From assembly GCA_005888745.1 (NCBI GenBank), contig VBBS01000043.1, forward strand, positions 1 to 40,248: DNA of 40,248 bases. The letters run 5' to 3'. The notes under the pieces were generated by a model. That model searched no databases and had not been told where the DNA came from. It was given only the letters and a program-made list of their open reading frames with translations. The stretch is from Candidatus Bathyarchaeota archaeon (lineage in GTDB: Archaea > Thermoproteota > Bathyarchaeia > 40CM-2-53-6). Positions within the stretch are counted from its first letter, which is position 1. The number at the start of each line of letters is the position of its first letter. The translations under genes were made by a program, and so were the position numbers. Of this stretch, positions 1 through 40,248 are shown one piece after another.

Positions 1-150
1 GACGGGTCAACAGACACTGGCGCCTCCACCAGCCACTCCTATCTTCTCCCTGGAACCTATACGGTAACCCTGACTGTAACAGATGCGAACGGTCAGACAG
101 CTACGGTCTCGAAAACGATCACTGTCAGCCTTCCACTGCTCGGCCCTTAG
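1..150 (+). CDS. C-terminal end of a PKD-domain surface protein (partial)
   Basis: Frame 1 is open from the first base and ends at a TAG at 148-150, so only the last 49 residues of a larger protein are present. They form the second half of a PKD domain, with the core SHSYLLPGTYTVTLTV followed by a Thr/Ser-rich strand. PKD domains are extracellular beta-sandwich modules common in archaeal surface and secreted proteins. The segment closely resembles the C-terminus of the phosphoesterase encoded at 924-2267 on the other strand (SHSYILPGTYTVAITV), so the two convergent genes may be paralogues or share a mobile domain. The function of the missing N-terminal part cannot be told. Confidence 0.8.
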   Translation, partial: DGSTDTGASTSHSYLLPGTYTVTLTVTDANGQTATVSKTITVSLPLLGP

Positions 151-923
151 CCGAACGAATTCTGACGCAGATAAGTGCAGGGGCGCGACGCCTCGACCCT
201 AACATGTCTTCGAACCGATAAGGCCCAGGGAACCATTCTAAGATTGGCAGACTTGTAAACCTAAAACTCTTCCACAGGGATCCAAGCTTTTTTGGGCCAT
301 TTCGAGAAAGGCTTCGCAACTTAGGCTAATCGCTATCTCTGCCCTCTCGTGAGACCTTCGGGTCCGCGACACCCAACTGATCTAGTCTACGAATGCCTGC
401 GGACCTGCATCCGGGCTTCAATAGTCCACTCCTTCCAAACCAGGGGCTCGTTTTGACGAAATCCCATTATCAGCCAACCTGAGCGGATTGTAGAACGAGG
501 AAGATTCGCATCCGTGAACATAGTTCATTCACGTACTACTGAGGAATGAATAGGCAAAGACCCGAGTCGCTCCGTTTCACCCCTAAGAAGATGACCCGGG
601 GCAAATGCTAGTCAGAAGCAGTTTGTTACACCCGGCCCAGAGAAACAGCGTGACTCCTCGGACACTTAGCGTCGTTGCAACTTGCCCATCGTCTATGTTT
701 GAGTCATAGAAGCACTCGTTCTCGAGTACCTGGGCCAACTCGACAGGAGGCGACTGATCTTCTCTGGCGCCTGAGTCGTCGATGGAATCTTGCCAATAAC
801 TTGGACCTAACGCAGACTCGACTCGCCCTTCGAAGTCATCAAAAATTCCTGCGAGAGGAGCCTCGGATGAGTCACCAAAAGAAAAAGAGTGGAGAAATTG
901 GCTTGAAGAGGGAAGTCTGGGTT
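151..923. other. 773-base stretch without a supported gene
   Basis: This gap lies between two convergent stop codons, so it is a 3' intergenic region and needs no promoter. Frames in it are short and show no recognisable domain. A + frame from 675 runs antisense into the phosphoesterase tail and looks like a chance frame. I see no tRNA, direct-repeat array or insertion sequence in it. Its length is unusual for this otherwise dense window. Confidence 0.5.
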
Positions 924-2267
924 CTATGGCAGTGTAATGCTGACCGTTACGTTCTTCGAAGCCGTGGCACTTTGCCCTACACCATCCTTGACAGTTATCG
1001 CTACTGTGTAGGTTCCCGGTAGTATGTATGAGTGGCTAGCTGTAGATCCACTGGCAGTAAATCCATCGCCGAAGTCCCAGGCATAGCTGTATGGCTGAGT
1101 TCCCCCTATGACTGTAGCATTGAATTGGATTGTCTGTAGTAGTCCGGGGTTAGCTGGTGTGTAGGTGAAACTGACTGAGGGTGGAGTGTATGTGAAGAAT
1201 TCTGTCATTGGAGTGGCTGCGGCATCGTTGGTGGACAGACTAGCAAGGTTCCAATTCGTCTCTACCGTACGAGTGAACGAGTAGTGGTTGTATGGGTTAG
1301 TTGTGACAAAGCTGTTTTTTGTTCCTCGACCAGCCCAGACCGCGTAGACGCAGTCCTCGGAGCTGTTATTGAAGGGGCAATACCCGTTCCCTTCGTCGAA
1401 GACAACGAATAGCGCGGCTCTCTGTGTCCTGAATGTCGTGCTGTTAAGGATATTCGGAACGAGACCGCTGAGATAGGCGTCCCCGAAGGGGATGGAGGCT
1501 GAGCAACCGCCTGTATAGCCGTGCATGTTATCGCAGTTGTTCGGTGTAAGCCACATGAAGCTTGGCGCGGAAGCAGAGTTGAGGTCGCTGACAAGAGTGC
1601 AATCTGTCACGGCGCAACCGCTCGGATTCGCGAGAACTACGTTGGAACATCGCGCGGCGCTAGATGTGATATCTGTGAAAAAGACGAACGGGTTGTGCTC
1701 TGGAGTATACGGCTGATTGTAGTTGGTGTCGCACCCACTAGCAAGAGCTTGGTTCTCCATGTATCCTCTCCATGTCAATCCTGCTGCCTCTAATCGGTCG
1801 ACGAGGTTCGCGTGGGATGAAGGTGTGCATGGATAGCCGACACAGCCATAGGTGTCTCCGCCTAAGAGGGCTATGTAGTCAGCCTGGCTGAAGTGCGATA
1901 CACCAGTGTAATTGGATCCGATTCCGTACGAGTTTGCCAGTCCAGCAGTGTAAGGGTCTCCGTTAGTGCTTGAACAAGGGGGCGGATTTCGTGCGCAAAT
2001 GTCTATCATGCCATGATCCTCCATAACGATGATCACTACATGGTCGAAGTAAGTGCCAGTACCGGCAGCGGTCGTGGATATTGTTGAGGTGGTTGGGGTT
2101 CGGCTTGTGGTTGTAGAACTCCCGTGGGCTCTACCTTGCATCGATGAATCGCCAACTGCACCTGCATATCTTCCCAGCTGTGACGCAGCGACCGCACCTG
2201 TGAGGGCTAGAACGAGGAGTGTGAAGCATAGAATTCGGGCCTTCTTGTTCACGAGTGCCTTTTTCAT
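924..2267 (-). CDS. secreted phosphoesterase (acid phosphatase/phospholipase C-like) with C-terminal PKD domain
   Basis: The 447-residue protein begins with a signal peptide: a Lys/Arg-rich start, then hydrophobic LCFTLLVLALTGAVAAS. A Ser/Thr-rich linker follows, then a phosphoesterase domain of the alkaline-phosphatase superfamily (PF04185 type) from about residue 70 to 350. Its first metal-site motif reads FDHVVIIVMEDHG, where the family usually has MENHS. Later family signatures are the LTPNNCDNMHG block and the FVVFDEGNG block. The C-terminus is one PKD domain (about 365-447). Eight or more cysteines suggest disulfides outside the cell. The likely role is hydrolysis of phosphomonoesters or phosphodiesters at the cell surface; the substrate is unknown. 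An AGGAG-like site lies just before the ATG. Confidence 0.85.
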   Translation of the reverse strand: MKKALVNKKARILCFTLLVLALTGAVAASQLGRYAGAVGDSSMQGRAHGSSTTTSRTPTTSTISTTAAGTGTYFDHVVIIVMEDHGMIDICARNPPPCSSTNGDPYTAGLANSYGIGSNYTGVSHFSQADYIALLGGDTYGCVGYPCTPSSHANLVDRLEAAGLTWRGYMENQALASGCDTNYNQPYTPEHNPFVFFTDITSSAARCSNVVLANPSGCAVTDCTLVSDLNSASAPSFMWLTPNNCDNMHGYTGGCSASIPFGDAYLSGLVPNILNSTTFRTQRAALFVVFDEGNGYCPFNNSSEDCVYAVWAGRGTKNSFVTTNPYNHYSFTRTVETNWNLASLSTNDAAATPMTEFFTYTPPSVSFTYTPANPGLLQTIQFNATVIGGTQPYSYAWDFGDGFTASGSTASHSYILPGTYTVAITVKDGVGQSATASKNVTVSITLP

Positions 2268-2302
2268 TCCTTTTTTTCTCCTATCATGGAAGTTCGCGCC
2301 GG

Positions 2303-2310
2303 AAATATTT
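2303..2310 (-). promoter_or_regulatory. box A (TATA) candidate for the secreted phosphoesterase
   Basis: On the minus strand an AAATATTT element sits 36-43 bases before the ATG at 2267. That predicts a transcription start near 2280 and a short leader carrying the AGGAG ribosome site. Position and composition fit an archaeal TBP site; no activity is shown. Confidence 0.45.
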
Positions 2311-2560
2311 GAACGGTCAGTCCACAGAGTGCTGAGACTGATTACAACCGAACACTTTAGCCTACTCGTGTCAGCGATACTCGATATATGGTGATATCAG
2401 AGTATTGATTCTTCAATCTCCAATTTTCCATATTCGACTAGGGTCGCTGCTTGATGTCAATCGCAGCTAAAACAACTCTGTCGGTTTCAGGATAGCGACG
2501 GAACTCAACATCGTGGCTCTCCACAATCTAATAGCTTGGGTTTTCCTCTGAGGGTTTGTT

Positions 2561-3490
2561 CTACTTCTTAGAAGTCGAGTATGGTGGCTGCACGTCCACT
2601 ACGGTATTCTGGAGCCTTCCCAAGTTTTCGATCTTGGCCTCGATCGAGTCGCCTGGTCTGAGAAGGTAGGGTTCTTTGTCTGGCTTTCGGTAGATCGCAA
2701 CACCGGACGGAGTCCCAGAGGTTATGATATCACCTGGTTCCAAAGTCATGGACGAGAAGAATTCAACGAGCTCTCGGACTTTGAAGACCATTTTCCTGGT
2801 ACTTGCTTGTTGACGGGTTTGACCGTTTACTCGGAGTTCCATTCCGAGATTATCTAGGTTTCCGGACTGGTCGGGGGTTACGAGACAAGGGCCAATTGGA
2901 CCAAAGGTGTCAAAGTTCTTGCCAAGATTGCAGAACCCGCGCTTCATTTCGGCGAACTGGATATCCCTTGCGCTTATGTCGTTGAATACTGAGAAGCCTG
3001 CCACATACTGAAGGGCATCTTCTTTAGGAATATTCTTACACCTTTTCCCGATGATAGTGGCGAGTTCAACCTCGTAGTCGAGAAGTTTGACTGTCCTCGG
3101 GTAGATTATGGGCGCTCGATGGCCGATAAGTGATGTTGGCGCTTTGAGGAAAGATACCGGGAATGGTGGAAGTGAGCTCTTACCTTCGGCCAGATGGTCC
3201 GAAAAATTGCCGCCCATGCAAATAATCTTTGACGGACGCGCTATTGGCGGCAACACTGTAACGGAGTCAAGCCTCCAGTACCCCTTCTCGCTTTGCTTGC
3301 CGTCGTCCAAATGTTTCTTCGCGGAACCTGCCGCCACTTGTGCCTTCGATTCTGCTTTAGAGTCGCTTAGGAATTCTAGGATTGGTTCTGAAGAAGACTT
3401 TGCACCGGTTATCTCGGCTACGTGTTTCGCGTCGATCATAACGCCGATTTTGCTTTCTCCGGCCTTTCGCTGAAATCTGACCAATTTCAA
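2561..3490 (-). CDS. fumarylacetoacetate hydrolase family protein
   Basis: The 309-residue protein has the N-terminal cap and C-terminal catalytic domain typical of single-chain FAH enzymes. Family blocks seen are LDYEVELATIIGKR (acidic metal ligands), FNDISARDIQ, the KNFDTFGPIGP loop and GDIITSGTPSGVA. The metal-binding acidic residues appear intact, so it is probably active on a 2-oxo acid: hydrolysis of acylpyruvates, or isomerisation, hydration or decarboxylation in aromatic catabolism. The exact substrate cannot be read from sequence. The start is TTG. It is transcribed away from the oxidoreductase gene at 3702, and no other aromatic-degradation gene is in view. Confidence 0.87.
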   Translation of the reverse strand: MKLVRFQRKAGESKIGVMIDAKHVAEITGAKSSSEPILEFLSDSKAESKAQVAAGSAKKHLDDGKQSEKGYWRLDSVTVLPPIARPSKIICMGGNFSDHLAEGKSSLPPFPVSFLKAPTSLIGHRAPIIYPRTVKLLDYEVELATIIGKRCKNIPKEDALQYVAGFSVFNDISARDIQFAEMKRGFCNLGKNFDTFGPIGPCLVTPDQSGNLDNLGMELRVNGQTRQQASTRKMVFKVRELVEFFSSMTLEPGDIITSGTPSGVAIYRKPDKEPYLLRPGDSIEAKIENLGRLQNTVVDVQPPYSTSKK

Positions 3491-3701
3491 ATCAAGGACA
3501 CCGAGATACTCGCATCAAAATGTGGCAGGAATGTAAATGTTGCAGTTTCCTGGCATGAAAAAATCGCCCTTTATCGAACTCAGCACTCTCAAGCGAGAAG
3601 AAATCTGATGGAAAGACTGGATTGTGGTGCAATGTGGTAGATTGTGTTCTTCCATGGACGTGCTGGTTATATCGCAAGAGCAAGAAGTGGTCATTGAAAT
3701 G

Positions 3702-4739
3702 ATGCCTCTGAACATATCAGTAGTGGGAGCGGGCTACTGGGGTAAGAAAGTGATTCGAGAGATCTTGAACATATCTCAGACTACAGGCCGCGTAAGACTC
3801 TACTCTGTTATCGACAACTCGCCCACAATCCTCGAACAATGCAGAAAGGAATTCGGCCCTCTAAACTATCGTTTGAACTATCACGATCTATTGTCTGATA
3901 AGGCAGCTTCGGTTGCCCACATCTGCTCGCCGAACAACACTCACTTCGAAGTCGCGTCCAAATTCCTAAGATCGAGGAAACACGTTCTCGTTGAGAAACC
4001 TCTCGCTCTCCGAGGAAGGGAAGCCGACGAGCTGGTAAGACTCGCCGACACAACCCACAGGGTTCTCAGCGTGGGACACGTCCACCGGTTCAATAATGGA
4101 GTCAAAGAGCTGAAACGAGTAATAGACAGTGGAGTGTTAGGGGACATCTACTATCTCCGCTTCCGCTGGACAGGTTTGTTACCCCCACAGAAAGACAGAG
4201 ACGTAATTACAGACCTAGGCCCGCACCCCTTCGACATTTGTAATAACCTTCTCGATATTTGGCCAACCAAGATCTCGTGCAGGGGCAGAGGATATCGAGG
4301 CGAAGCAGGCGATGAGGTGGCTTTTATCACCGCTGAACATCTTGACGGCGTCAACGCAAGCATAGAACTCAGCTGGCTGGACATGGAGAAGCACAGAGAT
4401 GTAACAGTGGTAGGCAGCGACGCCGTAGCCCGACTAGACTGCCTCGACCAGAAACTTGTCATTCAAAAACCAGACAAAACGGAGGAAGTATCGACTGCTC
4501 CGAGCAACACGTTGCAGGAGGAGATCATCCACTTCGCTGAATGTGTCGAGAGAGACTCGGACTCAAAAGCATACACAAACCGATCAGATGGAACGCTTGG
4601 CGCTAGCGTCGTTAGGCTCTTGGAGACAGCGAAGCAGTCTCTCCGCGAAGAGCGGACCGTCAGGGTTTCACTCCCAGGAATAGAGGAATTACTCGCAGGC
4701 GAACCCACCCAAACTGGATTCCGTAAACTCACGAACTAG
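3702..4739 (+). CDS. Gfo/Idh/MocA family NAD(P)-dependent oxidoreductase
   Basis: The protein of about 345 residues starts with a Rossmann motif, ISVVGAGYWGKKVIRE, for NAD(P). It then carries the family signature VEKPLAL, whose Lys contributes to catalysis, and the DLGPHPFDICNNLL block holding the acid/base His of the C-terminal alpha/beta domain. Such enzymes oxidise or reduce hydroxyl groups of sugars, inositols or nucleotide sugars. The substrate is not evident and no sugar-nucleotide cluster is next to it. The frame is open to 3624, but the Rossmann strand begins right after the ATG at 3702 and the extra 26 residues look non-conserved, so I chose 3702; the adjacent ATG at 3699 is equally possible. 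Confidence 0.88.
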   Translation: MPLNISVVGAGYWGKKVIREILNISQTTGRVRLYSVIDNSPTILEQCRKEFGPLNYRLNYHDLLSDKAASVAHICSPNNTHFEVASKFLRSRKHVLVEKPLALRGREADELVRLADTTHRVLSVGHVHRFNNGVKELKRVIDSGVLGDIYYLRFRWTGLLPPQKDRDVITDLGPHPFDICNNLLDIWPTKISCRGRGYRGEAGDEVAFITAEHLDGVNASIELSWLDMEKHRDVTVVGSDAVARLDCLDQKLVIQKPDKTEEVSTAPSNTLQEEIIHFAECVERDSDSKAYTNRSDGTLGASVVRLLETAKQSLREERTVRVSLPGIEELLAGEPTQTGFRKLTN

Positions 4740-4803
4740 CCAGCTATTCCAAATCTCCATTGGCAAATGAGCCAAAGTGAGATTGAAGCTAGAGGCCTAG
4801 GAA

Positions 4804-5082
4804 GTGCAAGTGCAGGCGAGGGAAAGAGAACGATCAGACACAGATAATCATGCTCACGAGCTATCACGGATAAATCTCCAAGTGTGTAGCACTTGTGGAA
4901 GTTTCGTTGTCATAACATACACCAAAACGAAGACTGGGAAACTAGTCCGAGCGGAGATAGAGTTGGACCTGAAAATCAGGTCTTCACGAGTTTACCAATT
5001 GCACCAAGCAGTGGGACACGTCAAAGGCATTTCAAAGGAATCATATGACGCGGCCATGATAAGAGAGGAGACCTGTTGGTAA
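4804..5082 (+). CDS. hypothetical small protein with one CxxC pair
   Basis: This is a 92-residue frame with a GTG start, not recognised. It contains a single CSTCG knuckle near residue 33, then a basic stretch with alternating beta-like pattern (SFVVITYTKTKTGKLVRAEI), and ends in TCW. One CxxC is not enough for a zinc ribbon unless His or the terminal Cys completes it. It follows the oxidoreductase by 64 bases on the same strand and could be co-transcribed. Coding character is plausible but unproven. Confidence 0.4.
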   Translation: MQVQARERERSDTDNHAHELSRINLQVCSTCGSFVVITYTKTKTGKLVRAEIELDLKIRSSRVYQLHQAVGHVKGISKESYDAAMIREETCW

Positions 5083-5112
5083 GAGACGTTCAACCAATCA
5101 CGAGAAAAACCG

Positions 5113-5331
5113 TCAAAGACGCACTCGTGCATGGCGTAGCCTCCTGTCCCGCTGGAGCAATCTGCGGTCATGATCTATTTGGGTAAGAAGCGACGCGACC
5201 TCTCGGATCTGTTTACGCAAGACGATGCTATTCTGTCGAATCTGTTTTACCGAAAGCAAACCGTGTCTACAGTCAGAGCACGTCTGTCTTAGACCGGAGA
5301 GAGGGACGAAACTATTTCCCTTCTCGCTCAT
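5113..5331 (-). CDS. possible small Cys-containing, helix-rich protein
   Basis: A 72-residue frame begins with ATG and has a CSDCRHG motif near residue 18 followed by a long charged helix with heptad-like Leu/Ile spacing. It lies alone between a + strand hypothetical gene and fumarase, divergent from fumarase. I do not recognise it. The composition (Cys pair, then a polar coiled-coil-like tail) is protein-like, but it may be chance. Confidence 0.25.
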   Translation of the reverse strand: MSEKGNSFVPLSGLRQTCSDCRHGLLSVKQIRQNSIVLRKQIREVASLLTQIDHDRRLLQRDRRLRHARVRL

Positions 5332-5421
5332 CCGTAGAGATATTTGATGTACTGTTCCTTGGGTAGATAGAGAGTCTTTTTTAGTCCACCGAACCCTTCG
5401 GGTCGATGGTCGACCCTAGAA

Positions 5422-6828
5422 ATGGTAATTGTTGAAGAATATCGGGTTGAGAGTGATACGATGGGAGAAGTCAAAGTCCCGAACTCGGCGTACTATGGAG
5501 CTCAGACGCAGAGGGCTGTCGAAAACTTCCCAATCTCAGGGATCCGCCTACCGAAGGAGTTCATACGGGCAATGGCTCTTGTCAAGCTGGCTGCGGCGAG
5601 AGCCAATATGCAACTCGGGCTCTTGGAGCCGAAAAGGGGCGAGGCTATTGTTTCAGCTGCAAAGGAAGTCATGGAGGGCTCACTCTATGATCAATTTGTG
5701 GTTGACGTCTTCCAGACTGGCAGCGGCACTTCGACAAATATGAACACTAACGAGGTTATTGCAAACCGGGCTATCGAGCTTCTCGGGGGAAAACGTGGAG
5801 ACAAGAAGCTCGTTCATCCAAACGACCACGTGAATATGTGCCAATCAACAAACGACGTCTTCCCTACCGCCATTCACGTCTGTTCAGCCGAAGCGATCGG
5901 GAGGAAACTAATTCCGGCTTTACAATCACTCGTCACGGCGCTCGAACAAAAGACAATCGAGTTCGATGATGTCGTCAAGGCTGGTCGAACTCACCTCCAA
6001 GATGCAGTACCGGTTACACTCGGTCAGGAGTTCAGTGCCTACTCCAGTATGATACGACACGGCATTAGACGAGCAGAACTTGCCCGGGATACGTTGTTAG
6101 AGCTCCCGCTCGGTGGAACCGCGACCGGAACAGGCCTGAATGCCCACTCCAAGTACTCTGACCTAGCAATAAGAGAGGTTAACAGACTTACAGGCTTCAA
6201 CTTCAGGAAAGCTGCGAACGTTTTCGAATCGATGCAGGGAAAAGACGCGTGTGTCGAGGCGAGCGGGCTTCTAAGGACCATAGCCGTCAGCCTAATGAAA
6301 ATCGCCAACGATCTCCGGCTGCTCAACTCCGGCCCGCGCACCGGGCTGGGAGAAATCGATATGCCAGCAACGGAGCCTGGGTCAAGCATAATGCCGGGAA
6401 AGGTCAACCCGGTCATCCCTGAAGCCGTCAACCTTGTCGCCGCTCAGGTTATAGGAAATGATGCGGCTATCACCGTCTGCGGTTCTCTCGGCCAGCTGGA
6501 ACTCAACATCATGATGCCTGTCATCGCATACGACCTTCTCCAGTCAATAGAGATTCTAGCAAACGGTTCTAGGGTCCTATCCGAGAAGTGCGTCTCAGGA
6601 ATCACAGCGGACCGCGAACGATGTTACAATTACGCGGATAGAAGCTTGATGGTTGTAACAGCAATAACGCCACACATCGGCTATGATAATGCGGCTAAGG
6701 TTGCTAAGAAAGCCATAGCTGAGAATAAATCAGTGCGACAGGTGATTCTAGAAGAGAAAATTCTCCCGAAGGAGAAGCTCGACGAAATCCTAGATCTCAA
6801 GAAGATGACCAAAGGCGGAAGAGCATAA
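5422..6828 (+). CDS. fumC: class II fumarate hydratase
   Basis: This 468-residue enzyme interconverts fumarate and L-malate without an iron-sulfur cluster. The N-terminal YYGAQTQRAVENFPISG block, the GSGTSTNMNTNEVIANRA substrate loop, the GRTHLQDAVPVTLGQE helix and the superfamily signature GSSIMPGKVNPVIPE are all complete, with catalytic Ser and Lys in the mobile loop. Length equals the usual bacterial/archaeal FumC size. The start ATG at 5422 is close to the conserved N-terminus; an ATG at 5461 lies inside the conserved region. It pairs functionally with the fumarate reductase operon at 27.8-31.0 kb, though the two are not co-transcribed. A T-run at about 5382 precedes it and no clear box A was seen. 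Confidence 0.96.
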   Translation: MVIVEEYRVESDTMGEVKVPNSAYYGAQTQRAVENFPISGIRLPKEFIRAMALVKLAAARANMQLGLLEPKRGEAIVSAAKEVMEGSLYDQFVVDVFQTGSGTSTNMNTNEVIANRAIELLGGKRGDKKLVHPNDHVNMCQSTNDVFPTAIHVCSAEAIGRKLIPALQSLVTALEQKTIEFDDVVKAGRTHLQDAVPVTLGQEFSAYSSMIRHGIRRAELARDTLLELPLGGTATGTGLNAHSKYSDLAIREVNRLTGFNFRKAANVFESMQGKDACVEASGLLRTIAVSLMKIANDLRLLNSGPRTGLGEIDMPATEPGSSIMPGKVNPVIPEAVNLVAAQVIGNDAAITVCGSLGQLELNIMMPVIAYDLLQSIEILANGSRVLSEKCVSGITADRERCYNYADRSLMVVTAITPHIGYDNAAKVAKKAIAENKSVRQVILEEKILPKEKLDEILDLKKMTKGGRA

Positions 6829-6860
6829 CTCCTCCAGTCGTCTAGAAGTGGCCGCCCTTG

Positions 6861-7661
6861 ATGGATACTCAGCAGATAATACGGACATCACTGAAATTAG
6901 CCGGATTCAAGAGCATACCTGCTGACAGCGAGGTTCACGTTAAAGGACGAGGGATCCGAAAAGTTCTCGTCGCGATCGATGTCGGAGTCGCCGAACTCCT
7001 TCTAGCCCGCAATCTTGGATGCGACGCTGTGATAGCGCACCATGGCAAGGCTCGGATAGATGGCTACAAGGTGTTCCTACGGCACATTGACCAATTGAAG
7101 GAGGCCGGCGTGCCAGAAGTCATAGCACGGAAAGCTGTCCAGCCTAAATTGCGAGTCCTAGAACTCCAGCATCACCCAGACAATTATGACCAGACACCTA
7201 GTGCCGCCAAGAAGCTTCGAATGCCGCTGCTGTCAATTCACAGCCCTTGTGATGAGATAGGTCGGAAGATGATCCAGAATATTTTGAAAGGTGCTGACGA
7301 AAACTCGGCCGTGAAGGATGTCGTCTCAAGAATTGCACGTTTTCCTGAGTTTCGAAAAGCTGCGTCCAAGATCGAAGTACGGTTAGGCTCTCCGAAGAAC
7401 AAAGCAGGCAAGATAGCGATCAGTCATGCTGCCTACACTAACGGGGGCTATGAGATTGCCAGGACCTACTTCCAAAACGGAATAGACACGCTGTCCTACA
7501 TTCACATCGCGGAACCGGATCTCACGAGGCTCGCAAACGAAGCCTCTGGGAGCTTGATCGTTCTAGGACATATCGCGAGTGACTGGCTCGGAATAAACAG
7601 GCTCCTCCGCGAACTTGAAAAGATGGGAGTAGAACCAATCACGACCACTGATCTCAATTGA
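6861..7661 (+). CDS. Nif3-like dinuclear metal-centre protein
   Basis: The protein of 266 residues has the Nif3/DUF34 fold markers: a strand ending in DAVIAHHG (paired His near residue 61, metal ligands) and a C-terminal GHIASDWLGINRLL segment whose His/acidic pair is the usual second half of the site, here with Asp instead of the common Glu. The family binds two metal ions and is annotated as GTP cyclohydrolase I type 2 by similarity, but its role is generally unsettled. The central part is larger than in minimal archaeal members. TTG at 6858 directly precedes ATG at 6861; I prefer the ATG. The stop overlaps the Nudix start by 4 bases, so the two are translationally coupled. Confidence 0.82.
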   Translation: MDTQQIIRTSLKLAGFKSIPADSEVHVKGRGIRKVLVAIDVGVAELLLARNLGCDAVIAHHGKARIDGYKVFLRHIDQLKEAGVPEVIARKAVQPKLRVLELQHHPDNYDQTPSAAKKLRMPLLSIHSPCDEIGRKMIQNILKGADENSAVKDVVSRIARFPEFRKAASKIEVRLGSPKNKAGKIAISHAAYTNGGYEIARTYFQNGIDTLSYIHIAEPDLTRLANEASGSLIVLGHIASDWLGINRLLRELEKMGVEPITTTDLN

Positions 7662-8137
7662 CCTCCTCAAACCAGGAATCATCAACCACCACAACAACCA
7701 AACAAGTGTTTCCTGAACCAACGGTGGGAGCCCTGATCGTCGACCAACAGGGCAAGATCCTCTTGGCGAGGTCTCACAAGTGGTTTGACAAGTACACGCT
7801 CCCGGGTGGACATATCGAGGTTGGCGAGAGCATGGTTGACGCGGTGAAGAGGGAGGTCAAGGAGGAGGTTGGACTGGATGTGGAAGCGGTGGAGATGCTT
7901 CTTGTGCAAGAGGCTATTTTCGCGCCTGAGTTCTACAAGAAAAAACATTTCATCTTCATCGATTTTTACTGCAAGTCCAAAGATCAACAGGTGAAACTCG
8001 ACCAGAACGAAATACAGGATTACATCTGGGTCTATCCCGGGGCGGCATACAATCTCAAACTAGACTCGTTCACCAGGAAGACCCTAGATAGGTATCTCAA
8101 GCGCGGTTACGGCTCGTCCCCAAGCCGAGGTCTATAG
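7658..8137 (+). CDS. Nudix hydrolase
   Basis: The 159-residue protein has a complete Nudix box from Gly51 to Leu73 (GHIEVGE, then REVKEEVGL), holding the Mg-binding glutamates that cleave nucleoside diphosphates linked to another moiety. The start is TTG inside the stop codon of the Nif3-like gene (TTGA overlap), indicating coupled translation and possibly a shared metabolite-repair role. The first 18 residues are Ser/Thr/Gln-rich and may be a disordered extension. The 3' end overlaps the convergent HAD gene by 6 bases. The substrate cannot be assigned. Confidence 0.9.
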   Translation: MTSSNQESSTTTTTKQVFPEPTVGALIVDQQGKILLARSHKWFDKYTLPGGHIEVGESMVDAVKREVKEEVGLDVEAVEMLLVQEAIFAPEFYKKKHFIFIDFYCKSKDQQVKLDQNEIQDYIWVYPGAAYNLKLDSFTRKTLDRYLKRGYGSSPSRGL

Positions 8138-8908
8138 GTTCCAGCCTTTGGACTCTAACCTATTCTCCAACTCGACAAGCGAATTGATAGTCACGTCGGC
8201 GTTTTCCTTTGAAAAGTCGTTGTAGCGCGCGAACCCTGTCCGCACCAAGACCGTCCGTATTCCAAGCTTCTTTCCTGCTCTAACATCCCACCAAGAATCC
8301 CCGACAAGAAACGCGTCCTCAACCCGAAGCTTCAACCTGTCCAAAGCCCTCATTACTAGCTGCTTTCTTTCGTCAACGACCTCCTCCAGCGACTCCAATC
8401 CGCGTCTAGGGCCGAGATCCTCTCGGGTGAACAGCACATCGACTAGTGGGCTGACTTTCAGTAGGTCTAGCTCTTTAGCTACCACGGACCTCGTGAATCG
8501 CATCGTGGCAATTCCAAGTTTGAACCCACGGGCTTTCAGCACGGACAAGAGTTCGATTGCACCGTGCTGAAGCTTCGCCTTGTCCACTGTATCCCGGAAC
8601 AGTTTTCGATAGGTCTCGTAGGCTTCATCAATTCGGGCACCATCATCGCGTGATAGTGCGGTTTCTAGCACCATTCGCGGCCCCGTGCCGATCTCGTAGG
8701 CACGCTGATAGTAGTTCTCGACAAGAAACCCGAGATCTATCGGCTTTGAGTGATGAGCAATGAGGGTTTGGTTGATACAGTAGAACTCGCGGTCGTCGAT
8801 CTGAGCGAGAGTTCCGTCCCAGTCGAAGATTGCGCCCCTCAACGTTCTCAGGCCAGAATTCGGGTCTGAATGTAACCATATGGGTTTCCTTGAGGTTACG
8901 AGCAACAT
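8132..8908 (-). CDS. HAD-superfamily phosphatase (phosphoglycolate phosphatase-like)
   Basis: The 258-residue protein carries HAD motif I as FDWDGTLA (nucleophile Asp29, acid/base Asp31), motif II Thr in LGIATMRFT, and motif IV in VGDSWWDVRAGKKLG. A helical cap lies between motifs I and II, as in the phosphoglycolate phosphatase/beta-phosphoglucomutase subclass. It probably dephosphorylates a small phosphometabolite. About 24 residues precede the fold; the true start could be a TTG just before RGAIFDWDG. It is divergent from the small membrane protein at 8956 with a 47-base gap. Confidence 0.87.
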   Translation of the reverse strand: MLLVTSRKPIWLHSDPNSGLRTLRGAIFDWDGTLAQIDDREFYCINQTLIAHHSKPIDLGFLVENYYQRAYEIGTGPRMVLETALSRDDGARIDEAYETYRKLFRDTVDKAKLQHGAIELLSVLKARGFKLGIATMRFTRSVVAKELDLLKVSPLVDVLFTREDLGPRRGLESLEEVVDERKQLVMRALDRLKLRVEDAFLVGDSWWDVRAGKKLGIRTVLVRTGFARYNDFSKENADVTINSLVELENRLESKGWNL

Positions 8909-8940
8909 ATCCCGAAAGGGTCTGCAGTGTCTTTGAGATC

Positions 8941-8949
8941 AAGGAGGAG
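8941..8949 (+). promoter_or_regulatory. strong Shine-Dalgarno site deciding a start
   Basis: AAGGAGGAG stands 6 bases before the ATG at 8956 and is the best anti-16S match I noticed in the window. It fixes the start of the membrane protein at 8956; the same frame is open upstream to 8830, but that part is antisense to the HAD gene. Confidence 0.7.
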
Positions 8950-8955
8950 CATACG

Positions 8956-9375
8956 ATGGGTAGACTAAGCCCCGACTCCCCTCACGATACCATAGGGGAT
9001 CTCTTGCTGGCAATTGGAGTGGGATTCCTCATCAACTTGATCATCGGAGTCGCCCTGCCTGAGATAGGACCCTTTGTCGCAGGACTGGTTGCAGGTGTCA
9101 TCATCAAACAGGGACCAAGTATCGGACTCTGGGTCGCAACAAATCTTCTGAGCCTTCCTAGTGGCCTCTGGTCCGTCGCCTTCCAGACTGCGGTTGGCAT
9201 TCTTACAGCCACCTACGCGATTCTTTCTTTGTCAGGGGGAATAATAGGAAGCGTCGTCGCAGTACAGCACTGGCCACGCTTGAGCTTGTTCCTGAAGGAA
9301 CATAAGATCAGTTTCTCGTTGCCATTCCATCTTCACCAATCGACCATGGTAGTGGAGAAAAAACGTGAGGAATAG
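8956..9375 (+). CDS. small membrane protein, unknown function
   Basis: The 139-residue protein has three or four hydrophobic segments rich in Gly/Ile/Val (IGDLLLAIGVGFLINLIIGV, FVAGLVAGVIIKQG and AILSLSGGIIGSVVAVQ) and a charged tail ending KKREE. The GxxxG-rich pattern suggests tight helix packing. It is followed after 3 bases by another membrane protein gene, so they form a two-gene unit. I do not recognise the family. Confidence 0.72.
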   Translation: MGRLSPDSPHDTIGDLLLAIGVGFLINLIIGVALPEIGPFVAGLVAGVIIKQGPSIGLWVATNLLSLPSGLWSVAFQTAVGILTATYAILSLSGGIIGSVVAVQHWPRLSLFLKEHKISFSLPFHLHQSTMVVEKKREE

Positions 9376-9378
9376 TAA

Positions 9379-9849
9379 ATGACCTTCACAGCTAAGCGCT
9401 TACTCGACACGACTCCCAGATGGCTTAGCATAACTCTCGTCTCCTCCTCCAGCGCTCTCCTCATATCCGGGGTCGGGTTTGTTCTCAACCTCTTCGACCC
9501 CTTCAATATCACTCCCTTCACACTATTGCTTCATCTCATCTGGGCCATCGTGGTATCGAGCTGGGTGCTCAACTTGAAAGTGAAACTTCCTCCGGAGAAG
9601 AAGGCCCTTTTGGCAATCGGCGTCGCGGTCGCAGTGGGGTCGATGTGGGGTGCAGTTCAACAGTGGGCGGCATATCTTGATGCGGGAATAGTTAACGACA
9701 TCACACTTGTCGCTGGCGCAGTGGCTATGGACGCTGTTGGAGGACTAGTGGTCTATATCATATATCATCTGAATATTCTTGGCAGGAAATTAGGGTCTAG
9801 TGGGTCCCAATCAAGCCCCGGGTCTGCGCGTACTTCTCGGTCGCCTTGA
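9379..9849 (+). CDS. small membrane protein, unknown function
   Basis: The 156-residue protein has four predicted membrane helices (about residues 15-38, 46-64, 77-96 and 106-130) and a Ser/Arg-rich tail. It starts 3 bases after the previous membrane protein and was probably translated with it. Its last 53 bases overlap the convergent ABC permease gene, so the tail may be poorly constrained. No family recognised. Confidence 0.65.
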   Translation: MTFTAKRLLDTTPRWLSITLVSSSSALLISGVGFVLNLFDPFNITPFTLLLHLIWAIVVSSWVLNLKVKLPPEKKALLAIGVAVAVGSMWGAVQQWAAYLDAGIVNDITLVAGAVAMDAVGGLVVYIIYHLNILGRKLGSSGSQSSPGSARTSRSP

Positions 9850-10642
9850 AGAACAACAATCCCACAACAAATAGCCCCAGGCCCAGCACAAGAGCGACCA
9901 AAACCTCCAATGCAGGATCAGCTATCGTTGTTGCACCTGAGGCGGAGTGTCTGAGCAGATCCGCAAAGTAGGTGAAAGGAATCATGAAGGATACGAGCCT
10001 AACCGGTCCAGGTAGGGCTGTCAACGGGAAGAAAACCCCGCAGAGCCCGATGACTAAGAACTGGGTCAGGTTTGAAAGGATGTTGAACGACTTGATTCTG
10101 AATGTTATACCGGCGAAGATGAGTCCGAAGCCGAGGACCCCGAGGTATAGTATAGCGATTACGAGAGCAAACAAAAGAGGATTCCCGATGGATATTTGCT
10201 GGTGACCTAGTCCTCCTATCAATAGCACTGTATACGCGATTATCGCCAAGTCAGTGAAGAAGGTCCGGGCGAATCTTCCGAAGATAATACTGACCCGGCT
10301 TATCGGAGCAACGAACAATTGCTCGATCGTACCTTGAAGCTGTTCCGTTCTGATGTACTGACCTACTCCCCAGATGCTAGTGCTGAAGATGATGAGAAAT
10401 ACGAATCCCCAGTAGAAGAAGCCGAACGCTGACGAACCGCTCAAGGCACTGGTCGCGGTTCCACTGGGAATGAAGCTTGCTGTTACTCCAACAGCGAACA
10501 AGACAAACCAGGCGGGTAGAGTAATGAACTCACTTACGATGAGCGATGGATAGCGGAAGTAGACCCGAACGTCTTTGATGAACGCGGCCAGCATCTCTCC
10601 CATCAGGCGGCTCAGATGGCTAGAACTTGGAAAGATCGCCAT
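9797..10642 (-). CDS. ABC-2 type transporter permease (second subunit)
   Basis: The 281-residue protein has six membrane helices in the ABC-2 export pattern. The conserved central block EQLQGTIEQLFVAPISRVSI is the coupling region that contacts the ATPase. It starts inside the stop region of the upstream permease (23-base overlap) and belongs to the ATPase-permease-permease operon read on the minus strand. The substrate may be a drug, lipid or surface polymer and is not inferable. The 3' end overlaps the convergent small membrane gene. Confidence 0.87.
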   Translation of the reverse strand: MAIFPSSSHLSRLMGEMLAAFIKDVRVYFRYPSLIVSEFITLPAWFVLFAVGVTASFIPSGTATSALSGSSAFGFFYWGFVFLIIFSTSIWGVGQYIRTEQLQGTIEQLFVAPISRVSIIFGRFARTFFTDLAIIAYTVLLIGGLGHQQISIGNPLLFALVIAILYLGVLGFGLIFAGITFRIKSFNILSNLTQFLVIGLCGVFFPLTALPGPVRLVSFMIPFTYFADLLRHSASGATTIADPALEVLVALVLGLGLFVVGLLFFKATEKYAQTRGLIGTH

Positions 10643-11450
10643 GAATCTTAGCCCGCTTCTCGAAGAGCTTGAAGAATGAATATCCCAAGAACGGGTAAAT
10701 GACCGCCATTGTAAACAGGACGAGTATCGTGCCGACAGCTCCGAATAGGCTGTTCACAGATTCTACGACAAGTCTCATGTCCTGTATGACGAAGGTCTGT
10801 GGGATTGCTGATGAGATGACCTGAACCCAGAAAGGGAGAAAGTTGACCGTGTAGAATGTTCCGGTGACGACGGCAAAGAGGACGTTTGCAGCCTGAGTGA
10901 ACGCATAGGGTTCCTTGAATCTTACAACTAGGGCTGCAAAGACGAATCCTATCCCAAAGAGGGGGATTAGTCCGATCATTAGAATGCCGAAGGCCCATAC
11001 AAGTCCAGCTGCGCTTCCAGGAGCAAGGACGAGAACAGTGGCGGCGATGACCGTGGCGAAGAGTATTGTGGTGATTACAATCTGGGCGAGGGCCGTTCCT
11101 ACAAGCAATAGGAACCGGTTTATGGGTGCCAAGAAGTTCTGTTCGAGTGTACCTTTGATCTGCTCGTCTCGCAGAGAAGTGCCTATTCCCTCGAGAACCA
11201 TCCAGGAGATCATCCATACGCCGGCTCCGATGATTAGGAAGACGAACGGGTTGAGTTTCGACCCTGTCCGTACCGAGAAGTTTGAAACCGCGCTTGCTCC
11301 GCCTGCCGAGTTTCCCATCGCTACAACCATGGCTGTGAGGAAATATGGAATTATTAGGACGAAGATGAACTCGCCAGGGTAGCGAATGAGGTGTCGCACT
11401 TGCTTCTTGAATATCGCGGCTAGTGGGGCTAGGTCTCCGAGGCTAGTCAC
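10620..11450 (-). CDS. ABC-2 type transporter permease (first subunit)
   Basis: The protein of 276 residues is a paralogue of the downstream permease, with six helices and the block DEQIKGTLEQNFLAPINRFL. Two different permeases with one ATPase suggest a heterodimeric channel. The frame is open from 11483, but that start lies 41 bases inside the ATPase gene; a GTG at 11450 gives MTSLGDLAPL and only an 8-base overlap, so I prefer it. Confidence 0.85.
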   Translation of the reverse strand: MTSLGDLAPLAAIFKKQVRHLIRYPGEFIFVLIIPYFLTAMVVAMGNSAGGASAVSNFSVRTGSKLNPFVFLIIGAGVWMISWMVLEGIGTSLRDEQIKGTLEQNFLAPINRFLLLVGTALAQIVITTILFATVIAATVLVLAPGSAAGLVWAFGILMIGLIPLFGIGFVFAALVVRFKEPYAFTQAANVLFAVVTGTFYTVNFLPFWVQVISSAIPQTFVIQDMRLVVESVNSLFGAVGTILVLFTMAVIYPFLGYSFFKLFEKRAKIHGDLSKF

Positions 11451-12438
11451 GGAGGGCTCTCCCCGTGAGACTGATGAAAACATCCTCGAGCGTCGGCTCG
11501 GCGACTTTCACGTTGGAGATTTCTACCCCTCCCTTTACCAGTACACCAAGCAATTCTGGGATTGCATCCTTAGCATCTGTGGCGTGTATCTTGATCATGC
11601 CCTTCATGGATGAAGCGTCTTCGACGAAGGAGGTAACTTCGGTGATGGTGTCGATTCCTCGCAGCTTCTCGACGACTTGCGGGTCTATATTTCTAGCTTC
11701 GATGTCTATGGTCTCACTTTTCATCACGGACTCCTTGAGTGCTGCAGGCGGGGCGAGGGCGATTATTTTTCCTTGGTCAATAATCGCGACTCGATCGCTT
11801 AGCTGGTCCGCCTCCTCCATGTAATGGGTTGTCAGAACTATCGCATGACCACTGCGTCGAAGGTCTTGAATGACCTCTCGGATGAGGAGAGCGGATTGAG
11901 GGTCGAGGCTCATTGTGGGCTCGTCAAGAAGAATCACGGGAGCCTCGTGAAGAATGGCTTTGCCGAAGGAGAGCCGAATCCTCATCCCAGTCGAATAGTT
12001 CTCAACGAGAGTGTTCTGTCGGTCTTCGAGACCGACCAGTTTGAGAACTTGTTCTATCCTTTTCTTCGCGAGTTCTTTCTCCATGTGATACAAGGCAGAA
12101 AAATATTCGAGATTCTCTCTACCCGTTAGTTTCCAGTATAGTGTCCTATCCCCGGTGAGCATTACTCCGAGGTCTTGTCGGGCCTTCTGCGGGGCCCTAG
12201 TGACGCTGTGTCCATTGACGAATGCATCCCCAGAGGTGGGCGCAATCAGGGTGCAGAGGATCTTGATGGTGGTTGTCTTTCCGGCCCCGTTGGGTCCTAG
12301 TAAGCCGAATACTTCGCCTTTCTTGACTTTGAAGCTGACATCTCTTAACGCTATGACCGTTTTCGGGCTCTTCCGGAAGACCGGGCCTTCTTTGACTGTG
12401 AAGGATTTTGCTAGGGAGTCGGCTTCAAGAAGTTCCAA
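11443..12438 (-). CDS. ABC transporter ATP-binding protein (DrrA-like exporter ATPase)
   Basis: The 331-residue ATPase has Walker A GPNGAGKTTTIK, the ABC signature YSTGMRIRLSFGKA, Walker B VILLDEPTMSLDP and the switch His in TTHYMEE. After the nucleotide-binding domain a C-terminal region of about 90 residues (ending TLEDVFISLTGR) is the extension typical of daunorubicin/lipid-export ATPases. The signature has ST-GM in place of LSGGM, a common variant in this subclass. It is first in the operon with two permeases and energises export. Confidence 0.93.
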   Translation of the reverse strand: MELLEADSLAKSFTVKEGPVFRKSPKTVIALRDVSFKVKKGEVFGLLGPNGAGKTTTIKILCTLIAPTSGDAFVNGHSVTRAPQKARQDLGVMLTGDRTLYWKLTGRENLEYFSALYHMEKELAKKRIEQVLKLVGLEDRQNTLVENYSTGMRIRLSFGKAILHEAPVILLDEPTMSLDPQSALLIREVIQDLRRSGHAIVLTTHYMEEADQLSDRVAIIDQGKIIALAPPAALKESVMKSETIDIEARNIDPQVVEKLRGIDTITEVTSFVEDASSMKGMIKIHATDAKDAIPELLGVLVKGGVEISNVKVAEPTLEDVFISLTGRALRD

Positions 12439-12524
12439 TGCTGGTTGTAATGGGCTTGCTTCTGGCTGCTATTAACACAGGCACACGTATGATGCTTACT
12501 TGGAGTGTTTAGACCCGGGGCGTC

Positions 12525-13451
12525 TTAGTTTCGAGTTTTGGCTGGAATAGAAATTGCCTCTCTTATCGGGACGCCTTCCTTTGGGTCCTGGATTATTCTC
12601 TGGAACCCTCTGATGATTTCCTTGGTTACAGGTCCCGGTTTACCTTCTGCTATCGGCACTCCATGGATCTTCACGACAGGAACGACCTCTGCCATTGTTC
12701 CCGTAAGGAAGGCCTCGTCAGCGGTCATGAGCTCGTAGGGAGTAATGTCTCTCTCTCGCACCTCGTATCCCAGCTCCTCGGCGAGTTTCATAACACGGGC
12801 CCTGGTTACTCCGTGCAAAATTCCCGCGGCTGACGTCGGTGTATGGATTATTCCCTGTTTCACGATGAAGAGGTTTGAGCCGTGGAACTCGGAGACCATT
12901 CCTCTATGGTCGAGCATTACGACTTCGTCGGCGCCTGAGTCTATTGCCTGGAACTTGGAAAGAACGCTCTGGATATAGTTTAGAGACTTGACCTCGTGGC
13001 TTGTTCCATCGACCATGTCACGTCTTAGGCTGGATATGACAGCAGTTACGCCTTTTTCCCTAGCTTCTTTGCCATGGGCGGGAAGTACCGGCTCAGTCAT
13101 GATAATGATGGAGGGCTTCGGGCAGCTCCGCGGGTCCAGTCCGAGGTTTCCGCGACCCCGTGTGATTACGAGGCGTATATACGCGTCAGTTAGATTGTTC
13201 CGTCGTAGGGTTTCCACGATAGCGTTCATGATCTGCTCTTTAGTGAGGGGAATGTTGACTCTGATGACTCGTAGTCCTTCGAATAATCGATCTATGTGTT
13301 CGCGAAGCCGGAAGACTGTGCCGTTGTAGGCGCGGATGCCTTCGAAGACCCCGTCTCCGTAGAGAAGACCGTGGTCGTAGACCGAGATCTTAGCTTCGCC
13401 TTTGGGGTGGTATTCACCGTCGATATAGACGAATGGTTCCTTCCCCGCCAT
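12525..13451 (-). CDS. ilvE: branched-chain amino acid aminotransferase
   Basis: The 308-residue fold-type IV PLP enzyme performs the last step of Val, Leu and Ile synthesis, or the first step of their breakdown. Signatures are the N-terminal VYDHGLLYGDGVFEGIR, PLP lysine near residue 155 in HEVKSLNYIQS, and EEL/GTMAEVVPV blocks. Length matches IlvE. The frame is open to 13496, but the box A at 13484-13490 lies inside that extension, so the ATG at 13451 before AGKEPFVYIDG is the real start, with a leader of about 10 bases. D-amino acid transaminase or aminodeoxychorismate lyase are less likely relatives. Confidence 0.93.
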   Translation of the reverse strand: MAGKEPFVYIDGEYHPKGEAKISVYDHGLLYGDGVFEGIRAYNGTVFRLREHIDRLFEGLRVIRVNIPLTKEQIMNAIVETLRRNNLTDAYIRLVITRGRGNLGLDPRSCPKPSIIIMTEPVLPAHGKEAREKGVTAVISSLRRDMVDGTSHEVKSLNYIQSVLSKFQAIDSGADEVVMLDHRGMVSEFHGSNLFIVKQGIIHTPTSAAGILHGVTRARVMKLAEELGYEVRERDITPYELMTADEAFLTGTMAEVVPVVKIHGVPIAEGKPGPVTKEIIRGFQRIIQDPKEGVPIREAISIPAKTRN

Positions 13452-13483
13452 AAATGTCCAGAAAGAGAAATGAGCCTGCGGGG

Positions 13484-13490
13484 TATAAAA
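13484..13490 (-). promoter_or_regulatory. box A promoter of the branched-chain aminotransferase
   Basis: Read on the minus strand the element is TTTTATA, a good archaeal TBP site, 33-39 bases before the ATG at 13451. Spacing predicts transcription starting near 13461. Confidence 0.6.
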
Positions 13491-13667
13491 GTGCAAGCTC
13501 CCCTGATGATCGATGAATGGTAATCTCTACCTAAATCAGCTCAACTCCGTTAACTCTTCGTCAGGCTGAGGATTATTGACTATCGTCCGGATTGTGGGTG
13601 GGTGTGGGTGCCCAATGCTTTCACAATCCTCTAGGGCCCTATCTGGACAAGACCCGGGCTCTCTTGT

Positions 13668-14850
13668 TTGGCGTCTCTGGTGCTCGCGGTGAAGACGGTC
13701 AGACAGAAACATCCGGTCTCACCCGAGCTCCTACGTCTGCTTGACGAGTTCAGGCGCATGGTGAACGTCCGCATCGCGGTTGGAATAGAAGAGAACGTTT
13801 CCAGTCTCAAGACCCTCTCGATGAAATCCTATCATCGTCTCAGCCGAGACATGCTCAGCTATTATAGGCTGTGCGCTATCAGCAAAACCACCGTAATACT
13901 CCAACTCGAAAAGCCAAGAAGGAGAATCCCCGCACAAGGTTTCCAAATGCTCGGAAGCTGATGCTGACCGCATGTTACGGGTTCAAAATCCAGGATGGTC
14001 TTCTCAGACTGCCCGTTAGACTGCGGTTACGTCTATGTCAAGCTGAACAGTCACACTCTACAGATACTCTCCGGGCTTAGTGTGCGCTCGGTCACGCTGA
14101 CCCCAGACTCGCTATGCTTGAGGTACTCGAAGGAGACAGCTGAGATCGAGTTAGAAGGGTACGTTGGAATAGACAGAAACCTGGACAATGTGACAAGCGC
14201 ATCAACGGATGGGACAGTCAAAACATTCGACCTGTCACTGCCGACAAGGATCAAGACCGATCGCATTGTCAAGAGCCAGTTCAAGAGAAACGATGCCCGA
14301 ATCAGAACGCGAATCTTCTCCAAGTGTGGCGAGAGACAGCGTAACCGTGTACGGGCGCTACTCCACAATGTATCCAAGAGAATAGTCGAGGATGCAAAGA
14401 CAAAACGGTACGGGATAGTCATGGAGAAGCTGACAGGGATCAGAAGACTCTACCAGGAAGGGCAACGGGCAGAACAGAAACTATCGGGCCAGGATGAACA
14501 GCTGGAGTTGTAGAGAACTACAACGACAAGTAGAGTACAAGGCGCGATGGGAAGGAGTGAAGGTAATCTATGCTCCTGCTAGGAACACTTCTAAGCGGTG
14601 CTCAATGTGCGGGTACAAGACCCTAGAGAGCACCCAACGAAGACGATGCTGTCCAAACTGTGGAGCCATCCTAGACAGGGACGAGAACGCGGCCAGGAAT
14701 CTGGCTGCGGGAGGGCTGAGGTTCAGGATCAACGGGCCTCCAGGTGAAGCAATGGTAGAGGAACGGGAACCGGAGAACTCGACCCTAATCCTCAAAGTCG
14801 ATGGAGGCAAGCTAAGTCATCAATGCGACGACACTTACCAGAACCCCTAA
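13668..14850 (+). pseudogene. frameshifted TnpB (IS200/IS605 OrfB) remnant
   Basis: Three reading frames together make a nearly full-length TnpB of about 390 residues. The frame switches near 13905 (to RKAKKENPRTRFPNARKL), near 14020 (back to YVYVKLNSHTLQILSG) and near 14458 (to KGNGQNRNYRARMNSW). The RuvC-like nuclease residues are still recognisable: Asp in VGIDRNLDN, Glu in IVMEKLTGI, Asp in LDRDENAARNLA, with the zinc ribbon CSMCG/CPNCG between the last two. TnpB is the RNA-guided nuclease of IS605-type elements. With at least three shifts it cannot be translated whole. No Y1 transposase (TnpA) gene or clear element ends were seen. The frame opens with TTG at 13668; a GTG lies four codons further in. 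The last codons abut the tRNA-Val promoter region. Confidence 0.85.
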
Positions 14851-14916
14851 ATCGTAATCTACTCGAACGTGGTTTGTGTGTTTTTGGTCTGGGCCGGTAG
14901 TTCAGCCTGGTTAGGA

Positions 14917-14936
14917 GCATGACTCTCCGGATAGAA
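14917..14936 (+). other. extra segment in the D-arm side of tRNA-Val, possible intron
   Basis: Removing these 20 bases (or 14916-14935) leaves D-stem GTTC/GGAC, G26 and then the anticodon stem, as expected for archaeal tRNA-Val. A GGAG/CTCC four-pair helix with a 3-base GGA bulge is visible, but its predicted cut sites do not match these borders, so the exact splice sites are unsettled. It could instead be an insertion that inactivates the tRNA. Confidence 0.45.
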
Positions 14937-14956
14937 CGTCCGCCTTACACGCGGAA

Positions 14957-14977
14957 ACCCTCACGCGAGGGCCGTAG
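14957..14977 (+). other. non-canonical tRNA intron in the variable region
   Basis: A complete bulge-helix-bulge motif is present: helix GCGG (14951-14954) with CCGT (14972-14975), three-base bulges AAA (14955-14957) and AGG (14976-14978), and an inner hairpin CCCTC-acgc-GAGGG. Cutting after the second base of each bulge removes exactly these 21 bases and leaves variable loop AGGTC. This is the substrate form of the archaeal tRNA splicing endonuclease. Confidence 0.75.
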
Positions 14978-15016
14978 GGTCGGGAGTTCAAATCTCCCCC
15001 GGCCCACCAAGTTCGT

Positions 15017-15418
15017 CTATTCTCGACCTATCCTTGTTTTTCTTCTCTGCAATGCACGTGCCCTGAGCGATTTGCTTCGAGCGCGCTTCTCGTACTTGGG
15101 CTGGTACAATTCCACCTCCAAGTCGCCGGGCATTCGGAAGTGCGTCAGCAATCCCCAGCCCTCATCGGTGATGCCTGATGTGAACTCGACACCGCGAGAG
15201 TTCAGTTCTTCAACCGTTTTCTTGATGTCATCGCAATAGAAGGAGATTGAATGAAACACTCTCTCTGATGGATGACAGCCTAGATCGGCTTCTGGCATGT
15301 CGAAGATTAGCCAGCCTTCGCCCGTATCGGTGAAAGGGAACCTGAGTTTGTCCCGAATAAACGCTCGCAACTCCTCTGGCTTGGGCGTATAGAGCAACGC
15401 ATGAAGCCCCTTGATCAA
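15017..15418 (-). CDS. VOC (glyoxalase/bleomycin-resistance) superfamily protein
   Basis: The 133-residue protein has the paired beta-alpha-beta-beta-beta modules of the vicinal-oxygen-chelate fold. His6 in KGLHALLYT and His in VFHSISFYCDDI are at positions of usual metal ligands, and the C-terminal DLEVELYQPKY carries the closing Glu. A basic tail of about 22 residues follows the fold. Substrate unknown; members include glyoxalases, dioxygenases and resistance proteins. Its stop lies 8 bases from the end of tRNA-Val, convergent with it. Confidence 0.78.
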   Translation of the reverse strand: MIKGLHALLYTPKPEELRAFIRDKLRFPFTDTGEGWLIFDMPEADLGCHPSERVFHSISFYCDDIKKTVEELNSRGVEFTSGITDEGWGLLTHFRMPGDLEVELYQPKYEKRARSKSLRARALQRRKTRIGRE

Positions 15419-15501
15419 TTCCTATCCTCCTTGTTTGCCACACTCGTCTCCAGATGACTCAATCTATTCTCAGTCTGGAGCAGATAAAGCCGTGGCATTC
15501 G

Positions 15502-16722
15502 CTAGAGACTTGCCGCTAAGGCCAGCCTACGTAGGATATGTCGATTTGAATATGCGACCGGGTGTTTGGGTGAGAATTTTTCCAATCTCTTGATTGCTCG
15601 ACGTATCGTCTCCGGTTTCTTCGAAAAGGAGAACCTGAATCGTAACCTCCCATCAGATGGATTGTGGAAGAAGCTCGACCCTGGAACGCCGCCGACTCCC
15701 ACCTTGGTTATCAGGTGCAGGGCCAGCTTTCGGTCATCCTTGAACCCTGTTCTATTCGTCGTGGTCCAGATGTAGTAGGCGCCTTCCGGTTTGAAGACGC
15801 CGAATCCCGCATTCTTCAACGACTCAACCAACTTCTCTCTGCCTAAGCGATAGTTTTCTCTTAGATGTTCATAGTAGGATTCTGGGAGCTGGAGAGCGGC
15901 TGTGCACGCTTCCTGTAGCGGCGTTGGGGCGCATACGGTGAGGAAATCATGAACTTTTCGTATCGCCGAGGTGAGCGGCTTTGGAGCGACTACGTATCCT
16001 ACACGCCAGCCGGTCACGCTGTAGGTCTTGGAAAATCCTGAGATGGTGATGGTTCGATCCTCCATACCAGGGAGGCTTCCGATGCTGACGTGCTGGTGTC
16101 CATCGTACAGGATGTGCTCGTAGATCTCGTCGGTGATCGCATAGGAGTCATAATCTTGGCAGAGATCCCGGACTAGGCCTAGTTCTTGATTCGTTAGAAC
16201 TCGTCCTGTGGGATTGTGGGGTGTGTTGATGATGACGGCCTTGGTTTTGCGATTGAATGCTTGTTTGAGCGTTTCCCCTTCGATACGGAAGTCGGGCTCA
16301 TGCAATTTGACGTACCGGCATTTTGCGCCAGAAAGAATCGCATCGGGACCGTAGTTCTCGTAAAATGGCTCGAAGATCACAACCTCGTCTCCACGATCCA
16401 ACAGTGCTAGCTCCGAAGCGATCATACCCTCCGTCGTACCGCATGTGACAGTGATCTCGTCTACGTTGCAGTCAACGTGGTTGTAGGCTCTCATCTTGTC
16501 GGCGATAGCTTTCCTCAGACCTAGGATCCCGTACGTAGTGGAGTACTGATTGTATCCCTTGGATATCGCGGTCGCTGCCGCCCGTTTGATGCTGACTGGA
16601 GGGTCGAAGTCAGGGAAACCTTGTGCAAGATTGACTGCCCCGTAAGCCTGACAAAGCCTGGTCATTTCCCGGATGACGGATTCAGTAAACCCGGAGGCTC
16701 TAGTGGAGGGCCCCTTTCTCAT
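15502..16722 (-). CDS. class I/II PLP-dependent aminotransferase
   Basis: The protein of about 406 residues is a fold-type I aminotransferase: N-terminal NLAQGFPDFDPP, the cofactor block NTPHNPTGRVL, the aspartate in YAITDEIYEH, and the PLP lysine in ISGFSKTYSVTGWRVGY. The NLAQGFPDFDPP start and overall pattern resemble kynurenine/methionine/glutamine transaminases and aspartate aminotransferase subgroup I-gamma. The C-terminus has about 25 residues beyond the usual end (HPVAYSNRHILRRLALAASL). The frame is open to 16812, which would leave only 4 bases to the divergent gene at 16817; the ATG at 16722 (MRKGPSTRAS) leaves room for a promoter and fits the family length. Confidence 0.9.
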   Translation of the reverse strand: MRKGPSTRASGFTESVIREMTRLCQAYGAVNLAQGFPDFDPPVSIKRAAATAISKGYNQYSTTYGILGLRKAIADKMRAYNHVDCNVDEITVTCGTTEGMIASELALLDRGDEVVIFEPFYENYGPDAILSGAKCRYVKLHEPDFRIEGETLKQAFNRKTKAVIINTPHNPTGRVLTNQELGLVRDLCQDYDSYAITDEIYEHILYDGHQHVSIGSLPGMEDRTITISGFSKTYSVTGWRVGYVVAPKPLTSAIRKVHDFLTVCAPTPLQEACTAALQLPESYYEHLRENYRLGREKLVESLKNAGFGVFKPEGAYYIWTTTNRTGFKDDRKLALHLITKVGVGGVPGSSFFHNPSDGRLRFRFSFSKKPETIRRAIKRLEKFSPKHPVAYSNRHILRRLALAASL

Positions 16723-16816
16723 AACCCCAACCCGCACAGCGGGGCTAGTAAGGATTCCTTCATGGTCGCGCTGGGTGGAGTCTAAATAAGCCATCAACAA
16801 GAAGAAGCCCACGCCG

Positions 16817-17179
16817 ATGGCATACTGCTCCGTCTTTCTCTATCGGGTCCCGAAAAGGAAAGCGGAAGCCTTCGTCCAAGCGTTGAAGCCAATAATGAAA
16901 CTATTTCTGGACTCAGGTGCGCTCTCTGAGGAGCTTCTTCAACCCAGGGAAATGGAAGGAAAGTTCGGTTCGATGAGTCTTCCTCCAGCGATCGGGATGG
17001 CCGAGGAGGAAGATCTTTGGGTCGAGATTGCTCGATTCAAAGACGCCTCCCACATGAAAGATGTCCATGCAACGGTGGCCAGGAATCCTCATATTGAAAA
17101 GCTCCATTCTCGTTTCGATCTACTCATAACCGGAAAACATGTGTATCACGCGGAGTTCGAGTCCCTCCAACAGAAATAG
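16817..17179 (+). CDS. DUF1428-like small protein
   Basis: The 120-residue protein resembles the DUF1428 family of ferredoxin-like (dimeric alpha-beta barrel) proteins: an N-terminal strand, VPKRKAEAFVQALKP, a SGAL-containing turn, and the pattern IARFKDASHMKDVHATVARNP near the end. The function of this family is unknown. A TAAATAA element about 30 bases upstream (16783-16789) may be its box A and, reversed, may serve the divergent aminotransferase. It is 84 bases before the flavoenzyme gene. Confidence 0.65.
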   Translation: MAYCSVFLYRVPKRKAEAFVQALKPIMKLFLDSGALSEELLQPREMEGKFGSMSLPPAIGMAEEEDLWVEIARFKDASHMKDVHATVARNPHIEKLHSRFDLLITGKHVYHAEFESLQQK

Positions 17180-17263
17180 CCGGGACGACACCATCCAGGT
17201 TTGAAAAGAACGGCTTTCTCCAAAACTCCGCTCCAAACAAAGTGCCATCCTAGGAGTTAGATC

Positions 17264-18427
17264 TTGCAGATAGAAACTGATGTTTGCATCGTGGGTGGAG
17301 GAGTAATGGGGGCCGCAACTGCACATGCAATTAGTCGGATGTCCGAGAACAGGATTCTATTGCTCGATCGATACGGTGTCGGGAACGAATATTGTAGTTC
17401 CAATGATGTCAACAGGGTCTTCCGTTTCGCATATGGAGGTGATCAGTTCTACACCGAAATGGCAATTGAGAGCCTAAGACTCTGGAAGGAACTTGAAAAG
17501 GAAACCAGTCATGAGTTGCTGATTCCTACTGGTTTGTTGATGCTGGAGGGCGATGATGAACATGCCAACAGGTTCAATGAATCAAGCTTCAGAATACTGA
17601 CCAAACTAGATGTCGGTGCCCATGTCTACGATGGAACAGAGCTGAGGAAACGCTTTCCGCAGTTCCAAGCGGGGAGTGCATTCTTCGACCCTCACGGAGG
17701 AGTTCTCCTAGCATCAGAAAGTCTGGAGACCTTCACCTCCGAAGCTGGCAGCCACGGGGTGAAAATTCTGGAAAAGCGTGTCACCAGGTTTCGGGACAAG
17801 TCTGGCCTCGAAATAGAGACAGCGGAGGGACAGACAATCCGAGCCAAGAAACTAGTCGTGACAGCAGGACCTTGGACTAACAGTCTCCTGAAAGATGGAC
17901 TAACAGGAATAACCCCGACTAGACAGCAACTCATCTATCTCAAACCCTCCCGGGACCTCGAGAAGTTTAGGCCTAGCTCCTGTCCTGTCTTCTTTACAGA
18001 CCACCATTATGGTCTCCCAGCCGCCGGTATCGACGGAGTCAAGATTTCTAACAAAGAACTCATCGACCCTGTCGACCCTGAAACCGCTAGAAGATCAGTT
18101 GACCAGGAGCAGATAGAACAGTGTAGGGAAGCGTGCCGCAAGTTTGTCCCCGACCTAGCAGAAGGAGACGTGGTCCAGACAAAAGTGTGCCTCTATGACA
18201 TGACCGAAAATTCTGACTTCGTCATAGACAGGGACCCTTACCATCGGGACATCGTCTATGGGTATGGCTTCTCGGGTCACGGATTCAAGTTCGCGCCTCT
18301 CATAGGCAAGTTGCTAGCTCAGCTGGTTCTAGACAGAGAGCCCAGCTTCGACCTTTCTCGATTCTCAGCTCAAAAGTCCCAGAGAAAGCCGCAGCTAACG
18401 AGTGCCCAGCTAGGCAAGGGCGAGTAG
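17264..18427 (+). CDS. FAD-dependent amine oxidase, monomeric sarcosine oxidase/MTOX family
   Basis: The 387-residue protein opens with the FAD-binding CIVGGGVMGAATAHA and the SSNDVNRVFRFAYG block of this family. Cys309 in KVCLYDMTENSDF aligns with the cysteine that binds FAD covalently in monomeric sarcosine oxidase, and the C-terminal GYGFSGHGFKFAPLIG block is complete. It probably oxidises a secondary amine (sarcosine, N-methyl amino acid, pipecolate or similar) with O2 as acceptor. The start TTG at 17264 has a GGAG site 7 bases upstream. The last 128 bases overlap the convergent membrane gene. Confidence 0.88.
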   Translation: MQIETDVCIVGGGVMGAATAHAISRMSENRILLLDRYGVGNEYCSSNDVNRVFRFAYGGDQFYTEMAIESLRLWKELEKETSHELLIPTGLLMLEGDDEHANRFNESSFRILTKLDVGAHVYDGTELRKRFPQFQAGSAFFDPHGGVLLASESLETFTSEAGSHGVKILEKRVTRFRDKSGLEIETAEGQTIRAKKLVVTAGPWTNSLLKDGLTGITPTRQQLIYLKPSRDLEKFRPSSCPVFFTDHHYGLPAAGIDGVKISNKELIDPVDPETARRSVDQEQIEQCREACRKFVPDLAEGDVVQTKVCLYDMTENSDFVIDRDPYHRDIVYGYGFSGHGFKFAPLIGKLLAQLVLDREPSFDLSRFSAQKSQRKPQLTSAQLGKGE

Positions 18428-18842
18428 TCCGGCTAACACCTAGCGCGCCTAGTAGGGCCTCTAGGTGCATTAGCCTAGCCTTACGCCGATCCAGTCTCTT
18501 CCACTCGACAGATCCCACCTCCGTTTTAGTCTCAGACCTGCCAAAGGCCATACCGGCTGGCTCATGGAGGTCGTAGGTACCCCTGGAGGCGTGAAGTACG
18601 CAGAAGGACATTGTTCCTTCAAGGGCAGCCAGCAAGCCTACGTAAAAGGGGACAAAGAGTAGGAGTCGGAAAGCAGCGGAAACCGGCCCTGGAGCAAGAA
18701 CGTCCACGGCGACGAATAGAGCTATTACCCCTAGTCCTGTGGCTAGTCGTATGGTCCATCCCCGGGCACCAATATTGCACCTGCCAGGGACGTATTCCGG
18801 GGCCATCTTTATCGACTTTTTGAAAAGAGTAACAAGCTTCAT
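18300..18842 (-). CDS. small membrane protein, DUF2892-like N-terminal half
   Basis: The protein of about 180 residues has a basic N-terminus, then RCNIGARGWTIRLATGLGV and a second hydrophobic helix (FRLLLFVPFYVGLLAAL) ending near SFCVLHASRGTYDL. This arrangement resembles DUF2892/YgaP-type two-helix inner-membrane proteins. The C-terminal half is soluble and lies in the 128-base overlap with the flavoenzyme gene, so it may be non-essential. The frame is open to 18872; I chose the ATG at 18842, preceded by a CATATAG box A candidate about 20 bases upstream, which would give a nearly leaderless transcript. Confidence 0.6.
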   Translation of the reverse strand: MKLVTLFKKSIKMAPEYVPGRCNIGARGWTIRLATGLGVIALFVAVDVLAPGPVSAAFRLLLFVPFYVGLLAALEGTMSFCVLHASRGTYDLHEPAGMAFGRSETKTEVGSVEWKRLDRRKARLMHLEALLGALGVSRTTRPCLAGHSLAAAFSGTFELRIEKGRSWALCLEPAELATCL

Positions 18843-18965
18843 TTGTGGCCCCTGACACCTATATGAGTACAATTGGCGGGCACTTCCACGGTCTCACCGG
18901 AAAAGGATAACCAGCTTAGCCCAGCCCGGACCCCGCAGACCACCTATCCTGTTGGAGGCTCAGTA

Positions 18966-19907
18966 ATGAGCCGCAGGAAGACACGACCCCGAGACGAGGT
19001 CGGACACTACGTCTGCCCGAACTGTGGCAGCCCAAGTCTGGTTCGAGATGCTGAAACAGGCGAGGTCATATGCACCAACTGCGGTTTCGTCCTATCCGAC
19101 CCCGCTGAACAGTATGCCGCACCGGTTCCCAGGCGAACTGAGGAGGGACTGCTTGAGAGCCAGTCAGGACCCCCGGGAAGATTCTCGGCATTTGACAAAA
19201 ACCTCTCCACGATAATCTCCAGGGCCCAAGCATCCAACAGGTCGCTTAGCGCCGACGAGAGGTTGCAATTATGGCGGTTACGAAGAACCCAGCTCCGCGC
19301 GTCCGCTGGATCATCGACTGCCAGAAATCTGTCCCGGGCGATGAGCCAACTACGAGGACTGGCAGGCCGACTTAATCTACCGGAGGTCGTCACCGAGCGA
19401 GCGGCGCTGATGTACAGGAGAGCGCTCAACAAGGGTCTCGTCAGAGGCCGACCGATTAACGGAATGGTGGCCGCCTCGACCTATGCTGCCTGTCGATTAA
19501 CTGATGTGCCTCGCTCTTTGAGCGAGATCGCGAAAGCATCAGGGATGAGCAGGAAACTCCTAGCCCACTACTACAGAGCCCTTGTCCGGTCTCTCGACGT
19601 GACCATGGCTATTGAAGACCCATTGAAACGGGTCTCGAAAATAGCGTCTCGAGCAGGAGCGGACTCTCAAACTGAGATGCTGGCGGGGAAGATTCTTCGC
19701 GAGGCAATCCGGCTAAGGGTCAACGTTGGAAAGGACCCGGATGGTTTAGCAGCGGCCGCGCTGGACCTAGCAGCTAGAATAAGGGGCTCGATGGTTATGC
19801 AGAGAGACCTCGCAAAAGCAGCGGGTGTCTCCGAGGTTACCATACGAAGCAGGATGAGAGATCTCAAGGCTGCGGCCAAATCTCTTGGTCTACCTGACGT
19901 TGCGTAA
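18966..19907 (+). CDS. tfb: transcription initiation factor B (TFB/TFIIB)
   Basis: The 313-residue protein recruits RNA polymerase to TBP-bound promoters. The N-terminal zinc ribbon has CPNC at 17-20 and CTNC at 36-39, the linker has a B-finger/reader region (GRFSAFDKNLSTI), and two cyclin-like repeats follow. The last helix-turn-helix (AKAAGVSEVTIRSRMRDL) is the BRE-binding element. The start ATG at 18966 has GGAGG 8 bases upstream and gives the normal archaeal length; the frame is open further back to 18873 but that extension is not conserved-looking. Confidence 0.95.
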   Translation: MSRRKTRPRDEVGHYVCPNCGSPSLVRDAETGEVICTNCGFVLSDPAEQYAAPVPRRTEEGLLESQSGPPGRFSAFDKNLSTIISRAQASNRSLSADERLQLWRLRRTQLRASAGSSTARNLSRAMSQLRGLAGRLNLPEVVTERAALMYRRALNKGLVRGRPINGMVAASTYAACRLTDVPRSLSEIAKASGMSRKLLAHYYRALVRSLDVTMAIEDPLKRVSKIASRAGADSQTEMLAGKILREAIRLRVNVGKDPDGLAAAALDLAARIRGSMVMQRDLAKAAGVSEVTIRSRMRDLKAAAKSLGLPDVA

Positions 19908-20096
19908 CAGTCACTGCACCAGTTCTTCTCTGGTAACACGAGTCTAAACCCAGATCGGCCCTCGCCTAGGTTTTTGCAATAGGAGGGTGTTGAGCCAGCG
20001 TAGATGCTGGCGTAGGTCAAGCCTAGAGGGCTGGAAAAAACGGAACCTTACGTAGCCGCGACCCTAAACATCGGAACAATCATAGTAGACGCTCTA

Positions 20097-21935
20097 ATGA
20101 TTCTGTTTATCATAAGAGAGCCCCTCTCGTACTTTCGACCTTACAAGACATACTTCGTTACCATCTACGCCTTCTTCAACGCATTCCCTATCTCACAAAT
20201 AGTCCTGATCTTTTTCCCTGAGACATACCTGATTAGGCTCACTAGTCAAGGGTTCGCCGCCGCCGCGGCCATCATAGCAACACTATGGGGGCTATTAGTT
20301 ACCAAACTATACTTCTATCCCGAGAAATTCTCGCTACGCTCGGCACTCGCCAATCCTCGGAGGCCAATACACCTTGCCTACCTTCTCTACCTGGTTCCCA
20401 TGGTGTTCCTGGTGATATTGACAATAGCAGATCCGGCGTCTATCGATCCCAGCCCTAGCAGGCAAGCATTCTATGTCATTGACAACAAATATTTCAATGC
20501 GGTCGGGCTGAGTGCACCCCTACTCACGGTCGCCGCAATCGTGATTTCGGCTTTCACTCTCTATTCCTTCATCGTACTATCCCGACTCAGATCGCAACTA
20601 AGGGACCGCGAGGTCAGAGGCGCTCTCAGAGTTATCGCGAGATGTTTCGCAGCGATCGCAACATTGTTGTTACTCGGATATTCCTCAGAAAGCTTCGGAT
20701 ACAACTTACTAGGAGTCGTGCATTTTGCCTGTGTGATTCTTCTCTTCGTTGCAGGGACAGCGTTCAAGAGACCGACGTTCTTGCGAGCATTCCTCGGGCT
20801 GGTTCCGTCCCTAGGCCCAAGTCCAGTTGTGATGCGTGGCGACCAGATTGTTCTAATCTATGAAAATGATGCGGCGAAAATGACACCTATTGCAAGGTTT
20901 GTCAACGAGGGGGTCAACCAACAAAACCGGGTCCTCTACTTTCACTCAAACGACGAGGGGACGGCTCGAGAAGAGCTATCAAGAAACGGAGTGGACGTCA
21001 AACATAACCTGACTAAAGGCAACTTGCGATTACCATCTATTGATAGTCTCTACCAGGGCCAAAACCTTCTTGATGAAGAAGCAGCAATCGGACAATGCCA
21101 AGAACTGGCAAATGAGACAAGAGCCCTGGGCAAGAATGGCCTGCGGATTGTGATAGACTATGCCGACAGCACAAAACGCCCATACCAGAAATTCGTCAGC
21201 CATATTGCAGACTCCAGATGGGCCACGCCGGACCACTATGTGCAAGCAATGATGACGTTTTCCAACCGTGCATTTGAAAACGAGAGAGCAGCCCTTGACC
21301 TTTTGAAATCAAAGGTCCCTGTCATAGACCTAACAGAGTCGAGTGACGTCTTCTCTCGCACGGTTGGTCTGTCCCATGAAGAAATCGCTGGGCGGAAAAT
21401 TCTTCTAGAATATGATCCGGTGTCAGGCTACGAGAAAATACTCAGATCACTGGCAACGGAAGCTGCTTCCAATTTTGAACGAGTAATCCTATTCACAAGA
21501 AAGGATAGCCCCATTCATCCGGCCATGCAGGATGAGCCAGGACTGAAAATGTTTGTACTAACGTCAAGAGTATCATATCCCAAGGTGGAAAGCGAGAACG
21601 TGATCCTCATACCTGCATTCGACAGTTCGCTAATTCTCGACTCGATAAACAGGACAATCGAAGCCTACGCGGCAACACCCTTCACAATAATCTTCGACAA
21701 TATTTCCCACCAAATCTTCACCCTCGGAACCGAAAGAGCTCACTCGTTTGTTCGCCAATCTCTTGAACTGATGGTCTCAGACAAAATCACCAGCGTCTTC
21801 CTGATGAATTACCTTGCCCACGACTCGAAGACAGTTTCTATGTTTGAGAATCTCTTCGATCTCGAACTCATCTCCAGGCCAGGGGCCCGTATTCCCGAGG
21901 TCAGGAAGAAAACCGCGTTGACAGTCCAGTCCTGA
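20097..21935 (+). CDS. 7TM membrane protein with MEDS-like and RecA-like sensory domains
   Basis: At least 612 residues. The first 235 hold seven hydrophobic helices; the first is cut by the ATG at 20097, and the frame continues upstream through TLNIGTIIVDAL to a stop at 20013. No ATG, GTG or TTG lies in that part, so a CTG at 20031 or another near-cognate start is possible. Residues of about 249-400 resemble the MEDS sensory domain (IVLIYENDA, NRVLYFHSND, GLRIVIDYADS). Residues of about 437-600 form a second alpha/beta domain like DUF835/KaiC-type RecA folds but with no Walker A. No kinase or DNA-binding domain is present, so output is unknown. The gene at 31130 is a paralogue in design. Confidence 0.75.
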   Translation: MILFIIREPLSYFRPYKTYFVTIYAFFNAFPISQIVLIFFPETYLIRLTSQGFAAAAAIIATLWGLLVTKLYFYPEKFSLRSALANPRRPIHLAYLLYLVPMVFLVILTIADPASIDPSPSRQAFYVIDNKYFNAVGLSAPLLTVAAIVISAFTLYSFIVLSRLRSQLRDREVRGALRVIARCFAAIATLLLLGYSSESFGYNLLGVVHFACVILLFVAGTAFKRPTFLRAFLGLVPSLGPSPVVMRGDQIVLIYENDAAKMTPIARFVNEGVNQQNRVLYFHSNDEGTAREELSRNGVDVKHNLTKGNLRLPSIDSLYQGQNLLDEEAAIGQCQELANETRALGKNGLRIVIDYADSTKRPYQKFVSHIADSRWATPDHYVQAMMTFSNRAFENERAALDLLKSKVPVIDLTESSDVFSRTVGLSHEEIAGRKILLEYDPVSGYEKILRSLATEAASNFERVILFTRKDSPIHPAMQDEPGLKMFVLTSRVSYPKVESENVILIPAFDSSLILDSINRTIEAYAATPFTIIFDNISHQIFTLGTERAHSFVRQSLELMVSDKITSVFLMNYLAHDSKTVSMFENLFDLELISRPGARIPEVRKKTALTVQS

Positions 21936-21947
21936 TAGCTCGAGATG

Positions 21948-22907
21948 TTACCGGAGAGATCTCGAGTCGCTGAACCGATCCATGAGTTTCGTAAGAAAGT
22001 CGGCGAATCCCCGGATGTTTACACTCGAAATCTTTTTCTCGTGAATGGATACTTTCTGAATGTACCATTGAGCTTTCTTCTTGAAGATTCCTTCGAGTTT
22101 ACTGAGCCTAGGTAGAACGGACAGATCCCCTAGATCTTCTTTTTCGATGAGCCCCCTATGAAGGGCAGCAGATATTATTGGAGAGGAAAGATCCTTCTCG
22201 GCTAATTCGCCCGGATAGGTATTGAGCATGTTTCCAATATGGGCAACCCTTTGTGCGAGGAATCCTACGGCTCTCATCCTTCCGAGATCTCTCATATCAA
22301 AAGTTGAAGAACACATTAGGTCCATATCCATCGCGAGCATAACCATGCATCCATATGAGGAGTACATGTTCATCTCCAGTGGATTGTCAAGCCCTATGGA
22401 ATTCACAAGAGAACTATAGATCATCGAAGTGAAAACCTGGCGGAGGTCAAGATAGAACAGTCTTTCGAACTCTCTGAACCTCGGATAGCTCACGACCGAC
22501 CCTATGTAGTCCTCCCAGATTGTAACACCCGCTTCCAAGTATTCATGCTTCGACCGGGTATTTTGCCATGGGATCTGTAGAAACTCCTCTAGGAGAACCT
22601 GGCTGCGTGTGTCATAGTTATCCGCCAAATCATCAAGCATCACATCAAAAACTGCCATCTTGGTTTTGTCCTCTCCCAACACCTTGCGATAATCGAAACT
22701 CACGCAAGGGAGGCAAATCCAAGAATAGACGTTGTGAATCCACTGGAAGTATTCAGTATTCCTTCGACCTATGGACCTATAGAGTCGAATGACCTCTTCA
22801 AGCTCCAAGCGCTTCGGCGAAATTTCTGAAATGGACTTGTGAAGGACAGGTCGGTCATCCTTTTTCTCTACTACTTGACCTGTCATTGACAAAGCGCTCG
22901 CTCCCAA
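21948..22907 (-). CDS. probable class I terpene synthase
   Basis: The 319-residue, all-helical protein has both metal-binding motifs of class I terpene cyclases at normal spacing: an Asp-rich DDLAD at 92-96 (in VMLDDLADN) and an NSE triad N226-x3-T230-x3-E234 (GNMLNTYPGE). The preceding helix (RMRAVGFLAQRVAHIGN) also fits the pattern before NSE motifs. The Arg usually found about 46 residues before the triad (pyrophosphate sensor) is not obvious. It would cyclise a prenyl diphosphate (farnesyl or geranylgeranyl). The start is TTG with a short leader from a strong box A; ATG at 22886 is an alternative. It converges with the 7TM gene, 12 bases apart. Confidence 0.7.
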   Translation of the reverse strand: MGASALSMTGQVVEKKDDRPVLHKSISEISPKRLELEEVIRLYRSIGRRNTEYFQWIHNVYSWICLPCVSFDYRKVLGEDKTKMAVFDVMLDDLADNYDTRSQVLLEEFLQIPWQNTRSKHEYLEAGVTIWEDYIGSVVSYPRFREFERLFYLDLRQVFTSMIYSSLVNSIGLDNPLEMNMYSSYGCMVMLAMDMDLMCSSTFDMRDLGRMRAVGFLAQRVAHIGNMLNTYPGELAEKDLSSPIISAALHRGLIEKEDLGDLSVLPRLSKLEGIFKKKAQWYIQKVSIHEKKISSVNIRGFADFLTKLMDRFSDSRSLR

Positions 22908-22942
22908 ACTTTGCTTCTGTTTAGTTTCAGCTATGTCCCATG

Positions 22943-22950
22943 CATATAAT
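22943..22950 (-). promoter_or_regulatory. strong box A promoter for the terpene synthase gene
   Basis: ATTATATG on the minus strand lies 36-43 bases before the TTG at 22907, predicting transcription from about 22920 and a leader of some 10 bases. Confidence 0.6.
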
Positions 22951-23048
22951 CATCACCCACCTTTCTCGTAGAAAAAGGTCTACGGCAGTTATATTCGAGA
23001 AGGCTACCAACTAACAGAAATTTCCAGCACATCAGGAAAACCGTCCTA

Positions 23049-23330
23049 CTACCAGAGGGATGGGGAAAGAGGATTGGTCAGGCGAAGTGGTCTTTTTGCT
23101 GCCCCAGAAAAAGGAAATTCTTCCATAGTCCGAAGAGGAATGACGCACCCACAGTCTCCAACACACCCCCCAACAGGCAGCAATCCCAACAGAGCAACGG
23201 ACTCTATCAGGAACGCCACAACTCCTATGCTGGAGAGTATTACACAGACAAATGCAGATCCAGGCTCTCGCTGCAGCATTTCTCTTAAAGAGAAACAGAG
23301 TTCTGAGACTAATATGAGACCCATCGTCAA
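23049..23330 (-). CDS. possible small membrane protein
   Basis: A 93-residue frame with TTG start has two hydrophobic stretches (MGLILVSELCF; AFVCVILSSIGVVAFLIES continuing to LLGLLPVGG) and a Cys-rich turn VGDCGCVIPL. The frame stays open 24 codons further upstream with protein-like, hydrophobic content (DPAIVVVSIIEGS) but no standard start, ending at a stop at 23403. It may therefore begin earlier with a rare start or be a decayed gene. The overlapping + frame from 23074 looks like its shadow. Unrecognised. Confidence 0.35.
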   Translation of the reverse strand: MTMGLILVSELCFSLREMLQREPGSAFVCVILSSIGVVAFLIESVALLGLLPVGGCVGDCGCVIPLRTMEEFPFSGAAKRPLRLTNPLSPSLW

Positions 23331-23533
23331 CGACCCCTCAATGATCGAAACGACTACAATTGCAGGGTCCGAGGAACCATCTTCGACTAAACCGACCCTC
23401 TTTTACTTAGAGGCCTTGTAACTCCCCAACTTCGCTTATGGGTCTGGAACTCAGAGCCCAAGCCATAAGGGTCAAACTGTTAAACTGGAACTGAAAAGCA
23501 TGGGAAAACTAACATCGTTTCCGGGAAATCCAA

Positions 23534-24775
23534 TTGACGGCCTCTGCTGATTTCAGTTTCCTATTTGACCTCGGGCTAGCTGTGTTCGCTGCCCTAGGCT
23601 TCAGCTACCTCTTCTCAAAAATCAAGCAGCCTGTTGTAGTTGGCCAGTTGGTCGCTGGGATAATCATTGGACCTTTCGGGCTCGGGCTCATTCAGAATCT
23701 CAACACGATAAACTTGCTCGCTTCTCTCGGAATAATTCTACTCCTATTCACAGTCGGTCTCGAACTTGACCCTCTAGAGATCAGGAAGATCGGACCGGAC
23801 AGCTTCATACTTGCAGTCGTCGAGCTAACAGTCACTTTCCTCACGGTTACGCTGGTCGGGCTGGCAGTCGGGCTAACACAGCTTGAAGCAGTTTTCGCAG
23901 CAGCAGTAGTCGCCACCACCAGCACAGCGATCATGAGCAAGATTCTGCTTGAAACAAAAAGTCTGCGCCCCAAGGAATCCCACACGGTGGTGACCGCATC
24001 GATAATCGAAGATTTTGCGACGGTCTTCATGCTTCTATTGCTGCCGGGTCTCGCCGCGGCCAGCAACCAAGTCCCCCCAAACGAAATTGTCGTCCTTGTA
24101 ACAAAGGGGGCTTTGCTCGTGGGAATCATCTTCTTCTTCGGCTGGAGAATCGCGCCCTGGCTCATAGAAAGGATCAGCAAGGGAGACCAGGAATACAGAG
24201 AGACTGCGTTCCTGCTCGCGCTCTCTTTTGGCTTCGCGTTCGCGCTTCTCTCTTCCTACCTAGGTTTCTCACCTGCGGTTGGCGCTTTTCTCATGGGCTT
24301 GATGATCCGGGGACCCCAAGCCCAGTTCGTCAAGGAGAAAGTGGGACCTATCAAAGACTTGTTCATCGTGCTTTTCTTCGTCTCTATGGGAACTCTCATC
24401 AACATTGGTGCCCTCCTCACGGTCACACTACCGATCATAGCAGTCTTGGGAATGGCTATCTTCGGAAAATTCCTCGGATGCTGGGCCGGTGCCAGACTGT
24501 CGGGTGCGAAGGATGAAGCCACACTTGTCGGCCTCTCAATGCTTCCTCGTGGAGAATTCTCCTTCATCGTCGCCCAAGAAGGCACTGGTCTGGGCGTCGC
24601 AGCGCAGATTCTCTATCCCGTAGCAGGACTCGCAACCCTAATCAGTTCTATCATGTCCTCAATCGGGCTTCGACTCTTCAAACCTAAGACAAGTCCTGAC
24701 GGTCCGAAAATCAAGATTTCTCAACGCCTAAGACAACTTGCCCGCCCCAGAAACATCAACAGGGAAAAGAGTTGA
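23534..24775 (+). CDS. CPA2-family cation/proton antiporter (KefB/Nha-like)
   Basis: The 413-residue protein has about 12 membrane helices. Family marks are KIKQPVVVGQLVAGIIIGPF in helix 2, the LGIILLLFTVGLELDP block, and the central TTSTAIMSKIL...IEDFATVFML region carrying the acidic ion-binding residue. It exchanges Na+ or K+ for H+ and helps pH and ion balance. There is no C-terminal RCK/TrkA-N domain, only a short basic tail, so it lacks the nucleotide gate of Kef systems. Start is TTG. The stop overlaps the next membrane gene by 4 bases. Confidence 0.92.
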   Translation: MTASADFSFLFDLGLAVFAALGFSYLFSKIKQPVVVGQLVAGIIIGPFGLGLIQNLNTINLLASLGIILLLFTVGLELDPLEIRKIGPDSFILAVVELTVTFLTVTLVGLAVGLTQLEAVFAAAVVATTSTAIMSKILLETKSLRPKESHTVVTASIIEDFATVFMLLLLPGLAAASNQVPPNEIVVLVTKGALLVGIIFFFGWRIAPWLIERISKGDQEYRETAFLLALSFGFAFALLSSYLGFSPAVGAFLMGLMIRGPQAQFVKEKVGPIKDLFIVLFFVSMGTLINIGALLTVTLPIIAVLGMAIFGKFLGCWAGARLSGAKDEATLVGLSMLPRGEFSFIVAQEGTGLGVAAQILYPVAGLATLISSIMSSIGLRLFKPKTSPDGPKIKISQRLRQLARPRNINREKS

Positions 24776-25389
24776 GGGTTCATCCAGGCACGGGGCTCTT
24801 GTTCGCCGGGTCCGGACTATACTGGGTCCTCTCCGGTCCCCTCATCGGCTGGTTCAGCGTACTAAATCCTGCAGAAATACACCTGTCGCAAATTGGGCTC
24901 ACTCTAGTCCTCGTAACTGGTATCGCGTGTCTAGTCGTGGGACTCTGGATTATTCCAACAGATTTCCAAGAGCTCTACAATCTCTTCTCTAGAAATGATG
25001 GCTGGATGTTCACTATCCCGATCGCCTTAGTCGTTGCCGACATCTACCTTACTCTGATTGGTTTGTCAGCGGGCAAAGGGGAATTGAACCCGTTCGTCGC
25101 ATCAGCAGCCCAGATTGGACCCTGGGCGGTCATTCCTTTTTTCGTTTCCTATATCGCCCTATCCGAGGGGTTGGCTCTATGGATGCTATCCATTGGTAAA
25201 TGGTTGTTCGGAGCGGCACGACCCTCAAGATTCTTGCCCTTTGCATTGGTATGCGGAGCCGCATCTTTCGGTCCGCTTAGCAATATGGGATTGTTGGTCA
25301 TGCCCAGTGCCGGGGCTCTGAGCTACCCGTTCGGGATTATCGGGATGGCAGGACTCTCCGTAGGAATCTATCAACATTTCAGGAAGTAG
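24772..25389 (+). CDS. polytopic membrane protein coupled to the antiporter
   Basis: The 205-residue protein has about six hydrophobic segments and no recognised family. Its TTG start overlaps the antiporter stop (TTGA), indicating coupled translation and perhaps an accessory role in the same transport system. Small, Gly-rich helices and a few charges in loops are seen; no signal for an enzyme active site. Confidence 0.72.
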   Translation: MRVHPGTGLLFAGSGLYWVLSGPLIGWFSVLNPAEIHLSQIGLTLVLVTGIACLVVGLWIIPTDFQELYNLFSRNDGWMFTIPIALVVADIYLTLIGLSAGKGELNPFVASAAQIGPWAVIPFFVSYIALSEGLALWMLSIGKWLFGAARPSRFLPFALVCGAASFGPLSNMGLLVMPSAGALSYPFGIIGMAGLSVGIYQHFRK

Positions 25390-25407
25390 TCGTTTTATGC
25401 TAATCCG

Positions 25408-26877
25408 CTATTTCTTGGACCTACGGCCGAGAGCGTAGACGACGATTCCAACGATGACAACAGCAGCTACTATTCCTCCGATCACTATCGGACTTGCCAG
25501 GATTCCCGCGGCTGACGAAGGAGAGGTTACGGTCAGAGGAATGATCTCAGTATGCGACAATGAGCCCATAGTCGCATTCAGGGTTATGGTGTAAGTACCC
25601 GGAGATATTGGCGTGGAGTAGGCGCCAGAAGAGGAGGCCGTCACCGTAAGAGTTGCGGAGACTGAACCGCTTGAGGGCACTTGGATACTGGTGGGGCTAA
25701 CGGTCACGGGTGGACCTCCGGGTGAGGGAGAGGCTGAGAGAGAGATAGACCCTGAGAATGCGTTAACGCTGGAGAGGGTAACCGTGAGCGAAGCACTCGA
25801 CCCCTGATTCACACTCACGCTCCTGGAACCAGTTGTAATGCTAAAGTCCGGCCCGTTAACCAGCACCTGCGCAGATTGAGAGGTCCCTCCACTCGTCGCG
25901 GTTACGGTGACGTTGAACATGCCTAGGGCAGAGGAGACAGTTAGTGTGGAGGTTGCTGAGGTTGTCGTCGAGGACAGCGTCACGCTCGAGGGGCTTAGCG
26001 TTGCGGTGGCCCGACCTGATGGGACAGTTGTGGTGAGACTCACGGTGCCCGCAAATCCGTTGGACCCTGCCACCAAGAGTGTGGAGGTCAGTGAAGATCC
26101 TGAATTGATCGTTAGCGATACCGGATTGGCCGATATGCTGTATCCTGGAGCAGGTACCATGACGGCGACATTGGCGGAGCGGGAGGTGGATGAGTTGCTT
26201 GCCGTCACAATGACGCTGTAAGGGCCTGGAGTAGTGCCGAAAGGTATTGAGACTGTGAGGTTTGACTTCCCCGTTCCGCCCCCTAGAACCATAACTGAGT
26301 TGGGACTGAAACTGGTCATGAGGGCGGAGGACGAAGACGATAGGGAAACCGGACCCGCGAAATTGCCCAGGCTAGTTACTGAGATAGTTGAGTTAGCCTT
26401 CGAACCTTGCGGTATGCTCAGAGACGAAGGGTTCGAAGAGACCCCGAAATCAGGTCCGTTGACGTTGAAGCTACCGAACATGGTTGCCGAGTGGTAAGTG
26501 CAATAGTACGTGTATGAACCCGTGAAATCAGCTGTAAACGAATACGTTGTAGAGGGCGGAAATACGACTGAACATTTGTCCGGAGGGCAGGTCGGCGAGA
26601 ACCCTTTCCCGTCTTTGTCTACATCAACTACAAACCTATGCGATAGGCCATCTCCGCTAGACAGCGCTACACTCACTGAATCTCCCTGGTATGCGGTGAT
26701 CGAAGGGTTGGAACTGTTCCAACCATAGGCCTGGTTCCCTATCATTACAATTGAGCGCGTTGTAGCGTGAGCCTTGGGAAGGGAGGGCAAGGGCAGCTTC
26801 GAGACTGGAAACATTGGACTCGCGACAATTGTTGAAAGAATCGTTAGGATTGCTAGAATCAGCCAGAATCTTCTCAT
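25408..26877 (-). CDS. surface-anchored cupredoxin protein with Ig-like repeats
   Basis: The protein of about 489 residues has a signal peptide (MRRFWLILAILTILST), then a plastocyanin-like domain at about 45-140 with copper ligands His in GLSHRFVVD and Cys, His, Met in YYCTYHSATMFG. Three Ser/Thr-rich beta repeats of about 90 residues follow, each opening like GPDFGVSSNPSSLSI, then a C-terminal membrane helix and GRRSKK. It is probably an outer-face electron carrier or copper protein held away from the membrane by the repeats. A GTG at 26895 opens the frame earlier; the ATG at 26877 suits the signal peptide better. Confidence 0.88.
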   Translation of the reverse strand: MRRFWLILAILTILSTIVASPMFPVSKLPLPSLPKAHATTRSIVMIGNQAYGWNSSNPSITAYQGDSVSVALSSGDGLSHRFVVDVDKDGKGFSPTCPPDKCSVVFPPSTTYSFTADFTGSYTYYCTYHSATMFGSFNVNGPDFGVSSNPSSLSIPQGSKANSTISVTSLGNFAGPVSLSSSSSALMTSFSPNSVMVLGGGTGKSNLTVSIPFGTTPGPYSVIVTASNSSTSRSANVAVMVPAPGYSISANPVSLTINSGSSLTSTLLVAGSNGFAGTVSLTTTVPSGRATATLSPSSVTLSSTTTSATSTLTVSSALGMFNVTVTATSGGTSQSAQVLVNGPDFSITTGSRSVSVNQGSSASLTVTLSSVNAFSGSISLSASPSPGGPPVTVSPTSIQVPSSGSVSATLTVTASSSGAYSTPISPGTYTITLNATMGSLSHTEIIPLTVTSPSSAAGILASPIVIGGIVAAVVIVGIVVYALGRRSKK

Positions 26878-26971
26878 TCCAAAACATCCTACCACAATAG
26901 CATCTTAATAACCTCTTCCGACGACAATTCCCTTAATTTCGTGTCCATTCCTATCTCGAAGAGAGAATCTG

Positions 26972-27379
26972 ATGCCTCGATCTGGCCGTCAGAGGGTGCC
27001 TGGAGAGCAGCTTAAGCCGCCGCTAAGATTCATGGTCCAAGAGCACCATGCCCGTCGGTTGCACTGGGATTTCCGACTCGAGTTGGATAGCGTCTTGAAG
27101 AGTTGGGCTGTCCCTAAGGGTCCACCAACCGAACTAGGAGTCAAGCGGTTGGCCGTCGAAGTTGAGGATCATCCCCTGAGCTATTTTGGGTTCGAAGGGA
27201 TTATTCCGAAGGGTGGATATGGTGCTGGGGAGGTTAAGGTCTGGGACAAGGGATACTATGTCTTAGAACTCAGAGAGCCGCGAAAATACCACGTGCTGTT
27301 GAAAGGCCAGAAGTTGAAAGGTGACTATCGTTTGATCAATTTCAAGGACAAGAACTGGTTAATCTACAAAGTCGCGTGA
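26972..27379 (+). CDS. stand-alone LigD-type 3'-phosphoesterase
   Basis: The 135-residue protein equals the phosphoesterase module of bacterial ligase D. It removes 3'-phosphates or 3'-ribonucleotides at DNA ends before sealing. Active-site residues are His25 and Asp33 in EHHARRLHWDFRLE and His67 in VEDHPLSY; KSWAVPKGP and GGYGAGEVKVWDKG are conserved blocks. No ligase, polymerase or Ku gene is nearby, so it works as a separate enzyme, as known in some archaea. Confidence 0.92.
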   Translation: MPRSGRQRVPGEQLKPPLRFMVQEHHARRLHWDFRLELDSVLKSWAVPKGPPTELGVKRLAVEVEDHPLSYFGFEGIIPKGGYGAGEVKVWDKGYYVLELREPRKYHVLLKGQKLKGDYRLINFKDKNWLIYKVA

Positions 27380-27389
27380 ACGATCGAGG

Positions 27390-27773
27390 CTAGGTCTGTC
27401 TTTCTTTCCTTCGGCACTCCTCTAACATCTCCACTGCGCTCCTAAGGTGTGGTATGGCTATCGACCCGCCAACTATCAGTCCTATGTTGAAGGCTTCGAA
27501 AAATTCTTCATCGGAAACCTTCTGCTCGACACACTGGATAATGTGATAGGTGACGCAGTCATCGCAACGCAGAACGAGTGATGCGACTAATCCTAGCAAC
27601 TCTTTGGTCTTTCTAGGAAGCGCGCCGTCGTTGTAGGCCTGGGTGTCTAGGTTGAAGAAGCGTTTGATCTGAAGGTTTCCTTTTTCCAGAATTTTCTCGT
27701 TCATTTTCTCCCGGTAAGCTTTGAATTCTTTGAGGGAGTGGCTGTGGCTCGCCATTTCTGGACTCATCTGCAA
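27390..27773 (-). CDS. AhpD-like / carboxymuconolactone decarboxylase family protein
   Basis: The 127-residue helical protein carries the redox motif Glu58 then Cys70-x2-Cys73-x3-His77 (CDDCVTYH), as in AhpD alkylhydroperoxidase. It probably acts as a small thiol peroxidase or disulfide reductase partner. It sits downstream of frdD with 39 bases between, same strand, so it may be the last gene of that transcript. Several Met near the N-terminus leave the exact start open. Confidence 0.85.
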   Translation of the reverse strand: MQMSPEMASHSHSLKEFKAYREKMNEKILEKGNLQIKRFFNLDTQAYNDGALPRKTKELLGLVASLVLRCDDCVTYHIIQCVEQKVSDEEFFEAFNIGLIVGGSIAIPHLRSAVEMLEECRRKERQT

Positions 27774-27812
27774 CCAGGTCGAGTCCCGGTATTAGAATGT
27801 GGGTCGAGAAAT

Positions 27813-28190
27813 TCAGGGAAGACTGAGAATGGTAGGGTTGAGCAACAACAGATAATAGGCTAGGACAAGGATTCCTACAGTGATTATCAGATATCCGATC
27901 GCTTCCAGCGCCCTTTTTGCAGGCGCGAGGCCGAGCTCGCTAAGAGTTGACTGGAACCGGAATATTCCATGGTACAAGGATCCCGCAACGGTCACGAACA
28001 GGAATAGAGTCCCGATGTGATGATGGTTCAGTATTGCGCTCGTTGGATCCCCATTCGCTACAGGCCAAAGACCTAGCGGGTAGGCGATTCCCACGAGGTA
28101 GATCAATACTGGTAGTAGGAAGGCTGCGATGAACCCTCCCATGGAGAAGACTCCCCAGAGAATTGCGTGCAGACGGGCGACCTTTGGCAT
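27813..28190 (-). CDS. frdD: fumarate reductase membrane subunit FrdD-like
   Basis: The 125-residue protein has three membrane helices. It follows the enterobacterial FrdD pattern closely: WGVFSMGGFIAAFLLPVLIY, LVGIAYPLGLWP, then IGTLFLFVTVAGSLYHGIFR. FrdD with FrdC anchors the catalytic dimer and binds quinone. In the E. coli type the anchors carry no haem; a HHH cluster near residue 56 is an extra that could matter for haem or quinone. It lies 6 bases after frdC. Confidence 0.82.
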   Translation of the reverse strand: MPKVARLHAILWGVFSMGGFIAAFLLPVLIYLVGIAYPLGLWPVANGDPTSAILNHHHIGTLFLFVTVAGSLYHGIFRFQSTLSELGLAPAKRALEAIGYLIITVGILVLAYYLLLLNPTILSLP

Positions 28191-28196
28191 CAGGCG

Positions 28197-28592
28197 CTAC
28201 CTCAGAACGAGTATCTGAACTATCGCGTAGGAGATGATGAGCAGGAGAACAATGTTGACTAGGAGGGCTTGCCAGGGCTTGCTCGTCGTTTTGCCCATCT
28301 TGATCGGTTGGACCTTGCCGATCAAATAGAACCATGTGAAAGCGTGGTACAACGTGAACACTAGAGCTAGTGCGTTGAACGCTATGATTCCCGGGTTCCT
28401 CATCAGGGCAAGGGCACTGTCTCTTGCTCCCGATGCGAACAACGATAGTTCGGAGATGTAGATGAGACTGAAGACTGCGACGAAGAAGCTGGTCCATTCC
28501 CGGATCATGTACTGGGTGAAGTGGCTGTTGTGGAGCCACCATCCGGGACCCAGTTTTCGCCTGTATTCGGGAAACGGTTTCTGTTTGGACAA
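28197..28592 (-). CDS. frdC: fumarate reductase membrane subunit FrdC-like
   Basis: The 131-residue protein has three helices and an N-terminal polar segment ending in PGWWLHNSHFTQYMIREWTS, matching the FrdC start (WWxxxxFYRxYMLRE). A second match is NPGIIAFNALALVFTLYHAF before TWFYL. It pairs with FrdD as the quinone-binding anchor. It starts 2 bases after the frdB stop. Confidence 0.82.
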   Translation of the reverse strand: MSKQKPFPEYRRKLGPGWWLHNSHFTQYMIREWTSFFVAVFSLIYISELSLFASGARDSALALMRNPGIIAFNALALVFTLYHAFTWFYLIGKVQPIKMGKTTSKPWQALLVNIVLLLIISYAIVQILVLR

Positions 28593-28594
28593 TG

Positions 28595-29341
28595 CTATTT
28601 TCCGCCCCGCGGCATTACCAGAGACTTCAGAGCATTGGTAGCTCCGAGGATCTTTGTCTTCTGAATCGCAAGCATAGGGTCAACACCTTTCGGGCATACG
28701 ACACTGCATTCTCCCACCAAGGTGCACTCCCAAACTCCTTCGAGCTCATGCACAATTGGAAACCGGATATCCTTCCCCTCGTCTCGAGAATCCTCGATGT
28801 ACCGGTAAGCAAGAGCCGTGGCCGCGGGACCCAGGAATTTCTCGTTGAGCCCGTATACTGGGCAGGCGGAGTAGCAGAGCATGCAGTTGATGCATGAGGA
28901 GAACTGGTCGTACTTTTCCAGTTCCTCAGCGCTCTGACGGTATTCACCATCTTCCGGGGGAGATTCTTTCTCCCTGATTATCCAGGGCTTGATCTCCACC
29001 AACTTGTGCATGAAGTCGTCCATGTTGACGACCAAGTCTTTGATGACTGGAAAATGTGTGAGGGGTTCCACTTTGATCGTGCGTCCTTTGAACTCGTGAA
29101 GAAAGCTAGCGCAAGTGAGCTTCGGGACCCCATCTACATTCGCGCCGCAGCTGCCGCAGACTCCCATTCTGCACGACCAGCGATAGGTCAGCGACCCATC
29201 CAGGTTAGCTTTGATATAGTTCAGCGCGTCAAGAACAACCATGTCCTTCCGGTAGGGCACTTTGTAATCCTGGAAGTAGGGTTTCCCATCTTTCTCAGGA
29301 CGATAGCGCGTTACCCTTATCGTTGCAATATCTTGGCTCAT
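28595..29341 (-). CDS. frdB: fumarate reductase / succinate dehydrogenase iron-sulfur subunit
   Basis: The 248-residue subunit passes electrons from quinol to the flavoprotein. Cluster ligands are complete: [2Fe-2S] Cys57, 62, 65, 77 (CRMGVCGSC), [4Fe-4S] Cys150, 153, 156 and 216, and [3Fe-4S] Cys160, 206, 212. Spacing matches E. coli FrdB almost residue for residue. The ATG at 29341 overlaps the frdA stop by one base (TAATG); the frame opens 9 codons earlier but those lie inside frdA. Confidence 0.94.
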   Translation of the reverse strand: MSQDIATIRVTRYRPEKDGKPYFQDYKVPYRKDMVVLDALNYIKANLDGSLTYRWSCRMGVCGSCGANVDGVPKLTCASFLHEFKGRTIKVEPLTHFPVIKDLVVNMDDFMHKLVEIKPWIIREKESPPEDGEYRQSAEELEKYDQFSSCINCMLCYSACPVYGLNEKFLGPAATALAYRYIEDSRDEGKDIRFPIVHELEGVWECTLVGECSVVCPKGVDPMLAIQKTKILGATNALKSLVMPRGGK

Positions 29342-31017
29342 TAGTAGACGCGGGCCTCCGGTTTCCATCGCGTAATGCTTACTGGCATCGTGTCTATCCT
29401 CGGAACGGTTCCGGTCTCATAGACGACCAGGTGCTTGAGGAATTGAACATCGTCACGTTTCGGATAATCCGTGCGAGAATGCGCTCCCCTGGATTCCTTT
29501 CGTGCTAGCGCAGCGTAGGCGATGGTCTCTGCTATGTCAAGCATGAAATCCAGTTCTAGGGCGGAAACCAGGTCGGTGTTGTAAACGCGGTCCTTGTCTT
29601 CAACGACTGCATTCTTCATTCTCTTTTTCAAATCTCCAAGGAGCCCGCAAGCGTGCTCTTCCATCGTCTTCTGCATTTCTGCTCGAACGGTCGAGATTTT
29701 CTCGCCCGTCTCGGATTTTAGAACCCTGTCGTAGATTCTCTTCTCTTCCTCAAGGGCGAGTCCTTGAACAGGGTTTCCGAAGCTGGGCGACCGCTGCTTG
29801 ATCGCGTACTCAGCAGCACCAATTCCAGCCTCAGCGCCGAACACTAGGCACTCGGTCAATGAGTTGCTGCCTAGACGGTTTGCACCGTTCATGCTGACGC
29901 AAGCCATCTCTCCAGCAGCATAGAGTCCGGGGAGACCTGTGTAGCCATGTATGTCGGTATGGACGCCGCCCATCATGTAATGCTGACCCGGCCTTACGGG
30001 TATCATCTCATGAACAGGATCTATTCCCAGGTATCTCTCCGCCAGTTCTTTCACGAAAGGAAGCTTCGCCTCGATCGTTTCCGCGCCCAGATGTGTAAGG
30101 TCCAGGTTGACATAGCTCCCGTATGGGCCTTCGAATCCCCGGCCTTCCTTGATCTCGGTCATCTCGGCCCGTGACAAGATGTCTCTCGGCCCAAGCTCCA
30201 TCTTGTTGGGAACGTACCTCTTCAGGAACCGTTCACCATCCTTGTTCAAGAGATGACCTCCCTCTCCCCTCGCCGCCTCGGTGATCAGTATCCCGGTATT
30301 CGGCAGCAATGTGGGATGGTACTGGACCATTTCCATATCTTTGAGCGGGACCCCTACCCTGTACGCCATAGCCATCCCATCACCTGTCTTGATCCACCCG
30401 TTGGTTGTGAACTGGTAGATTCTACCGCATCCGCCGGTCGCGATCACGACCGCCTTCGCCAGGAACGATACGAGTTCCCCTGAGCGGATGTCAATTGCAG
30501 TGACGCCGTCGACTTGGCCATTATCCACGAGGATCGAGGTGGCGAACCATTCGTCGTACCTGCGAATATTCTCGAACTTCAGGCTGGTTTGAAAAAGAGT
30601 GTGCAGAAGGTGGAATCCGATCTTATCTGTCGCGAACAACGTTCTTTTTACGCTCATTCCTCCGAAGGCTCGGACGCTAATTCGACCGTCCGGGTCACGG
30701 CTGAAAGGACAGCCCCAGTGCTCAAGACGGATTGATTCCTTAGGCGCCTCCTTCACAAAGAACTCTACCGCGTCCTGATCTGCAAGAAAATCGCTTCCTT
30801 TGATTGTGTCGTAGGCGTGCAGATCGAAATTGTCATAGTCCGTCCTCAAGACGGCGGCCATGCCGCCTTCCGCGGATACAGTGTGGCTGCGCATGGGATA
30901 GACCTTGGACACGATTGCAATGTCGAGCTTGGGATTGAGCTCTGCCGCAGCGATGGCAGCTCGGAGTCCAGCGGCGCCACCCCCGATGATCAGGATGTCA
31001 TGGCTTAGATGTTCCAC
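29341..31017 (-). CDS. frdA: fumarate reductase / succinate dehydrogenase flavoprotein subunit
   Basis: The 558-residue catalytic subunit holds covalent FAD on His45 ([11 protein letters not shown]) after an N-terminal [12 protein letters not shown] Rossmann motif. Substrate and catalytic blocks are [23 protein letters not shown] and [13 protein letters not shown]. It is the first gene of frdABCD. Subunit A alone cannot tell reductase from dehydrogenase, but the FrdC/D-like anchors favour quinol:fumarate reductase. The start is GTG. A box A lies 54-61 bases upstream. Confidence 0.94.
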
Positions 31018-31070
31018 TGCGATTCAGCTTCCTATCTTCGACGAGTGGCTGTTAACGAATCCGCCCTTAT

Positions 31071-31078
31071 TTTAAATA
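31071..31078 (-). promoter_or_regulatory. box A promoter of the frdABCD operon
   Basis: The symmetric element TATTTAAA (within ATTTAAAATAAG on the minus strand) precedes the frdA GTG at 31017, predicting a transcript start near 31045 and a leader of some 28 bases. Confidence 0.55.
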
Positions 31079-31129
31079 GCGTCAAGATTCAAGGGAAAAA
31101 CCATCTGCGGACGGATCTGATCTAACTTG

Positions 31130-32917
31130 TCAGAACTCTGCCTTCACGACTCTGAGACCTTGGTTCTCCGTGTCGTCAAGCCTCATCTGGACAGAAAACA
31201 AGCCTCTCAACGCGCCTAAGAATCGGCCCTCGGTTGTCTCCTTATTGACGAGAAATATTGCCGTGACGGTTGAAGGGCTCAACAACTCGATCAGCTGCTT
31301 GATACCCGAGTAGACTTGCTCCCACCTTTCACCTCGGATCAGCTCGGAGATGCTGTCGAAGACAAAGCTCAAAGCAACAGACTTGTTATTCTCAAACAAA
31401 TTCGTAACAAGCGAGGTCACCAGCCCCAGCTCCTTATCCGGGATCTGGATCTCTCCATCCGGAGATTCGTCCGGGGCAGAGACGAGAGAAGAAGCCGCGA
31501 CTATCCGCACCATTCTCTTTCCCTTCAACGCTCTGTAGAGCTTGCTAGACTTGGACGTGAAGAGCGCGCACATCTCAGCATTAGCGATCCCCTCGTCGAA
31601 GAACTTTTTCACCAAGTCCTCAAAGTTCGAGTTCGAGGAGTACTCAAGGAGAATCTTTGAGCCCTCAATTCTTGGATGGTCCAGGTTGACAAGGGTTGAG
31701 AAAGGGTCAGACGCCTCTGAGAGGTTGACGAGCTCAACGTCCCCGTTCTTCTGGAGGAATTCAGCAACTTGGGGCCGAGGTGCCTGGCTGGACTCCAACA
31801 GAAGCACTTCTGCTTCGGGTTCATTCCTTGAATCGCTCGGATTCGACACGATCGAGTCCTGAAGATCCTGCCGTTCCAGCTCTTTCACAAACACGGTTGC
31901 TGTCTGGCTCAGACCAAACTTGTCGGAGAGACCTTCTTTCCCAGATCTTTTGTCATCAGAACTGGCCGAGGATGTGACGAACTTTCCGTTCTCAGCCCAT
32001 TCGTTGAATCGAGAATCATTGCGTGATAGTCCCTCTACGAGCCATGTGGCCGGAGACTTGAGAACCACCTTAGCCCCGGCCTCTATGGTGCTTCGAAAAG
32101 CAGATGATAGAAACGATATTGATCGCATGCCGCTATCGTGTAAGACTAGGTATCGTTTTCCGAGTTTTATCAGACTCTGAGGGAAGAGGCTGCTTTTCAA
32201 GAACCTAGTAGTTCCGGGAAGGGTCCGGATCGAAATGGCTAGCAGGCAATAGAGCGCTGAGCTGATGATAAGCCCAAGCTCGTAGGAGAATGGAATCATC
32301 GGAGATAAGAGAAAGAAAACGACCAGCCCCACCGTGGGAAAACAGAGCCAGCTGGACAACATTAGCAGAAGAGAGTTTCTCGTATACGAAGTCTGGGCAC
32401 GGCGCAGAGATGAGAGAAGCAGCAGGGAAGGATACAAGATGATAGGAGCCGCAACTGCAGCGGTAAGGGCAATGTACCATGAGGGAAATGCAGGCAACAC
32501 GTATGCCTCGTTCCCGTACATCGTTAGGGAAGAGGTTACTGGTTCAAATGTGAGTGTAACTGCAAGCCATGTGCCAAGAATTAGGAGAAATAAGGGGAAT
32601 AACATGGTTCTCTTGAGAATGATCTTCATAGATTCTCCCCATGTTCTAGCGTCTGGGCAGAACTGGACAACTGCTGCGGCGTGGCCAAAGTTCATCGCGA
32701 CTAGGAAGAAGCCAAAAAGCATTACGTAGGTTGCGATGCTGCTTTGGGCTAGGATTCTATCTATATCGGCCGCCAGAATTAGGAAGAAGTAGATGTTTAG
32801 CCGAATTAGGTTGCGTCGTGCAATCCCGACAAACGAAGGTTTCTGCCTGATGAGCAGCCACAAGGAAAGGGCCGGAGCGACCATCGCAACTAAGTCTAGA
32901 TAGATGGGAGTGGACAT
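31130..32917 (-). CDS. 7TM membrane protein with degenerate MEDS-like and RecA-like domains
   Basis: The protein of about 595 residues has seven membrane helices in its first 245 residues and a soluble C-terminal half. The last domain (from GSKILLEYSSNSNFEDL through SVALSFVFDSISELI) matches the last domain of the 20097 protein (GRKILLEYDPVSGYEKI; FTIIFDNISHQIF). The middle part (RYLVLHDSGMRSISFL onward) looks like a diverged MEDS domain with an inserted charged linker. There is no P-loop, kinase or HTH. ATG at 32917 places helix 1 at the N-terminus, better than the GTG-like start at 33034. Confidence 0.75.
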   Translation of the reverse strand: MSTPIYLDLVAMVAPALSLWLLIRQKPSFVGIARRNLIRLNIYFFLILAADIDRILAQSSIATYVMLFGFFLVAMNFGHAAAVVQFCPDARTWGESMKIILKRTMLFPLFLLILGTWLAVTLTFEPVTSSLTMYGNEAYVLPAFPSWYIALTAAVAAPIILYPSLLLLSSLRRAQTSYTRNSLLLMLSSWLCFPTVGLVVFFLLSPMIPFSYELGLIISSALYCLLAISIRTLPGTTRFLKSSLFPQSLIKLGKRYLVLHDSGMRSISFLSSAFRSTIEAGAKVVLKSPATWLVEGLSRNDSRFNEWAENGKFVTSSASSDDKRSGKEGLSDKFGLSQTATVFVKELERQDLQDSIVSNPSDSRNEPEAEVLLLESSQAPRPQVAEFLQKNGDVELVNLSEASDPFSTLVNLDHPRIEGSKILLEYSSNSNFEDLVKKFFDEGIANAEMCALFTSKSSKLYRALKGKRMVRIVAASSLVSAPDESPDGEIQIPDKELGLVTSLVTNLFENNKSVALSFVFDSISELIRGERWEQVYSGIKQLIELLSPSTVTAIFLVNKETTEGRFLGALRGLFSVQMRLDDTENQGLRVVKAEF

Positions 32918-32978
32918 GTTTACCCTTTCCTGGCCCTCTGGGTGTTTGTGAGAGTGTGTTTGGCGATTAGCGTAGGTT

Positions 32979-33476
32979 TCAAGATAACGTAACTGAGCGG
33001 CTTGGCCTATTGTTACTCGACTTGTCACGCCCACGGGTTCCTCTCTTGAGACTCGAAATCGCCGTTTCGACCCTTCCCGTTAGCAGCTGGTATCCTTCCG
33101 CGTTCAACCTCTTCCGACGCCGACTGCCAGCCCAGATAGGGCGTCCCCACATTGGGTCCGAGGTGTATCTAGGGACCAGGTGCCAGTGAAGATGTGGCAT
33201 CGAATTCCCCAATAGCTCATAGTTCATCTTGTCAGGCTTGAACGCCCTCGACAGTGCACTTGCAACAAGCGACATGTCCTCTAGAAACTGCTTGCGATCC
33301 TTGTCGGCCAATCTGTAGAGTTCCTCTTCGTGCCACTTTAGTGTAAGGAAGGTGTATCCTTCAAACGCTTGATCCGGATTCAGCTTCGCAACTGACACCC
33401 GAGACTCATAGAAGACAAGATTCTTGGGCTCGTAGATTCCTTGGCACATCCAGCAGTCGGCCTGCAGACGCGACAA
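32979..33476 (-). CDS. HIT-family hydrolase
   Basis: The protein of about 165 residues has the histidine triad HLHWHLVPRY near residue 98, a zinc-like CWMC at the N-terminus and the strand NPDQAFEGYTFLTLK. HIT proteins hydrolyse nucleotide conjugates such as Ap4A or AMP-amines. The frame is open to 33596, but that part crosses the promoter and antisense to ileS; TTG at 33476 gives the family length and begins a few bases after the predicted transcript start. A basic Ser/Arg-rich tail ends it. Confidence 0.85.
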   Translation of the reverse strand: MSRLQADCWMCQGIYEPKNLVFYESRVSVAKLNPDQAFEGYTFLTLKWHEEELYRLADKDRKQFLEDMSLVASALSRAFKPDKMNYELLGNSMPHLHWHLVPRYTSDPMWGRPIWAGSRRRKRLNAEGYQLLTGRVETAISSLKRGTRGRDKSSNNRPSRSVTLS

Positions 33477-33507
33477 GGATAGACCGTATCGGATCGGAAT
33501 CCGATTG

Positions 33508-33515
33508 TTTTTAAG
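33508..33515. promoter_or_regulatory. shared box A region between HIT hydrolase and ileS
   Basis: TTTTTAAG on + (CTTAAAAA on -) sits 32-39 bases before the HIT start at 33476. For ileS it predicts initiation near 33538, downstream of the ATG at 33527, which argues for the TTG start at 33590. Confidence 0.4.
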
Positions 33516-33589
33516 ATGATGATAAGATGCACGCGTTAGAGGTCGGAGACCTTCGATTCCACGAGGACGACTGGTTTGGGTGTCGAATA

Positions 33590-36500
33590 TTGACACATGG
33601 AACAGTAGGAAAACTCGCCAGAGAATACACCCCCCGCCAGACCGAGCAGGACACGCTCACCTGGTGGAATACTAACCGGACGTATCAAAAGACAAAGAAG
33701 AAACTCCTCAAACGTCCCAAGTTCTACTTCCTAGACGGTCCGCCATACGTAACAAACGCTCCCCACGTGGGGCTTGCCTGGAACAAGACGCTGAAAGACA
33801 TCGTGATCCGATACTACAGGATGAAAGGCTTCAACGTCCACGATCAACCAGGCTATGACTGCCACGGCCTTCCGGTTGAAGTGCTGATCGAAAAGTCGTT
33901 GAAGCTAACCTCGAAAAAGGACATCGAGAATGTTGTCGGAGTAGACCGGTTCATCGCTGACTGCAAGAAATTCGCAGAGGAAAACGTCCAAGCTCAGACC
34001 AAGGTTCTGAAAAACCTCGGGATCTGGATGGACTGGGATAATCCCTACCTGACATACAAGGACGGTTACATCGAATCTGTCTGGTGGACGATCAAACGAG
34101 CCCAGGAGAAACGTCTTCTCTACAAGGCTCTGAAGGTAGTCCACTGGTGTCCCCGCTGCGAGACAGCACTCGCAGGATACGAGGTCACCGACGAGTACAG
34201 AACCGTTCAAGACTTCTCGATCTATGTAAAACTCCCACTGGTCGAGAAACCAGGAGAGTTCATACTCATCTGGACCACCACCCCTTGGACGCTACCAGCA
34301 AACCTCGGCGTGATGGTTCACCCAGACAAGCCATACGTTTTGGTCGAGGTTGATGGAGTCAAGCTGATACTTGCTAAGGAGCGGCTTGAACAAGTCCTCG
34401 GAGGGCGAACCTACAGGACTCTTGAGGAGTATCAAGGACGAGAACTGGAGGGCACGCAGTACCGCCCACCTCTCCAAGAGGAGACCCATGCCCTTACCGG
34501 GGCGGACAGGCATCGAGTTCTCCTCAGCGCTGAACACGTTTCAATGTCTGAAGGAACCGGAGCCGTCCACACTGCTCCAGGGCATGGAGAAGAGGACTTC
34601 GAGGTTGGTACGAAATACGGACTGCCTGTCTTCTCGCCAGTCGACCCGTCAGGTCGCTTCACCAATGAAGCTGGAAAATACGTGGGGCTCTCGGTTAGGG
34701 ATGCGAACAGAGTGATTATCGAAGATCTCAAAGCCAAGAACCTTCTCTGGAAAGAGGAAACAATCGAACACTCTTACCCTCACTGCTGGAGATGCAAAAC
34801 AGCCCTCATCCTTCGAGCGACAGACCAATGGTTCGTCAAAGTCACCTCCATCAAGAAAAAAATGCTGAGTGAGAACGATAAGGTCCGATGGGTGCCAGAA
34901 TGGGCCGGCTCCAAGAGATTCCACGACTGGCTGGAAGGCGCTAGGGATTGGGTGATATCCCGCCAACGCTACTGGGGCGTGCCAATACCGGTTTGGACCT
35001 GCGAGAAGTGCGGAGAACATACAGTGATCGGCTCGAAAGCAGAACTCGTCAAACTCGCTCTAAACGCACCTAAAGAGTTTGAACTCCACAGAAATGGCGT
35101 CGACAAAATACAGGTCAAATGCAAATGCGGGGGAAAAGCAAAGAGAGAGCCTGATATTCTGGATGTCTGGATGGACTCGGGCACCGCATCCTGGGCCAGC
35201 CTAGGCTATCCAAAGAAAACTGTCGAGCTGAAACGCTGGTGGCCCGCGAACCTTATCCTCGAGGCACATGATCAGACAAGAGGCTGGTTCTACAACCAGC
35301 TCGTTCCGAGCATCCTAGCCTTCAACCGAAGCCCATACCAAACGGTGGTGATGCATGGACACACTCTGGATGAGATAGGGGAAAAGATGAGCAAGTCGAA
35401 AGGAAACTTCGTCAGTCCAGATGAAGTCGTGGGAAAGTACAGCCGCGATGCCCTTCGATTCTATACCGTTCAGTCAACCCTCTGGGAGGATTTCCAGTTT
35501 TCATGGAACGCCGTTGAAGTGGCGGCTAAGGACCTCCAGATTGCATGGAACGTCTTCTCGTTCGCCACACTCTACATGAGCCTTGACAAGTTCAAACCGG
35601 ATTCATGGTCTGTTGAGAGAGTCTGGAAAGATCTGAGGCCCGAAGACAAGTGGCTGGTCTCCCGGAGCGAGAGCCTTCTGAAAGAGGTGACCGGCCATAT
35701 GGAAGGCCTCGAATTGCACCTTGCGCTGCGTAGACTGAGAGCCTTTGTGATAGAGGATTTGAGTCACTGGTACATCCGCCTCGTAAGAAGAAGGTTCTGG
35801 CAAGAGAAACAAAACAGGGACAAACTTGCCTCATACGCAGCCCTCCACTATGCCCTGAAGACCTGGCTGATCCTATCATCTCCATTCATCCCGCTCCTGA
35901 CTGAGACAGTCTACCAGCAGGCCTTTCGAAGGACCATGAAGTCGGACCTCGAGAGCATTCACATGTCCGCTTGGCCAAACTCTAGACCAAGATGGATCAA
36001 CAAGAGGCTTGAGGAAAACACGGAGATAGTGCAACAGGTCTCGGCAGCTTCATCATCAGCCAGGCAATCGAAGAAGGTAAAACTACGCCAACCAGTTGCC
36101 AGAGTCCTTATCGTTACGAGTAGTGACAAGGTAAAGCGAGCGGTCAAGAACCTCCGACCACTATTCCTACAACAGACAAACTCGAAAGACATCCGACTCG
36201 TGGGCCTCGCGGAAGAAGAGCAGCTGAAGAAACTGATAGTTGAACCGAACTTCAAAGGCCTCGGACCCATTTTCAAAGGAGACGCTAACAAGGTCGCGGA
36301 AGCACTACGTTCCCTAAACGGACGCCAGCTCTTTCAAGCCCTTCAAGCCAACAAATCTTACACGTTAAAAATGAATAATCAAGACTACAAGATTACTCGC
36401 CAGATGGCAGCATTCAAAGAAGAAATGCCAGAAAACTTTGCCATGGGAAGCTTCGACCATGGCCGCGTCTACATCGATCTAACCATTCCCAAAGAACTGG

Positions 36501-36787
36501 TAAGAGAGGGCTTCGTCAGAGAGATTGTCAGACGGCTGCAGGAAATGAGGAAACGCCTCGACCTCCCAGTGGACGCCTTCGTGGAAGCATATGTGACCGT
36601 TCCTGACGCTCAGAAGTTGGAATGGTTGGAAGACGAGCGAGACTACCTCATGGGAGAAGTAAGGGTGGAAACACTCCATATCCTACGTCCTGACCAAGAA
36701 AGACCGAAAGCGAAAGCGGAAGAGAACTGGGAGATAGAAGGTCAGACGTTTCAGATGGGACTCTCGTCGAAAAAGGCTCAATACTAA
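33590..36787 (+). CDS. ileS: isoleucyl-tRNA synthetase
   Basis: The enzyme of about 1065 residues charges tRNA-Ile. The class I HIGH-type motif is PHVGLAWNK near residue 59, the KMSKS loop is GEKMSKSKGNF near residue 600, and the CP1 editing domain (WTTTPWTLPANLGV and TAPGHGEEDFEVG) lies between. Zinc-type Cys pairs (CPRC, CWRC, CEKC with CKC) are present. The archaeal/eukaryal layout is clear from length and the C-terminal domain. The ATG at 33527 adds 21 non-conserved residues and lies before the predicted transcript start, so I prefer TTG at 33590, whose product begins near GKLAREYTPRQTEQDTLTWW. Confidence 0.95.
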   Translation: MTHGTVGKLAREYTPRQTEQDTLTWWNTNRTYQKTKKKLLKRPKFYFLDGPPYVTNAPHVGLAWNKTLKDIVIRYYRMKGFNVHDQPGYDCHGLPVEVLIEKSLKLTSKKDIENVVGVDRFIADCKKFAEENVQAQTKVLKNLGIWMDWDNPYLTYKDGYIESVWWTIKRAQEKRLLYKALKVVHWCPRCETALAGYEVTDEYRTVQDFSIYVKLPLVEKPGEFILIWTTTPWTLPANLGVMVHPDKPYVLVEVDGVKLILAKERLEQVLGGRTYRTLEEYQGRELEGTQYRPPLQEETHALTGADRHRVLLSAEHVSMSEGTGAVHTAPGHGEEDFEVGTKYGLPVFSPVDPSGRFTNEAGKYVGLSVRDANRVIIEDLKAKNLLWKEETIEHSYPHCWRCKTALILRATDQWFVKVTSIKKKMLSENDKVRWVPEWAGSKRFHDWLEGARDWVISRQRYWGVPIPVWTCEKCGEHTVIGSKAELVKLALNAPKEFELHRNGVDKIQVKCKCGGKAKREPDILDVWMDSGTASWASLGYPKKTVELKRWWPANLILEAHDQTRGWFYNQLVPSILAFNRSPYQTVVMHGHTLDEIGEKMSKSKGNFVSPDEVVGKYSRDALRFYTVQSTLWEDFQFSWNAVEVAAKDLQIAWNVFSFATLYMSLDKFKPDSWSVERVWKDLRPEDKWLVSRSESLLKEVTGHMEGLELHLALRRLRAFVIEDLSHWYIRLVRRRFWQEKQNRDKLASYAALHYALKTWLILSSPFIPLLTETVYQQAFRRTMKSDLESIHMSAWPNSRPRWINKRLEENTEIVQQVSAASSSARQSKKVKLRQPVARVLIVTSSDKVKRAVKNLRPLFLQQTNSKDIRLVGLAEEEQLKKLIVEPNFKGLGPIFKGDANKVAEALRSLNGRQLFQALQANKSYTLKMNNQDYKITRQMAAFKEEMPENFAMGSFDHGRVYIDLTIPKELVREGFVREIVRRLQEMRKRLDLPVDAFVEAYVTVPDAQKLEWLEDERDYLMGEVRVETLHILRPDQERPKAKAEENWEIEGQTFQMGLSSKKAQY

Positions 36788-36793
36788 AACCGA

Positions 36794-37930
36794 TTGGGTC
36801 TGGACGACGTGAAGAGAGTAGGCTTCTTCGTCAATCCAATAGCTGGAATGGGCGGAGCAGTTGGGCTAAAGGGGACCGACGGAAGGCAAACACTGCGCGA
36901 TGCCGTTCGAAAGGGCGCGAAGCCAGTCTCTCTCGAACGAGGCCTGAGATTCTTGGAAGAGGTTCAGAGGAGAAGCTCGGGCATCGAATTTCTAACTGCT
37001 CCGGGACGCATGGGTGCGAGCATAGCCGACCAATTGAAGCTTGAACATGAATTAGTTGGACGAATTGGAAAGACCACCACCTCTGATGACAGCATTAGGA
37101 TCGCCCGTCTAATGAGACGAAAGAGAGTGGACTTGATCGTCTTTTGTGGTGGAGACGGGACTGCTCGCGATGTGTTGGAAGGAGTCGGCCCCGACGCTCC
37201 TGCGCTTGGTGTCCCGGCTGGAGTGAAGATTTACTCATCGGTCTTCGCCATCAGTCCAGCAGCCGCGGCGGAGTCCACTGTCGCGTTTCTTGGAGGTCAG
37301 ATCCCCGCGAGATTGGGAGAAGTTGCCGATGTCGATGAAGTCGCGTTTAGGAAGAATCGCTTGTCGGTTAAGCTGTTCGGCTATCTTACAACTCCCGATT
37401 CGGGGCCACTTATGCAAGCATCAAAATCGGCTACGGGATTATCTGAGGATTCTGAACTAGACGCGATCGCTGAATATTTCATCGAAAAGATCGACCCGGG
37501 AATTACATACGTTCTCGGTCCAGGATCAACAGTTGAGAGGATCGCAAAGCGTTTGGGAGTTAAGAAATCGTTTCTTGGGGTGGATGTTGTTGAGGGAAAT
37601 GGGACGACATCGAGGCTGGATGTTGACGAGGCGACCTTGATGTCCTTGGTGAGCAAAACTTCACGGAAGAATTCAATGAAGATTGTCATTTCCCCAATTG
37701 GTGGACAGGGCTTCCTCTTCGGACGCGGAAATCAACAGATCAGCCCGCGGGTAATTCGCAGAGTGGGTTTTGAAAACATTACCGTGGTTGGATCGAGAAG
37801 CAAGATCGAGGCCCTGCATCCGCGACGTCTTCTTTCCGACTCAGGTAGTGACGAGATAGATCAACAGTTACGAGGCTACCTTCGGGTAATCACGGGATAC
37901 CGGGAAGAAATGGTCGTCAAAGTCGAGTAG
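36794..37930 (+). CDS. AcoX-type ATP-NAD kinase family protein
   Basis: The 378-residue protein has the NAD-kinase signature VFCGGDGTARDV near residue 118 and the AcoX subgroup start VGFFVNPIAGMGGAVGLKGTDG. A conserved SPIGGQGFLFGRGNQQISP segment near residue 300 completes the fold. Members phosphorylate NAD or a related cofactor; AcoX proteins often lie in acetoin genes, but none are here. The TTG start lies 6 bases after the ileS stop, so the two are probably co-transcribed. Confidence 0.88.
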   Translation: MGLDDVKRVGFFVNPIAGMGGAVGLKGTDGRQTLRDAVRKGAKPVSLERGLRFLEEVQRRSSGIEFLTAPGRMGASIADQLKLEHELVGRIGKTTTSDDSIRIARLMRRKRVDLIVFCGGDGTARDVLEGVGPDAPALGVPAGVKIYSSVFAISPAAAAESTVAFLGGQIPARLGEVADVDEVAFRKNRLSVKLFGYLTTPDSGPLMQASKSATGLSEDSELDAIAEYFIEKIDPGITYVLGPGSTVERIAKRLGVKKSFLGVDVVEGNGTTSRLDVDEATLMSLVSKTSRKNSMKIVISPIGGQGFLFGRGNQQISPRVIRRVGFENITVVGSRSKIEALHPRRLLSDSGSDEIDQQLRGYLRVITGYREEMVVKVE

Positions 37931-38034
37931 CGCAACTAGGCTTCTGAACAGAAGCCCCGCTGTGCCCCCGTGATGATGACCAGCAGTAACACTACGCTCT
38001 AAGTCATATGGACCCCTAAGACTAGCGATTGCTA

Positions 38035-38406
38035 ATGCCTTCAACTCACACAAAGGTTCGGAAGAGGAAAGCCAAATCCAAAACCGCTACAAGATCCCGT
38101 AAGTCTTCGCATCCCCGCAAATCGACTCTAAGGAGTGGTTCTCATCCCAGGCGAAAGACTGTTGCGAAGCAAGATGATGTAACCTACGTATACGAATGCA
38201 CCCGTCCGGGATGCGGGTACAAGATCTGGCGCGACGAAAAGGGCGAACAGGGACAGCTACGTAACGACCTGAAATGTCCAAAGTGCCACCACATAGAATT
38301 CCGATGCCTAGGCAAGGGAGATCTACCGGAAAGCTTCCAAGTTCCAATTCCCACGAACCCTGTCGACTTCGACGCAGTCAAGACATCCGAGATATGGTCG
38401 AACTAA
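38035..38406 (+). CDS. zinc-ribbon protein with basic N-terminus
   Basis: The 123-residue protein has a 45-residue Lys/Arg/Ser-rich, probably disordered start, then a zinc ribbon: ECTRPGCGYKIW and, after 18 residues, CPKCHHIEFRC. The arrangement resembles rubredoxin-like ribbons of RNA polymerase subunit P/Rpc10 or ribosomal proteins, but it is larger than subunit P. The basic arm suggests RNA or DNA binding. A TTG at 38029 is two codons earlier. It stands alone with 104 bases before it. Confidence 0.65.
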   Translation: MPSTHTKVRKRKAKSKTATRSRKSSHPRKSTLRSGSHPRRKTVAKQDDVTYVYECTRPGCGYKIWRDEKGEQGQLRNDLKCPKCHHIEFRCLGKGDLPESFQVPIPTNPVDFDAVKTSEIWSN

Positions 38407-38875
38407 GAAACCGGCTTTCGATGAGAACGAAGACTCCGCATAATCCATAGCCCTGGAAATTGGGAGTGGAATTTGCTCGAGCAATGGAGACGGATAAGGA
38501 TCTTCTGTTGGTGCGGGGGGTGGGATTTGGACACAGGTTTACTAGTACATATAAGGCAAATCCCATCGGGCCGCTGAATCACGTGAATCATCCCGCGCGC
38601 ATCGACTAGAGCGTGGTGAGGAACTGGCTAAAGTACGGTTCAGATAGACAAATCCTCCTATATCTCTCCATTGAACAAAACTGAATCGTCTTGGCTCGCC
38701 TAGCCTGCTCGTTTGGCATTGGACGATTCTTTTCTAGCCGATTCGACGCTCATGACGTCTACGCAATCGGATCGGGTTATCTAAGACAGAGCCTATGACC
38801 AGCCGGGTTTTGGACACTCGGGTGTTAGACTGGCTTTGTGTAACTTGTAAAACCGGCCTGGCTCTCTTGGGCCGG
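38407..38875. other. 469-base stretch without a supported gene
   Basis: The region lies between two convergent genes. Apart from the tRNA-3'-end-like piece at 38509-38531, I see a tandem TGAATCAcg-TGAATCA at about 38575-38590 and no convincing frame. Short minus frames here lack any family character. Confidence 0.45.
38509..38531 (-). repeat. tRNA 3'-end-like remnant (possible attachment-site scar)
   Basis: On the minus strand the sequence reads TCCAAATCCCAC then CCCCCGC, A and CCA, which is the T-loop, T-stem 3' strand, acceptor 3' strand, discriminator and CCA of a tRNA-Leu-type molecule. The T-stem 5' strand and the D and anticodon arms are not convincing upstream, although a GCGCGGG with one mismatch to the acceptor lies at a class II distance. 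It looks like a copied tRNA end left by an integrating element, or a decayed tRNA. Confidence 0.4.
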
Positions 38876-39229
38876 TCAGGTGGCTTCGCGGGGTTTCTTC
38901 CCAGTCCTGACGGCTAGCAATATGCCCGTGCTGATGGCTATGATGGTGGCAGCGGCGATACCGAGCAATATGAATGGTGATATTGACGGAACTGTTTGGG
39001 GTGGAGTGGGAATCGGGATTTGCTGGGAGTTTTGGTTGATCGTCTCGCTTATGCTTGTCTGGGCATGAGAATCGTTCTCGTCCGTGGCATTCACGACGAT
39101 CGTGTAACTTTTGGAGGGAGTGTTTCCTTGGTCTGGATATGCGTGAGTATCATACCTCTCTCCTGGCCCTGTTGGGGTCAGGCTAGACTTGTAGACTCCG
39201 ATGACTTGGTTTGATGTGATGCCGCCTGT
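38876..39229 (-). pseudogene. in-frame continuation of the signal-peptidase-like gene beyond a TAG, with membrane anchor
   Basis: Directly after the TAG at 39230-39232 (minus strand) the same frame stays open for 117 codons. It continues the signal-peptidase pattern with TSNQVIGVYKSSLTPTGPGE, then a beta-type segment (SKSYTIVVNATDEN), a Pro/Gln/Thr linker, a membrane helix (SPFILLGIAAATIIAISTG) and GKKPREAT. It can be made only by readthrough or is the cut-off tail of a broken gene. A GTG at 39094 could in theory start a 72-residue piece. Confidence 0.7.
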
Positions 39230-40248
39230 CTAGTCCCAGATGTCCCGAACAGGGTTCGCATCGCCCTGGGTCCAGAACGTGTATGGACCGTAGGGGGCGC
39301 TTGGCGGGATTATCTTGATGATCCGGTGCATGACAAGATACGCAGGCTCTTGTGGATAGGGTCTGAAGATGATTATCGACCCGTTGACTACAGCTGACGG
39401 GTCCTTTTGAGCCTGAGCGAGAACGAGACTGTTATCGGGGATCGTGCAATTGTTTGAGTTGAGGCTGGGGTTTGATCGCTGGCACATGCTTTCAGAAGTC
39501 ATGTTGAAGATCAGATCCGGTATCGAGTTGTCGCCCCAGTCAACCCATGAGGCCGTGACATTTCCTTCTGCCTCCATCGCGGTATAATCCAATCTGACGG
39601 ATTGTCCGGGTCTTGCAGGGTTTGGCGAGAGACTACTGATCGAGAGTACAGGCTGTACTCTTGCTAAGCTGTAGCTGGTCATCACGTAAGAATCGAACAG
39701 GCTCCCGGTCATTGGGTTGAAGCTCATGAATTTCACGGTCGTCTTGGCTTGGATACTGAACCATCGATACTCGTTCAACTGTTTCCCATCGTTGATGTAC
39801 TGGGCTACGAGGAACGTATCGAATGTTCCTGCCGGAACGATCACGGTTGTCTGGTTGACAACAATTCTCTTAGTCGAGAAACTTATCGGTGTCTGGGTGT
39901 GGTTTCCTTGTTGGTCCTTGTACCAGCCTGTGGCCGTGGAGTTCGACCACCAGGATTTTCCCACCGCTAGGGGAAAGTCGTAGAGGTGGATTGGCGGGAT
40001 GTAGACTGAACTGAAATTGTATGGTGTCATGTGATCGACATAGAATTCCCGAGAGACGTTCCAGTCTCTTATCCAGACCGTATCGTTCCAGGCAGGATTC
40101 GTCTCCTGGTCAACAACGCACGGTGATGGGCCGCAAGCATCTGGACGGATGATCTGTTCTCTGCTGTTTTCCTCGGGACCAGAATACAGGTAGTACCAGG
40201 TGTCTCCAACATGCAAGACTGGAGAAGCCGAAGATGTGGCGGCGAGCT
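39230..40248 (-). CDS. signal-peptidase-I-like surface protein, 5' end outside window
   Basis: The frame runs in from the right edge; residues at the edge (AATSSASPVLHVGDTW) look like the end of a signal peptide. About 200 residues of extracellular beta-rich sequence come first, then a PKD-like piece (LSPNPARPGQSVRLDY, WVDWGDNS). The last 120 residues match the catalytic core of ER/archaeal-type signal peptidase I: Ser-Met in TSESM, GSIIIFRPY, MHRIIKI (His), and FWTQGDANPVRD (Asp). The TAG comes right after VRDIWD, before the final strand of that fold. A lone extracellular peptidase, rather than the housekeeping enzyme, is likely. Confidence 0.75.
   Translation of the reverse strand, partial: LAATSSASPVLHVGDTWYYLYSGPEENSREQIIRPDACGPSPCVVDQETNPAWNDTVWIRDWNVSREFYVDHMTPYNFSSVYIPPIHLYDFPLAVGKSWWSNSTATGWYKDQQGNHTQTPISFSTKRIVVNQTTVIVPAGTFDTFLVAQYINDGKQLNEYRWFSIQAKTTVKFMSFNPMTGSLFDSYVMTSYSLARVQPVLSISSLSPNPARPGQSVRLDYTAMEAEGNVTASWVDWGDNSIPDLIFNMTSESMCQRSNPSLNSNNCTIPDNSLVLAQAQKDPSAVVNGSIIIFRPYPQEPAYLVMHRIIKIIPPSAPYGPYTFWTQGDANPVRDIWD

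Follow-up and report, generated by a model that had tools for sequence, protein, structure and literature searches.

The window analysed here, the whole stretch of 40,248 nucleotides from a Candidatus Bathyarchaeota archaeon, carries on its minus strand an open reading frame at 21948..22907 which begins with a TTG codon and encodes a 319-residue protein resembling the class I terpenoid synthases. An earlier note on this DNA had given the protein that length, and the frame is real, but an aligned TTG-TC in 10 of 10 Bathyarchaeia loci favours position 22892 over 22907 as the start, so that the true coding sequence is likely to be 21948..22892 (-), with 314 residues. A GGAG-like stretch lies upstream of the 22892 start in the window and in some relatives, and the profile match obtained in a class-wide search likewise begins at 22892. 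The gene also has the box A that had been attributed to it, a TATA-like element (ATTATATG) upstream at 22943..22950 (-), 58 nt before the 22892 start. Seven of the 10 Bathyarchaeia loci have an ATTATAT 48-60 nt ahead of the start, and the 49-bp promoter and leader region that contains the box A has a single occurrence in its own genome when up to three mismatches are allowed.

The gene is convergent with that of a membrane protein with a MEDS sensory domain, at 20097..21935 (+), and the two therefore do not belong to one operon. All 10 Bathyarchaeia loci have a member of this membrane protein's family next to the gene, the MEDS domain itself having been tested in three of them (the window, L024 and L026). 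The same side holds an archaeal TFIIB gene at 18873..19907 (+), whose family is present in 10 of 10 loci, and on the opposite side lies a Na+/H+ antiporter gene at 23534..24775 (+), present in 9 of the 10, the contig of the tenth ending first. These kept neighbours indicate that the locus is part of an archaeal chromosome and no stray bacterial contig. The gene has no biosynthetic partner beside it in the window. Three related loci have, within about 9 kb, a three-gene block coding for a UbiA prenyltransferase, a geranylgeranyl-reductase-like flavoprotein and a MarR-like regulator (L024 198-3354; L026 15312-18445; L030 44-3178), whose domains were tested in L024 only, and a search of the window for the three families yielded no member.

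Several further features of the region may be recorded in their own right. A second membrane protein of the window, at 31130-33034 (-) and 9 kb away, clusters with the MEDS protein of 20097-21935, and its own MEDS score falls below the cut-off. Two overlapping open reading frames at 13995-14850 (+) contain a CxxC zinc motif seen by eye, and presumably correspond to a split TnpB-type transposon protein. At 26972-27379 (+) there is a stand-alone protein consisting of a DNA ligase D 3'-phosphoesterase domain (PF13298, E 4e-38). In a distant genome that contains a fragment of the gene (G628), a V4R-domain protein is encoded directly upstream on the same strand (L054 8859-10367), which is again a sensor-type neighbour, in a distant lineage.

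The distribution of the family is patchy in the genomes sampled. An order-wide search gave a match in 10 of 38 genomes, of which nine are among the 18 of the same genus and one belongs to a sister genus; a relative in the MAG Candidatus Bathyarchaeota archaeon BA_9 is 90% identical and represents the same locus as L003, as does L002, so that the locus is counted once. When the search was extended with a profile to the class, 11 of 256 genomes were matched, the eleventh by a weak local match, and no convincing further member was found in these genomes. A phylum sample of 398 genomes contained one distant genome (G508) with two paralogs (E 1e-54 and 3e-48), and 300 genomes of the order of G508 contained one more relative, the G628 fragment, which is cut by a contig end; neither the 10 genomes of the G628 family nor the 250 of the G508 family yielded a further full member. 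The two G508 paralogs (L052 and L053) both lie near contig ends, with a repeat or mobile region as a possible cause. Beyond the phylum, coverage consisted of one pattern scan of genome contigs and one of viral contigs, and the 66 pattern matches on viral contigs included no relative. Weak genome matches at E 0.002-0.2 were excluded from membership, as was G896, and one locus of this excluded group (L045) was found on inspection to have no homolog among its listed open reading frames.

The gene is absent from nine genomes of the genus, four of which were examined. Three of these (G006, G011 and G015) retain the MEDS gene and the promoter region but have an unrelated open reading frame in the slot of the gene, behind that promoter region (L085 about 3555-4235 (-); L086 6372-7052, 226 residues; L087 453-1037, 194 residues as listed). 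The slot frames have no Pfam match above the cut-off; they adjoin the MEDS gene, and in the two cases where the contig extends that far they also adjoin the antiporter gene. They are a non-homologous replacement of the gene. The fourth genome (G016) has only part of a MEDS relative, and the gene is not beside it.

By sequence profiles the protein is placed in no known family. Pfam and NCBIfam scans of single members and of alignments gave no match, and this includes the Terpene_syn_C_2 profile (PF19086), against which a comparison had been suggested in the earlier note, the squalene/phytoene synthase profile (PF00494) and the trans-isoprenyl diphosphate synthase profile (PF00348), none of which matched the protein in the Pfam scans. 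A PF19086 search of the protein's own genome was also without a match, and the sole Terpene_syn_C_2 match in the class (1 of 256 genomes) was rejected when its locus was read by eye and found to hold a prenyl diphosphate synthase. A search of the PDB sequences with the single sequence returned a weak match to sabinene synthase over the DD motif (E 0.5), while searches with profiles returned unrelated matches only (A1) or none (A2). When the family was compared by hhalign with 12 Streptomyces terpene synthases and 11 prenyl synthases, none of the alignments exceeded its reversed controls, the score against the terpene synthases being 14.0 versus 15.4 for the reversed control; the best path nevertheless pairs DDLAD with DDHFD, and NMLNTYPGE with NDVLSLEKE.

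The two putative metal-binding motifs reported in the earlier note lie where it had placed them in the minus-strand frame, 134 residues apart. The first, DDLAD at residues 92-96 (22620..22634 (-)), forms the end of a predicted helix spanning residues 71-96, and its D92, D93 and D96 are identical in 13 of 13 members. The second, the NSE/DTE-like triad N226-x3-T230-x3-E234 (22206..22232 (-)), lies within a predicted helix spanning residues 205-236 and is present in 12 of the 12 sequences that span it. T230 is identical in 13 of 13 members, as are Y231, G47, R49, K81, R101, E178 and R212; N226 and E234 do not vary among the 12 spanning sequences. The remaining sequence, the G628 fragment (L051), has L in the N226 column and ends before E234, and it gives the triad no support. 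The N, T and E ligands of the canonical (N,D)Dxx(S,T)xxxE are thus found in 12 of 12 spanning sequences, but the D of its second position is not kept: the residue after the triad Asn is M, L or I in the family.

The comparison with known enzymes was made using 14 loci on one Streptomyces clavuligerus plasmid, of which 12 were kept and two (L061 and L069) were dropped by a filter that required [ND]Dxx[ST]xxxE, so that the controls are canonical by choice and provide no test of the second-position D. One of them (L068) carries the NDLHSFARE and RRHGG given in PMC13244428 and is therefore probably hydropyrene synthase itself. The spacing from DD to triad is 134-144 in the family; among the 12 controls it could be read in 8, with values of 138-143, while three others (L062, L066 and L070) gave no DD match, and a fourth (L071) gave a value of 177 which was taken as chance and left out.

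How often such a pair of motifs would arise without any functional cause can be estimated by shuffling. In shuffles of three family members, the pair at these spacings appeared 51, 51 and 62 times per 100,000, from which about one protein with the motif pair would be expected by chance in each genome. At about 5 in 10,000 shuffles the pair alone is weak evidence and no proof, and the weight of the case is carried by the invariance of the motifs in distant homologs, which are 28-35% identical to the window protein, together with the predicted fold. The conservation has a counterpart at the level of codons: of the eight homolog pairs computed, six have a finite dS and give dN/dS values of 0.06-0.16, the other two being saturated, and the homologs are under strong purifying selection.

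An AlphaFold model computed with 10 close sequences was poor (pLDDT 42.7), and after the addition of three distant members, for a total of 13 sequences, the AF2 model reached a pLDDT of 82.3 and a pTM of 0.80; the alignment behind the good model contained family members only and no known terpene synthase. The model is all-helical, as the protein had been described, and it has a break at residues 182-183 between helices spanning 176-181 and 184-198, in keeping with the helix G1/G2 break that passages of PMC10563020, PMC9018054 and PMC13244428 describe for terpene synthases. A Foldseek search of the PDB gave 660 matches with E up to 10, and the best 50 of these 660, which were examined, are by their printed names all class I terpenoid enzymes. 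Ranks 1-11 are all terpene synthases, and over the best 50 of the 660 terpene synthases account for 39, the other 11 being prenyl diphosphate synthases or prenyltransferases, where many of the 50 rows are repeat chains of the same enzymes and the kinds of BjKS, TPT3, HEPS2 and tolypothrichol synthase are our assumption. The top matches include T-muurolol, pentalenene and hydropyrene synthases, with TM by query up to 0.62, and E below 0.001 is reached by two chains of one entry only, the diterpene synthase 9m25 (E 7.2e-4). Terpene synthases had also occupied Foldseek ranks 1-4 with the first, poor model, without significance. In a fold search of a viral library, three of the 50 listed matches have a probability of 0.99-1.00 as opposed to at most 0.15 for the rest; the top one is a trans-prenyltransferase, and no listed viral match reaches E 0.001. 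The structure prediction and comparison that had been proposed as a check on the terpene synthase idea is therefore positive, in that the protein is predicted to have an all-alpha class I fold which is closest to that of the terpene synthases.

The family departs from the canonical enzymes most clearly in the recognition of diphosphate. The pyrophosphate-sensor Arg is termed highly conserved in a passage of PMC9543850, and all 12 Streptomyces controls have an Arg at the corresponding place, which lies 44-46 residues ahead of the triad. The suspicion that this residue is missing from the window protein extends to the whole family: a sensor Arg or Lys is absent from helices G1-G2 in 13 of 13 members. 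The region of the G1/G2 break at residues 176-186 (22350..22382 (-)), in which E178 is kept in 13 of 13, contains no Arg or Lys in the 13 members, and the few basic residues in the stretch compared sit at its edges (L006, L049 and L051). Since the helix-G Arg is missing, diphosphate recognition is probably altered and would rest on other basic residues, for which the candidates are R49, K81 and R101, which are invariant, and R311, which is found in most members. R101 (22605..22607 (-)) lies five residues past the last Asp of DDLAD and is kept in 13 of 13. R311-F312 (21972..21977 (-)), 85 residues after N226, is a possible counterpart of the C-terminal RY pair; at this position, +85 to +87 from the Asn, 10 of 12 members have R or K followed by F, Y or W, and 2 of 12 have A-Y.

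Taken together, these observations make it highly probable that the protein is a class I terpenoid enzyme, and they lend reasonable though not strong likelihood to the more specific reading that it is a divergent archaeal class I terpene synthase, a variant without the sensor Arg. The proposal of a terpene synthase made in the earlier note thus holds insofar as the predicted class I fold and the two Mg-site motifs agree with it, and falls short insofar as profiles do not group the protein with terpene synthases. In a terpene synthase of this kind, D92, D93 and D96 together with N226, T230 and E234 would form two metal sites holding three Mg2+ ions, to which an allylic prenyl diphosphate (GGPP or FPP), presumably supplied by the cell's own prenyl diphosphate synthases, would be bound through its diphosphate group. 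Polyprenyl synthases are found in 21 of the 21 genomes searched in the taxonomic family, with two in the protein's own genome, so a prenyl diphosphate substrate should be available. Departure of the diphosphate would then leave an allyl cation, which would yield a cyclic or linear terpene hydrocarbon or alcohol; the cyclic terpene inferred in the earlier note would be one of these possible products.

A noncanonical prenyltransferase would ionise an allylic diphosphate in the same way and then join the cation to IPP or another acceptor, and this reading, though unlikely, is the main alternative. The class I fold is common to both kinds of enzyme, and prenyl synthases and prenyltransferases contribute the 11 matches noted among the best 50 of 660 in the PDB, as well as the top viral match, but terpene synthases rank above them in the PDB search. 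The sequence around the first motif resembles that of the prenyl synthases, since DDxxD-x4-R is found in 11 of the 11 compared and in 13 of 13 family members, with an Arg at this position in only 1 of 8 readable control terpene synthases (L065); the His that lies seven residues before DD in the 11 synthases is absent from the family. Similarly, at the place where 10 of the 11 synthases have GKR the family has an invariant G47-x-R49, ahead of its second predicted helix, but GKR itself is not kept, position 48 being R, T, H or E. The second DDxxD of the prenyl synthases is absent and an NSE-like triad is found instead in 12 of 12 sequences, there is no PF00348 match on the protein, and its genome already has two normal polyprenyl synthases. 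The mixture of features can also be read as the mark of a separate archaeal branch, combining a prenyl-synthase-type DDxxD-x4-R and basic loop with a terpene-synthase-type NxxxTxxxE and no sensor Arg, which would be either a form midway between prenyl synthases and terpene cyclases or a case of terpene cyclisation having arisen independently in archaea; we regard this as a speculative and rather doubtful idea.

It is improbable that the protein keeps the class I fold with its catalysis lost or changed, as a prenyl diphosphate hydrolase or as a protein that binds or senses and works together with the product of the adjoining sensor gene. The lack of a sensor Arg in every member would accord with such a role, as would the MEDS-family gene that adjoins in 10 of 10 Bathyarchaeia loci, the V4R protein directly upstream in G628, and the unrelated frame that takes the same slot in three genomes of the genus, but all six putative metal ligands persist under strong purifying selection, as would be unnecessary in a protein that only binds, and the MEDS gene is convergent and hence outside the operon of its supposed partner. 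Least of all is it to be believed that the motifs arose by chance in a helical protein of no relation to these enzymes and that the fold match is misleading. The shuffling frequency of the motif pair, the failure to find a significant sequence relation to any known family, and the poor quality of the model built without the distant members all lean that way; against them, the columns that survive at 28-35% identity are few and include both motifs, and the class I fold was predicted without any terpene synthase in the alignment.

If the divergent terpene synthase proposed here is active, it would provide a terpene pathway for Bathyarchaeia and for at least one further lineage of archaea, and it would be a natural case in which to ask whether diphosphate ionisation can proceed without the helix-G sensor Arg. 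Since the family is missed by Pfam and NCBIfam and is tied to class I by predicted structure only, genome mining based on profiles would overlook it. Most known terpene synthases come from plants, fungi and bacteria. A literature search by title found no paper on this archaeal family. An archaeal terpene synthase as such has nevertheless probably been reported already and is probably not new, to judge from the title of a preprint by Samusevich et al. on archaeal terpenoid biosynthesis via structure-based prediction (10.1101/2024.01.29.577750, cited in PMC12797696). The part of PMC12797696 that describes MARTS-DB mentions rare archaeal examples among its enzymes, and the reference given there is to a farnesylgeranyl diphosphate synthase, a prenyltransferase.

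Among known systems, the archaeal terpenoid enzymes of Samusevich et al. may overlap with the present family, a likeness drawn from the title alone. The giant-virus terpene synthase of Jung et al. 2023, as cited in PMC12797696, offers a tentative comparison: uncharacterised Cedratvirus and Pithovirus proteins, which may or may not be that enzyme, rank 2-3 in the viral search (E 0.06-0.09) and are similar in fold only. The trans-isoprenyl diphosphate synthases (PF00348) have the same fold, DDxxD-x4-R and a basic loop before the second helix, but the family is without their second DDxxD, their GKR, the His before DD and a match to their profile. From the microbial class I terpene synthases (PF19086), of which hydropyrene, T-muurolol and pentalenene synthases are examples, the family differs in having no profile match, no sensor Arg and no D after the triad Asn, and its RY pair is partial; it shares with them the same predicted fold, size and helix-G break, and the combination of DDxxD and an NSE-type triad, motifs described for terpene synthases in passages of PMC13244428, PMC9543850 and PMC9018054, at matching spacing.
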